From Acidobacteriota bacterium (GTDB taxonomy: Bacteria; Acidobacteriota; Blastocatellia; UBA7656), in the NCBI GenBank assembly GCA_016201275.1, contig JACQDB010000082.1:62001-126000 (forward strand): a stretch of 64,000 bases of DNA, read 5' to 3'. The first letter of the stretch is position 1. Each line of letters begins with the position of its first letter. A program made the position numbers and the translations under genes. Under the pieces are notes generated by a model that saw only the letters and a list, made by a program, of their open reading frames with translations, was not told where the DNA came from and searched no databases. This document shows positions 1 through 64,000 of the stretch, piece by piece.

Positions 1-34
1 AAAGAAGGGCGCAACTCTTGCGCCCTTCTTTTAT
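1..34. terminator. Bidirectional intrinsic terminator
   Basis: There is a perfect inverted repeat with 14-nt arms (aaagaagggcgcaa and its complement) and a 3-nt loop. A T-rich tract follows on the plus strand, and because the outer bases are A/T rich it can also work on the minus strand. It could end the minus-strand transcript of the small membrane protein/PP2C pair, or a plus-strand gene lying left of the window. Confidence 0.75.
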
Positions 35-81
35 GGCTTGCGGCTGATTGCAGAACTTGAAGACGATGGCTCAAAGTTGCC

Positions 82-115
82 CATTGGAAGCGCCAAGTTT
101 CTGGCGCTCCCAATG
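82..115. repeat. Inverted repeat downstream of the first gene
   Basis: Arms of 14 nt (cattggaagcgcca and its complement, one mismatch) surround a 6-nt loop. It lies 33 nt beyond the stop codon of the first minus-strand gene. No clear T tract follows on either strand, so it is a stem-loop of uncertain role, perhaps protecting the 3' end of the transcript. Confidence 0.5.
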
Positions 116-147
116 AGTCGGCGTTTCCCCTCGCCGTTGATCATATT

Positions 148-516
148 TCACTGCGTCGGTGCAAGCAGAATTTCCTGCGCCCAGTTGCGATTGCCTTGGC
201 GCACATATTTAACCTTGACCGTGACTCCTGAAGACAGATTGGCGGCCTGCACAAAATGGTCGGATACCGAAACCGCTGTGCGCTCGTCAAAAGAGAATGG
301 CACCAGTTGATTGCCCTGCGTCAAAATCAACATTTTGCTGGCCATATCCATCAAACTGATTTGCCCTTCGGTGGTTTTAATTTCCGGCGGCGCGATCTGT
401 TCAAAATGTCCGCGCCGTGCCGCCAGCGTTCGCCCGATCTGTACTTTGTAAAGGCTCAGGCTGACCAAGACGAAAACGATCATGATGAGGCCGATGATTT
501 TGATTAGCTCTTTCAT
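148..516 (-). CDS. Small membrane-anchored protein of unknown function
   Basis: A 122-residue protein that I do not recognise. The N-terminus (MKELIKIIGLIMIVFVLVS) has two lysines followed by about 16 hydrophobic residues, which suggests one membrane anchor. The rest is a soluble domain of about 100 residues with a short valine-rich C-terminal stretch that could be beta structure. I chose the ATG at 516 because AAGGAAG lies about 9 nt upstream; an in-frame GTG at 543 has no such site. It follows the PP2C phosphatase gene on the same strand after a 31-nt gap, so the two are probably co-transcribed and the protein may work at the membrane near the phosphatase. That link is inferred from position only. 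Confidence 0.6.
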   Translation of the reverse strand: MKELIKIIGLIMIVFVLVSLSLYKVQIGRTLAARRGHFEQIAPPEIKTTEGQISLMDMASKMLILTQGNQLVPFSFDERTAVSVSDHFVQAANLSSGVTVKVKYVRQGNRNWAQEILLAPTQ

Positions 517-547
517 AGCAAGGTCTTCCTTTCGCGCTGGCACACCT

Positions 548-1483
548 TCAAGCGACAGCTTGCGGCTCTGCCTTCAAAGCCTGGGTATGGGTTTGCGACT
601 CCGGCGCGGCGTGGTGACGAGAACGCACCAACTTTAAGTCGTCAGCCTGAGCTAAACTTTCCGCAAAGCTTTGGGCTGGCGCGTCCAGACGCACGAGTAA
701 CACCGTAAGATTGTCGCCGCCGCCGCGTTCCTGCGCCAATTCCATAAGTTGTTGACAGGCGCTCGACACCTCGTCGGCCTGCTCGACAATCTGCTGCATC
801 TCTTCGTCTCTGACCTTATCGGCCAGCGCATCGCTGCACAGCAACAACTGGTCATCTTCGCCCAGTTCTACATTGATCAAAGTCGGCGTGACTTTGGGTT
901 GCACGCCAAGAGCCTGCACCAAAATATCGGCAGGGATGGCCGCGTCGTCTTCGACTTCGACGGCTCCGGCATCGCGCAGCAACTGTGCCAGCGATTGCTC
1001 ACGAGTCAATTGCGTTAAGCGATTCCGGCGGATCAAATACGCACGCGAATCTCCGACCTGAGCCAGACAAGCGCTCTGCTCGTGAATCAACAAAGCCGTC
1101 AAGGTCGTTCCCATGCCGGTCAACAGGATGCTGTGTTGGGCGCACCTCCAAATTTTTTCGTTGGCTTTTTCTACCGCCATCCGCAAGCGCTCCGAAGGCT
1201 CCAGAAAGAGCGGCAGGTTCATCAGGGTAGCGCTCAAAAAAGTCATCGCCAGTTCGCTGGCCACTTCGCCGCTGGCCTCGCCGCCTAAGCCCTCGGCGAT
1301 GGCAAACAAAGCGCCGTGTCTGGTGGTCAAAAGATTTTGGGACTCGTCGCTTTGCGCGAGATCGCCGCTATCCAAATCGGCGATTACAAACGCGGCGTCG
1401 TGATGGCGGCGCTCTTTGCCGGATTGGCTGAGCGCAAACGCTGTTACATGATTGAGATCAAGATTGAGATTTCGCACTGCCAT
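548..1483 (-). CDS. PP2C-family serine/threonine phosphatase with altered metal motif
   Basis: A 311-residue cytoplasmic protein with the motif order of bacterial PP2C phosphatases (PrpC/Stp family), which remove phosphate from Ser/Thr residues modified by Hanks-type kinases. Visible motifs: SGKERRHHDAAF near residue 21; AEGLGGEASGEVAS near 83, where the usual ADGMGG has Asp replaced by Glu; GMGTTLTALL near 122; VGDSRAYLI; LLCSDALAD near 213, where the usual DG is DA; and GGGDNLTVLLV near 254, with the metal-binding Asp kept. Three of the four usual metal-binding Asp positions are retained. A tail of about 45 residues after the catalytic core is unassigned. The start has a good GAGGTGA site. 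No kinase gene is nearby. Family assignment is secure; activity is less so because of the Asp-to-Glu change. Confidence 0.85.
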   Translation of the reverse strand: MAVRNLNLDLNHVTAFALSQSGKERRHHDAAFVIADLDSGDLAQSDESQNLLTTRHGALFAIAEGLGGEASGEVASELAMTFLSATLMNLPLFLEPSERLRMAVEKANEKIWRCAQHSILLTGMGTTLTALLIHEQSACLAQVGDSRAYLIRRNRLTQLTREQSLAQLLRDAGAVEVEDDAAIPADILVQALGVQPKVTPTLINVELGEDDQLLLCSDALADKVRDEEMQQIVEQADEVSSACQQLMELAQERGGGDNLTVLLVRLDAPAQSFAESLAQADDLKLVRSRHHAAPESQTHTQALKAEPQAVA

Positions 1484-1848
1484 ATTATTTCACCTCACCA
1501 CAGGCTGCTATTTCTCTCCGGCCTTCACAAAGAGCAAAGCCTGTTCCATAGCCTTGCGAACTTCAAGGCTTCGGTTAACTTCCCTGAGTAAACTGATTAG
1601 TCTTTGACTGGAGCGCAATCGGCAAAGGTAAGAGCGACGAAACAAACTGCCGCATTGTGGCGCTATGGAGTGGCTTGACCATACTGCCACGACCAACCTC
1701 TGAAAAAAATTAATGCCCACGCCCATCAAGGTGCAACGGCATCAGCCACCTTGAACGTACTGCTGTAGCCGCCGCGAGCATCGTTGACACGCCTATAAAG
1801 ACAAGCGCCGGAATCATGCCGCAGCGAAGCGTTTGCCGGAAAGTCGAG

Positions 1849-2457
1849 CTACGTTGCGGTGTTTCCGATTTGAGTTTTGATCTCCTCCAAGCTGCATTGG
1901 AGGTCGTCCAGACGTTTCAATAATTCGGCATGATGGCGCTCGCTGAGGGCCGGAGTTTTGCCTTCCATAAAGACCGTGCCGCCGGGGTCTAGCACACAAG
2001 TTTCCAAGTCGTGCAGACTTTTGAAGCCTTGGCGGTGCGCCATCGCCAACAACTCCGCTTTCGATAACATCTCTTTCGCCAAATTCTGCTCCTGCACATG
2101 GCCATGCTGAATCAACACCGTCGGCTTGCCTTCCAAGATTTCATCCAAGCGCCTATGGCCAAACAAAAAACGCACCACCAGATAGTTAATGGTCAACAAG
2201 GTGAAGGCTCCGACCAGGCCGCCGGTAACCGAATTGTCTTCGCCGATGATGGCGTTTTGCACGGTGTTCGACAACGACAGCAGCACCACCATATCGAAAG
2301 GATTGAGTTGCGCCAGTTCGCGCTTGCCGAAGATGCGTAGAAAAATTACTAGAAAAACATAAACGATGATCGGACGAAGAATCTTTTCCAATAAGGGAAT
2401 CGTCAGGCCGAACATATTGCGAAGCAGCCCTTCATTCAACATCAACATTGCCGTCAT
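1849..2457 (-). CDS. DUF421 (YetF/YcaP-like) membrane protein
   Basis: A 202-residue protein of the DUF421 family. Hydrophobic segments near residues 20-40, 50-70 and 75-95 make an N-terminal membrane domain containing GKRELAQLNPFDMVVLLSLS, which is characteristic of the family. A cytoplasmic domain follows with the GKPTVLIQHGHV signature, then the typical stretch around ELLAMAHRQGFKSLHDLETC, and the protein ends in a charged helix (SERHHAELLKRLDDLQCSL) that could be a short coiled coil. The biochemical role of DUF421 proteins is not settled. I chose the ATG at 2457 because GGAGA lies 7 nt upstream; the open frame extends to 2532 without such support. The gene stands alone, with unassigned DNA on both sides. 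Confidence 0.85.
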   Translation of the reverse strand: MTAMLMLNEGLLRNMFGLTIPLLEKILRPIIVYVFLVIFLRIFGKRELAQLNPFDMVVLLSLSNTVQNAIIGEDNSVTGGLVGAFTLLTINYLVVRFLFGHRRLDEILEGKPTVLIQHGHVQEQNLAKEMLSKAELLAMAHRQGFKSLHDLETCVLDPGGTVFMEGKTPALSERHHAELLKRLDDLQCSLEEIKTQIGNTAT

Positions 2458-2797
2458 AGTTTGCTCTCCTGCTCGGTGTTGGATTTCCGGCGCTTCCAGC
2501 GGGTGCGCCGATTGCGTTTGAGCATACGACAAGAGCGCCGGAAATCAAAATGACGCCGCGCCTAAAATGACGCCGCGCCCAACAGAAGTAAGAAGCACGG
2601 CGGCAAAGACCAATGGCATGAAGTTAAGACAGGGAACGCGGACAAGGATGCTCGCGTTCCCTGTAAAGCTTTCTCTGGAGCGGAATGGATTGGACGGACT
2701 GACGAAAATACCCAATAAAATCGGGGCTTTTTCCAGCTTCTGTATAGTTACGACTTGATATGAGCAGGGAAGCGTAGCGCGTTTGCGACCAGATGTT

Positions 2798-4159
2798 TTA
2801 CTCTTTCAGGTTGATGCCGAAGCGTTCCGCCATGCGATAGAGTGTGCGGCGGTCTATGCCCATCACTTCGGCGGCGCGGGTGCGGCTGCCCTCAACCGCC
2901 TGCAAGACATGAAGCAGATATTTGCGCTCCAGTTCATCCAGTGACGGCAGGTCGCCAAACAAATCCTGTAGCAGGTTTTCGCGGTCTATCTCCTGGCGAT
3001 AGGCGCGAAGTTTTTCCGGCAAATTCTCCGGCGTAATCGCCGAGCCGCGTGCGTATAAAGCGGCGCGTTCGATGGTGTTTTCCAACTCGCGAACATTGCC
3101 AGGCCAGTCATATTGCACCAACAGGCGTATGGCGTCTTCGGAGATCGTCGTCGCCTGCGCGCCCATCGTGCGCGAGCGTTTCAAGGCGTGCGCCGCCAAC
3201 AGCGGAATATCTTCGCGGCGTTCGCACAGCGGCGGCACGCGCAAGGTCACGACGCTCAAACGATAAAATAAATCTTCGCGGAAGCGCCCCTCTTTCACTT
3301 CCAGTTCCAGGTTGCGATTGGTGGCGGTGATGACTCGCACATCAATGGGCGACGATTTGGCGCTGCCGACGCGACGAATCTCGCTCTCCTGTAACACGCG
3401 CAATAATTTGACCTGCAAAGAGAGCGTCGTTTCGCCGATTTCATCCAGCAGAATGGTGCCGCCGTTGGCCTCTTCAAAGAGTCCGCGTTTGTCGCCTATA
3501 GAGCCGGTGAAACTGCCTTTGATATGCCCGAAGAGTTCCGATTCCAACAGCGTTTCGGTCAGCGCGCCGCAATTGACGGCAATGAACGCGCCGTCTTTGC
3601 GGGTGCTGTTGCGATGAATGGCGCGTGCCACTAACTCTTTTCCTGACCCCGAAGCGCCGGTGATTAAAACCGTCGAGCGCGATGGCGCGACCACGGCAAT
3701 CTGTTTATAAACTTCGATCATTTTCGGGCTGTGGCCGATGATGCCGGAGGCTTCACCGGTCTCTTTCAACAACACCGTAGCGGTGTCCTCTTCGGTGCGG
3801 CCTAACAGGGCGCGGCGCACCGTCGAGACCACGGTGTTAATGTCGAACGGTTTGCTGATGAAATCGAAGGCTCCTTCTTTGACCGCTTCGACAGCGGTTT
3901 CCAGCGTGCCGAAGCCGCTAATCAAAATGACTTCGGTGGTCGGCACGAGTTTTTTGAACTCTTTTAAAAGCTGCACACCGTTGGTGCGTCCGCCCAGATT
4001 GATGTCACTAACGATCAAGTCAAAAGGTTGTTGAGCGACAGCGGCGCGTGCCCCTTCGGCGGTCTGACTGTATGTGACATCCCACTTTTCTTCTGTAAAA
4101 ATTTCTCTGAGAAATTTACAGGTCTCCAAATCGTCATCTATTACCAGGATTTTATCCAT
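2798..4159 (-). CDS. NtrC-family sigma-54-dependent response regulator
   Basis: A 453-residue activator with three domains. A receiver domain (residues 1-120) has the acidic pocket DDD at 8-10, the phospho-acceptor Asp52 (VSDINL) and Lys103 (SKPFD). The AAA+ domain (about 140-370) has Walker A GASGSGKE at 168-175 and Walker B LLDEIGE near 238. The sigma-54 contact loop reads GSFTGS at 215-220 where the consensus is GAFTGA. A Fis-type helix-turn-helix ends the protein (AAEVMGIDRRTLYRMAERF). It lies 42 nt downstream of the sensor kinase on the same strand, so the two form one operon and one signalling pair, similar in architecture to ZraSR/AtoSC/NtrBC. No target promoter is recognisable nearby, so its regulon is unknown. 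Confidence 0.93.
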   Translation of the reverse strand: MDKILVIDDDLETCKFLREIFTEEKWDVTYSQTAEGARAAVAQQPFDLIVSDINLGGRTNGVQLLKEFKKLVPTTEVILISGFGTLETAVEAVKEGAFDFISKPFDINTVVSTVRRALLGRTEEDTATVLLKETGEASGIIGHSPKMIEVYKQIAVVAPSRSTVLITGASGSGKELVARAIHRNSTRKDGAFIAVNCGALTETLLESELFGHIKGSFTGSIGDKRGLFEEANGGTILLDEIGETTLSLQVKLLRVLQESEIRRVGSAKSSPIDVRVITATNRNLELEVKEGRFREDLFYRLSVVTLRVPPLCERREDIPLLAAHALKRSRTMGAQATTISEDAIRLLVQYDWPGNVRELENTIERAALYARGSAITPENLPEKLRAYRQEIDRENLLQDLFGDLPSLDELERKYLLHVLQAVEGSRTRAAEVMGIDRRTLYRMAERFGINLKE

Positions 4160-4201
4160 AATGTTTTACTCAGTGTGAGGTTGCGCGCCCACAGCAAGCC
4201 A

Positions 4202-5902
4202 TCAATTTTTTCGCGTGCTGAATAAGGCCGATTCTGTGATCTTCAACAACTCTTCGCTTTCGCCTTCCGGCGTTGCGCGCTCCAGCGCAGAGTCTTGTAA
4301 AGCCAGTTTGATTTGAAAGGTCGTGCCTTGCCCGATTGTACTACGCACACTGATGTCACCGCCATGTTCATAAACAATTTGCCTGACGATGGTCAGTCCA
4401 AGTCCGGTTCCATGTTCTCGTTTGGTGGAAAATAATGGATCAAAAATATGATGAAGATGATCCGGTGCAATGCCTTCGCCATTATCGGAAAGTTCTACGA
4501 TGGCAGTCGCGTCTTCCGGTCTTGAGGTGAGGGTTAGGTTGCCGCCTTCCGGCATAGCGTCCAGGCTGTTGTTGATCAGGTTGATAAAGACCTGTTGAAT
4601 TTGATCCTGATCCGCTTTGACCAAAAGTGTAGGCTCGGCCATGGCGGTTATCAAACCCACATTGCGCGCCGCCAGAGTGGGTTGGATAGTTTCGATGATT
4701 TGTATCACCAGAGCATTGAGATCGAAGACCTCAAATTTCGGTTGTGGACGGCGCGTCGAATCCAGCATGGAGCGGACAATTTTGGTGATGCGCTCAATTT
4801 GCTCGGCGATTACGTCTAGCCGGTTGGTCACTTTGTCGCTGGTGGAGCGGGCGCGCAACAATTGCACATGGCCGGAAATCAGATTGAGCGGCGTGCCGAC
4901 TTCGTGAGCGAATTGCGCGGCGAGTTGGCCTGCCGCTGCCATACGCTCGAACTGCGTCAACTGACGTTGCATTTCAAAGAGGCGTAGATTGGTCTCTTCC
5001 AACTGCTCGTTGCGTTCGGCCAGCTCACTGGTCGCCTCGCTGACGCGCTCTTCCAGCCGCTGTTGCTCCCGCTTGACCTGCTCGCTCATCTCGCGCAGGC
5101 GGCTCAACATATGCTTGAAGCGCGTCGTCAACAACCCGATTTCATCATTGGATAAGGCCTGCACTTCGGTGCTCAAATCACCGGCTTCGGCCTTGGCCAT
5201 CGCCAGCAATAAATGATCAAGCGGTTTATAGACCAGCAGGCGAAACAGAAAAAAGGTGCTTAACGTAGTGGCGAGAATGGCCAGCCCCATCAAAGGCCAG
5301 AGCAGACTTCTGAGCGTCGTCGCATAACTGTGGCTCTCGTCAAAACGCAGTTGCACGGAGACCGTAGCGATTTGCTGCGTCTCGCCGTTGTCGAGCGCCA
5401 CGATGGCCGGAGCCAGCGCGTTTATATAGCGCGCAGTTTTCAGGTTGCTGATGTTGATGACGCGGGACTCAGGGAAGCGGCGCTCGCTGGCTTGTACTTC
5501 GTTGGCCGGAGCTTCGCCAATCTCCACCGGCAAGCGCACGGTCTCTTGCCATTCCTGCTGTTGATTCAGATAAAAGACGCGCACCTGTGACAACTCTGGG
5601 TGATTAGTCAAAATGGTATCCGAGATGGTTTCTTTGAGGTCTGACCAGTTGGGTTCAAGGGCTGCCGCTGTCGAGTTGGTCACCTGGCGCTGATGTTTGA
5701 CGTGATGCTCGACGGTGGCGGCGATGCGCGTCGCCACGCCTTGCGCGTCGTCCCGTTCGCGTTGGTCGCTGAGTTGCGTGGTGGCCAAATCGGCGAAATA
5801 GGCAATCACCAGGAAAGCCGCTATGACCACGAAGGACACCACCATAGTGGTCTTGGTATGCAGTTTCCAGCGCGCAGATTTGATAGAAGGTTTCGTCGGC
5901 AT
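4202..5902 (-). CDS. HAMP-domain sensor histidine kinase (NtrB-like)
   Basis: A 566-residue membrane kinase partnered with the adjacent sigma-54 activator. From the ATG at 5902: TM1 at about residues 20-37, a periplasmic sensor region of about 160 residues with no recognised fold, TM2 at about 199-225, HAMP linker to about 275, a coiled-coil stretch rich in Glu/Arg (SEQVKREQQRLEERVSEATS), the HisKA helix with phospho-acceptor His333 (FAHEVGTPLN), then HATPase_c with N box INLINNSLDAM, G1 DNGEGI and G2 GTGLGLTIV. The open frame continues to 5995, but those 31 extra residues look non-coding in character; the start at MPTKPS places TM1 at the usual distance. The kinase is first in the operon. 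The ligand is unknown. Confidence 0.9.
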   Translation of the reverse strand: MPTKPSIKSARWKLHTKTTMVVSFVVIAAFLVIAYFADLATTQLSDQRERDDAQGVATRIAATVEHHVKHQRQVTNSTAAALEPNWSDLKETISDTILTNHPELSQVRVFYLNQQQEWQETVRLPVEIGEAPANEVQASERRFPESRVINISNLKTARYINALAPAIVALDNGETQQIATVSVQLRFDESHSYATTLRSLLWPLMGLAILATTLSTFFLFRLLVYKPLDHLLLAMAKAEAGDLSTEVQALSNDEIGLLTTRFKHMLSRLREMSEQVKREQQRLEERVSEATSELAERNEQLEETNLRLFEMQRQLTQFERMAAAGQLAAQFAHEVGTPLNLISGHVQLLRARSTSDKVTNRLDVIAEQIERITKIVRSMLDSTRRPQPKFEVFDLNALVIQIIETIQPTLAARNVGLITAMAEPTLLVKADQDQIQQVFINLINNSLDAMPEGGNLTLTSRPEDATAIVELSDNGEGIAPDHLHHIFDPLFSTKREHGTGLGLTIVRQIVYEHGGDISVRSTIGQGTTFQIKLALQDSALERATPEGESEELLKITESALFSTRKN

Positions 5903-5995
5903 TGCCTCAACCTGAATCCTTACCGCAGAGAATGACACGGCCATCATTCTGAATCTCTCCCGGCACCATTGTGTTGCACGGAGAAGCGCACTCAA

Positions 5996-6902
5996 GCATT
6001 GCTACGGTGCTTACACTTTTATCACATCTGTAAAGCAAACGAAAAACCAAACCGCAAGCCAGGCCACACCCGTAGGGCATAATCCAGCAGTGCAGCGGAG
6101 GTTTTGGGGCGGATAACGAGGACTTGATAATTCGTGGACGCGAGCTTGGAGTGTTCATTGCAGTGCGGCTTATCCTGTTTGACGATTGGCTCAGGGCAAT
6201 CCTGCATCACCTCTTTCGGCCTTCCCACTTCGTTCTTCAATTGGCTTTGCTGATTTCCTGACTGATACCGCAATGGCTCAAGCGTTGAGAAAAAAAGGTG
6301 TGTTCGCTCACAAAGTGTTTTTCTTTAATACTGCTACACCATGCACTTGGCCTAATCTACAGCTCATCCCATTGTGAGCGAACATTTCATCTGTGCTATA
6401 GGCAAGCGCTGTGCCTTTGCCAGAGGCGGCACAGATAAAAACGCAAAACTCATAAAAACCCTTTTATTTTCGGGAAAAAGCGCGAAAAACATGATTTCAC
6501 CTACGCCTCTTGGCGCTTCTCTTCGGACGGCAAAAACGGCTATGGCTGTGGCGCATTTGCGCCTCGCATCCATTTTGCCTCACTCTGCTGGACGCCCCGC
6601 AAGGCCACATTGCCCTTGCCTATAGCCCCTTGCCGCATAGAGTTGAACTGGCTTATGCGCCGCCATTGGTGCCGCGACCGGCGCTTGTCCTTCAGCGTGA
6701 GGCGACTTCTGAGAGGGCTTTTCAGCCGACAAAAAGAATGAGCTTGACCGGAGCGCGCCGCTTTCAAGCCCATCATTGCATAAAGAATTGGAGTGTGTAA
6801 TCATACCTTCCGTATGTGAAGTCGCCTCAATCTACCCCGCTCACGTACCCGAACTGTATCCTCCCACGTACAAGGTTGTCTGGTATCTATGAGGGATGTT
6901 TC
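5996..6902. other. Gene-poor interval, nothing recognised
   Basis: About 900 bases between the divergent sensor kinase and the receiver protein. Short open frames occur on both strands, but none has a ribosome-binding site together with a recognisable protein character. It should hold the divergent promoters of the two-component operon (minus) and the receiver gene (plus), but I cannot point to convincing -10/-35 boxes. Confidence 0.4.
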
Positions 6903-7460
6903 ATGGCTAGAACCATTTTACTGGTAGAAGATGATTTCGATACGCAGCACCCGATGGCCGAGTTGTTACGCCTCAAAGGTTTTCAGGTGATAACCGCTTC
7001 GAGTGCAGAGATCGCCTTTCATCAGGCGCAAGAACATCAGCCCGATTTAATCATCACGGACATCGTGTTGCCGGGAAAAAGCGGCTTGCAGTTGATTTAC
7101 AACGTGCGTAGCGATGCGGTGATTCACGCCACTCCCATACTGGTTATCTCCGGTTGCGAAGCTTCGATTTTGCAAGACGCCCAGTCCGTAGGCGCAAATT
7201 TTTGTCTGCCCAAGCCGCTGCACATAGATGATTTTTGGGAAGTGTTGGAAAAAATTCTGATCAGCATCGAGGAACCGTGGTTTGCCTGGCAAAGCGAAAG
7301 CGCCAAAGCCGCCAGCGCTTCGCCAGCGGTCGTCATTGATACTTTGCTTGATGAACTCGATCATTGCGCTTCGGATGGCGAACGCGACGATGTGTTGAAG
7401 CGCTTGAAAGAGCGCATCCTCAATCTGCGCCCCAACAATGAAGGTGGTTTGCGGGTCTGA
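6903..7460 (+). CDS. Single-domain response regulator with unassigned C-terminal tail
   Basis: A 185-residue protein. Residues 1-120 form a receiver domain: VEDDFD gives the acidic pocket, IITDIVLPGKSGLQ carries the phospho-acceptor Asp near residue 53, and CLPKPL carries the conserved Lys. The last 60 residues (rich in Ala, then DELDHCASDGERDDVLKRL) have no DNA-binding or enzymatic motif that I recognise and may be a short helical output or docking segment. I chose the ATG at 6903 because GAGGGA lies about 7 nt upstream; the open frame back to 6816 adds residues without support. No kinase is directly adjacent on this strand. The divergent NtrB-like kinase 900 nt away is a possible but unproven partner. 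Confidence 0.85.
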   Translation: MARTILLVEDDFDTQHPMAELLRLKGFQVITASSAEIAFHQAQEHQPDLIITDIVLPGKSGLQLIYNVRSDAVIHATPILVISGCEASILQDAQSVGANFCLPKPLHIDDFWEVLEKILISIEEPWFAWQSESAKAASASPAVVIDTLLDELDHCASDGERDDVLKRLKERILNLRPNNEGGLRV

Positions 7461-7496
7461 CCACACGGCGCGACCGCAGGGCTGACCAGCGGTCAT

Positions 7497-7535
7497 AAAA
7501 AAAACCGACGCCAGGATGATCGCCTTGCATCGGTT
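7497..7535 (-). terminator. Intrinsic terminator of the ACP/FabF/SPT-like operon
   Basis: Read on the minus strand, a stem of 9 bp (aaccgatgc with gcgtcggtt, one mismatch) is followed by a run of eight T. It starts about 32 nt beyond the stop codon of the acyl carrier protein gene, so it should end that minus-strand operon. It also separates it from the convergent receiver gene. Confidence 0.7.
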
Positions 7536-7566
7536 GGTATGATGACGGATTCTGTAGCCGGAAAGA

Positions 7567-7833
7567 TCAGTTGGCGTTCAGGTGTTCGTTGACGCCTTTA
7601 ATAATATCGCTGATGGTTAAAAAGTTCGGTATCGCATCATCGGGGATTTTGATTTTAAAGGCATCTTCCAGGCGCAGCGCGATGTTCAGCGCGTCCAGTG
7701 AATCCGCCCCCAAGTCTTTCATCAAATGGGTGTCGGACTGCAATTGCTGCGGCTCAACGCGCAGTTCCGCGATGATGATGTCTTTCACGATGTCTTCGAT
7801 AGTTTCAACAGGTTGTCTGACTTCTTTGCTCAT
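7567..7833 (-). CDS. Acyl carrier protein
   Basis: An 88-residue acidic helical protein carrying the phosphopantetheine attachment motif LGADSLDALN, with Ser45 as the modified residue. It shuttles acyl chains as thioesters between fatty-acid or polyketide-type enzymes in the cytoplasm. I chose the ATG at 7833 (MSKEVRQPVE), which gives the usual family length; the upstream in-frame extension to 7875 is not typical. It is the last gene of an operon after a ketoacyl-ACP synthase and an alpha-oxoamine synthase. That context argues for an ACP dedicated to the pathway rather than, or in addition to, the housekeeping AcpP. A terminator follows directly. Confidence 0.9.
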   Translation of the reverse strand: MSKEVRQPVETIEDIVKDIIIAELRVEPQQLQSDTHLMKDLGADSLDALNIALRLEDAFKIKIPDDAIPNFLTISDIIKGVNEHLNAN

Positions 7834-7902
7834 CTTCTTCAGGGTTTCCTTAGTTCGGATATAAAATTCGATCAACGGGTGCTTCTTGCAACAGTATATT
7901 GC

Positions 7903-9147
7903 CTACGGATTGACCTCTCGCGCAACAAGGACGGCATTATTTCCGCCAAAGCCAAACGAGTTCGACATGGCGGCGCGCCGACCGCTGGCCTGCCGCATCG
8001 CCCTTGCGCCCTCGGTCACATAATCTAAATCGCATTGCGGATCGCGCTCTTCATAATTGATGGTGGGCGGGATGATCTTCTCGTTCAACGCCAGCACCGT
8101 GGCGATAAATTCTATAGCCCCGGACGCGCCCATCGAATGACCGAGCATGGATTTGATCGAACTGACCGGGATTTCATAAGCGCGACAACCGAAGACGCGC
8201 TTGATGGCGTCGGTCTCCGAAGCGTCATTGAGTTTCGTAGCCGTGCCGTGCGCGTTGATGTAATCAATTTCTTCGGCGGCCACGCCGCCATCTTTGAGGG
8301 CGCGCCGCATGGCCTGCGATTCGCCTTCGGGGTCTGGGAAAGTGATGTGCGCGGCGTCGGCTGTCGAACCGTACCCGACCACTTCGGCATAAATCGTCGC
8401 ACCACGTTGGCGGGCGCTGTCCAGACTTTCCAACACCACTATGCCGGCGGCTTCGGCCAGCACGAAGCCGTCGCGGTTGGCGCTGAACGGCTTGCAGGCG
8501 CGTTGTGGCACCTCGTTTTTGGTTGACAGCACGCGCATATCTTTCCACGCATCCATGACCACTTGGGTGACCGGCGCATCCGCGCCACCGGCAATCATGC
8601 GCTCGGCCTGGCCGTAACGAATCAGATGCGCCGCTTGCCCTATGGCATTGGCACCCGATGAACAGGCGGTGGTGATGGTGATATTGGGCCCACGCGTTTT
8701 GAAACGTATGGCGATGGTCGAAGCCGAAGCGTTGTACATGGATTTGGGAATCGCCACTGCCGAACGACGGCTGCGGTCATTCAAGTAAAACGCGCCGCAG
8801 AAATCTTCAATCGAAGCCTGGCCGCCAAAGCCTGTGCCTAAAATAACGCCGGTATCAAAACCGGCAAGCTGGGAGTCGGGAAGACGGGCTTCGCGCACCG
8901 CCAGTTCGGTTGCGGTTATGGCCAGTTGCGAAACTCTGTCGAGGCGCGACAATTCGCGCTCATCGAAAAAGTCAGCAGCGCGAAACTCGCGGCACACTCC
9001 GGCAATCGTAGTCTTTAGATTCGCAGTGTCGAATTCTTCGATGCGCGAAATCCCGCTACGCCCTTCGCAAAGCGCCGCCCAGAAGGGTTCGCGCCCCACC
9101 CCTACGGGCGACACCACACCGATTCCTGTTACCACAACACGCTTCAT
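7903..9147 (-). CDS. fabF: Beta-ketoacyl-ACP synthase II (FabF type)
   Basis: A 414-residue condensing enzyme, the normal length for FabF. It joins malonyl-ACP to an acyl chain with loss of CO2. The catalytic triad is visible: Cys162 in ITTACSSGANAIG, one His in INAHGTATKLND, and the second His in KSMLGHSMGASG. The thiolase-fold glycine motif NSFGFGGNNAVL is near the C-terminus. I chose the ATG at 9147 (MKRVVVTGIG), the family start; the frame extends 36 nt further. It lies 66 nt downstream of the alpha-oxoamine synthase and 69 nt upstream of the ACP, all on one strand. The neighbours suggest it makes the acyl-ACP that feeds the PLP enzyme, although a general role in fatty acid elongation is possible. 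Confidence 0.93.
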   Translation of the reverse strand: MKRVVVTGIGVVSPVGVGREPFWAALCEGRSGISRIEEFDTANLKTTIAGVCREFRAADFFDERELSRLDRVSQLAITATELAVREARLPDSQLAGFDTGVILGTGFGGQASIEDFCGAFYLNDRSRRSAVAIPKSMYNASASTIAIRFKTRGPNITITTACSSGANAIGQAAHLIRYGQAERMIAGGADAPVTQVVMDAWKDMRVLSTKNEVPQRACKPFSANRDGFVLAEAAGIVVLESLDSARQRGATIYAEVVGYGSTADAAHITFPDPEGESQAMRRALKDGGVAAEEIDYINAHGTATKLNDASETDAIKRVFGCRAYEIPVSSIKSMLGHSMGASGAIEFIATVLALNEKIIPPTINYEERDPQCDLDYVTEGARAMRQASGRRAAMSNSFGFGGNNAVLVAREVNP

Positions 9148-9212
9148 AAATTGATGCAGCCCTACGACTGACTGAATGTTCATTCATTCGGTCGCTTATC
9201 GAATCGTCCTTG

Positions 9213-10424
9213 TTAAATGATTTCCAACTGCTTGCCAATTCGGTGCATGGATTCAAACAAACGCTCCGCCTGTTCTTCGCTATGCGTAGCCATACAACTG
9301 ATGCGGATCAAGCCTTGCGCGACAGCGGGCGGCAACACCGGATTGGTGTAGATGCCGTCGTTGAGCAATTCCAGAAAGAAGCGGCAGACCAACGCTTCAT
9401 CGCCAATAATGACGGGGATAATCGGCGTATGGCCAGCAAGCAGCTTAAAGCCCAGGCGCGCCAATTCGCGGCGCACTTTATCGCCCATCGCCATTACCTG
9501 TGCGCGGCGTTCAGGCTCGCGTTCGATAATTTCGATGGCCTTCAATACCGCCGCCGCGTTGGCCGGAGCCAGCGACGCCGAATACACAAAAGCGCGGCTG
9601 TGATGCTTGATGTACTCGATGACTTCGCGCCGCGCGGCGACGAAGCCGCCTATCGAAGCGAACGACTTCGAGAAGGTTCCCATCACGATGTCCACGTCCG
9701 GTTCGACGCCGTAATGTTCTGCCGCACCGCGTCCGTTCGCGCCCATCACGCCGATGCCGTGCGCTTCATCCACATAAAGACGCGCTCCGTATTTCCACGC
9801 TAGTCGCACAATCTCCGGCAGGTTAGCGGTGTCGCCTTCCATCGAAAACACGCCGTCCACAACGATCAAGCGCCCTTCATCGGAGGGCAAACTGGCCAAC
9901 ACCTTTTCCAGATCAACCATATCGTTGTGGCGATACCTAGTGGTTTTGGCAAACGAGGCCAGACAACCATCGAGCAAAGAGGCGTGAATATTGCGGTCGG
10001 CAATGATGACATCGCCTTTTTGCGTAATCGAAGAGAGCGCACCGAGATTGGTTTGAAAGCCTGTGCCGAACACCAACACCGCTTCGCGCTGCATAAACTG
10101 TGCCAGTTTTTCTTCGAGTTGCAGATGCAGCGTCATGGTTCCGTTGAGCATACGCGAGCCGGAACAACCGGTGCCGTATTGATCTATGGCGGCTTTGGCA
10201 GCTTGTTTGACTTCGCCGTGCGTGGTCAGTCCGAGATAGTTATTGGAGCCGAACATGAGGATGCGGCGGTCGCCCATCATGACTTCGGCTTCGCCGGAAT
10301 CCGAACCGCTGGAAAATTCCGTGAAATACGGGTACAACCCGGCGCGGCGGAATTCTTCAGGTTTAGTATAGCTCGTGGCTTTGTCAAAAATATCTTTCAC
10401 GCCTATGCGTGCCTGTTGCTGCAT
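9213..10424 (-). CDS. Alpha-oxoamine synthase, serine palmitoyltransferase-like
   Basis: A 403-residue PLP enzyme of the AOS family, which condenses an amino acid with an acyl thioester and releases CO2. Visible features: GSNNYLGL near 59, GTGCSGSRMLNGT near 84-96, His148 (NIHAS) for ring stacking, DEAHG at 219-223, and the PLP Lys253 in GTFSKSFASIGG. The N-terminal stretch AGLYPYF...LMFGSNNYLGLT matches what I recall of Bacteroidetes serine palmitoyltransferases better than BioF or KBL. It is first in an operon with a ketoacyl synthase and an ACP; no other biotin gene is present. Most likely product: 3-ketosphinganine or a related amino-ketone. 8-amino-7-oxononanoate synthase (BioF) remains the main alternative. 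Confidence 0.82.
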   Translation of the reverse strand: MQQQARIGVKDIFDKATSYTKPEEFRRAGLYPYFTEFSSGSDSGEAEVMMGDRRILMFGSNNYLGLTTHGEVKQAAKAAIDQYGTGCSGSRMLNGTMTLHLQLEEKLAQFMQREAVLVFGTGFQTNLGALSSITQKGDVIIADRNIHASLLDGCLASFAKTTRYRHNDMVDLEKVLASLPSDEGRLIVVDGVFSMEGDTANLPEIVRLAWKYGARLYVDEAHGIGVMGANGRGAAEHYGVEPDVDIVMGTFSKSFASIGGFVAARREVIEYIKHHSRAFVYSASLAPANAAAVLKAIEIIEREPERRAQVMAMGDKVRRELARLGFKLLAGHTPIIPVIIGDEALVCRFFLELLNDGIYTNPVLPPAVAQGLIRISCMATHSEEQAERLFESMHRIGKQLEII

Positions 10425-10677
10425 AATTCACATCCTCGCTCAATTAAATTATATCTTGGCGAACCAACGTAGGACTTTGCAAACTCATCATCGCCGCGCT
10501 GCCCACCGTCAGCCAAATGATTTGCCAACCAAAAAATGACTTTGCAAAGAGTAAGACTCATCACGAGACGCTGCATTATAGCGGAAAAGCGCGTGATGAC
10601 AAAATCAATGTAGGCAATGGAAATTTCTCTCGACGCCGCCGAAAAAACCACTCCCACAGGGGGTGGTGGCGGCTGGC

Positions 10678-11832
10678 TCAAAGCGCTTTCGAGCGGCGAT
10701 GTAATTCGCCAACTGCCAACGCATGAAATTGTTGCCGCGCCTGCTTGATGCCCAAATCTCGAACCTGCGGATGCACGCGATTGGTCAGCAACACCAGCAC
10801 GCGCTGGGCGGCGGCATCCACCCAGACGCTCGTGCCGGTGAAGCCGTTATGTCCGAACGCCTCTGGCGGCAGCGCCGACCCTGCTGAACAATCTTCTGTA
10901 GCCGCCAGCAACCAGCCCACCGAGCGCGCCTCACGTTGCCCTGCGGTGAAATTGCGTGTGAACCAATGGAGCGATTCCTCTTTCAGAAGTTGGCTGCCCT
11001 TGAGAAATTGACTGGCCAGGATGAAGACTTCTCGCGCCGTGGAAAACAGCCCCGCGTGACCGGCCACGCCGTCCATAAAATAAGCGTTGCCATCGTGAAC
11101 CTCGCCCCAGATTATGGCCTTGCGCCGGAGCGGTTGCGGCGCGCTGGGTTGCGTGGCTGGACGCAAGGGACAGACAAATTTCATGGCGGTGACGGTGTGG
11201 CGTTCGTGCCGCTGACCGCGTTCGGTTGCCGCCATTTCGCTTTGCCATTCGACCGGCGGATTGAACCGCGTGCGCTGCAAGGCAAGCGGCGTGATGACTT
11301 CCTGTTGCGCCAGTTGGTCAAGCCTTGCGCCGCTCAGACGTTCCAGAATGAAGCCCAAAAGGATAAAGTTCAAATCGCTGTAAAGGGCTACAGGAGCCAG
11401 TTTCGTGTCATTCACAGGATCACGCGGCGCGTGCGCGATGGCGGCAACCACATCGGCGCGACGAAAAACTTCCAGGTAAAGCGGTCGCCAAGCGGGTAGC
11501 CTTGAAGTGTGCGTGAGCAATTGTAAAACGGTGAGGTCGGCTTTCTCTGAATGGGAAAGCTCTACCAGATAGGCGCTGGCCGGTGCGTGCAAATCCAACT
11601 GGCCGCGTTCGGCAAACCTCAGCACCAACAAAGTCGTCAACAAAGGTTTAGTCAGCGAGGCCAGATCATAAATTGTATGTTCCGTGGCGGCGATTTTCTT
11701 CGGCTCCAGAACCGCATTCCCCAAAGCCTGTTCGGCAACAATGTGGCCGCCTTCAGCAATGACGAACTGCGCGGAGGGAAAAGTGCCGCGCTCAATTTCA
11801 TTTTGCAGATGAGCAAGAATGGATGACACCAA
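10678..11832 (-). CDS. Serine hydrolase, beta-lactamase class C family
   Basis: A 384-residue serine hydrolase of the class C beta-lactamase/D-alanyl-D-alanine carboxypeptidase fold. The SxxK motif is SLTK near residue 59 (YDLASLTKPLLTTLL), followed by the helix QLLTHTSRLPAW. The second motif appears as YSDLNF near 150 in place of the usual YxN. An FGHNGFTGTSVWVD stretch near 325 matches the HxG region (HNGFTG). There is no obvious signal peptide, so it may be cytoplasmic. The start is TTG or GTG at 11832/11829, since no ATG is available before the SxxK motif. It begins 5 nt after the stop of the TrmH-type methyltransferase, so the two are probably one transcript. Substrate unknown. Confidence 0.85.
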   Translation of the reverse strand: MVSSILAHLQNEIERGTFPSAQFVIAEGGHIVAEQALGNAVLEPKKIAATEHTIYDLASLTKPLLTTLLVLRFAERGQLDLHAPASAYLVELSHSEKADLTVLQLLTHTSRLPAWRPLYLEVFRRADVVAAIAHAPRDPVNDTKLAPVALYSDLNFILLGFILERLSGARLDQLAQQEVITPLALQRTRFNPPVEWQSEMAATERGQRHERHTVTAMKFVCPLRPATQPSAPQPLRRKAIIWGEVHDGNAYFMDGVAGHAGLFSTAREVFILASQFLKGSQLLKEESLHWFTRNFTAGQREARSVGWLLAATEDCSAGSALPPEAFGHNGFTGTSVWVDAAAQRVLVLLTNRVHPQVRDLGIKQARQQFHALAVGELHRRSKAL

Positions 11833-11837
11833 GGTTT

Positions 11838-12725
11838 TTACTTTTCTGGATTCGAGTTTTCCTGGCGCGGCTGACTCAGCGGAAATTGAAAGCCGCGTTG
11901 GCGCGCTGCTTCATACAACAACACCGTAGCGGCGGCGGCGACGTTTAATGATTCGATGCCTTCAGCCATAGGGATATGCACGAAGGTATCGGCCTGCGCC
12001 GTCATCTCTTCAGAGACGCCGCTGACTTCGCGCCCTAACACCAGCGCCAACGGCTGCGTGAAATCGGCCTCAGTGTGGCGCGCTTCTCTGGCGACGATGG
12101 CGGCGTCTTCCAACACGCCGCGCTCTTTGACCGGCAAGCGCGAGGCGACGATTTTCACGCCGCGCTCATTGCAAATCTTTAGCAGGTCTGCGCGTTTGAT
12201 GTCGCTTGCTACCGGCAAGCGAAACGCTGAACCCATAGAAGCGCGCAAGGCTTTCAGGTTGTACGGGTCAACGGTGTGGCGCGTGGTGACCACGCCGCTT
12301 GCGCCTGCCGCTTCGGCGGTGCGGATGATCGTGCCAATATTGCCGGGGTCTTGCAATTCATCGGCGACCAGGATCAACGGCACATAGGCATTGAAGACAT
12401 CGGCCAGTTCAAAATGCGGACGGCTGGCAATGGCGACGATGCCTTGCGGCGTTTCGGTATCGGCGATGGCATCAAGAATTTGCTGTGGCACCAACGCGCC
12501 GCGACAGGGAACGTGCAGCAAGTCGTCCTGCAATTGCGCGCCGCGTTCATTGGCTTCGAGCGCCAATGAATAGGCGATGCTTTCAAAATGCACACCAGCT
12601 TTCAGCGCCTCTTCAATCAGGCGTATGCCTTCAATAAAAATCAAGTGATGTTCGTCGCCGCTGCGAACGCGGCGGAAGCGTTTGATTAAGGGATTTTGTT
12701 TGCTCGTAATTTTTTCCACCAGCAT
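11838..12725 (-). CDS. TrmH/SpoU-family RNA 2'-O-methyltransferase
   Basis: A 295-residue protein of the SPOUT superfamily that transfers a methyl group from S-adenosylmethionine to the 2'-OH of a ribose in rRNA or tRNA. An N-terminal substrate-binding domain (NPLIKRFRRVRSGDEHHLIFIEG) is followed by the knot domain with motif 1 LQDPGNIGTIIRTAEAAGASGV, motif 2 LALVLGREVSGVSEE and motif 3 IPMAEGIESLNVAAAATVLLYE. I chose the ATG at 12725 because it gives the family start (MLVEKITSKQNPLIK); the upstream frame is not conserved-looking. It is upstream of the serine hydrolase in a likely two-gene operon and divergent from modA. The exact target nucleotide cannot be read from sequence. Confidence 0.9.
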   Translation of the reverse strand: MLVEKITSKQNPLIKRFRRVRSGDEHHLIFIEGIRLIEEALKAGVHFESIAYSLALEANERGAQLQDDLLHVPCRGALVPQQILDAIADTETPQGIVAIASRPHFELADVFNAYVPLILVADELQDPGNIGTIIRTAEAAGASGVVTTRHTVDPYNLKALRASMGSAFRLPVASDIKRADLLKICNERGVKIVASRLPVKERGVLEDAAIVAREARHTEADFTQPLALVLGREVSGVSEEMTAQADTFVHIPMAEGIESLNVAAAATVLLYEAARQRGFQFPLSQPRQENSNPEK

Positions 12726-12935
12726 GGTTAGGCAATATAGCATAAGCGTCTGACGTTGACAGGTTGGCGCGAAACAGGTTTTGATGAAGCTGTCAAAAAG
12801 GAGTAGAAAAAGTTGCAGATGCGCTTTATCAAAGTTTGCGCCGCAGAATTTCGCGCCGCGTGTTTTTCTCTTTCGCCAAAGCTTCATCAATCGGCTATCC
12901 AAGAAATGAAATCACCAGAGCGCCGACCACCTGAA

Positions 12936-12999
12936 GGTACGAGCAACCCTTGGTGGTTGCCGCTTGACCAAGTGGCGACCACCAAGGGTCGCTCGTACC
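12936..12999. repeat. Palindromic element within the modA leader
   Basis: Two 25-nt arms (12936-12960 and 12975-12999) match in 23 of 25 positions as an inverted repeat around a 14-nt loop. The sequence is related to the palindrome at the heart of the MITE-like repeats at 22.9 kb and 58.2 kb: all share a GTAC..GCGACC type core. It lies in frame within the open reading frame upstream of the modA signal peptide. Confidence 0.8.
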
Positions 13000-13025
13000 A
13001 GCGATGGCAAACCGAGCGCAGGGCG

Positions 13026-13823
13026 GTGCGGCGGCGATTGAGTTTCGCCTTTTGCCTTTTGCCTTTTATCTTTTGTCTTTTGTCCTGTGCGACGCCTGAC
13101 GCCGCCAAGCGCCAGCCTGTGGCGGTCGCAATTACCGTAGCCGCGGCGGCGGATCTGGCGTCGGCCTTTACTGAACTCGGCAACTTGTTCGAGCAGCAGC
13201 AACATATCAAAGTCATCTTCAGTTTTGGCTCGACGGGAATGTTGGCCAAACAGATTGAGCAGGGTTTTCCCGCTGATGTCTTTGCCGCCGCCAATCTCGC
13301 TTTTGTGGATGACCTCGACAAACAGGGCTTGATTTTCTCCGACAGCAAAGCGCCTTATGCCACAGGCCGCATCACGCTCTGGCAGCGCGCCGATGCGCCG
13401 TTGCGCTTGAACCGGCTGGAAGATTTGATGCGGCCTGAAGTCAAACACATCGCCATCGCCAACCCCGAACACGCGCCTTATGGCATGGCGGCACGCCAGG
13501 CTTTGCAGTCGCTGAAGCTCTGGAATGCGCTGCAATCCAAATTGGTGATCGGCGAAAACGTGCGCCAGACTTTGCAATATGCCGAAACCGGCAACGCGGA
13601 TGTTGCCATCACGGCGCTCTCTTTGAGCGTATCAAGCACAGGGCGCTGGACCTTGATTGCCGAGGATTTGCATAGACCGCTGGTGCAAGCACTGGCGGTC
13701 ATCAAAAGCACTTCGCATGAACAAGCGGCGCGACAATTTGCCGCGTTTATCAACAGTGAGCAAGGCCGCCCGATTATGAAAAAGTACGGCTTCCTGCTGC
13801 CCGGCGAAGAAGCCGCGAAATGA
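13026..13823 (+). CDS. modA: Molybdate ABC transporter substrate-binding lipoprotein (orphan)
   Basis: A periplasmic substrate-binding protein of the ModA family. From the GTG at 13026 it has 265 residues: RRR, a hydrophobic core, and a lipobox LLSC (Cys20) for lipid attachment. The mature part has the ModA hallmarks AAADLASAFTELGNLFEQ, FSFGSTGMLAKQIEQG, PADVFAAAN, and IANPEHAPYGMAARQAL. The open frame runs back to 12813, but that part contains a palindromic repeat and charged low-complexity residues, so I prefer a start next to the signal peptide; TTG at 13038 or ATG at 12906 are alternatives. The signal-peptide core is encoded by a tandem heptamer. No modB or modC is adjacent, so the permease must be elsewhere. 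Confidence 0.82.
   Translation: MRRRLSFAFCLLPFIFCLLSCATPDAAKRQPVAVAITVAAAADLASAFTELGNLFEQQQHIKVIFSFGSTGMLAKQIEQGFPADVFAAANLAFVDDLDKQGLIFSDSKAPYATGRITLWQRADAPLRLNRLEDLMRPEVKHIAIANPEHAPYGMAARQALQSLKLWNALQSKLVIGENVRQTLQYAETGNADVAITALSLSVSSTGRWTLIAEDLHRPLVQALAVIKSTSHEQAARQFAAFINSEQGRPIMKKYGFLLPGEEAAK
13043..13085 (+). repeat. Tandem heptamer array (ttttgcc type) inside modA
   Basis: Five to six copies of a 7-nt unit (ttttgcc, drifting to ttttatc and ttttgtc). Because 7 is not a multiple of 3, successive copies are read in different frames and give FCLLPFIFCLLS, the hydrophobic core of the lipoprotein signal peptide. Confidence 0.75.
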
Positions 13824-14085
13824 GTGCGGCTGGCGAAATGCGAATTGCGGATTGCGGATTTTGTTACTCCTTTTAACGCTGTGGCGTGGAGCGCAAATTT
13901 TCTCGACGCCAGCATCGGTGTGCCTGAGTGCCAAACTGCTATGCCGAAAATCCACATTTCCCTCTCGGCAGGGGGCAATTCATTGCACCCGCAACCGTAA
14001 CCGTTTGAGGTTGTCGCACGCTTACGGATGAAGGCCAAGTTGATACACGGCAGGTTGGCCGTACCCGCCATTCATTTTGGTTTAC

Positions 14086-16254
14086 TCACTTCAATTTTCT
14101 ATCAAAAAAATCGGCGGCGGCTTGATACGCCTTCAACCAGCTTTCGTGGCGCAAGAAATCATGCACCTCATCAGGGAAAATTAACAACTCATAATCCACG
14201 CCGCGCTCGCGCAATTTGCGCGTCAACTCAATGGTCTGCGAAAAGGCTACGTTGCGGTCGTCGTCGCCATGAATCAACAGCACAGGCGATTTCCATTGCT
14301 CGACGGAACTGATCGGCGAGGACTCTTTGCCGATTCGTAAGGCTTCATTGTTGCCCGTCGCCCAGGGCGAGCGACCGACACGAGCCGTCCAATCGTGAAC
14401 CCCATGCAGATCTACGCCTGCCGCGAAAATATCTGAATTACGTGCCAATCCCATAGCCGTCAAAAAGCCGCCATACGAGCCGCCCCATAAACCTATGCGC
14501 CGCGCATCTACATCACTGCGCGTTTGTAAATACTGCGCTGCCGCAACCACATCTTGATACTCCGATGCGCCGCGTTGTCCGCGATGCTTGGCTTCACGAA
14601 AGGCGCGACCATAGCCTATGCCTGCACGATAGTTCACCGCAATTACCGTGTAGCCGCGACGTGCTAAATATTGATTGAAGGCATACGAATTGTGGTAGTA
14701 GTAATTGTAGTGCCAGCCCAGCAACATCTGTCGCATGGGGCCGCCGTGCATAAAGACCAGCGCCGGAGTTTTGCCCGCCGCATTTTTCGCTTTGAATAAT
14801 TGACAATGCACTTCCATGCCGTCCGCTGCTTTGACGATGACGGGTTCCGGTTCAACCAGAGCGCTCGCCGGAAAGTCCGTCGGCAAGGCATCGGGCGCGA
14901 CCATTTTCATATTCGTCCCATCGGCGTTGTAGATGACCGGCAGAAACGGGTCACGCGCCGTCGCACGCAAACAGGCGATGCGTTGCCCACCATCAACGAT
15001 AAGCGGATACATCTCTATGCCATCACCGCTGGTGAGGGCTTCGGGTTTGCCGCCCGCCAAATTGATTTTCCACAAATGGCGACGCTCTATGTCGTCGGCG
15101 TTGGTCGCCACAATGGCATAGGTGCGGTCTGATGCGAAGGCGACGTTTTCGACTTCGTAATTTCCGGCGGTGAGTTTGACAGCCTCGCCGCCGTTTACGG
15201 AAACGGAATAGAGATGCGCCCAGCCGTCCATCTCCGACGCGAAGACGATTTTATGATTCGCCCATTGCAATTGATTGTCGCCCAACGGCAGACGCGCAAA
15301 CGAATCCAACTCAGTCTTGCCTGATTTCCAAATCTCGCGGCCTTTGCCGTTGGCTACGTCAACAACGCGTATCGCCCACGGCGTAATGCGCTCGTTGTCG
15401 CGTGAAAACACATCGGTGACGTTGAACAGACGTATGTAGGCAAGTTGTTTGCTGTCGGCAGACCAGCGCGGTTCGATGTCGCGGTCAACGCTCGGTTCAA
15501 GAAAGCGTAGCGTTGCCGCCTTCGGGTCAAAGATGGCGATGAAACTGTGGTCGCCGCGCACGGAAACGAAAGCCAGTTGTGCGCCATCCGGCGACCATAC
15601 GGGAGAAGCGACTTCGCCGCGAATCGCAAACATCTGCTTCACCTTTTCGTCGTTGGTGAGGGCTTTCAACAGGCGTTTGGCGGGTATTTCATTGATTGCC
15701 GCCGCCCACAAATGCCCTTCGCGGGTGAAGATTAATTTGTCGCCTTGCGGAGCAAACATCGGCGCAGAGCCTTCGGCGATTTTTGTGGTGTTGCCGTTGC
15801 GTGTGTTGACGATCAAGATTTCGCGCTTTGCCCCTGCCGGGTCGCTGGTCGGATTGGGAATTTCGTTGTCGCTGTTGGCTTCGCCGCCGCGCACGTAAGC
15901 GATGAAATTCGCGTCGGGCGAAAAGGTGATGCCGGTGATCTCTTGGCCATCGTCTTCTATGTAGTGCGTCAGCGCACGGCCTTTGAATTGTGGCGCGTCG
16001 GCAAGCCAAATGTTGCGCCGCCCTTCATCGTCAAACACCCAGGCGATTTTGCTGCCATCCGCAGAGGCAATCAATTCCGCAGGGAAAGGCGAACTCATAA
16101 CCTGCTCCAGCGTGAAGCCGTTGGCCTTCGTGTCAGCGGCAAAACGGTTGACCGAGGCAGCGGCGACCCGTGCATAGCTCAAGCGCCACGGCGCAAGCAG
16201 CACTATTACAATCAACATAAACAGCAGCGCACGCCAGCGACTAGATGATTTCAT
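14086..16254 (-). CDS. S9-family prolyl oligopeptidase-like serine peptidase, secreted
   Basis: A 722-residue peptidase of the dipeptidyl peptidase IV/acylaminoacyl peptidase type. An N-terminal signal peptide (KSSSRWRALLFMLIVIVLL, then about residue 35) directs export. Residues about 55-430 form a WD40/TolB-like propeller with repeats such as SPVWSPDGAQLAFVS and EPRWSADSKQLAYIR. The C-terminal alpha/beta hydrolase domain has the nucleophile in GLWGGSYGGFLTAM, the acid in HGDDDRNVAF and the His in PDEVHDFLRHES. I chose the ATG at 16254 because GGAGGGG lies just upstream. The enzyme probably degrades peptides outside the cytoplasm. It is a single gene, convergent with modA. Confidence 0.93.
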   Translation of the reverse strand: MKSSSRWRALLFMLIVIVLLAPWRLSYARVAAASVNRFAADTKANGFTLEQVMSSPFPAELIASADGSKIAWVFDDEGRRNIWLADAPQFKGRALTHYIEDDGQEITGITFSPDANFIAYVRGGEANSDNEIPNPTSDPAGAKREILIVNTRNGNTTKIAEGSAPMFAPQGDKLIFTREGHLWAAAINEIPAKRLLKALTNDEKVKQMFAIRGEVASPVWSPDGAQLAFVSVRGDHSFIAIFDPKAATLRFLEPSVDRDIEPRWSADSKQLAYIRLFNVTDVFSRDNERITPWAIRVVDVANGKGREIWKSGKTELDSFARLPLGDNQLQWANHKIVFASEMDGWAHLYSVSVNGGEAVKLTAGNYEVENVAFASDRTYAIVATNADDIERRHLWKINLAGGKPEALTSGDGIEMYPLIVDGGQRIACLRATARDPFLPVIYNADGTNMKMVAPDALPTDFPASALVEPEPVIVKAADGMEVHCQLFKAKNAAGKTPALVFMHGGPMRQMLLGWHYNYYYHNSYAFNQYLARRGYTVIAVNYRAGIGYGRAFREAKHRGQRGASEYQDVVAAAQYLQTRSDVDARRIGLWGGSYGGFLTAMGLARNSDIFAAGVDLHGVHDWTARVGRSPWATGNNEALRIGKESSPISSVEQWKSPVLLIHGDDDRNVAFSQTIELTRKLRERGVDYELLIFPDEVHDFLRHESWLKAYQAAADFFDRKLK

Positions 16255-16428
16255 AACCCCTCCGTTGGAAAAATTGATCAAGATGATTTTGAGATAGGCT
16301 CGGTTATATGCCTTGCGCGAATCGGTGTCAAGCGATGAGAGCTGTAAGCAAGCGCGTGAATTTTGCGGCGCACAGGAGGCAACGGATAAGCGGTTTATAA
16401 ATGAGGTGAAAGCGTTATGACGATAAAT

Positions 16429-16480
16429 CGCAATCCGCTACGGAGCGTGTCAGGACTTTTTACCTCCGTAGCGAATTGCG
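16429..16480. repeat. Inverted repeat with 17-nt arms
   Basis: Arms at 16429-16445 and 16464-16480 (cgcaatccgctacggag and its complement, 16 of 17 matching) enclose an 18-nt loop. A T run lies in the loop rather than after the stem, so it does not look like a terminator. It fits the pattern of dispersed palindromes in this window. Confidence 0.6.
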
Positions 16481-16833
16481 AAACTTGAACGCCGCAACAT
16501 TGATGACGACAACCAGCCTGCCCACTATTTTTCGTCGCTTTGATGAAGTCGCAGGCGCGCACAAAATTCTTTTTGTCACAAGTCAAGCCGACCGCACGAC
16601 GCATCTTGATGACCGACAACAAGGGTTCGCTTACGTTGGAGCGGCTGGCGAAAACCTTTGGCAAACCATCGAACAGGAACAGCGATCAAGAACGCTGCGG
16701 ACAACACCATCTTCACCTGTCCCGGTTGCAAGAGTTTCGGTCTTGTAGATTTTGTGAGGTACGATAAAAGAGCAGAGCAAGAAGTGTACCGACAATTTTC
16801 GGCACTTCGGACTAACCTGAAAAGAGTAGCTTG

Positions 16834-17019
16834 ATGAAGCGCCGGACTTTTTTGCGAACCGTCAGTGGCGCAACCGTCACAGCGTTCGGGCTATTTCGTG
16901 ACAAATCCTGTAAGCTGCCGAGATTTGCCACCGCGTTTCAGCGTGCCAAGCGCGGAAGAAAAGTTGTCACTGGCAAGAGAATTTTTTACTCGTCAAGGCC
17001 AGCCGTTTTTACCTGGTGA
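16834..17019 (+). pseudogene. Possible remnant of a Tat-exported protein
   Basis: A short frame beginning MKRRTFLRTVSGATVTAFG, a convincing twin-arginine signal (RRTFLRT followed by a weakly hydrophobic core), but followed by only about 40 residues of basic sequence without domain character before a stop. Full-length Tat substrates are far longer, so this looks like a gene broken shortly after its signal peptide. Its ATG overlaps the stop of an upstream open tail as TGATG. A true small Tat peptide is less likely. Confidence 0.35.
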
Positions 17020-17106
17020 AGGAAAGCCTTGATAGCGGGAATCAGCACGCGCTGGCGTTGCGCTATCAACCGAGAGCGGCGGCGTGAACTTTCTTTTGTC
17101 TGCGCT

Positions 17107-18273
17107 TCAAACCGGATTGAGGGCGTACTTCTTCAACAGATTGCGAGCGATGATTAATCGCTGCAATTCATTGGTGCCGCCGCCGATAATCAACAACGGC
17201 GCATCGCGGTAATATCGTTCGACCGGAAAATCTTTGGCGTAACCGTTGCCGCCCAAAATTCGCATGGCTTCAAGGGCGCACTCCTGCGCCGTTTCCGTAG
17301 CAAACAATTTCGCCATACCGGCTTCCAAGTCGCACCGCTCGCCTTGGTCTTTTTTTTCCGCCGCTGAATAAATCAACAGGCGCGACGCTTCAATTTTGGT
17401 CGCCATCTCCGCAAGTTTGATTTGAATCGTCTGATGCTCGCAAATCGGCTTGCCAAAAGTGCGACGTTGCTGCGCGTAGCGGATGGCTTCTTCAAAGGCG
17501 GCTCGCGCAATCCCTAAACCTCGCGCCGCTACATTCAGACGTTCGGCTTCCAGCCCCGTCATTACCTGCTTGAAGCCCGCGCCCTCTGTGCCGCCAATTA
17601 AATTTTCCGCCGGTACACGAAACTCTTCAAACAGCAGTTCACAAGTCTCCAAACTTTTATAACCGAGTTTGTCTATGTCGCGGCTGATGGTCAGTCCCGG
17701 CTCCCCTTTTTCGGCAATGAAAGCACTCATCCCTGTATAAACCGGCGTCGCCTCTTTATCGGTCTTGGCCAGAATCAATAGCATTTCGCCGCGTCGCCCG
17801 TTGGTAATCCACATCTTCGAGCCGTTGATGAAATAATTATCTGCGCGGCGCTCTGCCGTGGTGCGAATCGCCTGTAAATCGGTTCCCGCCTGGGGTTCAG
17901 ACAGACAAATCGCACCGCGTTTTTCGCCGCGTGCCAGCAGCGGCAGAAATCTCTGCTTCTGCTCCGGAGTGCCGAAGCGCGCCAACACATCGCACAACAC
18001 CGTGTGGGTTCCGAGTATGCCAGCAAGCCCCATCCAGACGCGGGAAATTTCTTCAAAAATCATGGCAAACAACGTGTAGCTTAACTCCAAGCCGCCATAC
18101 TCTTCGGGAACATTGGCACCGAACAGATTGATCTCTTTCATGCGTTCGACAATTTCCGTAGGGTATTCGTTGCGATGTTCGAGTTCCGCCGCCACCGGCG
18201 CGACTTCCTGTTCCAGAAACTTTTTGACCGTCGCCAAAATCAATTGCTCTTCTTCATCGAGTTGATAAGCCAT
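17107..18273 (-). CDS. Acyl-CoA dehydrogenase
   Basis: A 388-residue FAD enzyme that introduces a trans-2 double bond into acyl-CoA and passes electrons to ETF. Family stretches: EYGGLELSYTLFAMIFEEISR, CLSEPQAGTDLQAIRTTAER, NGSKMWITNGRRGEM, RRTFGKPICEHQTIQIKLAEM and ILGGNGYAKDFPVERYYRDA. The usual catalytic Glu in YEGTxEIQR is Gly here (IIGGGTNELQR). A Glu is present in the GLEAERLNVA helix, at the place where isovaleryl-CoA and long-chain dehydrogenases keep their base, so it is probably active with the base at that position. Start at 18273 has AAGGAG upstream; the open frame to 18699 overlaps the ABC permease gene and is not real. Substrate chain length is not predictable. Confidence 0.92.
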   Translation of the reverse strand: MAYQLDEEEQLILATVKKFLEQEVAPVAAELEHRNEYPTEIVERMKEINLFGANVPEEYGGLELSYTLFAMIFEEISRVWMGLAGILGTHTVLCDVLARFGTPEQKQRFLPLLARGEKRGAICLSEPQAGTDLQAIRTTAERRADNYFINGSKMWITNGRRGEMLLILAKTDKEATPVYTGMSAFIAEKGEPGLTISRDIDKLGYKSLETCELLFEEFRVPAENLIGGTEGAGFKQVMTGLEAERLNVAARGLGIARAAFEEAIRYAQQRRTFGKPICEHQTIQIKLAEMATKIEASRLLIYSAAEKKDQGERCDLEAGMAKLFATETAQECALEAMRILGGNGYAKDFPVERYYRDAPLLIIGGGTNELQRLIIARNLLKKYALNPV

Positions 18274-18503
18274 TGGTGCATCTCCTTGCGCGGGGTTGAA
18301 TAGTACACGCCGGGAATCAAACGCCACAACTGTTTTCCGGCGCTTTGCCGGTTGTCGAAACCCCCTTGAGCCGAACGCTATATATGGATAACAGGAAGAG
18401 AGCGACCACACTATATGGGATGCCTCATTCATTTTTTCCGATAGCGAGCAAAGCGCCAAACCGCTTTTCGGGTTGGCGTCATAAAGAAATTCGTACTTCA
18501 ATA

Positions 18504-21500
18504 TCACTCCGCACGCAAAGCCGGAAGCAGGGGAGACCGCAGCGCCGCCAGCGTCGCCAGCAGCGAAGCGCACAGGCCGGTTACTAACACGGCGCACAAC
18601 CACAAGCCTAATGACAGCGACACCAACTGCCCACCACGCGACAGATAGGCCGGAGCGATGGCCAGCAACGCGCAGGCCGTGCCAGTCACCAGGCCGCAAA
18701 CCAGCAGCAATAAATTTTCTGCCACCACCATCAAAGCAAAGTGATTCGAGTTGTAACCCACCGCTCGCAATAAAGCCATCTCTTGGCGACGCTCCAACAC
18801 ATTGCGGAGCAACACCGTTGCCAGTCCCAATGTGCCGAGCAACAAGCCGAACGCGCCGAGCGTTTGAAAGGTCGAAATGTAAGTGTTTTCGACGCGATGA
18901 AAACTCGCCAAGCGTTCACCGGCATTCGTCACATCAAAGCCGTAATCCGAAAGCCGCTCTTCGAGAGCCGCCGTCACCGTCGCCGTTTGTTCCGGCGCTA
19001 CATCAAGCAAAAAGAAACCGTAGCCGCCTTCGTCTTTGAACAACTGCAAAAAGTTTTTCTCGGACATGATGAACTCGCTTTGAAAGAGACTGTCGGCAAG
19101 CGCCGCAACGATTCGCAAACGCAGCGGCTCGGCGTTCGTTCGCGCATACAAAAATTCATCGCCGAGTTGCAAATGCAAAACATAAGTCAACGAATTGGCA
19201 TCCACGATGACCGGAATTGCGGCTGGCGGCTGGCGGCTGGCGGCTGGCGGCTTTGCTGAATCACTCGAAGGCAGTGGCTTGGCGTTTGATGAATCGGCGA
19301 GCGGTTGAGAATTCACCGGTGCTGAATTTTCGGCGTTGCCATCGTTGAGCAACAACCACGGATTGCGTTTTTCTTCAGGAGTTTTCGCTAACGAAGCTTG
19401 AAACGAGAAGCGCTTGCTGTTGAGAAACGCCTCGCTTGCGCCGAGGATTTTAGGGCGCTGCGGTTGATACAAATTTAAGCAACTGGCATCTTCGCCCCGG
19501 CGCACGCGGAAGCGCGTGAACGCCACCGCTGCGGGCGAAAAATTTTTATCGGCTGTGAGGTTCAAGGCTTCGCGGCCTTCAACGGTTGCCGGATTGTAAT
19601 GCAGCGGCAAAAGCGATTCGGCCATGAGTGGAAAGCCGCCGGTTCCCGATTTTTTATCAAGCGCGTTGGGCGCGGTGTCGCGTTTGAAAGCGTCCACGGC
19701 GACGATGATAAAGGCGGCGGCGGCAATCAAGGCGATGCACAAAACGCTGCGCCCGGCGCGATGCGTGGCATTGCGAAAACCCATCAATACGATGGCGCTG
19801 AAACCTCTGCCTTGTATCAAGCGCTTTTTGTTGCCGCGCAGCCAAGCCGATTGAAAATAGAGCAGAGCAATTAAAAACGTCGTCCCCGCGCCGAAAAATC
19901 CTGCCGTTTGATTAAGCCGATTTGCCAACGCGCCAAACCACAAGGCCGCGCCTGCGCCGCCGAAAATGATTACCGCAAGCCGCGAGGAAAATAGATGCGG
20001 CGCTGCGGCGACGCGGCGACGCGGCGACGCGGCCTTGCCAATTGCCGACGACTTACGGCGAACGACTGATGGCGAGCTACCGACTAAAGACCCCGCGAGC
20101 AGAGCGCGAGGCGAGGCGCGTTTGAGCATACGCAACGTCCAGGCGATGCACAGCAAAGCGGCGATGATGCCGCCTGCGACACCCAACACCAGCGGCCAAG
20201 GCGAAATCCGTAATTGCAATAAAGTCGTGCCGACCGCGCCTTGCCAAAAAGTTTTGAGTCCGTACATCAACAGTCCTGCGAAGGCGACCGCGCCGAGGAT
20301 GCCCAACAGGCTGCCGAGGCTGGAGAGAATCGCGCCTTCCATGAAAAAGAGATTGCGAATTTGCTTTGCCGAAAATCCTACGGCTTCGAGCAAACCGATT
20401 TCGCGCCAGCGTTGCTCGATGCCGAGCTTGAAAAACAGACTGGCAAGCAACAACGCGGAGACTACGAGAAAGAAGCTGAAATAGAAAAAGTATTCGCCGA
20501 AATCGGTCGCGCCCTGCGAAGCTTGAACGCCTTGCGCCTTCACGGCAAAAATCACGAAGCCCGATTGCAGAGGGTCTAAAGCATCACGCAATTTCGTTTT
20601 GATAGATTCAAGTGCCGCCAGCGGATCTTCATTCTCTCTCAGACCGGTACGAAGTGAAGTGGCATTACCGAAGCGCGTTTGCCAAAGTTGTTGTCCAACT
20701 TCGAGAGGCACAAAAGCTTTCGCCGTAGTGCGATACTTTTTCCAATACGCATCGTCTTTCGGGCGCACACGCTTGAGGTCAACAGGAAACGGCGGATTCC
20801 AAGCGGATAAACTTTCGGTGTCGCTAATGCCCGGATAATTCGGCACACGGTCGCGGTCAGCAGCTATACCTCCTATAGGCAAAATACCTTCGACTTTGAA
20901 CTGTGCAGTTTTGGTTTCAAGTCGCCCTTCTTCCTGCCAGAGGTAATATTCCAGCGTCACAACCGCGCCCAACTTTGCATTGAGGTCACGAGCCGCCCAA
21001 TCGTTTAGCAGTACAGGAGGCAATTGCTCCGATGAAGGATTCCGCTCCAAGGCTCGGTTCAAAGCTTCAACTCTTTGTGAGGTTCCATGCCCATAATTGT
21101 GACTCCAAACTTCAAACTCCTCCACGTTGAGTGTGGTTACCAGCGAATAAGGAATCTCCCGTTTGCCTACGCGCATGGTGTTTGCCAGATAACTCATAAT
21201 CGGCGACATAAAACCGACCGTCTGCGCTACCTCTACCGTTGCGTCGTTGAGTATTGCACTGTCGCTTTCAAGCTGAATACTGTTTTGATCTTTCAGTATG
21301 CGAAGCCTCAAACCTAAATCTTCGAGCGCGAATCGCTCTTTCAAGATGTTCTGTAGGGGCGCAATGCCTTGCGTCCCTGTGTGCGTTTGCGCCCCCTGCC
21401 TTCCTGCATCGGCCTGCTGAATCAGAATGGCATTGGCTTTGCCCGTCTGTTCAATATCTTTTTGCAGACGCCGCAACGAAACAAACACGGCGCGCACCGC

Positions 21501-22106
21501 TCCTTGTTGTGGGCGTAGAGCAAATTCGCCCAGTGAATTTTGCGCCAGTGCTTCACGCATCGTCAGGCGAATCGTGCGCCCCGCATCTTCTTTGCGTCCG
21601 TGCAATGAGCCTTCAGGAATTGCCGTAGGCTTTTCGATACGCAGTAAAATCGCATCATTTGCCGCGCCGCCCAACTCTTGCGCTAAGGCTTCGCTTAATA
21701 AAATTTCGCGGTCTGCGGGGGCGCGACTGGCTTTGCCATGAAATTGCCAGAAGCGTTCATCAACGCCGTAAACTTGTACCTGCGAGGCTCTGCGTCCGCT
21801 CTTTTCATGAGTCACAAAACCGTTGAGCGTGATGATCGGGCAAGCGTCTTTGAAGGACGCTGTGAAGCGTTCATCGCTGGTTAAATCGTCGGCCAACTGC
21901 TCCCGGAAAAATGTTGTTGAAGAAAGCAGATAATCGGTGTTGCCGAGTCTGGATAAGAATAAATCTTTCAGGCTGGCGCGCACCGAATCGCCGACCAGCA
22001 ATGCACCTGCAAGCACTGCTACGGCTGTGGCGACGCCAAAGATGACGGCAAGATTGGTGCGCCAGTAGTGCCGGAGATTTTGTTTGATGAGCGTAGAGAT
22101 TTTCAT
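18504..22106 (-). CDS. Large FtsX-domain ABC transporter permease
   Basis: A 1200-residue inner-membrane protein. After an N-terminal helix (AVIFGVATAVAVLAGALLV) comes a large extracytoplasmic domain of about 500 residues, an FtsX block of TMs (around 545-690: YFSFFLVVSALLLASLFF, then GAILSSLGSLLGILGAVAF), further TMs, a second periplasmic part, and a C-terminal FtsX block ending LGLATVLLRNVLERRQEMALLRAVGY. This is the layout of MacB/LolCE-type mechanotransmission permeases that drive export of lipoproteins, peptides or lipids. The region of residues about 950-990 and that near 700 are encoded by heptamer and octamer repeats (19.2 kb and 20.0 kb). The ATPase gene is 105 nt upstream, same strand. 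Start at 22106 has no strong ribosome site. Substrate unknown. Confidence 0.9.
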   Translation of the reverse strand: MKISTLIKQNLRHYWRTNLAVIFGVATAVAVLAGALLVGDSVRASLKDLFLSRLGNTDYLLSSTTFFREQLADDLTSDERFTASFKDACPIITLNGFVTHEKSGRRASQVQVYGVDERFWQFHGKASRAPADREILLSEALAQELGGAANDAILLRIEKPTAIPEGSLHGRKEDAGRTIRLTMREALAQNSLGEFALRPQQGAVRAVFVSLRRLQKDIEQTGKANAILIQQADAGRQGAQTHTGTQGIAPLQNILKERFALEDLGLRLRILKDQNSIQLESDSAILNDATVEVAQTVGFMSPIMSYLANTMRVGKREIPYSLVTTLNVEEFEVWSHNYGHGTSQRVEALNRALERNPSSEQLPPVLLNDWAARDLNAKLGAVVTLEYYLWQEEGRLETKTAQFKVEGILPIGGIAADRDRVPNYPGISDTESLSAWNPPFPVDLKRVRPKDDAYWKKYRTTAKAFVPLEVGQQLWQTRFGNATSLRTGLRENEDPLAALESIKTKLRDALDPLQSGFVIFAVKAQGVQASQGATDFGEYFFYFSFFLVVSALLLASLFFKLGIEQRWREIGLLEAVGFSAKQIRNLFFMEGAILSSLGSLLGILGAVAFAGLLMYGLKTFWQGAVGTTLLQLRISPWPLVLGVAGGIIAALLCIAWTLRMLKRASPRALLAGSLVGSSPSVVRRKSSAIGKAASPRRRVAAAPHLFSSRLAVIIFGGAGAALWFGALANRLNQTAGFFGAGTTFLIALLYFQSAWLRGNKKRLIQGRGFSAIVLMGFRNATHRAGRSVLCIALIAAAAFIIVAVDAFKRDTAPNALDKKSGTGGFPLMAESLLPLHYNPATVEGREALNLTADKNFSPAAVAFTRFRVRRGEDASCLNLYQPQRPKILGASEAFLNSKRFSFQASLAKTPEEKRNPWLLLNDGNAENSAPVNSQPLADSSNAKPLPSSDSAKPPAASRQPPAAIPVIVDANSLTYVLHLQLGDEFLYARTNAEPLRLRIVAALADSLFQSEFIMSEKNFLQLFKDEGGYGFFLLDVAPEQTATVTAALEERLSDYGFDVTNAGERLASFHRVENTYISTFQTLGAFGLLLGTLGLATVLLRNVLERRQEMALLRAVGYNSNHFALMVVAENLLLLVCGLVTGTACALLAIAPAYLSRGGQLVSLSLGLWLCAVLVTGLCASLLATLAALRSPLLPALRAE
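19217..19254 (+). repeat. Tandem heptamer array (ggctggc type) in the permease gene
   Basis: About five copies of a 7-nt unit. On the coding (minus) strand it encodes the Pro/Ala-rich stretch KPPAASRQPPAAIPV in an extracytoplasmic loop of the FtsX permease. The array preserves the frame because the run as a whole does not introduce a stop. Confidence 0.75.
20003..20036 (+). repeat. Tandem octamer array (gcggcgac type) in the permease gene
   Basis: Three to four copies of an 8-nt unit, read on the minus strand as a short Arg/Ala-rich stretch (KAASPRRRVAAAPHL) of the FtsX permease. It probably lies in a loop between membrane segments. Confidence 0.6.
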
Positions 22107-22109
22107 AAC

Positions 22110-22136
22110 GATGAATGATGAACGATGAACGATGGG
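22110..22136 (+). repeat. Tandem heptamer array (gatgaac type)
   Basis: Four imperfect copies of gatgaa(c/t) directly upstream of the permease start, within the 105-nt gap between the ATPase and the permease genes. It belongs to the same class of short tandem repeats as those at 13.0, 19.2 and 48.0 kb. Confidence 0.65.
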
Positions 22137-22211
22137 CAAGCACTTTTTAACCTGCCTCCAGATTTCACGCGGATTGCTAAAGCGTCTGATTCATTGTGCA
22201 TCGTTCCGATT

Positions 22212-22877
22212 TCATACTTTTTGCAAGTGTTGGTCAAGCATCTGAAATTGTGTCGGGAAGCGCGCTGCGAGTTCGGCGTTGTGGGTGACGACGATGAGAA
22301 TGGTCTGTTGTTTCCGGTGCAATTCCAGCAACAGCGACGCGACCATTGCGGCGGACTGGTGGTCGAGATTGCCGGTCGGTTCATCACACAACAACAGCGA
22401 TGGATTCATAATCAAAGCGCGAGCCAGAGCGACGCGCTGTTTTTCGCCGCCCGACAATTCCGCCGGACGATGCGTGAGTCGTTGGCTCAGTCCCACTTGA
22501 TCGAGCAACATTTTGGCGCGTGCCGTGTAATCGCCGTTTGATTGAGCCACCAAGGTCGGCGTCAACACATTTTCCAAAACTGTGAGTTGCGGCAACAAAC
22601 AATGGTCTTGAAACACGAAGCCGGTGTGTTGATTACGAAACGCGGCTAACTGTTTGGCGTCGAGTTGAAAAGGGTTCTCGCCGTCCAGCGTGACCGTGCC
22701 GGAGGTCGGCGGTTCCAGCGCGCCGATGAGGTAAAGCAAAGTGCTTTTGCCGCTGCCTGATGGCCCCATAATCGAAACCGCCTCGCCACGAGAAAGTTGC
22801 AAAGAGATGTTGGAAAGAATCTCTAGCGCCCCTTGCGGCGTTGGATAATCTTTCGAGAGATGGGTGACTTCGAGCAA
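22212..22877 (-). CDS. ABC transporter ATP-binding protein (LolD/MacB type)
   Basis: A 221-residue ATPase that powers the FtsX-type permease encoded 105 nt downstream. Walker A is GPSGSGKSTLL, the Q-loop is FVFQDHCLLPQLTVLENV, the signature is LSGGEKQRVALARAL, Walker B is LLLCDEPTGNLD and the H-loop is VVTHNAELA. The start is TTG at 22877 with AGAGGA 7 nt upstream; no ATG lies near. Length and the LTVLENV-type Q-loop fit the LolD/FtsE/MacB group. Export of lipoproteins, lipids or peptides across the periplasm is the likely function, but the substrate cannot be told. Confidence 0.93.
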   Translation of the reverse strand: MLEVTHLSKDYPTPQGALEILSNISLQLSRGEAVSIMGPSGSGKSTLLYLIGALEPPTSGTVTLDGENPFQLDAKQLAAFRNQHTGFVFQDHCLLPQLTVLENVLTPTLVAQSNGDYTARAKMLLDQVGLSQRLTHRPAELSGGEKQRVALARALIMNPSLLLCDEPTGNLDHQSAAMVASLLLELHRKQQTILIVVTHNAELAARFPTQFQMLDQHLQKV

Positions 22878-22917
22878 GCTTAAATCCTCTTTTCAGCCCT
22901 TCGTAAAACTTCATGTC

Positions 22918-23035
22918 GCTTAGGATGGTGGATGAAATAAAGTGCAACCCTGTACGGGCGACCACCGCAGGGTCGCCCGTACAAGGCGTTGGAAAATCAC
23001 TCAAGTTTTACAGGTTATTGCATCCACAATCCTTA
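22918..23035. mobile_element. MITE-like palindromic element, copy 1
   Basis: A 118-nt element nearly identical in layout to that at 58160-58276. It begins gcttaggatggtggatgaa and ends catccacaatcctta, which are imperfect terminal inverted repeats. Inside is a perfect 13-nt palindrome pair (22951-22963 and 22971-22983) followed by ggaaaatcactcaag, shared by both copies. Its right end supplies the TAA stop codon of the glycosyltransferase. No coding capacity. Confidence 0.75.
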
Positions 23036-24328
23036 CTGCTGCGCCTTCAACAAGCTTGCATAAGCTTCAACGGCGCGTGCCGTCATGCGTTCGGCGCTGT
23101 AATATTTTCGCACTCCATAAAAACCGTTTTGACCTAGCTCTTCGGCTCGCGCACGGTCTTTCCAGATGGCCAGCAAACTCGCCGCTAACGCATCCGTATC
23201 GCCAGGCTCGACCAGAAGGCCGCCCGACGTTTTCGTAATGATTTCCGGGAACGCCCCGTGTCGCGGTTGCACCACAGGGATGCCGTTGGCCATCGCTTCA
23301 AACAGAAACATTCCTTTCGGATCAACATAAGTCGTCGGCACCGACAGCACATCAAGCGTGTGCAGGAATTCGATCTTGCCCGCTTTATCCAGCGCGCCGC
23401 GATAATGAAATTCGTCGGCAAGTCCCCACGCCTGCATCTGCTGTTCGATGCCCTGCAAGTAATCCTGGTGTTCCGGCGCAAGATAGCCTGCGGCTTCGAG
23501 TCTGGCTTTCGGCGCATCATCACGGTCGCGCATTTTTTTGTAGGCTGCGGCCAGAATGTGCAAGCCTTTTTCGGGCGCGACTCTGGCGAAATAACCAACC
23601 GTGAAAACTGCGGACGAATTCGCCTCGCGCATACGATGGCCTTCGAGGTTGATGCCCAGCGGCACGGTATGAATTTTGTTTGCCGGAAGGCCCAGATAAT
23701 CCGCCATGAATGCGGCGTAATAATCGCTCACCGCTATGAAGGCATCCACGTATTCGAGATTGGCGCGAATCAAATTGAGTGCCTCGCTTTTGTACGGCTG
23801 GCGTAAGCCTTCGAGAAAAAAATCTTCACCTTGCAGGGTGCAGGCCACAGGTTTATGCAAGGCTTCACGCAGTGGTCGCGCCAGGCCAATTAACAAGGTG
23901 TTCGGCAGATTGATCAAGTCGGGCGCGGTTTCTGATTTGAGCCAGTGAACCAATTTTTGCATCTCTTTGCGCTGAAAACCGTCTTCGCCTTTGAGCATGG
24001 AAACGGTCATCTCGCCCAAAAAGCGCGGGTCAACCGGAAGCGAATTTTTCGCTGCCAACTTCAAAGCGAATTTGGCATCCCACAGCTTATCTACAAGCCA
24101 CGGCGTATGGCGAAACAGCGCCGAATGTTGTTCGAGATAAACGCTGATGCCGCCGAAAAAGACGCGCTCTTGACTGACATTTTTTTCATCGGTGCGCGTA
24201 GGCGTATAGATTGGCACGAGCGTTACTTGATGCCCTTGTCGCATCATCTCCGCCGCCAGCGCATTATCGCGCAGACAACTGCCGCAATACATTCCCGCCG
24301 CCCCCGCTGTGATGTAGATGATTTTCAT
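23033..24328 (-). CDS. GT4-type glycosyltransferase (GT-B fold)
   Basis: A 431-residue retaining glycosyltransferase. The N-terminal domain starts MKIIYITAGAAGMYCGSC, with a nucleotide-sugar-enzyme-like first strand. The donor-binding C-terminal domain has VGYFARVAPEKGLHILAAAYKKM and the GT4 EX7E region (PKGMFLFEAMANGIPVVQP). The C-terminal QNGFYGVRKYYSAERMTARAVE is typical. Such enzymes build polysaccharide or glycolipid in the cytoplasm. It is downstream of nothing obvious on this strand and is followed by a MITE-like repeat whose end forms the stop codon. Start ATG at 24328. The donor and acceptor are unknown. Confidence 0.88.
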   Translation of the reverse strand: MKIIYITAGAAGMYCGSCLRDNALAAEMMRQGHQVTLVPIYTPTRTDEKNVSQERVFFGGISVYLEQHSALFRHTPWLVDKLWDAKFALKLAAKNSLPVDPRFLGEMTVSMLKGEDGFQRKEMQKLVHWLKSETAPDLINLPNTLLIGLARPLREALHKPVACTLQGEDFFLEGLRQPYKSEALNLIRANLEYVDAFIAVSDYYAAFMADYLGLPANKIHTVPLGINLEGHRMREANSSAVFTVGYFARVAPEKGLHILAAAYKKMRDRDDAPKARLEAAGYLAPEHQDYLQGIEQQMQAWGLADEFHYRGALDKAGKIEFLHTLDVLSVPTTYVDPKGMFLFEAMANGIPVVQPRHGAFPEIITKTSGGLLVEPGDTDALAASLLAIWKDRARAEELGQNGFYGVRKYYSAERMTARAVEAYASLLKAQQ

Positions 24329-24376
24329 ATCAACCGTGCTGTATTATTCATCTGAGCTTATAAAAATGAATTTGCG

Positions 24377-24814
24377 CTATTGGTTTCGCTGTAAAACGTA
24401 ATAGCTGACTTCATACACAACTCCACTATTTTGCTGCTCGTCAATTAACAAGTAAGGGGAATCTACTTGCATTTGAGAATCCGATTTAATATAGGTGCGT
24501 GTAAAATTAAATTGCCTGCGAGTAAGAGTATTAATAGCCGGTCCCAAATAGCTGGAAACTTCTATTTCTCGCCAAAAGGACAGCCATTTGTCACGCTGAA
24601 ATGGCGGATCAAAATCGAAGGTGACGATTACAAAACCTTTAAAGAGTCTGCCACGATACCTCCCGCGTATATTGCGAATGTGTTGGGGAATAGGATTGAC
24701 CACAAAACGACGAAACCAAATTGGTCCTGCCAAACAGTCCGCAAATGGCAAGCTCTCCCAAAGGTGAAGCATTTTCGTTCCCCAACTTCCTACCTTCAAT
24801 TGAATAAATTTCAC
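24377..24814 (-). CDS. Hypothetical protein, translationally coupled to the aldehyde dehydrogenase
   Basis: A 145-residue protein that I do not recognise. It has a GTG start whose GTGA overlaps the TGA stop of the aldehyde dehydrogenase, which suggests coupled translation. The sequence has a balanced composition with strand-like stretches (GFVIVTFDFDPPFQRD, VVYEVSYYVLQRNQ) and a Trp-rich middle (DKWLSFWREIEVSS). No signal peptide or membrane segment. The base composition is a little more AT rich than the neighbours. A 120-codon frame on the opposite strand is less convincing. It might be an accessory of the aldehyde dehydrogenase; nothing in the sequence proves this. Confidence 0.5.
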   Translation of the reverse strand: MKFIQLKVGSWGTKMLHLWESLPFADCLAGPIWFRRFVVNPIPQHIRNIRGRYRGRLFKGFVIVTFDFDPPFQRDKWLSFWREIEVSSYLGPAINTLTRRQFNFTRTYIKSDSQMQVDSPYLLIDEQQNSGVVYEVSYYVLQRNQ

Positions 24815-26235
24815 GCGCTCGCTCTTTGAAACGCTCGGCGAGCATAGAGATGTTCAAACAGATTGCCTTCGTGCGGTTGATCCCAGCCGATTTGCATCGT
24901 CGGAATCGCGCCGATGTTCAAGCGGTCAACCAAGGGCGAACTCACTAATCGTTCAATCAACTTTTCATCTTTGGTGATGGCCGTGACCACTAAAGTTTTA
25001 CCCAAGCGTTCGGGGATTTCGTCTTGCTTGACGTTTACGACGCTGGCAAACGGAAAGAGGAATTCTTTATTCGCCAGCGTGTGTTCAGGCGAGTCGCATC
25101 GCACCACCGTCGGCAATAAATATGTACAGCCTTGATGTGTAGCCAGGCGCTCCGTATTGCGGAACTTTGCTGTCACCTCGGTTGCGCCGTCGTCTGCAAG
25201 CCCGGCGTCAATCATCGCTGAAATGCGTTCGGCTACGTTTCCATCAGCAAACGGCGCAATCTGTGCCTGTTCATCATCGGCATCTCGCGGGACGACGCTT
25301 GCCAAGCGTTCGGCCAAAGCTTCGGCAATCTCTTCGGCGTGCGAAGTGACCCAGATGCCCGAAGCGTTGAGGCACGAACGCCCGCCGTTTTCTAAAATCG
25401 AAGTGACCATCACATCCAGATACTTTTCCCAATCGTTGATGCAGTCATCGGCGATGACCACTTTGCTGTAGCCGGGGCCGTGCAGTTCTATGCGCGAGTC
25501 GTTTTTGTATTTGCCTACGGCGGCGACATCGCCGAACATCATGCCGCGTCCGGTGTTTCGTAAAATCTCGCTCGCGCCAACGTGCGAAGTCGGGTAGTAA
25601 TAAAACGCTTCACGCGGAACGCCTGCTTTGATGAATGCCTGAATGAGGCGATACGGCGTCCACGGTTCTGCCGCGCCCGGTTTCAAAACCAGCGCCGTCT
25701 TTAACGCGATAGCCGGAACCCACAAGGAATGCACACCCGGCGAATTGCTCGGCAAGACAATGCCTAGCGTATCGCCACGCGGATAAAAACTCAGCGAATG
25801 GCCTGCGTGCGTGCCTGCGCCGCTATCGAGGATTTGCAAATCCAAGCCGCGAGTCAAGCCGTCCAAGACGCTCTGCATTTCGGTTAAGGCGGCGAAAATC
25901 TTTTGCCTATTTTTTCGCACGAAAACAAACGGCATTCCGGTGGTTGCCGACAGTTGCTCTACGTAATCTTGCGGCGATTGCACGCAGTCGCCAAGCGGCA
26001 ACGAATCGTTGAGAAAATACTCAGCAGCGCGAGCCGACATAGCGATTAACTCTTGGGTAGAAAATTTCTGGAGCGCTTGTTTGCTTTGGTGTTGGGGCAA
26101 CAAATCGCGGCGAATGAGTCCAGCATTTGCCTGACTGATTTCAACCAAAGGCTGGCGGGTGCGATGATGCGGAATCGTCACCACGTCCAGACTTTTATAG
26201 GGTGCGCCTTTTCTGAGTATCGGTATGTGAAGCAT
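24811..26235 (-). CDS. Aldehyde dehydrogenase-family reductase (EhpG/GriC-like candidate)
   Basis: A 474-residue NAD(P)-dependent enzyme of the aldehyde dehydrogenase fold. The cofactor region has GIVLPSNSPGVHSLW and LVLKPGAAEPWTPYRL; the catalytic Cys is in NGGRSCLNASG (about residue 288). The N-terminal 100 residues are unlike common substrate-oxidising members. The neighbourhood contains an adenylating ligase (28034-29125) of the phenazine/LuxE type. Together they resemble EhpF/EhpG or GriD/GriC, in which a ligase activates a carboxylic acid and the partner reduces it to the aldehyde. I chose the ATG at 26235 with GAGG upstream. ProRS lies between the two, so their partnership is an inference. 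Confidence 0.8.
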   Translation of the reverse strand: MLHIPILRKGAPYKSLDVVTIPHHRTRQPLVEISQANAGLIRRDLLPQHQSKQALQKFSTQELIAMSARAAEYFLNDSLPLGDCVQSPQDYVEQLSATTGMPFVFVRKNRQKIFAALTEMQSVLDGLTRGLDLQILDSGAGTHAGHSLSFYPRGDTLGIVLPSNSPGVHSLWVPAIALKTALVLKPGAAEPWTPYRLIQAFIKAGVPREAFYYYPTSHVGASEILRNTGRGMMFGDVAAVGKYKNDSRIELHGPGYSKVVIADDCINDWEKYLDVMVTSILENGGRSCLNASGIWVTSHAEEIAEALAERLASVVPRDADDEQAQIAPFADGNVAERISAMIDAGLADDGATEVTAKFRNTERLATHQGCTYLLPTVVRCDSPEHTLANKEFLFPFASVVNVKQDEIPERLGKTLVVTAITKDEKLIERLVSSPLVDRLNIGAIPTMQIGWDQPHEGNLFEHLYARRAFQRASA

Positions 26236-26418
26236 AAATCCTCGCTTCAAGCGGTTCTAAAACATTCTTGTTTTCGCAGCGCAAGCGTAATCCGTTTCGC
26301 CTTCCGGATCGGTGAGCCGGAATTTTCCCGTCTCGAAAGGAGGGCGACTATTTGCTTGCGGCGCTTTGCCCCTGCGGGGTTGCTTTTCTCAAGGCTTGAT
26401 GATCAATGTGGTTTAGAC

Positions 26419-27858
26419 CTAATAAGCCTTCGCAAAAATCACTTTCTCTTTTGCCGGTTGTCCGCACTTGATGCAAACGCCTTCGCGGCTCTCCTGCTCA
26501 AGCGGAACGCAGCGCGTCGTTGCTTTGGTTTGCTCTTTGATCTGCGCTTCGCAGTCGCTACTGCCGCACCAATACGACAACGCAAAGCCTTTTTCGACGA
26601 CGCTCTTGAACTGCTCGTAATCGTCCGGCTCGTGAGTATTGGCGTTGCGAAACGCCAGGGCGCGATCATACAAAGCCTGCTGAATGGTGACCAGCAGCGC
26701 TTTGACGACAGTCACAATTTCGTCTTGCTGGGCGGCGGTCTTGCCAGCTTTGCCGGGTTGGTCGCGTCTAGCCAGCATCACCGTGCGGCTGGCTACATCC
26801 TTCGGGCCAATCTCTATTCGCAGCGGCACACCGCGCATCTCCCAATCGTTGAATTTGAAACCGGGAGTCAGCCCTTCGCGTTCGTCCAGCTTGACGCGCA
26901 CCTCTGCACCGACAAGCGCGGTGCGAAGGTTTTGCGCCGCTTCCATCACGATGGCCTTCTCTTCAGCGGTCTTGAAAATCGGCACGACAACCACTTGAAA
27001 GGGCGCAAGGCGCGGCGGCAAAATTAACCCCTGCGCGTCGCCGTGAACCATGATGATTGCACCGATGAAGCGCGTTGACAGTCCCCACGAAGTCGTCCAG
27101 CAATATTGCAATTCGCCCCGCTTATCCAGATAGCGAATGTCGAACGCTTTGGCGAAATTCTGGCCGAGGTTGTGCGAGGTTCCCGCCTGCAAGGCTTTGC
27201 CGTCGCCCATCATGGCTTCAATCGAATAGGTCTGGTCTGCACCGGCAAAGCGTTCGGCGTCGGATTTGCGACCGGGGATCACCGGAATCGCCGCTTCGTT
27301 TACCGCAAAGTCGGTATAGACTTCGAGCATCTGTCGAGTCTCGGCGGCGGCCTCTTCGTAAGTGGCGTGCGCGGTATGGCCTTCCTGCCAGAAAAATTCC
27401 AGCGTCCGCAAAAACATCTTGGTTCGCAGTTCCCAGCGCACCACGCTGTTCCATTGATTAATCAGCACCGGCAAGTCTCTGTACGACTTGATCCATTTGG
27501 CGTAGGCGTACCCGATGATGGTTTCCGAAGTCGGGCGAATGACGAGCGGTTCTTCCAACTCTTTGCCGCCGCCGATGGTGACCACCGCGAGTTCCGGCGA
27601 GAAGCCTTCGACGTGGGCTTGCTCTTTTTCGAGAAAACTTTTCGGAATCAAGAGAGGAAACGCAGCGTTCACATGGCCTGTGGCTTTGAAGCGTCGGTCG
27701 AGGGCTTGTTGAATATTTTCCCACAACGCCCAACCGTAAGGGCGCACAATCATGCAGCCGCGCACCGGCGCGTAGTCCGCCAGCTCGGCGCGTAAAACCA
27801 GTTGGTTGTACCACTCGGAAAAATCTTCCGTATGAGAAGGCAATTTCGCATCTGACAT
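26419..27858 (-). CDS. proS: Prolyl-tRNA synthetase, archaeal/eukaryotic type
   Basis: A 479-residue class II synthetase charging tRNA-Pro. It starts [24 protein letters not shown] and has motif 2 [10 protein letters not shown] and [17 protein letters not shown], typical of the archaeal-type ProRS. There is no inserted editing (INS) domain between motifs 2 and 3. The C-terminus has a zinc-binding domain ([10 protein letters not shown] ... [10 protein letters not shown]) and ends in Tyr, as in that subfamily. Because this type lacks internal editing, a separate YbaK-type deacylase is expected; one is encoded 1.4 kb away at 29290. The gene lies between a ligase and a reductase on the same strand, with gaps of about 175-185 nt. 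Confidence 0.96.
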
Positions 27859-28033
27859 AAAATTTGATTATCTCCAAAATTATATTTTCGTTTGTACTGG
27901 CAGACCAAGCAGACCGCAAGCCCACTTGCTAAGTTTGCGAGAGCCATTCCCAACCGCCGCCCCGGTTTTTTATTTGTGCTGCTCCGTCTGTGGCAACTTC
28001 CATAATCCGCAATCGGCATTCTGCAATCCGCAA

Positions 28034-29125
28034 TCAATAAACGCCTTCGACGACTTGGGTGTGAAAGCGCGAGAACGGGCGGACGTTTCGCACCCCGTCC
28101 CAAGGATACAACGCGCAAGGCTTTTCGCGTTCGGCTTCGTCGCGTTCTAAAAATCGCGGCATGAAAAATTCTTTCGTCAAGGTGGTAAGCCGTATGCGCC
28201 CGGTCTCGCCGTATTCCACTACGCGCTCGGTGTCGTCCGCGTCCACCACTTCAATACAGGCACGTGGCACCGGCGGATAATAAATCACCGCGTAGTTGTC
28301 CGCTGGCTCAAGCGGTTTGTGGGTCGCCAAGCCCATCAAGGTGTTGCCATAGGTCGGCGCGAAATAAACGCCGTCCAACAACTCTTCAACTGCGAAGCGA
28401 TAAAATTGTGGCGTCATCTCAGTGCCGCCGCAAAACACCCCTTTGATGCCCAGACGTTGCAACGACACTTTTTCACAAAGCGCCTCCAATAATTTCGGTG
28501 TGGTAAAGACACATTGAATATTGTCGTGCGCCTTCAACAAGGTCAGCGCCTGATCAATCACATGATTTTTATAGACCTGCGCCATTTCGTTTTCGCCCAT
28601 CTTGAGCAGCTTGATAAACCAGCGCGGATCGAGATCAATCATAAAACAGATGCCGCCGCGAAATTGCGCCAGATGTTCAACTGCGAGCCGCAGACGACGC
28701 GGCCCCGATGGCCCAATCATCAACCAGTCTGCGCCTTGCGGAAACGCTTCAGTCGGCAGAGTGGCGCTGAACAATTCGTAGTCAATGCGAAAATCATCAA
28801 TAGCGATGCGCGATTTCGGCACCCCTGTGCTGCCGCCGGTCTCGAAGGTGTAAATGGGACGGTCGGCATAAGCTTGCGGAACCCAGCGCCGCACCGGGCC
28901 GCCGCGTAACCACTCGTCTTGGAAATTGCCAAAGCGTGCCAGATCAGCATACGTTTGAATCTCCGCGTGCGGCTGCCAATCGAGTTGTCTGGCATAGTCC
29001 AGCCAGAATGGGCAACCGGTTGCGGGATTGAAATGCCAGGCGATGACTTCGCGGGTCCAGGCGTCCAGAGCTTCACGCGCCGCCTGCCTGCGGATTTGCA
29101 TATCGGTTTCAGATAGGGATTTCAA
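28034..29125 (-). CDS. AMP-forming carboxylate-activating enzyme (EhpF/GriD/LuxE-like)
   Basis: A 363-residue adenylating enzyme of the ANL superfamily, shorter than the usual 500 and without the mobile C-terminal domain. The P-loop-like motif is FETGGSTGVPKSRIAIDD, the core has GVFCGGTEMTPQFYRFAVEE and FAPTYGNTLMGLATHK, and later LVEYGETGRIRLTTL (YGETGRIRL). This layout fits phenazine- or arylcarboxylate-activating enzymes and acyl-protein synthetases. The start is TTG at 29125 or ATG at 29101. The likely partner is the aldehyde dehydrogenase-family protein at 24811, together forming an ATP-dependent carboxylate reductase. The acid is unknown; candidates are a fatty acid or an aromatic acid. 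Confidence 0.75.
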   Translation of the reverse strand: MKSLSETDMQIRRQAAREALDAWTREVIAWHFNPATGCPFWLDYARQLDWQPHAEIQTYADLARFGNFQDEWLRGGPVRRWVPQAYADRPIYTFETGGSTGVPKSRIAIDDFRIDYELFSATLPTEAFPQGADWLMIGPSGPRRLRLAVEHLAQFRGGICFMIDLDPRWFIKLLKMGENEMAQVYKNHVIDQALTLLKAHDNIQCVFTTPKLLEALCEKVSLQRLGIKGVFCGGTEMTPQFYRFAVEELLDGVYFAPTYGNTLMGLATHKPLEPADNYAVIYYPPVPRACIEVVDADDTERVVEYGETGRIRLTTLTKEFFMPRFLERDEAEREKPCALYPWDGVRNVRPFSRFHTQVVEGVY

Positions 29126-29289
29126 TTCTTCACTCTCTGCTTGTTAAAATGGCTGGCCAGTGGGATTGTTGCCACTGGCATAGAGGCTGTCAAGGTAGCA
29201 CGAAAAGTATGGAGGCGGAACCCTGAACGAGGAATGCAGCGTGACGCTGCTTCACGGTTCAGCGTTCGTACTTCCGCGTTTGAGGAGTT

Positions 29290-29778
29290 ATGACAAAAGC
29301 AGATTATCCGATGACTCAAGCGGTGCGCTTTTTGCGTGCTAAGAAAATCGCTTTCGAGCCGCATTTGTACGACTATGAGGAAAAGGGCGGCACGCGGCGC
29401 TCGTCTCAAGAACTGGGCGTTGCCGAACACAGCGTCATCAAAACGCTGGTGATGGAAGACGAGGCGCGCCACGCCTTCATCATTTTGATGCACGGCGATT
29501 GCGAAGTTTCCACCAAACAACTGGCTCGCCGATTGAAAGTCAAAAGCGTCAAGCCCTGCGAGGTGAACACGGCGCAAAAACACACCGGCTATCTGGTCGG
29601 CGGCACCTCGCCGTTTGGCACGCGAACCCCGTTGCCGATTTATGTCGAGAAGACGATTTTCGCGTTGCCGAAAATTTACCTCAATGGCGGCAAGCGCGGC
29701 TTTCTGGTTGCCATCAAGCCGCAGGATTTGCGCGCGGCCTTAGCGGTTACGGAAGTTGAAGTCGCCATTCCTGCATAA
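29290..29778 (+). CDS. ybaK: YbaK-type Cys-tRNA(Pro) deacylase
   Basis: A 162-residue protein of the YbaK/EbsC family, which hydrolyses Cys wrongly attached to tRNA-Pro. Diagnostic stretches: MTQAVRFLRAKKIAFEPHLYDYE, SQELGVAEHSVIKTLVM (the conserved Lys that is needed for activity), HGDCEVSTKQLARRL, VGGTSPFGTRTPLPIYVE, and ALPKIYLNGGKRGF. GAGGAG lies 3-8 nt before the ATG. The gene is divergent from the ligase/proS cluster. Since the adjacent ProRS lacks an editing domain, trans-editing is the probable reason for this neighbourhood. Confidence 0.93.
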   Translation: MTKADYPMTQAVRFLRAKKIAFEPHLYDYEEKGGTRRSSQELGVAEHSVIKTLVMEDEARHAFIILMHGDCEVSTKQLARRLKVKSVKPCEVNTAQKHTGYLVGGTSPFGTRTPLPIYVEKTIFALPKIYLNGGKRGFLVAIKPQDLRAALAVTEVEVAIPA

Positions 29779-30202
29779 GACCTCGGCGCTGTCACGAGTT
29801 GGCGATTTGCGGTTCGATGATCTTCTTCGCAGCGCATTGCGGCTGGCGCTGGCGCTGAACTTCTGCCGTTCCGCCGTGATTTGCGCTTGCAGTTTGACAC
29901 CGCAACGGGTCTTCCTTTATTCTGAACCAACCGTCAGCAGCAAGCTAGAAAATTGACGGCGAGAGTTTTCATGAAACAGGTTTTCTTACCAACTCAATAC
30001 CTCTCACAGCACCTCGGTGTACGACTCCTAATGGCGCAGCCTTGCACACTACTGACAAGCACTACGAGCTGGCACGTTGCGCGCTTCATTGATACCAAAA
30101 AGATTCGTCAACCTCAGACCTAAAAGTTTTACAACTTCAAATGCGACCGCCGCCAGCGTCAGTTTGATGTTGGCGGCTTTTGATTTTTCGGGAGTAAAAA
30201 AA
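29779..30202. other. Non-coding interval, nothing recognised
   Basis: About 420 bases between the deacylase and the transporter on the plus strand. Short frames are present but none has a ribosome site and protein-like sequence. It probably holds the promoter of the transporter gene, with no clear boxes. Confidence 0.4.
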
Positions 30203-31720
30203 ATGGCTTCGGCAACTTATAAAGAATTGCTCACTCACAATCGAGAGTTTCGGAATTTATGGACGGGGCAGGTCATCAGCGAACTCGGCACCTGGTTTTC
30301 CTTCATCGCTGAACTTGGCATGGTGCGAATGTTTTCCGGTTCGCCGTTTGCTGCGACCGCTTTGATGGCCGGACGTATGCTGCCGTTTTTATTGGTCGCG
30401 CCCTTTGCAGGAGTCTTCGCCGACCGTTTGTCGCGCAAACGCATCATGCTTTCAACCGACCTGCTGCGCGCCGTGCTGGCGCTGATTTATCTGTTTGCGC
30501 TGGCGACGCGCTCGGTGTGGATCGTCGTGGTCGGCAGTTTCGTGATGGCTTCGCTTTCGATGTTTTTCGACGCCGCCAAAAACGCTGCGATCCCCAACCT
30601 CGTAACGCCGCGTGAATTGCTGACCGCAAATGTGATGATGCTTTCGACGCGCTTTCTGCAATACACGCTGGGCGCAGCCTTGGGCGGTTTGACCGCCGCG
30701 CAGTTCGGCTATCCCACGGCCTTCATTGTCAATTCGCTGTCGTTCGTCGCTTCGGCTTTGTGCATAGCGGTGATTCCAGCTGTCAAGATGAAGAAGGCCG
30801 TTGCCGATAACGGCGAAGTTCAGGCCGCAAGCGAAACGGCTTTGGCAAGCGGCGCATCGAGCGGCGAAGTTGCCGAAGCGATATTCGAAAAAGAGAACCT
30901 CGCGGCGATGACGTTGAGCGCCTCAAGCGGTGAAAAAGTTGCCGCGTTGCGAGCGCCATCGGCGACGAATGCAGGGACGAAGGCTTTATCTTCTTCGACG
31001 CAGGAAACGACGGCGGCATTGCCTGCTGCGGCTCAAGCCGTAACGGCTGCCGTGCAACGTCCGCGTTTTTTTACCGATGTGCGCGAAGGTTTGGCTTACA
31101 TCTGGGCGACACCGTTTGTGCGCGCCGTGATCTTGCTCAACATCTTTTGGGCGACTGGCGGCGGGATGCCGAATTTGTTGTTCGATCAAATCGGCGGACA
31201 TGATTTCGCGCACGGCGACCGTGGTGATTGGAGTGTCGCCGCCTTGTTTACAGCTTCGGGCGCGGGCGTTTTTTTCGGCATGATGTTGGCGCGTCGCGTC
31301 GGCGATTGGATGAGCGAAGAACGTCGCGCCGCGCACTTCATCGGCTGGTCATTGCTGATGCAAGGCGTGTTGTTTGCTTTTGCCGGATGGATGCCGACGT
31401 TGTTGACCATGTGTTTGCTGGTGACCGCGAGTCGTTTTCTGCTGGGCGTGGAATTCGGCGTGCAGGAGACGATGGTGATGCGCGTCTTGCCAGATGAATA
31501 TCGTGGGCGTGTGTTTAGCACCGACCGCTCGTTGGAATTCGGCATGATGACGCTTTCGATGATTGCTGCAAGCTGGTTGCTGCATTGGTACAGTCCGCGA
31601 GAGATGATCGTAGTGTCGGGATTGTTATCGGCAAGCCCCGGTCTGTTGTGGTTGCTGGCGATCTTCTTCACCAAATTCCGCGTGCCGACGCACGCCGTTC
31701 GCACCAGCTTCGGCGATTAA
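30203..31720 (+). CDS. MFS transporter, EntS-like, with an Ala-rich central loop
   Basis: A 505-residue transporter of the drug/siderophore exporter group (TMS-family resembling EntS). The N-terminal half starts NREFRNLWTGQVISELGTWF and has GVFADRLSRKRIML for the A loop (loop 2-3). Six TMs on each side enclose a central cytoplasmic loop of about 95 residues that is rich in Ala, Ser, Glu (LASGASSGEVAEAIFEK ... QAVTAAVQRPRF); the usual loop is about 30-50. The C-terminal half keeps VGDWMSEERRAAHFIGWS and FGVQETMVMRVLPDEYRGR. I chose the ATG at 30203 with GGGAGT upstream. It runs convergent with addA. Confidence 0.88.
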   Translation: MASATYKELLTHNREFRNLWTGQVISELGTWFSFIAELGMVRMFSGSPFAATALMAGRMLPFLLVAPFAGVFADRLSRKRIMLSTDLLRAVLALIYLFALATRSVWIVVVGSFVMASLSMFFDAAKNAAIPNLVTPRELLTANVMMLSTRFLQYTLGAALGGLTAAQFGYPTAFIVNSLSFVASALCIAVIPAVKMKKAVADNGEVQAASETALASGASSGEVAEAIFEKENLAAMTLSASSGEKVAALRAPSATNAGTKALSSSTQETTAALPAAAQAVTAAVQRPRFFTDVREGLAYIWATPFVRAVILLNIFWATGGGMPNLLFDQIGGHDFAHGDRGDWSVAALFTASGAGVFFGMMLARRVGDWMSEERRAAHFIGWSLLMQGVLFAFAGWMPTLLTMCLLVTASRFLLGVEFGVQETMVMRVLPDEYRGRVFSTDRSLEFGMMTLSMIAASWLLHWYSPREMIVVSGLLSASPGLLWLLAIFFTKFRVPTHAVRTSFGD

Positions 31721-31734
31721 TGCCGACCATTGAC

Positions 31735-31812
31735 TGTAGGGGCGCACGGCGGTGCGCCCAGATTCTGAAAAACATTGTGAAAATTCTGGGCGCACGGCGG
31801 TGCGCCCCTACG
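31735..31812. repeat. Composite palindrome at the end of addA
   Basis: Two copies of a hairpin (gtaggggcgcacggcggtgcgccc) in inverted orientation flank a 29-nt AT-rich middle. Each arm is itself a palindrome, and the outer arms pair with each other. The right end supplies the TAG stop codon of the addA-like frame. It lies 14 nt after the stop of the MFS gene, between convergent genes. It is probably an inserted repetitive element and may also act as a transcription barrier. Confidence 0.8.
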
Positions 31813-34636
31813 TTGACAATCTGCGGAGCAGAGGAAAAGCGCGAAATATATCGGCGCGGAAATCCGCTGCATCCATTGGCGAAAGGTCTTCAACCTGGCG
31901 CTCTGCTGTCACGCGCTCCCTCGCATCCTCAAACGCCTGGGCCTCGTGCCAATATACATCAACCTTGCTGCCGCCATACTCGACTTGATTCGGGCGCGAC
32001 TCTTCATCAAAGCCAAGCGCACGGGCAAGGCGTCCGAGCCAGTGTTCGCCCGTTAATTTCGCTCGTCCGAGCGAACCGGAAATCATCAAGTGATCACGCG
32101 CTCGCGTCGCCGCTACATAAAGCAGGCGTTTCTTTTCCGCCTTGTCCATTTGCGCTTCGAGCCGTCGAAGCAAATCGAAAGCCGCAGAGCGCGGCGTCTC
32201 TTTTCGCCTGTCGAAATCATCGGCGCGCACGTCCAGCGCGATGCCGAAATCGCTGTGCATAGCGAGGAGCGATTTGCCGGTGTTGCCGCCGTAGGTCGCA
32301 TCCACAATCCAGACGATGGGAAATTCCAGTCCCTTCGATTTATGCACCGTCATCAAACGCACCGCGCCCGCTTCTTCTATAGTGGCTTCGCCTTCGCGGA
32401 TTTCCCGAAAGCGCAAATCCTGTATGCGTTCGACCACTTCGGCCAGCGTCAAGGTCGCAAGCTGATGCGTCTGCTCAATCAACTTTTCGACATTGGCAAC
32501 GCGCCGTTCGCCATTGGGCAAAGCCATCAAAGTGGCCAGGTAGCCGGTCTCTCTGACCGCCGTTGTCAACAACTGCGCGGCGCTCACCCGTCCGACCAGA
32601 GTTCGCAAATGTGTGAGCGTCGCTCGGGCAAATTCTACGGCGGCAAGCTGGTCTGGCGCGACCGTGATAGAGTCATCGCCCAGGGCTGTCCACAAATGAG
32701 CAATCGGCTCAAGGCGCAAACGCAACAGCGTCTCATCCGACCAAGCGAACATCGGCGAACGCAACACCGAAGCGAGGCTGAGGTTATCAATCGGGCTGGC
32801 CAAAAAAGCGAGCAGGTTGCTGATGTCTGTGATCTCCTGCCTTGCGTAAAAACCTCTGCCAGCGATGGTGACATAGGGAATTTCGGCGTCGGCGAGCGCC
32901 TGTTCGTAAATATCGAAATGGGTCGAGGCTTGAAACAAGAGCGCGAAATCGCCGTAAGCAGCGCGGCGCGGCGCGTTGCGTTCATCGCCTACCAAGACCT
33001 CGCCTTGATGAATAATCTCGTTGATGCGGCGCGCCATCAGCCGTGCTTCGAGGTCGCGCAACTGCATGGCGTTCAGTTTTTCCGGCGCTTCTGTGGCGCT
33101 CGCCTCGTCCGCTTCGGCGTTTGGGTTTTGCGCGATGATGTGCAATTCAACCGACGCTTGTTCGTGCAAGGCGGCGCGGTTGGCCAGCATCTTTTCATAA
33201 GGCGTGTCGTAGCGGCTTTCCACAGTGAAGACTGCGGGAAAGAGGTGATTGACGAAACCAATCAAGCGCGAGTGCGTGCGAAAGCAGGTGTCCATGCCAA
33301 CAACGCAACCGCCGCTGCTTTCGACTTCGTGGCGGGCGTCTTGAAATACGGTCACGTCCGCGCCGCGAAAACGATAGATGGATTGTTTGGCGTCGCCAAT
33401 GATAAACAGTTCCTGGTTAGCCGGTGCAAGCTTCCACAGAATACTTTTTTGAATTGGCGAGGTGTCCTGAAATTCGTCAATCATCAAAGCGCGCAGGCGT
33501 TCGCCGCCTTGGTACAACTGGCAAACTTCGGGGTGCGCGGCAAGCATAGCTTCGGTGATTTCTTCGAGGTCGTTGAAATCCAGCACGGCGCGTGCGTTTT
33601 TCATCTGCTGAAATCGGGCGCGAGTCTTGTCATAGAGCCGCGCTAGGTACGCGACAACTTCAGCGGCTTGCGCGTCGGCCTCGTTCACTTCCAGTTCCAG
33701 CACTTTTTCATCACGAATAAATTGGCGCAGATTATTGAGAGCAATCTTCACGGCTTCAAACTCGTCTGCCGAAGCCCAGTTTCTTATCGAGCCGCCGCGC
33801 AGGTTGATGCAGTGGGCGATTTCGCGCAAGGCTTTGATTCGTTCGTCATCATCGCTGAAAGCGGCGACCTCTAAAAGTTCGACGACTTGCAGGCGGCACT
33901 GCTCGCGTTTGTCGTCGCTCTTGAGTGCCACAAGTGTGGTGATGGTGGCGACTTCGCTGTGCCAAGCGCTGCGTTCAAGCAATAAATTCGCGGCCTCTAT
34001 TTGATAGCTGGTGAGGGTGTTGCGCCAGAAAGTTAAAATCTCTGCGGCGTCTTGCGGCGTGGATTCTTCACGAAGAAAGCGCGACAGCGCACGGCGACCG
34101 CTTTCGCCTTGCGCGATCAAGGCGCGCAAAGTCGAACGAATTTGATGCGCCGTCAGGTACGAAAAAATTTCCAATTCCGGGGCTTGCAGACGCGCCGTTT
34201 CAACCAGCGTTTCTTCGATGGCGGTATCAAGTAAAACGGCGGCCTCGATCTCTTCGCTAACTTCAAATTCCGGGTCCAGCGCCGCTTCGGCGGGATGGGC
34301 GCGCAGCAGCGAAGCGCAGAGCGCGTGAATCGTGCCGATGCGCGAAGAGTCCAGCGCATTGCGATGTTCGCGCCAGCGGCGGCGCTCGTCCGGGTCAAGG
34401 CTTTGTTCAATGCGCGAGCGAATTTCGCGGCGTATGCGCGCCACCATTTCCCGCGCCGCTTTTTCGGTGAAGGTCACGGCGACAATATCAGCAACCTGCC
34501 AGTCAGGATTTTCTTCGAGCAGTTTCAAGAAGCGTTCGACCAGCACGCGGGTCTTGCCCGAACCCGCGCCCGCCGACACCAGTACGCGCCGTCCGCGTGT
34601 GTCAATCGCTTCGCGTTGTGCCGCTGTCCATTTCAT
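31808..34636 (-). CDS. UvrD/AddA-like helicase, C-terminally truncated
   Basis: A 942-residue superfamily 1 DNA helicase. Motif I is SAGAGSGKTRVLVERF (about 22-37), motif Ia VAVTFTEKAAREMVARIRRE, motif II LMIDEFQDTSPIQ, motif III GDAKQSIYRFRGAD, motif V VMTVHKSKGLEFPIVW region and motif VI RLLYVAATRARDHL. The order and the long middle 1B/2B region match AddA of bacterial recombination nucleases. AddA has a further 250-residue nuclease domain (PD-(D/E)XK) at the C-terminus. Here the frame ends at FPLLRRLST, just before the place where that domain should start, and the stop codon is part of a palindromic repeat at 31735-31812. No AddB is next to it. It may function as a helicase alone, or be inactivated for nuclease function. 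Confidence 0.9.
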   Translation of the reverse strand: MKWTAAQREAIDTRGRRVLVSAGAGSGKTRVLVERFLKLLEENPDWQVADIVAVTFTEKAAREMVARIRREIRSRIEQSLDPDERRRWREHRNALDSSRIGTIHALCASLLRAHPAEAALDPEFEVSEEIEAAVLLDTAIEETLVETARLQAPELEIFSYLTAHQIRSTLRALIAQGESGRRALSRFLREESTPQDAAEILTFWRNTLTSYQIEAANLLLERSAWHSEVATITTLVALKSDDKREQCRLQVVELLEVAAFSDDDERIKALREIAHCINLRGGSIRNWASADEFEAVKIALNNLRQFIRDEKVLELEVNEADAQAAEVVAYLARLYDKTRARFQQMKNARAVLDFNDLEEITEAMLAAHPEVCQLYQGGERLRALMIDEFQDTSPIQKSILWKLAPANQELFIIGDAKQSIYRFRGADVTVFQDARHEVESSGGCVVGMDTCFRTHSRLIGFVNHLFPAVFTVESRYDTPYEKMLANRAALHEQASVELHIIAQNPNAEADEASATEAPEKLNAMQLRDLEARLMARRINEIIHQGEVLVGDERNAPRRAAYGDFALLFQASTHFDIYEQALADAEIPYVTIAGRGFYARQEITDISNLLAFLASPIDNLSLASVLRSPMFAWSDETLLRLRLEPIAHLWTALGDDSITVAPDQLAAVEFARATLTHLRTLVGRVSAAQLLTTAVRETGYLATLMALPNGERRVANVEKLIEQTHQLATLTLAEVVERIQDLRFREIREGEATIEEAGAVRLMTVHKSKGLEFPIVWIVDATYGGNTGKSLLAMHSDFGIALDVRADDFDRRKETPRSAAFDLLRRLEAQMDKAEKKRLLYVAATRARDHLMISGSLGRAKLTGEHWLGRLARALGFDEESRPNQVEYGGSKVDVYWHEAQAFEDARERVTAERQVEDLSPMDAADFRADIFRAFPLLRRLST

Positions 34637-34654
34637 AATAAAAAGTTCGAGAGT

Positions 34655-34692
34655 CTGAGAGTCCAGAGTCCGCTGTCCGCTGTCCGGCGTCC
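34655..34692 (+). repeat. Short heptamer-type tandem repeat between addA and PAP2 genes
   Basis: A run of gagagtc/gctgtcc-type 7-nt units (agagtccgctgtccgctgtccgg) lies in the 60-nt gap between the start of the helicase and the stop of the PAP2 gene. It belongs with the other short tandem repeats of the window. Confidence 0.55.
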
Positions 34693-34696
34693 AAAA

Positions 34697-35623
34697 TTAC
34701 TCGCGGTCGTAGGCAGTTTCGGAATCGTAAAGGAAATCCTGTCCGCCGAGTTGGCGATGCAGCCACTTGGCCAGCAGCACGAGGACGATAGCGAAGGCAA
34801 TGCCAGCGACGACATCCACGACGTAATGATAACGCAGATAGACGGTCGAAAGAATAATCATGCTGCACGGGACGACAAACCATTTGAAGGTCGGCTTATG
34901 AAAGCGCCACGCATAATACAACGTCAACAACGTCAATTCCGTATGCCCACTGGGGAAACAATCCCGCGTGATGCCTTCGGCTTTATCAAGCGTCGCACGA
35001 ATCGTCTGAAACAAAAAAACGCCAGTGAGCGGTTGCGTTTGCTGGGCGGCAAGAATAAATCTTGGGCCGATGGCGGGCACGGCGATGTAGCCCAGATAAG
35101 AAGTCAGCAAGCCTAACATCAACATCAAAGCCCAGAAGTGAAATTTGACGAACCACCCTTTGCGCCATAACACGATGCCGAGAATCAACGGGTAAAAATA
35201 GTAGGTCGCGTAAGTGATCTGAAAAATTTCCGTCAGCGGCGGCCACAAGAAGCGCTCCAACCAGACCGTCGGCTGAACGCCAAAGACGCGATAATCAAGC
35301 GCCGCCAGTTGCCAGTCGAAATCACGCGGGTGCAGGCGCGGCACTAGATATTCCAGTTCTTTGTAGGTCAAAGGAATGACCAACATCGTATTCCAGCCGC
35401 GCAGGTAGCGCCCAAAGTTCCCAAGCGGCGGCGCAAGCCATTTGGCCAGCGCCACAAAAAATAGAATGGCCGAGGTATGCACAGCAACCAGCAGCGGCCA
35501 TTTTTCGACGCGCTCATGTGCCAGCAACATCAACACGATGAGAATCGCCAGATAAACGATGATTGCTTTATCGGCAGGATTCAACACGCCGTCAAAAAAG
35601 ACCGCGCCATTTGCCTCGACCAT
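34697..35623 (-). CDS. PAP2-superfamily membrane phosphatase/phosphotransferase
   Basis: A 308-residue integral-membrane protein with about six TM segments (for example KAIIVYLAILIVLMLL, FWALMLMLGLLTSYLGYIAVPA). The catalytic motifs of the PAP2 superfamily are visible: CFPSGHTELTLL and YHYVVDVVAGIAFAIVLV. The lysine-type first motif (KxxxxxxRP) is not recognisable, as in the inositolphosphoryl-ceramide synthase/Aur1-like branch, so transfer of a phospho head group rather than simple dephosphorylation is possible. I chose the ATG at 35623. The open frame extends to an ATG at 35815 that overlaps the epimerase by 28 nt; those 64 residues are encoded by octamer repeats and may not be translated. 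Cytoplasmic membrane location. Confidence 0.83.
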   Translation of the reverse strand: MVEANGAVFFDGVLNPADKAIIVYLAILIVLMLLAHERVEKWPLLVAVHTSAILFFVALAKWLAPPLGNFGRYLRGWNTMLVIPLTYKELEYLVPRLHPRDFDWQLAALDYRVFGVQPTVWLERFLWPPLTEIFQITYATYYFYPLILGIVLWRKGWFVKFHFWALMLMLGLLTSYLGYIAVPAIGPRFILAAQQTQPLTGVFLFQTIRATLDKAEGITRDCFPSGHTELTLLTLYYAWRFHKPTFKWFVVPCSMIILSTVYLRYHYVVDVVAGIAFAIVLVLLAKWLHRQLGGQDFLYDSETAYDRE

Positions 35624-35689
35624 GCGCGTTGCGTCGCTTTGTGTATTATCAATCGCTGTGTCTCTGCCGCTCGGCGTCTCCCCATCGCC

Positions 35690-35780
35690 GTGTCGCTGCG
35701 TCGCTGCGTCTGTGTCTCCCTGTGTCACCGCGTCTCCCTGTCTCCCTGTCTCGCTGTCTCCGCGTCTCCCCTTCTTCGCA
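35690..35780 (+). repeat. Tandem octamer array (gtctccct type)
   Basis: Eight or more imperfect copies of an 8-nt unit (gtctccct, gtctcgct, gtctccgc, gtgtcacc). On the minus strand it is translated as the Arg/Gly/Asp-rich stretch that forms the start of the long open frame of the PAP2 gene. It sits between the epimerase and the PAP2 genes. Confidence 0.8.
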
Positions 35781-35787
35781 GGTTTCT

Positions 35788-36774
35788 TCACAACCAGCCC
35801 TCGTCTTTGTACCATTGAATGGTTTGGCGCAAGCCTTCTTCAATCCCGACTTTTGGTTGGTAGCCCAACTCTTTTTTGGCGCGTTCGATGGAACAACCCC
35901 AACAGACCTGCGACAGGTCTGTGACTTTATCGCGGTTGATGACCGGCGGCTTGCGGGTGATGAAAGCACCGAGTTCGGCAAGCGTCGCTACGGTGTAAGC
36001 CACAGGGCGCGGCAAGGCGAAGGAGCGCACGCGGCGAGCAAAAATTTTCGCCAGCATTTTGACCAGCGCGTTGTAGGAATAAACTTCGTCGCTCGCTATG
36101 AAATAGGCGCGACCTGTGGCGGTGTCGTTTTCGGCGGCCAGCCGTATGCCCTCGGCCAAATCAAAGACATGAACGAGACTGAGTTGCTTGTCATAGTTGC
36201 CAATGGAAGGCGACAAGCCTTTGGCAATCGCTTTGAACATTTCGTAGAGCGCGTAATCACGCGGCCCGTAAACCGCAGGCGGGCGCACGATGGTAACGGG
36301 GAAAAAATCGGCGGCAATCATCGCTGCTTCTTCGCCCATTAATTTGCTGCGCCCATAAGGTGTGATCGGCGCGGGTGGCGTGTCTTCGTCAACCGGGCGG
36401 TCTTTTTCGCCGGGGCCAATGGCGGCGAGTGAACTGACGTGAACGAATTTTTTTATTTGCTGGCGATGCTTGATGGCGGCGGCGATGATGGCCTCTGTGC
36501 CTTGAAAATTGACGGTGAAATAATCTTGAGCGCGACGCGCAAAGGTTAAACCGGCGACATGATAAACGGTGTCCACATCGGCAAACGCGGCGTCCCAATC
36601 GGTCGCCTCATCCAAACCGCCGTAAGCGAATTCGAGGCGCGGGTCTTTGAGGTATTGCAAATTGCTGGATTGCCGCACCAGACAGCGCACCGCTTGGCCT
36701 TGTTCGAGGAGGCGATCAACGAGATGGCTACCGACAAAGCCCGTGCCGCCGGTGAGTAAAATTTTTCCGCTCAT
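35788..36774 (-). CDS. NAD-dependent epimerase/dehydratase, extended SDR
   Basis: A 328-residue extended short-chain dehydrogenase. It has the NAD-binding motif TGGTGFVGSHLVDRLL, then VYHVAGLTFARR, and the catalytic YGRSK in ITPYGRSKLMGEE with upstream Ser in VHVSSLAAIGP. The C-terminal part (FIASDEVYSYNALVKML) recalls the 3-beta-hydroxysteroid dehydrogenase/isomerase group. It may reduce or epimerise a sugar nucleotide or a lipid-like substrate. It is upstream of the PAP2 gene, same strand, with a slight overlap if the long PAP2 start is used. The next operon partner would be at 37.2 kb after a 450-nt gap. Confidence 0.9.
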   Translation of the reverse strand: MSGKILLTGGTGFVGSHLVDRLLEQGQAVRCLVRQSSNLQYLKDPRLEFAYGGLDEATDWDAAFADVDTVYHVAGLTFARRAQDYFTVNFQGTEAIIAAAIKHRQQIKKFVHVSSLAAIGPGEKDRPVDEDTPPAPITPYGRSKLMGEEAAMIAADFFPVTIVRPPAVYGPRDYALYEMFKAIAKGLSPSIGNYDKQLSLVHVFDLAEGIRLAAENDTATGRAYFIASDEVYSYNALVKMLAKIFARRVRSFALPRPVAYTVATLAELGAFITRKPPVINRDKVTDLSQVCWGCSIERAKKELGYQPKVGIEEGLRQTIQWYKDEGWL

Positions 36775-37222
36775 AGTGGTCGTGTGAATTGCAGCCTTTC
36801 TTGTGTAGTCGAAGACGCGCCCGATGATGATAGCAGGAGGATTTTTTTTGACAAAGGCATTGCTTTACGCGCCGTTGCGGAAAGTATCCCTCGTGCTTAG
36901 GCTGGTGGATGAAAGAGCGACTGCCCTAGCGATTAGGTGCGCCTTTGACGACGCGCTCACCCCAGCAGCGCTCTACCATATAGCGTATTTCATTTTCCCA
37001 CGACTACAATATCTGGTTGAGAGACGGTCTCAGACCGCCTCTCAACCAATTGCCCACCTTGGCAACCTGCCATAGGCTTTGCCCGTACACACCAGCAACA
37101 ACTGAGTTGAGGATCAGCCACGCAAGCGCTTCACCACGAAGATCACGCAGCCCAAGAAGCGTTTAAGCACCTTTGGGTTTTTGGTGGTTTTCGTGGTTGG
37201 TAAGCGGATTCTATTTGCAATC
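36775..37222. other. Non-coding interval with a near-perfect palindrome
   Basis: About 450 bases without a gene. At 37014-37048 a near-perfect palindrome of 17-nt arms (tggttgagagacggtct and its complement, one mismatch, 1-nt centre) is found. A degenerate gcttaggctggtggatgaaa near 36894 resembles the left end of the MITE-like element. Confidence 0.5.
37014..37048. repeat. 35-nt palindrome (ttgag..cggtct type)
   Basis: Arms 37014-37030 and 37032-37048. The core ttgag(a/c)..cggtct resembles that at 54170-54221, which suggests one dispersed palindrome family. Confidence 0.65.
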
Positions 37223-38350
37223 CTAGGAGCCGAAGCTGATCCCGCCGCCGCCCGATTGCGTCGGGAAGAAGGGTTTCATCACTCCTGCGAAGGCCGCCAG
37301 GTTGCGCGTTTGAATTAAAATTTCACCGGGTCCCGAAAACTCTGCGACGATGCCTTCGCCGCTCACCATGCTGCGGAAAAATCCGGCGGCAGCTTTTCGC
37401 AAGGTGTATTGCGTCGAGCCTTCCCAAGCGACCAGATGGCCGGTGTCCACGACGTAGCGTTCACCCGGCGCAAGGCGCTTGCGATGAATCGCACCGAACG
37501 ACGAAACCAATAACAAGCCGCTGCCGTGAACCTGCAACACGAACAACCCTTCACCGCTGAAGAAAGTTTTTGCGCCGCCCCATTTGGTATCCACCACCAA
37601 GCTGACATCGCCAGCCATGTAGGAACTCGACTGCACAAAAAACATCTGGCTGTTTAATTCCAGCGCCGCTATGTCGCCCGGCATCCCTGGCGCAAAGCTC
37701 ACTTCGCCGGGGCCACCTCTGGCCGTGAAAGTCGAGACGAAAGCCGATTCGCCGCCCACGGCGCGTTTCAAAGCGCCCATCAAGCCGCCCTTCATCTGCG
37801 ACTGCAATTCGATATTGGCCGACATCGAAACCATCGCTCCGGCTTCGGCAAGGATGGATTGCTCGGCCTGCAATTGCACCACGGCGAGCGAGAACGCTGG
37901 TTGATGCAAAATCTCGTAGCTGTAGCCGCGCCCCATGCCGCGCCCGTCAGCGTCTATGTTGATGCCGCCCGGCCCCTGCGGCGGATAGCCGCCTCCACCT
38001 TGCGGCGGTGGTTGTTGCCCGTAGCCAATTGGCGGGTAGCCCGCTTGCGCGCCCTGCGGCGGCGGTGGCGGATAACCTTGCGGTGGTGGATAAACTGGTT
38101 GCGCGCCCTGCGGCGGATAGCCTTGCGGCGGTGGTGGCGGATAGCCTTGTTGAGGTGGCGCTGATTGCGGATAGCCCGGTTGAGGTGGCGGATAACCTTG
38201 CGGCGGCGGTTGTTGTCCGTAGCCCGGCGGCGGCGCGGCGGGTTGGCCGCCCGGTTGCGACACCGGTTGGGTGCTGGTGATCGGCGCGCCGCAATTCACG
38301 CAAAACTTATAACCATCGGGAACCATCGCACTGCATCGAGGACAATTCAT
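37223..38350 (-). CDS. AIM24/TIGR00266 protein with zinc ribbon and Pro/Gln-rich linker
   Basis: A 375-residue protein. Residues 1-25 form a zinc ribbon (CPRC ... CVNCG). A region of about 115 residues rich in Pro, Gln, Gly and Tyr (PPPQGYPPPQPGYPQ repeats) links to the AIM24-like domain (about 155-375) that starts YEILHQPAFSLAVVQL and has GMPGDIAALEL and HGSGLLLVSSFGAI. The family is of unknown biochemical function; members are widespread as TIGR00266 proteins. The ATG at 38350 has AAGGAG upstream. It is probably cytoplasmic or membrane-associated. Next upstream is priA, 85 nt away and on the same strand. Confidence 0.85.
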   Translation of the reverse strand: MNCPRCSAMVPDGYKFCVNCGAPITSTQPVSQPGGQPAAPPPGYGQQPPPQGYPPPQPGYPQSAPPQQGYPPPPPQGYPPQGAQPVYPPPQGYPPPPPQGAQAGYPPIGYGQQPPPQGGGGYPPQGPGGINIDADGRGMGRGYSYEILHQPAFSLAVVQLQAEQSILAEAGAMVSMSANIELQSQMKGGLMGALKRAVGGESAFVSTFTARGGPGEVSFAPGMPGDIAALELNSQMFFVQSSSYMAGDVSLVVDTKWGGAKTFFSGEGLFVLQVHGSGLLLVSSFGAIHRKRLAPGERYVVDTGHLVAWEGSTQYTLRKAAAGFFRSMVSGEGIVAEFSGPGEILIQTRNLAAFAGVMKPFFPTQSGGGGISFGS

Positions 38351-38435
38351 ATCACTTCTCCTTTGTTGAAAATGAAACAGAGCTTTGCTGCTCAAGTGTA
38401 CGACAAAGCGATTCGGCGACAAAGAAATTCCTTCG

Positions 38436-41093
38436 CTACATCAAACTGATTGGATCAACTTCAATCAAAAAACTGCGCGGGTTGTGACCGGCGGCAGTGA
38501 CGCGACGGATGCCAAAGTCGAGCGCCTCGCGGGCGCGTTTGCGGCTGCGCGCCTTGATTAAAATTTGAAAGCGATGATCGCCCTTGATGCGCGAAATCGG
38601 CGCGGGCGCAGGCCCCAACACTCTGAGGCTGGCGTCTGTGGCAAAGTCGCGCAACTCTTTCGCCAAATCCATCGCCGCCGCATTTGCCTTGTCGAACTCT
38701 TTGTCATGCACGTTGATGTTAATCAAAGCGGTGAACGGCGGATAGTGCATAGAGCGCCGGAACATGATTTCACGGTGATAAAACTCTTCGTAATCCTGCC
38801 CACGGGCGCACACCAAAGCGTAATGCTCCGGGTGATAGGTTTGAATAATCACGCGCCCCGGCAGACTGCCGCGACCGGCGCGACCGGCAACCTGTGTGAG
38901 CAGTTGAAAGGTGCGTTCGGCAGCGCGAAAGTCCGGCAGCGACAAGCCTACATCAACCGAAATCACGCCTACCAAGGTTACATTATGAAAGTCATGACCT
39001 TTGGCAAGTATCTGCGTACCGACCAGTAAATCTATCGTCCCTGCGGCAAACTCCATCAACAGATGTTCAAGGCTGCCGCGCTTACGAGTTGTATCGCGGT
39101 CAACTCTGGCGATGTTCATGTCGGGAAACATCTCTTTCAACTTCGCTTCGATTTGCTCGGTGCCTTCGCCGACGTATTGAATATATTGGCCGTCGCAATG
39201 CGGACAGGTTTTCGGCGCAGGCCGCATATAATTGCAGTAGTGACAAACCAGACTCGAATTGAAACGATGATAAGTAAGCGTCACATCGCAGTTGATGCAC
39301 TTCAACGCTTCGCCACAGGTGCGACACAATGCGAACGAAGAAAAGCCGCGCCGATTCAACAACACAATTGCCTGCTCTTTGCGTTCGTAGGTTTCGGCAA
39401 TCGCCTGTTTCAAGTCATCGGAAAAGGTCGTCTGCTTGCCATACTTCTTAAACACCTCGCGCATATCAACGGCCTGCACATCAGCGAGCGGACGATTGCC
39501 GTAGCGCGTTTCCAAACGTATATATGTTGATTTGCCAATGTGGGCGTTATGAAAAGACTCAAGCGAAGGTGTTGCCGAACCGATTACGACGACGGCTTTC
39601 GCACTGACGGCGCGCATAATCGCGGTGTCGCGTCCGTGATAACGCGGCGACTCGTCCTGCTTGTAAGAAGTTTCGTGTTCTTCATCAATGACGATCAACC
39701 CCAAATCCTGAAGCGGCGCAAAGACCGCCGAGCGCGTGCCGATGACGATGCGGGCTTCGCCTTCTTTGATGCGCCGCCATTCGTCCAGACGTTCGCCATC
39801 CGACAGGCTCGAATGCAGTATAGCTACAGCATCGCCGAAGTGGGCGCGCAAGCGGCGCGAAAACATCGGCGTCAAAGCGATTTCGGGAATCAGCATCAAG
39901 GCGCTCAAACCTCTGCGCGTGGCATCCATCATAGCGCGAATGTAAATTTCAGTTTTGCCGCTGCCGGTTACGCCGTGCAATAAAAATGTCGCATATTCGC
40001 GTTGCTCAATTTTTTCGAGAATCAAATCCAGCGCCTGTTGTTGCTCGTCGTTGAGTTTGACCAGAGCCATCTGCTGTTGTTTAAGGTGAGCAAGCGGGTC
40101 GCGGCGCACTTCGCGGGCAAAGACTTCAATGATGCCGCGCTTTTCCAGCGTGCGAACCACCGAGGCGGAAACCTTGACCTGTTCGAGCAGTTCGCTCAAG
40201 GCCATCGCCCCTTCGCTTTCCGCAAGCAGATTGATAACGCGCTGCTGCTGCTCGGTGAGTGGCTTTGCCGCGTCTGGCGTCTGCGGTTCGGTGTCTGGTG
40301 TCAGGCGTTTTTTGGTGCGGGATTTTGCTGGTTCGTTTGTGATTGGCTCAGAGGTATTGATGGCTGGAGCGTTGATCTCCGCAGGCAATTTTCCGTTACC
40401 CGCGAAATGCCCAGGCTTGCCAGTTGTCGAATGTCCATTCGATTCGTCAACCTGCTCAATGTTGGACAACGGACGCCGGACACCGGACTCCAGACTTTTC
40501 AAACGCACCGCGTTCTGCAATTTCGCTTTTAAACGCGAATCGCCAGCGTGTTGCGAAACACTAATAAAACCGGCGTGTTTGAGAGTACGAATGAGCGAGG
40601 CGGTTTGCGCTTTCGGCATCAGGCGCGCCAGTTCTTTGGCATTGATAGTGCCGGAATGATAGAGCAATTCGAGGGCTTGATGTTTTGCCGAAGACCACGC
40701 GAAGCCGCCCGACAGGTGCGCTAGTTCGGCGCGTCCGGCATCGGTGATGGTGAGCATCTGTTCGCTGGCAACGGCTGCGCCCAATGGCAGCGCGGCGCGT
40801 ATGCACTCGCCCCAAGGCGCGTAGTAGTAATCACTCATCCAGCGCGTCAGTGCAAGCATAGCGCTGTCAATGATCGGCGTTTCGTCCAGCAGTTCTTCGA
40901 CTTCGCGTATCTCGGTCGAGAGCAGTTCGTCCGGAAGGGTTTCGTGCAGCGCAACGATGAAACCAGTGAGCAGTTTTTTATTAAGCGGTACGACGACGCG
41001 ACAACCAATTTGAGCGCGATAGGCCATATCGCCGACGAGCCGATAAGTGAATGTCTGGCGAATGGCAACCGGAACCGCGACCTCTGCAAACAT
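38436..41093 (-). CDS. priA: Primosomal protein N' (replication restart helicase)
   Basis: An 885-residue helicase that reloads the replisome at stalled forks. Visible: N-terminal 3'-DNA-binding domain ([18 protein letters not shown]), Walker [18 protein letters not shown], Walker [15 protein letters not shown], the ribbon with eight Cys ([14 protein letters not shown] ... LVCHYCN ... CPHCDG), and the motif [19 protein letters not shown]. It is longer than the usual 730: an insertion of about 90-100 polar residues (around residues 190-290, including [15 protein letters not shown] and repeated Thr-Pro) separates the DNA-binding and helicase domains. Start ATG at 41093. It is upstream of the AIM24 gene and downstream of the Uma2 gene. 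Confidence 0.95.
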
Positions 41094-41185
41094 TGCGCTG
41101 ATTGTACACGATGAGCCGCGCCGGTGACGAGTGAAGCCGTTGCCTCAAGGTCGTGGTGCGCTTCAGCAAGCGTGAGATAAAGAGA

Positions 41186-41947
41186 TTAAACTTTGTCGGG
41201 GTCGAGTCCCGCTTCCCGCAAGCGCGCCGCCAGTTTTTCCGCACGCTGCAAAGCCACGGTTTTTTCCTTGCTCTCTTGTTCGGCGCGTTGCTTCTCTTGC
41301 TCGGCGCGTTGCTTCTCTTGTTCGGCGCGTTGCTTCTCTTGTTCGGCGCGCTCTTTACCGGTGGGAATCAAGTTGCCTTGCTCGTCCGCCCAGCGTAGCC
41401 AAGTGGCGTGAAAATTTTCATACTCGCCTTCCCACAACGTCAGGCCAAGTTTCACTTTTGGAAAATAAGTTGAAGCCTCTTGGATATAATCAAAATCGGC
41501 CCAGCGGTACACCCGCAACAACTCGTCGCTGATCTGTAACTCCGGGTCGAAGATGATGTAATAAACCACGCGCATACGCGCATACTTCTTCAACTTCTCG
41601 CCGTCTTCTTGACCCACTTTGTTTGATACGACTTCAACCACGACATCGGGCGGTTTGCCGTACTCCCACAAAAAATAGGAGCGATGCTCTTTGCCCCACA
41701 ACTCGTCGGGCAACTCGACATCCAGACTCAACAGCGCGTCCGGCACGATGGCAGGATTTTTGGCGATGTAGAAAACCCCGACGTTGGCCATCGCTACGAA
41801 AGTTCTGCCGTCGCCCGGCCCGGCCCACGAACTGTAGAGCGGTTCGGTCAGCAGGCGTTGCTGCTTTTCGGAAAAGATATTATCCACAGGCTCATCGTCC
41901 TCCGTGATTAACGGCTCAAGGTCCGGCGTGATTGATGATTGGGACAT
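41186..41947 (-). CDS. Uma2-family (DUF820) endonuclease-like protein with coiled-coil tail
   Basis: A 253-residue protein. The middle part carries the restriction-endonuclease-like fold of Uma2: IVPDALLSLDVELPDE, PPDVVVEVVSNKVG and KLKKYARMRVVYYIIFDPE. The tail has three and a half exact repeats of RAEQEKQ (heptad), predicted to be a coiled coil, followed by ALQRAEKLAARLREAGLDPD. Uma2 proteins are common in cyanobacteria and are found in other environmental bacteria; their biological role is poorly known. The start ATG at 41947 is reasonable. It lies 92 nt upstream of priA. Confidence 0.85.
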   Translation of the reverse strand: MSQSSITPDLEPLITEDDEPVDNIFSEKQQRLLTEPLYSSWAGPGDGRTFVAMANVGVFYIAKNPAIVPDALLSLDVELPDELWGKEHRSYFLWEYGKPPDVVVEVVSNKVGQEDGEKLKKYARMRVVYYIIFDPELQISDELLRVYRWADFDYIQEASTYFPKVKLGLTLWEGEYENFHATWLRWADEQGNLIPTGKERAEQEKQRAEQEKQRAEQEKQRAEQESKEKTVALQRAEKLAARLREAGLDPDKV

Positions 41948-42143
41948 AGTTGCGATTCTCCCTTCGTTGATGCCGAAGGTCAGCGCGGTAAGAAGTTGGT
42001 GAGCCGTTTTTTATTGAACGACACGACCACGCGGCAACCAACTCCAGGCGCGCCGCCCAACGGCCTTTCCGTCCCGCCACATCGCCCTAGCCGCCCCAGC
42101 CTGCCTAGACGAGCAAGGCGAAATTTGCGATAGTTCAAGCACC

Positions 42144-43079
42144 ATGAGTCAACCTATGCAATCACCGCAACCCCTGTTTGAAGCGGTCAGAAAAACTACG
42201 TTCATTGAAGCGCCGCGACTGGCCAAACGTCTGGGCGTCAACTTGACCATTGCCAGCGAAACCTTTCAACATACCGGCAGTTTTAAATTTCGCGCTGCCT
42301 ATAACCTCGCGTCAAAAATTGAACCGTCTCGCATCCTCACCGCATCGTCGGGCAATTTCGGACAGGCGATGGCTTATGCCTGTCAATTGCTGGGCAAATC
42401 CTGCATCGTGGTAATGCCCCAGACTTCAGCCCAGGTCAAGATTGACGCGGTGCGCGAATACGGCGGCGTGGTGGATTTGATTGATGTGCGCGTCAAAGGG
42501 CGCGCCGTGCGCGTGGATGAACTGGCGCAGGAACACCCCGACGCTTTTGTGGCCAGCCCTTATGATGATCTGTTGGTGATCGAAGGCAACGCCAGTCTGG
42601 GTGCTGAACTGGCCGCACAGAATTTCGATTTCGTCATCGCACCGGTCGGCGGTGGCGGTTTGACTGCCGGTCTCATCAAAGGCTTGCGCGACGCCGGAAG
42701 CGCCACCAAAGTCATCGGCGCGGAACCCTTGATGGCCAACGATGCGGCGCGCTCTTTACGCGAAGGCCGTTTGATGATTAATGAACTGGAACCACAAACC
42801 ATAGCCGACGGGGCGCGCACGGTAAGCCTGGGACATCACAACTGGGCAATTCTACAGGAAGGCCTTGCCGACATCGTGGAAGTGCCGGAAGAAAACATCA
42901 AAGAAGGTATGCGACTGCTGTATTCATTCGCCAATTTGAAAGCCGAACCGACCGGCGCGTTAAGCATCGGCGCATTGCTGACAGCGCGGGAAAAATTTGC
43001 CGAGGCGGCGGTCTGTTGCGTCATCAGCGGCGGCAATGTGGATGCGGAAGTTTATCGAACCATCTTAGCGGACAATTGA
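42144..43079 (+). CDS. Threonine/serine dehydratase-like PLP enzyme
   Basis: A 311-residue fold-type II PLP enzyme. PLP Lys is in HTGSFKFRAAYN (near residue 48), substrate loop ASSGNFGQAMAYA, and the phosphate-binding glycines in APVGGGGLTAGL. The C-terminus ends with CCVISGGNVDAEVYRTIL. The length without an ACT domain fits catabolic threonine dehydratase or serine racemase (320 residues) rather than biosynthetic IlvA. Reaction: threonine to 2-oxobutyrate plus ammonia, or serine to pyruvate or D-serine. It is a single gene on the plus strand, divergent from Uma2. Confidence 0.9.
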   Translation: MSQPMQSPQPLFEAVRKTTFIEAPRLAKRLGVNLTIASETFQHTGSFKFRAAYNLASKIEPSRILTASSGNFGQAMAYACQLLGKSCIVVMPQTSAQVKIDAVREYGGVVDLIDVRVKGRAVRVDELAQEHPDAFVASPYDDLLVIEGNASLGAELAAQNFDFVIAPVGGGGLTAGLIKGLRDAGSATKVIGAEPLMANDAARSLREGRLMINELEPQTIADGARTVSLGHHNWAILQEGLADIVEVPEENIKEGMRLLYSFANLKAEPTGALSIGALLTAREKFAEAAVCCVISGGNVDAEVYRTILADN

Positions 43080-43185
43080 AGTCGGGCGCGGCGCGACAGA
43101 AAAACACAGAGGCGCAGAAGAAGTAAGAGATAATAACTGCTTATGTTCCTGCTTGCCTCGCACGCCTCTGTGGTAGAAAAAACGG

Positions 43186-43548
43186 TTAGAAAATCTTTTT
43201 GCGTTCCCGACGATTCTTGTACAACCACAATCCCGTCGCTGCGCCGCCGCCGACTAACGCGCCAATCACGGCACCTTTTTTGCCCTTGATTACCGCGCCG
43301 GTCGCAGCGCCTGCGCCTGCGCCTATGCCGATGACTGTGGTTGCGCCTGCGGCACCGGGCATCCAACGATTTTTCTTCTCGTAGTTAAGGATGCCCGGCC
43401 CATCGAAAACAGAAATTCTCCCGTCGCCAACCCGGATACCGTTTTTATCGCGTCTGATCCAGCCCCCTTCTCTATGTTGTGCCAGCGTCGGCAACGCCAG
43501 CCCAAACAGAGCGAAGACCAGAAGCAAACTGACGAACTTGGTTTTCAT
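43186..43548 (-). CDS. Small secreted/membrane glycine-zipper protein
   Basis: A 120-residue protein that starts with a signal peptide (MKTKFVSLLLVFALFGLALP, then TLAQ). The C-terminal half is a glycine-zipper-type hydrophobic segment: GAAGATTVIGIGAGAGAATG and GAVIGALVGGGAATGL, followed by a basic tail (KNRRERKKIF). Glycine-zipper proteins often sit in membranes. The ATG at 43548 has GGAGG 9 nt upstream, and the longer open frame to 43725 is not supported. Function unknown. Confidence 0.7.
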   Translation of the reverse strand: MKTKFVSLLLVFALFGLALPTLAQHREGGWIRRDKNGIRVGDGRISVFDGPGILNYEKKNRWMPGAAGATTVIGIGAGAGAATGAVIKGKKGAVIGALVGGGAATGLWLYKNRRERKKIF

Positions 43549-44251
43549 TCTTTTCCTCCGGAGTTTTATTTCGGTTCGTTTGTCGAGCCAGGATAGCTCG
43601 ACCATCCACTGGATGCCACTGGTGAAAAGATTCGTTGCCAAGCCGCGCCGAAGAATTCTGCGCCCCCTCAAGTCCAGCCGCGCCAGCTTGCTTGCCGCGT
43701 CACACCAACTCGTATTAACTGGCAAGCCAGGAGCGAAAAATGCCCAGTTTTATTGGCGATTCTTCGTTTTTCGGCCTGCGCCAGCCGGTCAAACCGGCAG
43801 AGAAAATCTATTGCTCTACGGTAAAGCGTGTGATAAAGTGCGGACACCTTAGCTGTGGTCTGAGTGTAGGGAATTATTTTTGCGCTGACAAAATTTGAGC
43901 CTGAGGCAATGCGGGAATCGTCTTTAGTTTGAGTGCGCTGTCGGCGCAGCGTCGGTACGCCGGACCTTCGGCCTGACGCAACACTTGGCTTAATTCAAAA
44001 AGACCAACAGACCCGAAGCGCGAGTCGCGGACGAGGATAACGCACCCTGCGCCGTACAAAAGAGCAAGGCCGATTCCCTATTGCGCCCGTTTTTGAACGA
44101 TACGATTACGACCTCAAAAGCTGCTGAACGCCGCCGCCCGGCATTCGTTCCTGGGCGCGTATCGGTTGCCGTGGCACCTTGAGGGCAACAACGAACCTGG
44201 AAGATAGCGGCTCTGCATTGCGACGCTTTCGCCCTCTTCATCAAGCGTCGC
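43549..44251. other. Gene-poor interval
   Basis: About 700 bases between the glycine-zipper gene and the hybrid kinase. A dispersed 40-nt motif (ttttattggcgattcttcg) at 43728-43772 is repeated at 47051-47093. Short frames are found on both strands but I cannot support a gene. Confidence 0.4.
43728..43772 (+). repeat. Dispersed repeat (copy a), ttttattggcgat type
   Basis: About 36 of 43 positions match 47051-47093. Both copies read NA(Q/R)FYWRF(F/L)V in one frame, but neither belongs to a real protein. Probably shared intergenic sequence. Confidence 0.5.
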
Positions 44252-46963
44252 GTGGCCGTTGGGAGCGAACTGGCTTTGGATAACATACCGATTAAAATTC
44301 TTCTGGTCGGAGATAACCACGACGACTACCTACAGACCAGCAATCTGCTCACCAACATTGATGACGGCCATTTCGACCTGCAATGGACGGACTCTTTCGC
44401 CCACGCCATAGACGACATTCGCCACTCGCGCTACGACGTATATTTGATTGATTACCAACTGGGACAACGCAGCGGACTGGCATTGTTGCGCGAGGCGCAG
44501 CAACAGTCGGGTGAAGTTGCCGCCATCCTGCTTACCGGTATGAAGGAGCGCGAACTTGATGTGCAGGCGATGCAGGCGGGGGCTTTCGATTATCTGGTGA
44601 AAGGTGAACTGGACGCCTTCGCGCTGGAGCGCTCGATACGCTATGCGGTGGAACGCAGCCGCGCCGAAACGCGCTGCCGCGAAGCCCATCAAGTTCTCCA
44701 ATCGCTGTTGGATTCCTTACCCACACACATTGCGATACTGGACGCCGAAGGCACCATTACGCTGGTCAATGCCGCCTGGCAGCGCTTTGCGGACGAGCAT
44801 ACCTTGCAGAATCAGAACTGTGGCGTTGGCGCGAACTATTTGCAGATTTGTGAGGCGACGGCAAGCGCAGAGGCGCACACCGCCAGAGCAGTGGCCGACG
44901 GCATCCGCAAAGTTTTAACCGGACAAAGCGACACCTTCACGCTTGAATACTCTTGTCCTCACGCCGCTCCAAACCGCTGGTTTCAAATTTCGGTGTCGCC
45001 TTTCGTGGGTCGCGGCCCAAGGCGTGTGGTGCTCACGCATGAAGAGATTACCAAGACCAAAGAGGCCGAAGCCTCTATGCGCGAAAGCGAAGACCGCTAT
45101 CGCGATCTGGTCGAAAATAGTCACGATTTAATCTGTACGCATGATTTGGACGGCACGATTCTTTCGGCAAACCATCGCGGCGCGGCGCTGCTGGAATATG
45201 ACGAAACCGACATCCTGCATAAAAATATGCGCGACTTCGTAGATGCTCCTTTTCAAGAGCTGTTCGATGATTATTTGGCGACCATTCAGCGGGAAGGCGC
45301 GGCCAGCGGCAGGCTGCGTGTCCGCACCAAGTCCGGCAAAATACGCATACTGGAATATCACAACACCTTGCGTACCGAAGGCGTCAGCGCGCCCATTATT
45401 CGCGGGATGTCTCACGACATCACCGAAAAGTGGTTGGCCGAAAAAGCCTTGCGCTATTCCGAACAACGCTACCGCGCTTTATTTGAAAACAACCCGCAGC
45501 CCATGTGGGTTTATGATTTGCAAAGTCTGGCGTTTCTGGCCGTCAATCAGGCCGCCATACGGCATTACGGCTACAGCCGCGAAGAATTCCTCGCCAGGCG
45601 GATTACCGACCTGCTATATAGCGACGATATAGACCTCTTCCTTGCCCAACTTCCCCAGGCCTCCGAGGAGGCCGAAGCGCTCTCTATCGAATGCCGCCAA
45701 CAAACCAAAGAGCGCCAACTGCTCGACGTGCAGATGACCTACAGCGTTTTAATCTACGGCGACCGCCCCGCCGTACTGGTGCTGGCTATTGATCAGACGG
45801 AGCGCAAAAAACTGGAGCAGCAATTGCGCCAATCGCAGAAAATGGAAGCCGTGGGTCGCTTGGCCGGAGGCGTGGCGCACGATTTCAACAACCTGTTGAC
45901 AGCGATTATCGGCTATGCCGATTTGCTGTTGATGCGCGCTCCTGAAGATAAATTTCCGAGCGAGTATGTACAAGAGATTCGCAACGCCGGTGAACGCGCT
46001 GCGACGCTCACCGCGCAACTTCTGGCCTTCAGTCGCAAACAGGTTTTGCAACCGCAGGTGCTGCAACTCAACGACCTCTTGCACCAGACCAATCAGATGT
46101 TGCGGCGCTTGATCGGCGAAGATATCAAGCTGATGATGAAACCCGACGAAGGGCTATGGGAAGTCAAGGCCGACCCCGGACAGATGGATCAAATCGTTAT
46201 CAATCTGGTGGTCAATGCGCGTGACGCCATGCCCAAAGGCGGCGTGATTCTTATTGAAACCGCCAACCTAGAGATTGCCGCCAGCGCTGCGCCGACGCCC
46301 GAACCCATTCCCCCTGGGCAATATGTCATGCTCGCCTTCCGCGATACCGGGTTGGGCATCGCGCCCGAAATTCTGCCCAATATCTTTGAACCGTTTTTTA
46401 CCACCAAAGGCATAGGCCAAGGCACAGGGTTGGGACTGGCAACCGTCTATGGCATCGTCAAACAAAGCGGCGGTTATATCTCTGTACACAGCGAAGTGTT
46501 TCAAGGCACGACCTTCAAAGTCTATCTGCCCAGACACCTTTCCGAGCTTGAGGCGGCGCGCCGTTTCGAGACGGACGAGAGAAGGCTCGGCGGTTCGGAA
46601 ACCATATTGCTGGTCGAAGATGAACCGGCGGTGCGTTTGCTGGCGCTGGAAATTCTCAACGCTTACGGCTATACCGTATTGGAAGCGGAAGACGGGGCGG
46701 CGGCCTTGAAGATTTGCGAAACCTATGCCGGAAAAATTGATTTGGTCTTGACCGATGTAATCATGCCCAACATGAGCGGACGCGATCTCGGCAGCATCAT
46801 CAATCGCCGCAATCCTGAAATCAAAGTGCTATATATGTCCGGCTACACGGATGATGTTATAGCCCGCCACGAAGCCCTTGAGCCGAACCTGCAATTAATT
46901 CAAAAACCCTTCACGGCGGACGCGCTGGCGCGAAGGATCAGGAAAGTCCTACGCCAATCCTGA
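44252..46963 (+). CDS. Hybrid sensor histidine kinase with two receiver domains and three PAS domains
   Basis: A 903-residue soluble signalling protein. Domain order: N-terminal receiver ([18 protein letters not shown] phospho-acceptor Asp, YLVKGEL Lys) at about 10-130; PAS1 at about 145-275 ([28 protein letters not shown]); PAS2 at about 285-395 ([19 protein letters not shown]); PAS3 at about 405-515 ([17 protein letters not shown]); HisKA with [17 protein letters not shown]; HATPase_c with [17 protein letters not shown] and [10 protein letters not shown]-terminal receiver ([32 protein letters not shown]). There is no transmembrane segment, so it senses cytoplasmic signals. The start is GTG at 44252, with TTG at 44276 as an alternative. 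No partner regulator is adjacent; a phosphorelay is likely. Confidence 0.92.
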
Positions 46964-47050
46964 CCCTCTGCCTCTCACCAGACCACGAAAAAGCCTTGCC
47001 GTTTGCGTGACGGCAAGGCGTATAGCGAAAGTTGTATCTTATACCGAATG

Positions 47051-47093
47051 ACCAGCGAAAACGCCCGGTTTTATTGGCGATTTCTCGTTTGCC
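47051..47093 (+). repeat. Dispersed repeat (copy b), ttttattggcgat type
   Basis: Second copy of the sequence at 43728-43772, here between the hybrid kinase and the convergent sdhB gene. Confidence 0.5.
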
Positions 47094-47135
47094 GCTGCCT
47101 CGAAGCAAGCCTCCGGCAACGCCGTTGCGTGGGCT

Positions 47136-47897
47136 TTACTTGGCGCGCAAACTGGCTTTCAGAAAATCGCGATTCAGGCGCGAAATGAAATCCTGACCAA
47201 TCTCTTTCGGGCAGACTGCCGAACACGAACCAATGTTGGTGCAATTGCCAAAGCCCTCTTCATCCATCTGCGCCACCATATGCAACACTCTGCGGTCGCG
47301 TTCGGTCTGTCCCTGCGGCAATAGTCCGAGATGCCCGACCTTGGCCGCCACGAACAACATCGCCGAAGCATTTTTGCAGGCCGCCACACACGCGCCGCAA
47401 CCGATGCACTGCGCCGCATCCATCGCCGCATCGGCATCGGTTTTGGGAATCGGCAAGGCGTTGCCATCGGGCGCGCCGCCGGTTGACACCGACACGAAAC
47501 CGCCCACTTGAATGATGCGGTCAAAGGCGCTGCGGTCGGTGACCAAATCTTTAATCACCGGAAACGGTTTGGCACGCCACGGCTCAACCGTGATGGCATC
47601 GCCATTTTTGAAACTTCGCATATGCAACTGACAAGTCGTCGTCGCTTCCAGAGGGCCGTGCGCTTTGCCATTGATGGTCAACGAACACATTCCGCAAATC
47701 CCTTCGCGACAATCGTGGTCAAAGGCGATGGGGTCTTCGCCCCTGGCCGTCAACTCTTCGTTGACAACATCAAGCATCTCCAGAAACGACATATCCACGG
47801 AGATATTTTTCGCTTCATACTCCACGAACGTGCCTGCGCTCTGGGCATTCTTTTGTCGCCAAACCCGCAAAGTCAGATTCATCGTCGTCTCGCTCAT
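47136..47897 (-). CDS. sdhB: Succinate dehydrogenase/fumarate reductase iron-sulfur subunit
   Basis: A 253-residue subunit that carries electrons from FAD to the quinone site. The [2Fe-2S] domain has [16 protein letters not shown] and C in TTTCQLHM; the second domain has [11 protein letters not shown] (4Fe-4S), then [12 protein letters not shown], so all three clusters are present. Length fits the B. subtilis/Bacteroidetes-type enzyme. It is the third gene of the sdhCAB operon; 157 nt with heptamer repeats separate it from sdhA. Confidence 0.95.
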
Positions 47898-47992
47898 AAG
47901 TTATTCCTCAAAAAATAAGGACAGAGGACTGAGTGCATCACCAAACGATGAAGTCTGAATGATGAAGGATGAACAAAAGAGTGCAACCCTCC

Positions 47993-48048
47993 GTTCAGCG
48001 TTCAGCGTTCAGCCTTCATAAATACTCAGTCCTCAGTCCTCAGTCCTC
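47993..48048 (+). repeat. Two tandem heptamer arrays between sdhA and sdhB
   Basis: Array one is gttcagc in three copies (47993-48014); array two is ctcagtc in about three and a half copies (48025-48048). The latter can pair with gaggactgag at 47924-47933, so a stem-loop may form in the sdh transcript between the two genes. Confidence 0.7.
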
Positions 48049-48054
48049 GTCACT

Positions 48055-49968
48055 TTATTTATAACTCCTTTGCGTCATGTGAACTTCTTCGTAAACCAGT
48101 GGCTCTTTGTTCAACACCGGGGCGTTGCCGACGCCGCTGTAGCCCCACGCCGCAACGTAAGAAAACTCTTCATCATTGCGTTGCGCTTCGCCGTCCTCGG
48201 TTTGATACTCTTCGCGGAAGTGACCGCCGCAGGACTCTTTGCGATGCAGCGCGTCCAGACATAACAACTCGGCGAACTCCATAAAATCAGCGACGCGTCC
48301 GGCGCGTTCCAGAGCCGGATTCAATGCTTCGGCATCGCCCAGCACGTTGACGTTTTCCCAAAACTCTTCGCGCAAGGCCGGGATGCGCGCCAGTGCCTCT
48401 TTCAAACCGGCGTCGTTGCGCGCCATGCCGCATTTGTCCCATACCAGTTTGCCCAGTTCGCGGTGAAAATCATTGACCGTGCGCTTGCCGTTTATCGAGA
48501 GCAATTTTTTGATGCGCGCTTCGACTTCCTGTTCGGCTTCCTTGAACTCCGCCGCATCGGTTGACGGTTTGTGCTGTTTGGTTGAGGCGAAATGATTGGC
48601 GATGGTGTAGGGCAACACGAAGTAACCATCGGCCAAGCCTTGCATCAAGGCGCTTGCGCCCAGGCGATTCGCGCCGTGGTCGGAGAAGTTCGCTTCGCCC
48701 AACACGAACAAGCCCGGTATGTTGCTCATTAAATTGTAATCCACCCACAAGCCGCCCATGGTGTAATGCACCGCCGGATAAATTCGCATAGGCCGCTGAT
48801 ACGCATTTTCGCCGGTGATGCGTTCGTACATCTCGAAGAGGTTGCCGTAACGCTCGCGGATTTTATCTTCGCCCAGGCGTTTGATGGCGTCGGAAAAATC
48901 CAGATAGACGCCGCGCCCGCCTGGGCCTACGCCTAGGCCATTGTCGCAGGCTTCTTTGGCGGCACGCGAAGCGATGTCACGCGGCGCAAGGTTGCCGTAG
49001 CTCGGATATTTTCTTTCGAGGTAATAATCGCGGTCGCCTTCGGGAATGTCCTGCGGCAAGCGCGTATCGCCTGCGGTTTTCGGAACCCATACGCGCCCAT
49101 CATTGCGTAACGATTCCGACATCAAAGTGAGTTTCGATTGATGGTCGCCGCTTACCGGTATGCAGGTCGGGTGAATCTGTGTGTAGCAAGGGTTGGCAAA
49201 GTACGCGCCCTTTTTATAAGCGCGATAAGTCGCCGTGACGTTGCAGCCTTGCGCGTTGGTCGAAAGATAAAAGACGTTGCCGTAACCGCCGGTGGCCAAT
49301 ACTACGGCATCGCCGCCGTGCGAAGAAATCGCGCCGGTAATCAAATCCCTTACGACGATGCCTTTGGCTTCGCCGTTAATCAAAACTAAATCCAGCATCT
49401 CGGTGCGCGGATACATCTTCACCGTGCCTAAGCCGATTTGCCGACTCAAGGCTTGATATGCGCCCAACAAAAGTTGCTGCCCGGTTTGGCCACGCGCATA
49501 AAAAGTGCGCGATACCTGTGCGCCGCCGAAGCTGCGATTATCGAGCAAGCCGCCGTATTCGCGGGCAAACGGCACGCCTTGCGCCACGCACTGGTCTATG
49601 ATGTTGACCGAAACTTCGGCGAGGCGATGGACGTTGCCTTCGCGGGCGCGAAAGTCGCCGCCTTTGATAGTGTCATAAAACAGTCGGTAGATGCTGTCGC
49701 CATCGTTGCGATAATTCTTGGCGGCGTTGATGCCGCCCTGCGCGGCTATCGAGTGAGCGCGGCGCGGGCTGTCCTGAAAGCAGAAGCATTTGACGTTGTA
49801 GCCCAATTCGGCAAGCGTCGCCGCCGCCGATGCACCGGCCAGACCGGAGCCGACGATCAGCACCTCGAACTTGCGTTTGTTCGCCGGATTGACGAGCTTC
49901 TGCTCCTGTTTATACTTCGACCACTTGTGCGCCAGCGGCCCGGACGGAACATTTGATTCTAGTGTCAT
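48055..49968 (-). CDS. sdhA: Succinate dehydrogenase/fumarate reductase flavoprotein subunit
   Basis: A 637-residue flavoprotein that oxidises succinate to fumarate. FAD-binding: [18 protein letters not shown] at the start, and the flavinylated-His region [16 protein letters not shown]. Active site stretch: [15 protein letters not shown] and later [39 protein letters not shown]. Slightly longer than the E. coli protein and in the B. subtilis/Bacteroidetes-type class. The ATG at 49968 is the normal start. It is second in the operon between sdhC and sdhB. Confidence 0.95.
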
Positions 49969-50044
49969 AGCGGTTTCTAGTTTCTCGTTATGGGGTACGC
50001 GGGATGGGTGGTTAAAACTTCTACCGCGTACCCCGTAACTGCAT

Positions 50045-50731
50045 TTATTTTACCAACCCCAGCAAAATGGCGACGGGAATTGCACAATTGCCGAGGAAAA
50101 TGATGAGCGCCGAAATTTTCGCAAACTTATCAATCGCGTTGCGATAAGCGTTGGTCTTCCAGCCGAGCGATTGAAACAGCGAACTGACGCCGTGGCTCAG
50201 GTGCAGACACAGCAAGCCCATGCAGATTAAATAGATTGCCGAAATCCACGGATTGGAAAACCCCATCACCATCATCTTGTACACATCGTGTATGGGTTCG
50301 CCTTTATACATCACGGTGTAGGTCAAGGCCTCCGGTTGAATCTTACCAAAGGTAAAATGCAGCAGGTGATACACGATGAAGGCCAGCACGACAAGGCCGC
50401 TGAAGAGAATCGCCTGGGCGGCAAAGCTGGCGGCATAAATCTTGGTGCCATCATAGGCCAACGGGCGCGCCCGGCGATTTTCGATGGCAAGTTGCACGGC
50501 GGTGACGATGTGCAGGATGGCAAGGACGAGCAGGCCGATGCGCGCTGGCCACAGCAGTTCGGGCGTGGCTTTCAGAAAATGGGCATAGGCATTGAGGAAA
50601 TCTTTGCCGAGAAAAATCTGTAGGTTGCCCAACATATGACCGATGACAAACAAAAAGAGCAACGCTCCGCTGATCGCCATCACATACTTTCTGCCAAGCG
50701 AGGATAGGAAAATCAATTTAAGGGTCTTCAT
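50045..50731 (-). CDS. sdhC: Succinate dehydrogenase cytochrome b subunit (SdhC, b558 type)
   Basis: A 228-residue integral-membrane subunit with five TMs. His ligands for two haems are likely in [31 protein letters not shown] and [14 protein letters not shown]. This single five-TM subunit replaces the SdhC/SdhD pair, as in B. subtilis and Bacteroidetes, and is the menaquinone-reactive part. I chose the ATG at 50731 ([11 protein letters not shown]); the frame extends to 50785 without support. It is the first gene of the sdhCAB operon. Confidence 0.92.
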
Positions 50732-51488
50732 TACGAAATTCCGTCTGAAAAAGTTATCCAGGCCAGCGGCTGAGGCTGCCTGCAATTCAAAAGTGTAACG
50801 ACTGAAAATGATTGTTCAAGCTATGTGCCGCCGCCGTGAAAAAGCGGACAGAAAAGTTACCAGTAAATCGCTGGGATGTAAAATTCAAATGCCTTATGGT
50901 GTGAATTGGATTTGATAATGAAGCGGTCGAGCAACCGGTTGAACGATTCGGACAGGCGCACCGCCAAGCAAAAAAGAGCCGTAGCTTCACCTTCGATTGC
51001 GAACCGGATGAACCTACGACTCAAGCAGCCATCACCGCATTGATGGAGCAATTCAATTTCTCTGTACCGCCGCGCTCCTTGCCCTCAGCTAGTTGATACG
51101 AGTCAACGCGGCGTTGAAATATGATTCCGTGTAAGCGTTTTTCGTAACCGCTCCTGCCATAGAGAGACGCAAAAAAAAGGTCAAGCCGTACATTTATTTT
51201 CCGTTTGGAAAAAAAATCTGCGGCGCGGCCAGAGCGGGGAAAAACCTTGCCTCAAGCCGATGACGGGAAAGCAACAAGAACCAATCGGCAAGTCTAATCC
51301 CTCTACAAGACTGAAGCGCGCCAACCGGTTGGCGCTGTGCCAAGCTCTTGCCGATAGCTTGCGGCGTCGCCTCTCCGCGCCCCGCTTGAGGCGAGAGATT
51401 CTCAACCTCTGCCCTTTGAACATTCGCCCGTACTTGCTAATCTTCTGCCGAAGCACACGCGATAAACTTGCAAAGAGGAACGACGAAA
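50732..51488. other. Gene-poor interval with coding-like remnants
   Basis: About 750 bases between sdhC and the PagL-like gene. At about 50905-51097 on the plus strand there is an open stretch reading SFTFDCEPDEPTTQAAITA and LMEQFNFSVPPRSLPSAS in one frame, without a proper start codon, which could be the tail of a decayed gene. No other coding signal. The divergent promoters of sdhC and of the PagL-like gene should be here. Confidence 0.4.
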
Positions 51489-52196
51489 TTGCCCAGCAAG
51501 CGAATGATTCATAGCGCCGCGCTCATCTTTTTCCTGGTGTCTTCTGGTGGCTGGTTTTCCAGCTCGGCTCAAAATAAAAATCCTGAGGACAAGCGCAAGT
51601 TGCCGAAATTACTGACCACCAAAAACGCCACGGCATCGGATGGCGGTGACATCCGGCGCAATGAATTTGCCGTGTGGGGCGGCGGTTCGTTGGTCACCGC
51701 AGGAATTTCCGGCACCAGCAGAGAGGTCAAATTCGGCATCCTCGGCTTGCGCTATGCGCGGGTGTTCGCCAGCGGCAAAATCGCCGTCCTCAAATACACG
51801 ATTGATGCGATTCCGTTTGCCTTGCTGTCGTATCGCAACAAAGATTTCGTGCCAACGGCTGCCGAAGTTTCCCGCCAGCGCGCTCATCCGACGGTTTATG
51901 GCGTCGGCACTGCGCCGCTTGGTTTTCAAATTAACTTTCGTCCGCAACGCCGCCTGCAACCCTTTGCCAACTTCAGCGGCGGCTGTCTCTATCTCAGCGC
52001 GCCTGTGCCGAATCAACTTGGCAAACAATTCAACTTCACTGCAGAGCTTGGCGTCGGCGCGCAAATTCTGACCCGCTCGCATCGAGCGATTTCCTTGGGC
52101 TACAAGTTGCACCACATCTCGAATGCCGGACGCGGCACCATCAATCCGGGCTTTGGCTCGAACCTGTTTTATATAGGCTTTTCGGTATTCAAATAA
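51489..52196 (+). CDS. PagL-like acyloxyacyl hydrolase (lipid A 3-O-deacylase family)
   Basis: A 235-residue protein with a signal peptide (HSAALIFFLVSSGGWFSSSA) and a C-terminal beta-rich domain that fits an outer-membrane barrel. The active-site motif of PagL is visible: LGYKLHHISNAGRGTINPG, with the His and Ser of the catalytic triad, followed by a terminal Phe-containing strand (LFYIGFSVFK). Such enzymes remove an acyl chain from lipid A in the outer membrane. Start: I prefer TTG at 51489, which has GAGG about 10 nt upstream and gives a Lys/Arg n-region; ATG at 51504 and TTG at 51468 are alternatives. It is immediately upstream of prmC: the stop TAA directly abuts the ATG. Confidence 0.78.
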   Translation: MPSKRMIHSAALIFFLVSSGGWFSSSAQNKNPEDKRKLPKLLTTKNATASDGGDIRRNEFAVWGGGSLVTAGISGTSREVKFGILGLRYARVFASGKIAVLKYTIDAIPFALLSYRNKDFVPTAAEVSRQRAHPTVYGVGTAPLGFQINFRPQRRLQPFANFSGGCLYLSAPVPNQLGKQFNFTAELGVGAQILTRSHRAISLGYKLHHISNAGRGTINPGFGSNLFYIGFSVFK

Positions 52197-53240
52197 ATGG
52201 CAACCGAAGCCTGCGAGAGACGTTTTTTTCAATCTATGAATTCTCTTTCCGAAACCAATCCGACCAACAGTGCGCCGCGCACCATTGCCCAAGTCGTCAC
52301 GGAAGGCGCAAATTTCTTGCGCGAAAACCAAGTGAGCGATGAACGCCTCACCGCCTCATTACTGCTTGAGCAGGCGCTCGGCGTTGACCGCACGCAATTA
52401 ATCATCCGCGCCAATGAAGTCTTAGACGAAGCGCTGCGGCAAACTTTTCGAGCGCTGCTTGAGCGTCGCGCTGCGGGCGAGCCGTTGCAATACATTCTCG
52501 GTCATCAGGAATTTTACGGTCTCGATTTTCGCGTCACGAAGGCGGTGTTAATCCCGCGACCGGAGACCGAATTTTTAATCGAACAAGTCCTCAAGCTATC
52601 GCAGACACCAGCGGAGCTTGATTGTACAGAACCGTTTCGTCGTACCGCCAACAAGCGCAAGAGGGCGAAGAACACACTGCCGTCTGTTGGCGATACGACG
52701 AAACTTTCCGCACCCGCATGGCTCATCGTGGACATCGGCACAGGCTCCGGTTGCATAGCCATCACCTTGGCGCGGCATCTCAAAACGGCGCGCCTCATTG
52801 CCACAGATAGTTCCAGCGCCGCGCTCGCGATTGCCCAGGAGAATGCCGCACGACTGGGCGCACAAGAGCGCATCGAATTTCTGCACGGCGATTTGCTTGC
52901 GCCGCTTGCGGGGCGCGGTCTCGAAAACCGTATTGATTTTCTGGTCTCGAATCCACCTTATGTTGCGCGGCAAGAGGCAGCGACTTTGCAACGCGAAGTG
53001 ATCAACTGGGAACCGCACGCGGCGCTGTTTGCGGACGAGGACGGCTTGCAGTTTTATCGCCGCTTGCTTGCTGAAAGTCACGGCTATGTGAAGCCGGAAG
53101 GTTTTTTGATTTGCGAAATCGGTTATACTCAACTCGACGCAATCCGACAGATGATAGACCCAAACTTATGGCGACTCGAAGACGTGACCAACGACTTGCA
53201 AGGCATCCCGCGCATTCTCACCATGCGCCGCATCGCTTAA
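52197..53240 (+). CDS. prmC: Release factor glutamine N5-methyltransferase, with an inserted palindromic segment
   Basis: A 347-residue methyltransferase (about 280-290 in the family) that modifies the Gln of the GGQ motif in release factors. The N-terminal helical domain (LLEQALGVDRTQLIIR, GEPLQYILGHQEFYGLDF, IPRPETEFLIE) is followed by the SAM motif VDIGTGSGCIAITLA and the catalytic NPPY in VSNPPYVARQEA. Between them, residues about 146-170 are encoded by a palindromic repeat (52634-52704), which adds a basic linker just before motif I. The start is ATG at 52197 or 52236. The frame ends TAATG with the next gene, indicating coupling. Confidence 0.93.
   Translation: MATEACERRFFQSMNSLSETNPTNSAPRTIAQVVTEGANFLRENQVSDERLTASLLLEQALGVDRTQLIIRANEVLDEALRQTFRALLERRAAGEPLQYILGHQEFYGLDFRVTKAVLIPRPETEFLIEQVLKLSQTPAELDCTEPFRRTANKRKRAKNTLPSVGDTTKLSAPAWLIVDIGTGSGCIAITLARHLKTARLIATDSSSAALAIAQENAARLGAQERIEFLHGDLLAPLAGRGLENRIDFLVSNPPYVARQEAATLQREVINWEPHAALFADEDGLQFYRRLLAESHGYVKPEGFLICEIGYTQLDAIRQMIDPNLWRLEDVTNDLQGIPRILTMRRIA
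52634..52704. repeat. Palindromic element inserted in frame in prmC
   Basis: Arms 52634-52653 and 52685-52704 (gtttcgtcgtaccgccaaca and its complement with one mismatch) enclose a 31-nt loop. The element is read through in frame and encodes about 25 extra residues between the N-terminal and SAM-binding domains of PrmC. Confidence 0.85.
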
Positions 53241-54100
53241 TGGTTGCGCTGGTTTTTAGCCTTTTGCTGTTGCCGACGCAAGCTTTGCCACAGCAACAAA
53301 CATTGCGCCGTTTGCGCCTAGCCGTGGTCGGCTTCACCGGCAACAGCGACAATCAAATCGCCAAAAACTTTCTCGAAGCGCTGGCACAAAATCAACGCCT
53401 CAAACTGATTGAAGAAGCGCAAATCAAACCCGCGCTCGACGCCTTGCGCTACGAGGGCGCGATCAATCTCAGCCGCGCAGAAGCACGCAGCATAGGCGCG
53501 GCCATCGGCTGCGATTTTTTCATCATCGGCAAAGCCGAAGCGTCCCGACGCAGCGAAGCCGCTCAGGAAGCGCACGAAGAACTTTGCCTCGGCGTGATGA
53601 TTGTTGATAGTCGCAGCGGCGCGCTCGCCCATTTCGATTTCATCCTCGAAAAAGCGGCGACCACAGAAATCGCGCTGCGCCAAGCCGCGCATACCCTTGC
53701 CGCTCGCCTTCCTCTCTACCTTGAAAAGATGACCGCCTTTCGCGCCGCTCAGGAACTCGCCAAGCCTTCGAGCAACGAACCGGTTGACGAGATGCCCGAC
53801 ACGAAATCGGCTCTGGTAGCCGGTTTCAAGGCTCCTGAGTTTATCCACCGCGTCAAACCCGACTACACCGACGAAGCCGACCGCGCCGACATCAACGCCA
53901 CCGTGGAAGCCCGCGTCGTCTTCAAAGCGAGCGGCGACATCGGCGACATCGAAATTATTCGTTGGGCGGGATTCGGTCTGGATGAAGCGGCGGTGCGTGC
54001 GATTCGGCAATTGAAATTCAAACCGGCGATGCGTGATGGCAAAGCGGTAAACGTGCGCGCTTTGATTCAATATAATTTTCGCCGCGTCAATGAAAAGTAA
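53240..54100 (+). CDS. TonB C-terminal domain protein with an N-terminal periplasmic domain
   Basis: A 286-residue exported protein. The N-terminus (VALVFSLLLLPTQALPQQQ) is a signal peptide. Residues about 25-185 form a domain starting RRLRLAVVGFTGNSDNQIAKNFLEAL and including IGAAIGCDFFIIGKAEA, which recalls the CsgG/LpoB/FlgO-type fold. The C-terminal 90 residues are a TonB-type domain: HRVKPDYTDEADRADINATV, then VFKASGDIGDIEIIRW and AVRAIRQLKFKPAMRDGKAVN. There is no inner-membrane anchor beyond the signal peptide, so it is not a usual energy transducer. The start overlaps the prmC stop (TAATG). Confidence 0.8.
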   Translation: MVALVFSLLLLPTQALPQQQTLRRLRLAVVGFTGNSDNQIAKNFLEALAQNQRLKLIEEAQIKPALDALRYEGAINLSRAEARSIGAAIGCDFFIIGKAEASRRSEAAQEAHEELCLGVMIVDSRSGALAHFDFILEKAATTEIALRQAAHTLAARLPLYLEKMTAFRAAQELAKPSSNEPVDEMPDTKSALVAGFKAPEFIHRVKPDYTDEADRADINATVEARVVFKASGDIGDIEIIRWAGFGLDEAAVRAIRQLKFKPAMRDGKAVNVRALIQYNFRRVNEK

Positions 54101-54169
54101 ACCGCTGTGGTCGTACCGTCTGGCGCAATCACCTGCGGGTTAAGCGCAGCGGCAAGAACGCTCACTCGG

Positions 54170-54221
54170 TTGAGCAGCGGTCTGTAACCGCCGCAATTCG
54201 CCGTCACAGACCGCTGCTCAA
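54170..54221. repeat. Inverted repeat between convergent genes
   Basis: Perfect 16-nt arms (ttgagcagcggtctgt; 54170-54185 and 54206-54221) with a 20-nt loop. It lies between the convergent TonB-domain and Hyi-like genes, where a bidirectional transcription stop is useful, although no long T run follows. It shares the ttgag..cggtct core with 37014-37048. Confidence 0.7.
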
Positions 54222-54268
54222 TACATGGTTTTTCCGTTTGGCTGGTTGTTCAATTCAACAGTATTTCT

Positions 54269-55141
54269 CTACACATCACACAGCGCGATGGCTTCGCGTA
54301 AAGAAGTCAGCGGGTCGCGTTTCGGCACAAACTCGTGTGCGAGGTATCCCTTATAGCCCAGGTCCACAATCGCTTTGCACACCGCCGCCCAATTCAATTC
54401 CTGCGTGCCGTCTAGTTCGTTGCGCCCCGGCACGCCGCCGGTGTGGAAATGGCCTATGTAGTCTTGGTTCTGGCGAATGGTGCGAATCACATCGCCTTCC
54501 ATGATCTGCATATGGTAAATGTCGTAGAGCAATTTCACTCGCGGCGAGTTGACGGCCTTGACGACTTCCACGCCAAAGGCGGTGTGGTCGCCTTGATAAT
54601 CTTTGTGGTCAACCTTGCTGTTCAAGAGTTCCACGCAAATCGTCACGCCTTCATTTTCGGCGACCTTCTTGATGCGATTCAAACCCAGCACGCAATTTTC
54701 ATGGGCTTGGGCATCGCTCAGGCCGCGTCGGTTGCCGAAGAAGGTGATGACGTTGGCGACCTTCATTTTAGCGGCTCGCGGAATGCGCTCTTCAAAATTT
54801 TTGACGATCTTATCGTGATTGGCCGGGTTGTTGAGAGCATCGGGAATCGTGCCGCCACCGGCGTAGCCCATCGAACAGATCAAGCCGTATGGGGCAATCA
54901 CCGGCCAATCTTTTTCTTCGAGTAAATCCATAGCGGTAAGTCCGAGGTCGGCAATCGCCCGGGCAAATTCATTGAGCGGAATTTTGCCGTAACACCAGCG
55001 CGACACCGATTGTTTGAGGCGACCATTTTTCACCACGCGGTCAAAGCGCGGCAGAGCGTTGCCGATTTTCGGAAGCAGCAAGGATGAAAGCGCGGTTGCG
55101 CCAATGCCGAACAGGGCGTCGCGTCTGTTGATGCTGGTCAT
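54269..55141 (-). CDS. Tat-exported sugar isomerase-like TIM barrel (Hyi family)
   Basis: A 290-residue protein. The N-terminus (INRRDALFGIGATALSSLLL) is a twin-arginine signal. The mature domain is an AP-endonuclease-2-type TIM barrel similar to hydroxypyruvate isomerase: SVSRWCYGKIPLNEFA, AMDLLEEKDWPVI, CVELLNSKVDHKDYQGDH with a metal-ligand Glu, LLYDIYHMQIMEGD and GHFHTGGVPGRNEL. The expected substrate is a sugar or hydroxypyruvate, with the enzyme in the periplasm. Tat export fits a protein that folds with its metal in the cytoplasm. Start ATG at 55141. Divergent from the sugar isomerase at 55544. Confidence 0.86.
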   Translation of the reverse strand: MTSINRRDALFGIGATALSSLLLPKIGNALPRFDRVVKNGRLKQSVSRWCYGKIPLNEFARAIADLGLTAMDLLEEKDWPVIAPYGLICSMGYAGGGTIPDALNNPANHDKIVKNFEERIPRAAKMKVANVITFFGNRRGLSDAQAHENCVLGLNRIKKVAENEGVTICVELLNSKVDHKDYQGDHTAFGVEVVKAVNSPRVKLLYDIYHMQIMEGDVIRTIRQNQDYIGHFHTGGVPGRNELDGTQELNWAAVCKAIVDLGYKGYLAHEFVPKRDPLTSLREAIALCDV

Positions 55142-55543
55142 AAATCCTCCGCGAAATGAAACGATGAAGTATGCACTTTGAATTGAAGCGGCATGGATGA
55201 TGCTATGCCGTATGAGGTGGTGTCAATCCGAGGCAGCCACAATCCCAGGCCTGCAATCAGGTTGCCGATTTAATGCGGGTAATGAATGCTCTCGGACTTG
55301 GCGAAGCTTGGCGGCTTGGCGGCTTGGCGCGAGAACCTAAGGTTGCGACCCCAACAACGGAGCGTGCGCCAAGCCGCCAAGCCGCCAAGCTGTCGCGTTC
55401 CCCCTCGCATCATTGGTGAACAATGACATACTGCCGATAAATTCTACGCCAAACTTGACGCCTTCTTTGCCTGCACGTTATAAGTTAGCCGAGCCGCTGA
55501 CCACGCTTCCGAAAACATCCCATAAGCAAAGGAAAATTGCACT
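55142..55543. other. Divergent intergenic region with a large stem-loop
   Basis: About 400 bases between the Tat TIM-barrel gene and the next sugar isomerase. It contains the octamer-based inverted repeat at 55306-55390. Divergent promoters must lie here, but I see no convincing boxes. Confidence 0.5.
55306..55390. repeat. Perfect 25-nt inverted repeat built of octamers
   Basis: Arm one (55306-55330) is gcttggcg in three tandem units; arm two (55366-55390) is its perfect complement. The loop has 35 nt. It can form a strong stem in either strand. Confidence 0.85.
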
Positions 55544-56785
55544 TTGACTATTCAACCATTTGCACCGCAATTCATGAAAATCGGCATCTTGACCGCCGCT
55601 CTACAAGAATTGACGCCCCGCGAAGTGCGCGACTCGGACCCCGACCGCGCCATCGAAGATTGGGTGGAGTTTGCGGCGGAAATCGGCGCAAGCAACCTGC
55701 AGATTTCCGCCGCGCTGCATCCCACGGAAGCCGACATTCCTGCCGCCGCGCTGCTTGACCCGGTGGCTAACACTTTGGATTTGCGCCAGCCCTTCAACCA
55801 AGACCGCGCCAATCGCGTGCTTGCTGCCTTGAAGCACTACAACATAGGCGTGTCCGATTTGGGCTATTTTGACAATATGCTGCACGATGATCCGGCCATA
55901 CGCAAAAAGAAACATGAGTTTATGCTGCGCGTCTTCGATGCCGCCGAACTGCTAGGGGTGGATGCGGTGTGCGGTTTTGTTGGGCGCAATCAAGCCTTGA
56001 GCCTGGAGCAAAACCTGTTGGATTTTGCCGACAGTTTTGTGCCGCTCTTACAGGAAGCCAAAGCTCGCGGTCTGACTTATCGCGTCGAACAATGCCCGAT
56101 GCCGGGATGGACGACGGGCGACAATTTTCATAACAACATCGCCTACACGCCCGGCACTTGGATTGCCTTGCATCGCCTCTGCGAAAAGGCTGGTGTCGGC
56201 GATCACTTCCGCATACATTACGACCCGTCGCACGCCATCTTGATGGGGCAGGACACGCGCTCGATTTTTCAATACCTGAAAGACGAAGGCTACAACTTTT
56301 TAATCGGCGGCTTTCACGTCAAAGGCCAGATCATCAACGCCAAAGGCGTGGCGGCGTGGGGCTACGGCGGCCAGACCATCGAGCGCGGCGACTGGATCAA
56401 TGGCAAGGCTTCGGAAAACCCCGCAGATCAAGCCAATGCTTGGCTCAAGCAGACAGTGTTGTGCGAACACGAATTGCCCGGCACAGCGCGTCATGACCCG
56501 CTGGCCTATTTGCAGAATCGCACGGTTGACTGGCTCGATCATCAACTGGCAGCGCGTGAGTTGTTGCAGCTTGACGTAGCCAATACGCACCTGATCGTTG
56601 AACACGAATACCCGCCCGCTCGCCTGCAAGACAAAGAGCGCTTGAAGCCTATTTTGCAAGGCTCCATCGCCTTCACGCGCAAGATAGACGAAGCGGCGGC
56701 CTGTATGTTCGCGCTGCAAGCGGAAGTCCTCGCCGCGCAAGGCATCCCCGTTCAAGGTCGAGGCCGTGAGGCTTATAGAAGTTAA
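55544..56785 (+). CDS. Sugar phosphate isomerase/epimerase-like TIM barrel
   Basis: A 413-residue protein of the xylose isomerase-like TIM-barrel superfamily. Visible: [65 protein letters not shown] with a metal-type Glu, and [14 protein letters not shown] with Asp/His ligands, then [10 protein letters not shown] with a His. No signal peptide, so cytoplasmic. The start is TTG at 55544 with AAAGGA upstream; the ATG at 55574 has none. Its last 60 nt are repeated at 57576-57635. Downstream, xylA was probably the original neighbour. Confidence 0.85.
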
Positions 56786-56786
56786 G
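56727..56786 (+). repeat. Direct repeat L1: 3' end of the sugar isomerase gene
   Basis: This 60-nt end of the isomerase gene is repeated at 57576-57635 with a single mismatch (cgcaagg against cgccagg). The two copies bound the xisH-xisI pair. Confidence 0.9.
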
Positions 56787-56794
56787 AGTTGGTT

Positions 56795-57211
56795 ATGCCC
56801 AGATTAGACCTAATTCATGACGCGGTGAAAAACGCGCTGATAAAAGACGGATGGACGATCACCGACGATCCCTACATCATCGAGTACAAAGAATTGACGC
56901 TGTATGCCGATCTTGCTGCGGAACGGGCGATTGCCGCAGAACGCAGCGGACAAAAGATCGTCATTGAAGTGAAAAGTTTTGTGGGCCTTTCTAAACTTCA
57001 AGACTTGAAAGTAGCGCTTGGACAGTACGATATTTATATCAGCTTTTTGGAATTGCTTGACCCTGAACGCCAACTCTATATTGCGATCAGCGAAAAAGTG
57101 TATGAAGAGTTTTTCAATCAGGAAGCGATTCAGGTAGTAGTGAAACGGCATCAACTTCCACTACTCGTCGTCAAGCTGGAAACCGAGGAGATTGTGCGAT
57201 GGACAAGGTAA
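56795..57211 (+). CDS. xisH: XisH-family protein
   Basis: A 138-residue protein of the XisH family: LIHDAVKNALIKDGWTITDDP, ELTLYADLAAERAIAAER, KIVIEVKSFVGLSKLQDLK and ALGQYDIYISFLELLDPER. The IEVKSF motif and the preceding Asp are typical of a restriction-endonuclease-like core (D...ExK). In Anabaena, XisH with XisI is needed for excision of the fdxN element, but in most genomes the pair occurs without that element. It overlaps xisI by 13 nt. I chose the ATG at 56795. The pair sits between direct repeats made from the isomerase gene. Confidence 0.93.
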   Translation: MPRLDLIHDAVKNALIKDGWTITDDPYIIEYKELTLYADLAAERAIAAERSGQKIVIEVKSFVGLSKLQDLKVALGQYDIYISFLELLDPERQLYIAISEKVYEEFFNQEAIQVVVKRHQLPLLVVKLETEEIVRWTR

Positions 57212-57540
57212 TGGAATATCCGCAAATCATCAAACGTATCCTCACCGAATATGTTGAACTGAGTAATCGCCGACTCCACCCCGAAGTGGAAAAACTGCTG
57301 GTGATGGATGAAGCACGAGGGCATTATCTGTGGCTGAAACTCGGTTGGGAAAGCGGACGGCGAGTCAAATACATCACGGTTTATGTTCGTCTTCGTGACG
57401 GCAAATTCTGGATAGAAGAAGACTGGACCGAAGACGGCATCGCTGCCGATTTACTGCGCGCAGGGGTTCCCAAAGAAGACATCGTGCTGGCTTTTCATGA
57501 CCCGGAAACACGCAAGCATACAGACTTTGCGGCAGCCTGA
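57199..57540 (+). CDS. xisI: XisI-family protein
   Basis: A 113-residue protein of the XisI family: EYVELSNRRLHPEVEKLLVMDE, RGHYLWLKLGWES, VYVRLRDGKFWIEEDWTEDG, and DLLRAGVPKEDIVLAFHDPE. It works with XisH, whose gene it overlaps, and both are needed for fdxN element excision in Anabaena; the biochemical function is not established. It carries no known catalytic motif. The 3' flank (57541-57575) is followed by a copy of the end of the neighbouring isomerase gene. Confidence 0.93.
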   Translation: MDKVMEYPQIIKRILTEYVELSNRRLHPEVEKLLVMDEARGHYLWLKLGWESGRRVKYITVYVRLRDGKFWIEEDWTEDGIAADLLRAGVPKEDIVLAFHDPETRKHTDFAAA

Positions 57541-57575
57541 CCAAAAGCTGTACAAGTAGATGCAGCGGCAATCAA

Positions 57576-57635
57576 TCCTCGCCGCGCCAGGCATCCCCGT
57601 TCAAGGTCGAGGCCGTGAGGCTTATAGAAGTTAAG
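57576..57635 (+). repeat. Direct repeat L2: copy of the sugar isomerase 3' end
   Basis: The second copy of the 60-nt repeat (first copy at 56727-56786). It ends with the same stop codon context and is followed by AAGGAG, which would be a natural ribosome site for the next gene. Confidence 0.9.
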
Positions 57636-57644
57636 GAGTGACTT

Positions 57645-57716
57645 CATGAGGCAGCAAAATTTTTAACCGCGACCGCAAGATAAATTCACCTTCGGATTGT
57701 GGACGGTGGCCAATCG
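57645..57716 (+). pseudogene. Direct repeat R1: remnant of the xylA 5' end
   Basis: This stretch repeats the first 71-72 nt of xylA (58307-58378) with about six substitutions. The ATG at 57646 would give MRQQNF followed by TAA, so the copy is broken at codon 7. AAGGAG precedes it at the right distance, which suggests that it was once the genuine xylA start. Confidence 0.88.
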
Positions 57717-57749
57717 TGTACCCAATACTTTGAGGATTGAGTAAATGCA

Positions 57750-57938
57750 ATGACGGCAAAGGAAGTTATCAAGCGGTTAAAAGCCGAAGGTTGGTACGAG
57801 GTTCGACAAGTGGGAAGTCATAAACAATTCAAACATGATATAAAGTCAGGCTTGGTAACCGTTCCGGTTCACGGCAATAAAGACCTACCGAAAGGTACGC
57901 TTGCCAGCATTTTCAAGCAGGCGGGATGGAGTTCGTGA
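57750..57938 (+). CDS. hicA: HicA-family toxin
   Basis: A 62-residue mRNA interferase of type II toxin-antitoxin systems. The dsRBD-like fold and active site are visible: KEVIKRLKAEGWYEVRQVGSH KQF (the conserved G-S-H with the catalytic His) and VTVPVHGNKDLPKGTLASI. Its stop overlaps the ATG of hicB (TGATG), so the two are co-translated. The neutral part of the pair is encoded directly downstream. Flanked by copies of the xylA start. Confidence 0.94.
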   Translation: MTAKEVIKRLKAEGWYEVRQVGSHKQFKHDIKSGLVTVPVHGNKDLPKGTLASIFKQAGWSS

Positions 57939-58165
57939 TGATGAAAGAGTATGTGGTTATTTATGAGCAGGGAAAAGCGGGAGAGGAGAATTGGGGCGCG
58001 TATGTGCCTGACCTTCCAGGATGTATTTCGACGGGCGAGACCTTGGAGGAAGCACAACACAACATCCGCGAAGCGATTCACCTTCACCTCGAAGGCTTGA
58101 AAGCCGAAGGACTACCGATTCCTGAGCCAACCACTCAAGTTGATAAGGTTTCTATCGCTGCTTAG
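57938..58165 (+). CDS. hicB: HicB-family antitoxin
   Basis: A 75-residue antitoxin of the HicB family with a degraded-RNase-H fold: EYVVIYEQGKAGEENWGAYVP, DLPGCISTGETLEEAQHNI, and REAIHLHLEGLKAEGLPIPEP. No helix-turn-helix C-terminal domain follows, so this is the short form. It starts at the ATG overlapping the hicA stop. Its own TAG stop codon is part of the left end of the MITE-like element at 58160. Confidence 0.92.
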   Translation: MMKEYVVIYEQGKAGEENWGAYVPDLPGCISTGETLEEAQHNIREAIHLHLEGLKAEGLPIPEPTTQVDKVSIAA

Positions 58166-58276
58166 GATTGTGGATGAAATAAAGTGTAGCCTTGTAGGAG
58201 CAACCACAGAGGGTTGCCCCTACAAGGCCTTGGAAAATCACTCAAGTGTTGCACTTTATTTCATCCGTCATCCTTA
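58160..58276. mobile_element. MITE-like palindromic element, copy 2
   Basis: A 117-nt element homologous to 22918-23035. Terminal inverted repeats: left gcttaggattgtggatgaaa, right catccgtcatccttaa; both copies continue into aataaagtg. The centre is a palindrome of the type ttgtaggagcaacc / ggttgcccctacaag, followed by ggaaaatcactcaag. Its left end gives hicB its TAG stop codon. No coding capacity. Confidence 0.78.
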
Positions 58277-58306
58277 ATCTTATCGAAATCTGAAAGGTAG
58301 AAAGCT

Positions 58307-58378
58307 CATGGCGCAGCAAAATTTTCAACCGCGACCGCAAGATAAATTCACCTTTGGATTGTGGACGGTGGCCAATCG
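58307..58378 (+). repeat. Direct repeat R2: start of the intact xylA
   Basis: Second copy of the xylA 5' repeat (first copy at 57645-57716). The two copies bound the hicA-hicB pair and the MITE-like element. Confidence 0.88.
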
Positions 58379-59477
58379 CGGACGCGACCCCTTTGGCGAC
58401 GCCGTGCGCGATACTCTCGCGCCGGTTGAGGCCGTCAAGCTGCTCGCCGAGGTTGGCGCTTACGGCGTCAACTTTCACGATAACGACTTGGTACCGATTG
58501 ATGCCACACCAAGTGAACGCGATACCATCGTCCGCGAGTTCAAAAAAGCCTGCGACGAAAGCGGCCTCAACGTGCCTATGGCGACGGTCAATCTCTTTTA
58601 CGACCCGGTTTTTCGTGACGGCGCTTTCACCGCTAACGACCCGGCGGTGCGCGCTTATGCCGTGCAGAAAACCATGCAGGCGATGGATTTGGGAGCCGAA
58701 TGCGGTGCCAAAATTTTTGTCTTGTGGGGCGGACGCGAAGGTGTCGAGACCGAGGCCTGTCGCCGTCCCGATGAAGCCATCAAACGCTTGCGCGAGGCGC
58801 TGAATTATCTGTGCGAATACGCGCTTGATAAAGGCTACGATTACAAATTCGCTTTGGAAGCCAAGCCCAACGAACCACGCGCCGATATTTATATGCCGAC
58901 CACGGGCGCATACCTGGCGTTCATTGCCACGCTCGACCATCCTGAAATTGTTGGCGTCAACCCGGAGGTAGCGCATGAACAGATGTCGGGATTGAATATG
59001 ACGCACGCCGTCGCCCAAGCTTGGGAGGCGGGAAAACTGTTTCACCTAGACCTTAACGATCAAGTGCCTGGGCGCTACGATCAGGATTTGCGCTTTGGTT
59101 CGGCGAATCCGAAAGCGGCATTTTTTCTGGTCAAGTTTTTAGAGGACGTGGGCTATGAAGGGGCGCGGCATTTCGATGCTCACGCCTATCGCACGGAAGA
59201 TTATCAAGGCGTCAAGGATTTCGCTCGCGGGTGTATGCGTACCTATTTAATTTTGAAAGAGAAGGCGCGACAGTGGAACGAAGACGCCGACATCCAAGCG
59301 CTGCTTGCCGAGATGAACGAAGAGCGCAACGAGTTGCCGAGGTTCAAGCCGTATGCCAAAGATGGCGCGGCGGCCTTGCGGTCTTATCACTTTGACCGCG
59401 CTGCATTGGCCGCCAAAGGTTTGCAATACGAAAAACTCGATCAATTGACCATAGACATTTTGTTAGGGGTTCGATAA
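58308..59477 (+). CDS. xylA: Xylose isomerase, actinobacterial-type class I
   Basis: A 389-residue enzyme interconverting D-xylose and D-xylulose. Hallmarks: [30 protein letters not shown] with the catalytic His, [11 protein letters not shown], the metal-binding [22 protein letters not shown] and [11 protein letters not shown]. The length fits class I enzymes of Streptomyces type rather than the 440-residue class II. GAAAGG lies upstream of the ATG. A partial, broken copy of its first 72 nt is found at 57645-57716. The SGNH hydrolase gene begins 9 nt after its stop. Confidence 0.96.
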
Positions 59478-59486
59478 GGAGAGACT

Positions 59487-60263
59487 ATGCCCAGATTTTT
59501 TGCCGGCTTTTTTCTATTGATGATGGGTGCGATGTCAGTAGCGGCGCAAACGACTCCGGCGCAGGAATGCGAAGACGCGAAGAACCGCGTCAAGCAACTG
59601 GATGCGCGCTTGAAAGACTGGCCGAATCTGGCGCGTTATCGTGATGCCAACGCCAAGGTCGCGCCGCCAGCAAAAGATGAACCCCGGGTTGTTTTTATGG
59701 GCGATTCGATTACTGATTTGTGGGACGATAACGGCTTCGGCGGCTTCTTTCCCGGCAAGCCTTATCTCAATCGCGGCATCAGCGGACAGACCACGCCGCA
59801 GATGTTGATTCGCTTTCGCCCCGACGTGGTTGCCTTGAAACCGAAAGTCGTCGTCATACTCGCAGGCACCAATGACATTGCCGGAAACACCGGGGCGATG
59901 ACGCTGGAAGACATCGAAAACAATCTCGCTGCGATGGCCGATTTGGCTCGCGCCAACGGCATACGCGTGGTGCTGGCGTCGCTGTTGCCGGTCAGCGATT
60001 ACGAAAAGAACCAAGATGGCCATCCGATTATTCAAACGACGCGCCGTCCGCCGGAAAAAATCCTCGCCCTCAATGCGTGGATGAAAGCGTTTTGCGCCAA
60101 ATCCGCTTGCGTCTATCTGGATTACTTTTCCGCGATGGTGGACGACAAAGGTTTTTTGAAAGAAGAACTGAGTAAAGACGGATTGCACGCCGATGAGAAA
60201 GGCTACGCCGTAATGGGGCCGCTTGCTGAAAAAGCCATCGCCGCCGCCTTGAAGAAAAGGTAG
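59487..60263 (+). CDS. Secreted SGNH/GDSL-family hydrolase
   Basis: A 258-residue esterase-type enzyme. Signal peptide: RFFAGFFLLMMGAMSVAA. Block I FMGDSITDLW carries the Ser nucleophile; block II NRGISGQTTPQM the Gly; block III GTNDIAGN the Asn; block V DGLHADEKGYAVM the Asp and His. Family members release acyl groups from carbohydrates or lipids. It has AAGGAGA before the ATG and follows xylA after 9 nt, so they share an operon; acetyl-xylan or similar ester breakdown would fit with xylose use, but that is inferred. Confidence 0.92.
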   Translation: MPRFFAGFFLLMMGAMSVAAQTTPAQECEDAKNRVKQLDARLKDWPNLARYRDANAKVAPPAKDEPRVVFMGDSITDLWDDNGFGGFFPGKPYLNRGISGQTTPQMLIRFRPDVVALKPKVVVILAGTNDIAGNTGAMTLEDIENNLAAMADLARANGIRVVLASLLPVSDYEKNQDGHPIIQTTRRPPEKILALNAWMKAFCAKSACVYLDYFSAMVDDKGFLKEELSKDGLHADEKGYAVMGPLAEKAIAAALKKR

Positions 60264-60373
60264 TGGTGCAAAGGACGAGCTATCTGCAACAGCCGTTATT
60301 TGCGTCGAACCGGCGACGAAAAGACATCTCGCCAATTCGCAATTTGCCCTACTGCAAAATCCCTGTTGCAAGG

Positions 60374-60379
60374 TATAAT
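60374..60379 (+). promoter_or_regulatory. Candidate -10 box for the small secreted protein
   Basis: A perfect TATAAT lies about 80 nt upstream of the ATG at 60460. A ttgccc at 60344 is too far (24 nt) and actgca at 60351 has the right spacing (17 nt) but is a weak -35 match. The AT-rich leader between here and the AAGGAG ribosome site supports a promoter. Confidence 0.45.
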
Positions 60380-60459
60380 AAGCGGCGCTCTGACAATACA
60401 GTGGTTGTCAGAAACTTGAAACCACTAACCAATTTTCAAACCGTTGAAAGGAGTTTGTA

Positions 60460-60843
60460 ATGCACAAGAGACTCATTTATCTGGCCATCGCGTTGCTGGC
60501 CTTCAGCGCCTCGATCACCGTCAGTGCGGCGATCAAGAGCGATGCCAAAGAGGTAACCATTAAAGGCGAAGTCATTGACCAGCCTTGTTACGAAGGCAAA
60601 AACGGGGCGCGTGGCGAAGCGCACAAAGCCTGTGCCTTGTCCTGTGCCAAGCGCGGCAATCAACTGGCAATCGTGGACGACAAGAATAATGTCTATTCGA
60701 TTACCGGTGATTATACCGCCAATAAAAACGAGAAGTTGATTGCGTTTGTCGCGGAAACCGTCGAAGCCAAAGGCGTCGTCACGGAAAAAGATGGCAAAAA
60801 ATTCATTGCCCTTTCTGCCATCAAAAAAGCAGAGAGCCATTAA
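60460..60843 (+). CDS. Small secreted Cys/His-containing protein, unknown function
   Basis: A 127-residue protein that I do not recognise by name, although similar short secreted proteins with the same core exist in my memory. The signal peptide (HKRLIYLAIALLAFSASITV) is followed by VTIKGEVIDQPCYEGK and then GEAHKACALSCAKRGNQLA. The pattern Cys, then His-x2-Ala-Cys-x3-Cys could bind a metal or form a disulfide. The C-terminal half is beta-rich (NKNEKLIAFVAETVEAKGVV) and resembles an OB-like fold. AAAGGAG stands before the ATG and a TATAAT at 60374. Periplasmic location is likely. Confidence 0.72.
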   Translation: MHKRLIYLAIALLAFSASITVSAAIKSDAKEVTIKGEVIDQPCYEGKNGARGEAHKACALSCAKRGNQLAIVDDKNNVYSITGDYTANKNEKLIAFVAETVEAKGVVTEKDGKKFIALSAIKKAESH

Positions 60844-60947
60844 TTCTGCTGCCGTCACGTTTCCGTAAATCAATGGGCGAGCCGATCTCGCCCATTTCTA
60901 TTTCGCCTTCTTTTCGCCGACCGCAAGGTTTTTTTCGCTAGCCGATT

Positions 60948-62036
60948 ATGTCATTCACCGACTTTGATTTTGATGAACGCCTGGCAAACGCCGCTACTTT
61001 ACCGGCTGATCTCTATTGCAACGATGCGGTTTTCGCGCACGAAACGCGCCGCATTTTTCAGCGCACCTGGCAACTGGCAGGACGCTTGGAACAACTGCCC
61101 ACCAGCGGCAGCTATTTCACTTTCGAGTTGCATGGCGAACCGTTGGTCATCGTGCGCGGCAAAGACGAAATCATCAGAGGCTTCTTCAACGTCTGTCGTC
61201 ATCGCGCCGGCCCCGTTGCCGGTGGCGCGGGGTGTCGCCCTTCTCTGCAATGCGCCTATCACGGTTGGAACTATGCGCTCGATGGACGTTTGCTGGCGAC
61301 ACCTGCTTTTGAAGGCGTCGCCGACTTTGATAAAAACGATCACAGCCTGGTGAGCGTGTCGGTTGCCGTGTGGGAGTCGTTCATCTTTGTCAATCTTGAT
61401 CCGACCAGCACGCCGCTGACCGATGTTCTCGAAGACATCCCTGCGCTCACCGCCCCTTTCAATCTAGCGAACCTGAAATTTGTCGAGCGCCGCGACTATC
61501 TGCTTGACTGCAACTGGAAAGTCTATGTGGACAATTTTCTGGAAGGCTATCATCTGCCGATGGTGCATCCGGGCTTGATGCGCGAATTGGACTTCTCGAA
61601 ATATCGCACCCTCACGCGGCGGTATTATTCGTTGCAGGACGCGCCGATTCGTCCGGCTTCACCCAAAGACGACCAACGCTATTATCAAAGCGACGCGCAC
61701 AACGAGGCGCTGTATTTCTGGGTCTTTCCCAATTTGATGATCAACATCAATCCAGCAACCCTCTCGACCAATTTGATTGTGCCGTTGTCTGCGGAAAAGA
61801 CGCTGACCATTTTCGAATGGTTCACGCCGGAGCAAGAACTTGCCACAGCGTCAGAGCGGCTACAGGCGACCATTGAATTCAGCGACGAGATTCAACAAGA
61901 AGACATCGCCATTTGCGAAGCGGTGCAGCGCGGACTGCGTTCGCAATCGTATGACAGAGGTCGCTACGCCGTGCGTTTTGAAAACGGCCTGCATCATTTT
62001 CATCAGCTTTGGCGGGAGTTTTGTGTGACTGAATAA
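60948..62036 (+). CDS. Rieske-type oxygenase alpha subunit
   Basis: A 362-residue aromatic-ring-hydroxylase-type subunit. The Rieske cluster ligands are in NVCRHRAGPVAGG and CAYHGWNYALDGRL (C-x-H ... C-x2-H). The mononuclear iron site has NFLEGYHLPMVHPG (His, His) with a distal Asp. The length and the LDCNWKVYVDNFLEGYH motif fit the group including choline/glycine-betaine/carnitine monooxygenases and other ring-hydroxylating enzymes. No reductase or beta subunit is adjacent. Start ATG at 60948 is not preceded by a strong ribosome site. Confidence 0.92.
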   Translation: MSFTDFDFDERLANAATLPADLYCNDAVFAHETRRIFQRTWQLAGRLEQLPTSGSYFTFELHGEPLVIVRGKDEIIRGFFNVCRHRAGPVAGGAGCRPSLQCAYHGWNYALDGRLLATPAFEGVADFDKNDHSLVSVSVAVWESFIFVNLDPTSTPLTDVLEDIPALTAPFNLANLKFVERRDYLLDCNWKVYVDNFLEGYHLPMVHPGLMRELDFSKYRTLTRRYYSLQDAPIRPASPKDDQRYYQSDAHNEALYFWVFPNLMININPATLSTNLIVPLSAEKTLTIFEWFTPEQELATASERLQATIEFSDEIQQEDIAICEAVQRGLRSQSYDRGRYAVRFENGLHHFHQLWREFCVTE

Positions 62037-62389
62037 GACTCGCCGCTTGTCTTGCCGCCACCGCCACAAAGCAAAAATCAAGCAACGCGGAATAAACTTT
62101 CCCGCCCCAAGGTTTTTATCTTCGTGGGAAAGGGACAAGGGGCGTTGCCGCAATGGAAGGCTGAGTTTGCGCCAAGCGTCCGCCTCGCGTAGATGAGGGT
62201 TTGCGGCGGCGGTTGATTTTTTGCCGCAAGACCAGTATGGTTTGCTCATCCAATTCAGGCAGAATAATTCAAAACAAGAAGAAGAATTGCACCCTCTTCC
62301 TCCTTGCAGATTCCAGGATAGATGGCAGCATTGTCGGGGCAATGACTAAACCGATAAACCGATCACCGCTCAACGCAAAGGAAACGCAT
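62037..62389. other. Non-coding interval
   Basis: About 350 bases between the oxygenase and the surface protein gene. An open frame from 62201 joins the next gene in frame but its first 63 residues lack protein character; I treat it as non-coding. No further structure is recognised. Confidence 0.4.
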
Positions 62390-63259
62390 ATGACAAAAAC
62401 CAAGAACTTCAAGCTTCTCGGCGCGCTCTTTTTTTTCGCTCTGGCGCTCTTTTTCTTGACCAGCAGCAAAACCCTCTATCGAGTTCAAGCCTTTTCCAGC
62501 GGCCCGCCCGGCGGCAACACCGGCGCGCCCGGTGATTTAACCTGCGCGGTTTCCGGTTGTCACGGGGGCACTCCTAACAGTGGCCCCGGTCAGTTTACCA
62601 TCACCGGTCTGCCCGCTCGCTATGACCCAGGCATGACCTATCAGGTGACGGTTTCGCATTCGACTACTGACACCACTCGGCTGCGCTGGGGGTTTCAATT
62701 GACGGTGTTGAATGCCAGCAATGCCAAAGCCGGAGAGTTGGCCAACAATTCCGGCTTGACTACGATTCTTGATAACGATGGTAGAGACGGCAATCGTCAG
62801 TACATCGAGCATAACCTGTCGGGAACCTTTGCCGGACAGAGTAATGGTGCAAGCTGGACGCTCAACTGGACCGCCCCTGCAGCCAATATCGGGCCTATCA
62901 CTTTTTATGCGGCAGGCAATCAAGCCAACAACAACAATAACAATACCGGCGATCAGATTTATACGACCTCGTTGACCATCAATCCTCCGGCGGCCAGCAG
63001 CGGCACGCCGCGCATTACCAATGCCCGTGTGCAAGGCAAACAATTAATTGTGAGCGGCGAAAATTTCGACATCGGCGCAACGCTGTTTATGAACGGCGCA
63101 AGAGTGAAAAAGACCGGCAACGACGAAACCACACCGGCGACTGTGTTAATTGCCCGCAAGGGCGGCAATTTGATTGCGCCGGGGCAAACCGTGGCCTTGC
63201 AGGTGAAGAACACCGATGGCACCGCTTCGGAAAATTTCTCGTTCACGCGACCGCAATAA
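62390..63259 (+). CDS. Secreted Reeler-like (choice-of-anchor V) protein with IPT-like domain
   Basis: A 289-residue exported protein with a signal peptide (FKLLGALFFFALALFFLTS). Next comes GAPGDLTCAVSGCHGGTPNSG, containing a C-x4-C-H motif, then a beta-sandwich domain (FTITGLPARYDPGMTYQVTV ... RWGFQLTVLNASN ... LNWTAPAANIGPITFYAAG) with a low-complexity Asn stretch. The C-terminal 80 residues form an IPT/TIG-like domain (RITNARVQGKQLIVSGENFD). This layout occurs in secreted proteins of Acidobacteriota and Bacteroidetes (recalled, not searched). The C-x4-C-H could hold haem c. AAAGGA lies upstream of the ATG at 62390. Confidence 0.8.
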   Translation: MTKTKNFKLLGALFFFALALFFLTSSKTLYRVQAFSSGPPGGNTGAPGDLTCAVSGCHGGTPNSGPGQFTITGLPARYDPGMTYQVTVSHSTTDTTRLRWGFQLTVLNASNAKAGELANNSGLTTILDNDGRDGNRQYIEHNLSGTFAGQSNGASWTLNWTAPAANIGPITFYAAGNQANNNNNNTGDQIYTTSLTINPPAASSGTPRITNARVQGKQLIVSGENFDIGATLFMNGARVKKTGNDETTPATVLIARKGGNLIAPGQTVALQVKNTDGTASENFSFTRPQ

Positions 63260-63854
63260 CTTCGTTGGCCGTTTCATGCGTCGCGTCAGAACAAGCGAAG
63301 GTTCAATTTTGGATCGCCAGCATACGGGCGTTTGCCAAACCGCAAATGTCATCAAGCGACCGATGCAAGGCTTGCAAGTCCGCGCCTCTTGCCCTTACGG
63401 ACGCGCCGGTTTTGGCCAACTTTTGCTGCCGGTTTTTCCATTCGCTAGCGGCTTGCTATTCTCTGTGTGAATCTTCCAGGAGCGGCGCGGCGATACTCAA
63501 TCGTCATTCGACAGAAACCCTGAAATCGGCTACTGTAGCCGGTTTCAGGGTTTTTGTTAGGCGCTTCACCCGCTTTGAATGGCCTGCACGCATCATTACT
63601 CTGTCCGACTTTTCCCCGCCAACCGAGGTTTTGTTTGCGCCCGCCTACGAGGTCGGCGTGAAGCGCTTGAACCGGGTGTTTCGATTTGGTCGTGCGCGGG
63701 TTTTTGATTTTGACTTATGCGGAAAAAGGTTTGTTCGCTATAGTAATAATTTACCCTATGGAAGCCGTGCGGCGTTGACCACCAGAGTCCTCTAGGCTGG
63801 GACGCTGCTGGAAGTTTCCTGGCGTAAGCATACCGTTATCGAGGCGAAACGAAA
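63260..63854. other. Non-coding interval with terminator-like stem
   Basis: About 595 bases after the surface protein gene. Only the stem-loop at 63517-63556 stands out. Frames found here look spurious. Confidence 0.4.
63517..63556 (+). terminator. Intrinsic terminator-like stem-loop
   Basis: A 17-bp stem (aaccctgaaatcggcta with tagccggtttcagggtt, one mismatch) with a 3-nt loop, followed by tttttgtt. It lies about 250 nt downstream of the surface protein gene on the plus strand and may end its transcript or protect against read-through into the next gene. Confidence 0.65.
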
Positions 63855-64000
63855 TTGGAAGAGAAGAATCCCGACACCGCCGCCACGCCGTTATCGTCGC
63901 CGCTTGTGGCGCTGGAAGAGACGCACCGAATCCCGCAGACCATCGCTTATTTCGCGGCATTCGTCGCGCTGGGCTTGTCTTCGACTTCCACGGGAGCGAC
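63855..64000 (+). CDS. Probable start of a transporter gene (partial)
   Basis: An open frame begins at TTG 63855 (in-frame stop at 63825) and runs past the end of the window. The first 25 residues are polar (LEEKNPDTAATPLSSPLVA) and are followed by IPQTIAYFAAFVALGLSSTS, a hydrophobic stretch that fits the first TM of a major-facilitator transporter. There is no good ribosome site and no ATG. The identification is tentative and depends on the sequence beyond the edge. Confidence 0.45.
   Translation, partial: MEEKNPDTAATPLSSPLVALEETHRIPQTIAYFAAFVALGLSSTSTGA

Follow-up and report, generated by a model that had tools for sequence, protein, structure and literature searches.

The closest known counterparts of the element described here are the GTAG-type REP dimers (REPINs) and their RAYT transposases, with REPs found inside genes of Opitutus terrae among them (PMC3733652, PMC3116915, PMC6006769). 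GTAG and CGTC palindromic repeats form head-to-head dimers, can be nested within outer palindromes and have in-frame intragenic copies, which are most numerous in O. terrae and Rickettsia conorii (PMC3733652). Intragenic REPs outside Rickettsia were known before this work, GTMG is a permitted degenerate foot, GGAG is unlisted, and Acidobacteriota are not among the phyla given for GTAG repeats (PMC3733652). The Rickettsia palindromic elements RPE-4 and RPE-6 are CGTC repeats, for which no linkage to a transposase has been reported (PMC3733652). Repeats of the CGTC superfamily are recognized by a CGTC tag, an 8–9 bp stem starting with AT, a CCA tail and the lack of transposase linkage. Among the transposases, TnpA_REP subclass 2.8 has an HYH motif and a proline-rich N-terminus, and was confined to Cyanobacteria in the sample studied (PMC6006769). 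Here we analysed a palindrome within the prmC gene of an Acidobacteriota bacterium (Blastocatellia, assembly GCA_016201275.1), located in a stretch of 64,000 nt of contig JACQDB010000082.1 that we refer to as the window.

A palindrome read through in prmC

The prmC gene, encoding the release factor N5-glutamine methyltransferase (52197..53240, plus strand), was an intact ORF of 347 aa whose reading frame was open throughout, palindrome included. The product scored 267.9 bits against the NCBIfam model RF_mod_PrmC (cut-off 199.1) and matched Pfam PrmC_N at residues 32–102. Since this was the only full-length prmC match in the genome, PrmC is probably functional with its insert.

An earlier note on this DNA had reported 20-nt arms pairing with one mismatch around a 31-nt loop at 52634..52704. 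This was reproduced: the left arm (GTTTCGTCGTACCGCCAACA; 52634..52653, plus strand) and the right arm (GTTTCGTCGTATCGCCAACA; 52685..52704, minus strand), the latter located with arm and inverted-repeat searches, were 95% complementary with 31 nt between them. Two arm-like sites (≤3 mismatches) were found in the window versus 0.09 expected. Folded as DNA, the palindrome had a z-score of −4.1 and no shuffled sequence folded as well. The repeat is thus not due to chance. The reading of the 71-nt element as an in-frame stretch of about 25 residues held as far as the open frame is concerned. Its length of 71 nt is, however, not in frame by itself, so that some other base change at the site must have restored the frame, and the number of residues is closer to 24 (approximately residues 146–170 of PrmC). 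The first arm was read as FRRTAN and the second as PSVGDTTK.

The linker was measured from the PETE motif to SAM motif I in an alignment with 64 other PrmCs, 28 from other Blastocatellia and 36 more. It was 53 residues long, versus 17–23 residues in the 64 homologues, in line with the short family linker that had been claimed. The element was absent from the PrmCs of relatives, as predicted, and an equally long linker was not found among them. The palindrome accounts for about 24 of the approximately 31–34 residues in excess of the usual length, with insert boundaries that are approximate because the PrmCs compared belong to relatives outside the genus. The linker of G002, whose PrmC is the nearest at 57% identity, was 36 residues long. 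The prmC of G002 (L025) carried different DNA at the same linker, a CATCACG tandem repeat read as RITHHASL; as this DNA differs from the palindrome, the linker seems to tolerate inserts.

The AlphaFold2 model of PrmC (22 sequences) had a mean pLDDT of 88.8; residues 1–4 and 142–168 were the only ones to fall below 50. The insert is predicted to form a disordered loop joining two well-folded domains, which agrees with the exposed loop that the earlier note expected at residues 146–170. Given this location, the 24 encoded residues are probably neutral for PrmC, and the insert behaves like an RPE.

A dispersed family of 72-nt dimers

Copies were gathered by model search with two covariance models, R1 and R2, the latter built from a second subfamily. 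A genome search for the arm had been proposed as a check and yielded 23 sites, mostly true relatives; L005, L014, L017 and L020 were rejected as chance arm matches. With R1 at least 64 sites were found in the genome and with R2 at least 17 more, giving at least 81 sites in two subfamilies, with in-frame copies in genes among them; each search scored 150 candidates. Of 38 other Blastocatellia genomes, 14 also had R1 matches. A plasmid search and a search with a long degenerate pattern gave no match. The R1 model scored the prmC copy at 74.4 bits, the copy itself being part of its training set. R2, trained without the prmC copy, gave 37.0 bits (E = 3.5e-7 in a search of the window), an independent confirmation that the prmC copy belongs to the family.

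Full-length copies were 72 nt long, and the palindrome took up all or nearly all of them. They consisted of two inverted REP units of the type 5'-GTTTC-GTAG-T-CCCGCCT(TC)AGGCGG-AAGC, and the 72-nt consensus had an inner CCGCCTNNAGGCGG within each arm. Paired cells amounted to 85.7%, versus 34–47% when the partners were slid. In 13 cells both sides had changed and still paired, versus 5.2 in shuffles. The 71-nt extent with short arms is thus a property of the prmC copy and not of the family: this copy is best read as a head-to-head REP dimer whose 20-nt arms remain and whose inner part has decayed.

Subfamily a was characterized by GTTTCGTAG/GTCG-TCCCGCC... with the feet GTAG, GTCG and GTTG, subfamily b by AGTTTGGAG/GGCG-TTCCGCC... 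with the feet GGAG and GGCG. The foot of the left prmC arm was GTCG, a GTMG variant of GTAG, at a position where aligned siblings had GTAG, GTCG or GTTG; that it is GTCG rather than GTAG counts against reading the element as a REPIN. A third kind of centre, CCAATGGCATGAAG, was seen in other copies of the genome. Some copies were 36-nt 'double-foot' versions (e.g. L011, L135 and L138), as expected of 72-nt dimers that have lost the centre between their two inner palindromes.

Of 88 copies, 20 had an outer palindrome (TAGTGGCTCAA...) on both sides of the core, and 40 had it on one side or both. Such nesting goes beyond the simple REPIN model and counts against it. The prmC copy lacked the outer palindrome. 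About nine further extra linker residues lay immediately upstream of the prmC palindrome in the PrmC alignment (52607..52633, plus strand); this segment did not match the outer palindrome (six mismatches on each side) and may be either what erosion has left of the element's outer part or linker growth unrelated to it.

A RAYT gene flanked by the dimers in sister genomes

In G004, which belongs to the same family as the genome studied here, a Y1 transposase gene (L206:1678–2277) matched NCBIfam REP_Tyr_transpos (REP-associated tyrosine transposase). Dimers with exact subfamily a arms, including an exact GTTTCGTAGTCCCGCC and with the foot GTAG, lay on both sides of this gene. Full-length homologues of the G004 RAYT with 49–68% identity were found in G003, G006, G012, G013, G016, G019, G024 and G031. 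R2 dimers flanked the RAYT of this clade on both sides in G003, G004, G006 and G019, whereas in G024 only one side had a dimer. Inspection of other RAYTs of the clade showed related palindromes alongside. Their feet included GTTCAGAG and, adjoining a G013 RAYT gene, the subfamily b-like GTTTGGAG. The HuH motif was NHYH in 10 of 11 clade-hit loci. Of the nine genomes that have a RAYT of the clade, eight carried the repeat, versus seven of the 30 that have none (Fisher p = 0.0008, uncorrected for phylogeny).

Linkage to the repeat was limited to the Y1 clade that the G004 RAYT protein retrieved. R1 matched none of the 30 best Y1 transposase loci from eight relatives, and none of the eight Y1 loci of the genome studied here contained the CCGCCTNNAGGCGG core. 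None of these eight was close to the clade, and the six with a recognizable motif read HVH, HTH or HLH. A search of this genome with the G004 RAYT protein found no clade RAYT in an assembly that is 98.7% complete, so that a missed gene is possible. In view of the missing clade RAYT, the copies of this genome look like relics and probably derive from past activity. The RAYT gene carried one in-frame stop in G019 (L243) and in G031 (L246), both still rich in copies, and these stops suggest that the mobilizer is still being lost.

In-frame copies in other genes

Most copies in the genome studied here were extragenic, and the only Pfam-backed genes spanned were prmC and one GT87 glycosyltransferase gene (L107), in which the Pfam domain spans the in-frame insert. 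Further in-frame copies, drawn from the sampled copies with Pfam support required, were found in other genomes. In G004, one lay in a NarG-like molybdopterin oxidoreductase (L214; molybdopterin Pfam domain spanning the insert) and in G019 one lay in a Type ISP restriction-methylase (L237; Type_ISP_C domain spanning the insert). G015 had four, in ThiL (L223; AIRS_C domain spanning the insert), an RND pump (L221), an FtsX-type permease (L226) and an APH-M23-aminotransferase fusion (L219), the last three with Pfam support. As judged from ORFs and domain matches, prmC, GT87, ThiL, NarG, the Type ISP enzyme and others retain an open frame, and their domains extend across the insert or lie next to it. 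ORFs over copies at L123, L129 and L184 (no Pfam match), and at L143 and other sites, were discarded as spurious or antisense. An insert in GatB (L233) was left uncounted, as it may precede the true start.

The ThiL insert was common to G015 and G031, two species of one genus, and absent in five other genomes. A copy shared by two species indicates that such inserts can be kept and are not merely tolerated transiently.

The 72-nt unit equals exactly 24 codons, and one frame gives a similar Pro/Gly-rich peptide from either strand; this peptide, FVVPPSGG...PPEGGTTN, was the usual one of the in-gene copies. When 72-nt copies were read from their strands, this frame was open in 66 of 90 readings, versus about 36 expected from composition. 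A far-reaching interpretation would be that a RAYT system in Blastocatellia evolved REPINs as protein-compatible inserts that persist across species; with a unit of 24 codons and a frame open above expectation, the copies would then repeatedly lengthen the loops of housekeeping proteins. We regard this as unlikely.

Origin of the prmC insert

Very probably, the prmC element is a REPIN that was inserted by a RAYT and kept in a flexible linker. Two inverted REP hairpins joined head to head would form the 72-nt REPIN, and a RAYT (TnpA_REP) would have inserted it into prmC by working on the hairpin in single-stranded form. We propose that the insertion was retained because the linker is flexible and its frame stayed open, and that this lineage subsequently lost the RAYT, leaving relic copies. 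The missing clade RAYT in the genome studied here and the frame correction that a 71-nt insert needs count against this reading. The observations behind this reading were computed: the family, its anatomy and spread, the flanking of RAYTs in sister genomes, the absence of the element from the PrmCs of relatives and the other in-frame copies.

An RPE-type or CGTC-type palindromic repeat that has no dedicated transposase and reached the same in-frame behaviour by convergence is very unlikely. The REPtron-like loci of G004, G003, G006 and G019 already disfavour it. No CGTC repeat was seen to flank a transposase (PMC3733652). The string CGTC does lie within both arms of the prmC copy (TTTCGTCGTA), but GTAG and GTCG alternate at this one tag column among the siblings, and the RAYT-adjacent dimers have GTAG in G004 and AGAG or GGAG elsewhere in the clade. 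What speaks for such a repeat is the genome's own lack of a cognate RAYT, together with an in-gene behaviour that is that of RPEs (PMC3733652). The likeness to Rickettsia palindromic elements drawn in the earlier note is sound for the in-frame insertion in genes; in its anatomy the family is of the GTAG REPIN type, with dimers flanking RAYTs in the sister genomes.

Very unlikely, too, is a MITE that a DD(E/D) insertion sequence moves in trans, with GTTTCGTCGT as its terminal inverted repeat or with the outer TAGTGGCTCAA repeat as its end. The outer repeat resembles a MITE end in the copies that have it on one or both sides, and the length of the element is MITE-like. The arms, however, are palindromic in themselves (CCGCCTTCAGGCGG) and have a GTAG foot, the copies flank RAYTs, and REP dimers inside outer palindromes are known from Anabaena variabilis and H. 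neapolitanus (PMC3733652). A non-mobile origin, either by lineage-specific expansion of the linker or as an RNA hairpin regulating prmC translation, is extremely unlikely despite the stability of the palindrome as RNA (−36.7 kcal/mol, z-score −5.4, no shuffled sequence folding as well), since the same sequence is dispersed over dozens of unrelated sites, the hairpin is mid-gene, away from the prmC start, and an Rfam search gave no family at threshold.

Other palindromes in the window

The window contained further palindromes. At 31736–31811, an inverted pair of GTAG-tagged hairpins (GTAGGGGCGCACGGCGGTGCGCCC...) of a different REP-dimer family overlapped the start of an AddA/UvrD-like helicase ORF (31808–34636, minus strand). 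A near-perfect 64-nt palindrome at 12936–12999 (GGTACGAGCAACCC...GGGTCGCTCGTACC) lay within the 5' end of a ModA-like ORF (12813–13823) and resembled the hairpin beside a Y1 transposase of contig C80 (L125:2954–3035). At 58164–58274, an outer palindrome (AGGATTGTGGATGAAATAAAGTG) surrounded a different hairpin; similar outer palindromes enclosed GTTCAGAGTTACGCC dimers at L131, L191 and L195. A perfect 26-nt inverted repeat with GGCTTGGC units, 35 nt apart, was present at 55305–55391.

Comparison with known systems

No description of this family was found in the papers searched, and the family appears to be undescribed; its kind, REPINs with a RAYT that are sometimes intragenic, is already known. 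Of the features of the CGTC superfamily, the prmC copy contains the CGTC string, but GTAG alternates with it in the tag column, and linkage to a RAYT was found. As in RPE-1, RPE-4 and RPE-6 (PMC3733652), the in-gene copies are palindromic, lie in frame in unrelated housekeeping genes and encode a peptide of 20–30 residues; unlike RPEs, with which it was compared by description, the family is linked to RAYTs and occurs in Blastocatellia, not Rickettsiales. The RAYTs of the clade share with TnpA_REP subclass 2.8 the HYH motif (here NHYH) and flanking long GTAG-like REPs, and some members of that subclass carry REP insertions. The assignment to this subclass is tentative and by motif, and the hosts are Blastocatellia, not Cyanobacteria.

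The family is most similar to the GTAG REPINs, with which it shares the GTAG-like foot, inverted palindromic pairs, dispersed copies, dimers on both sides of the RAYT, 36-nt single hairpins of the 'double-foot' kind, outer nesting and occasional in-frame copies of 20–30 aa. It differs from them in its host, Blastocatellia, in a degenerate foot (GTMG, GGMG) and in that the genome studied here has copies without a cognate RAYT. RAYT-linked REPINs that land in frame within genes are hereby extended to Acidobacteriota. The genomes form a natural series in which the cognate RAYT is intact (G003, G004, G006), interrupted by a stop (G019, G031) or missing (the genome studied here), and which is suited to testing how long REPIN populations and their in-gene copies outlive the transposase.
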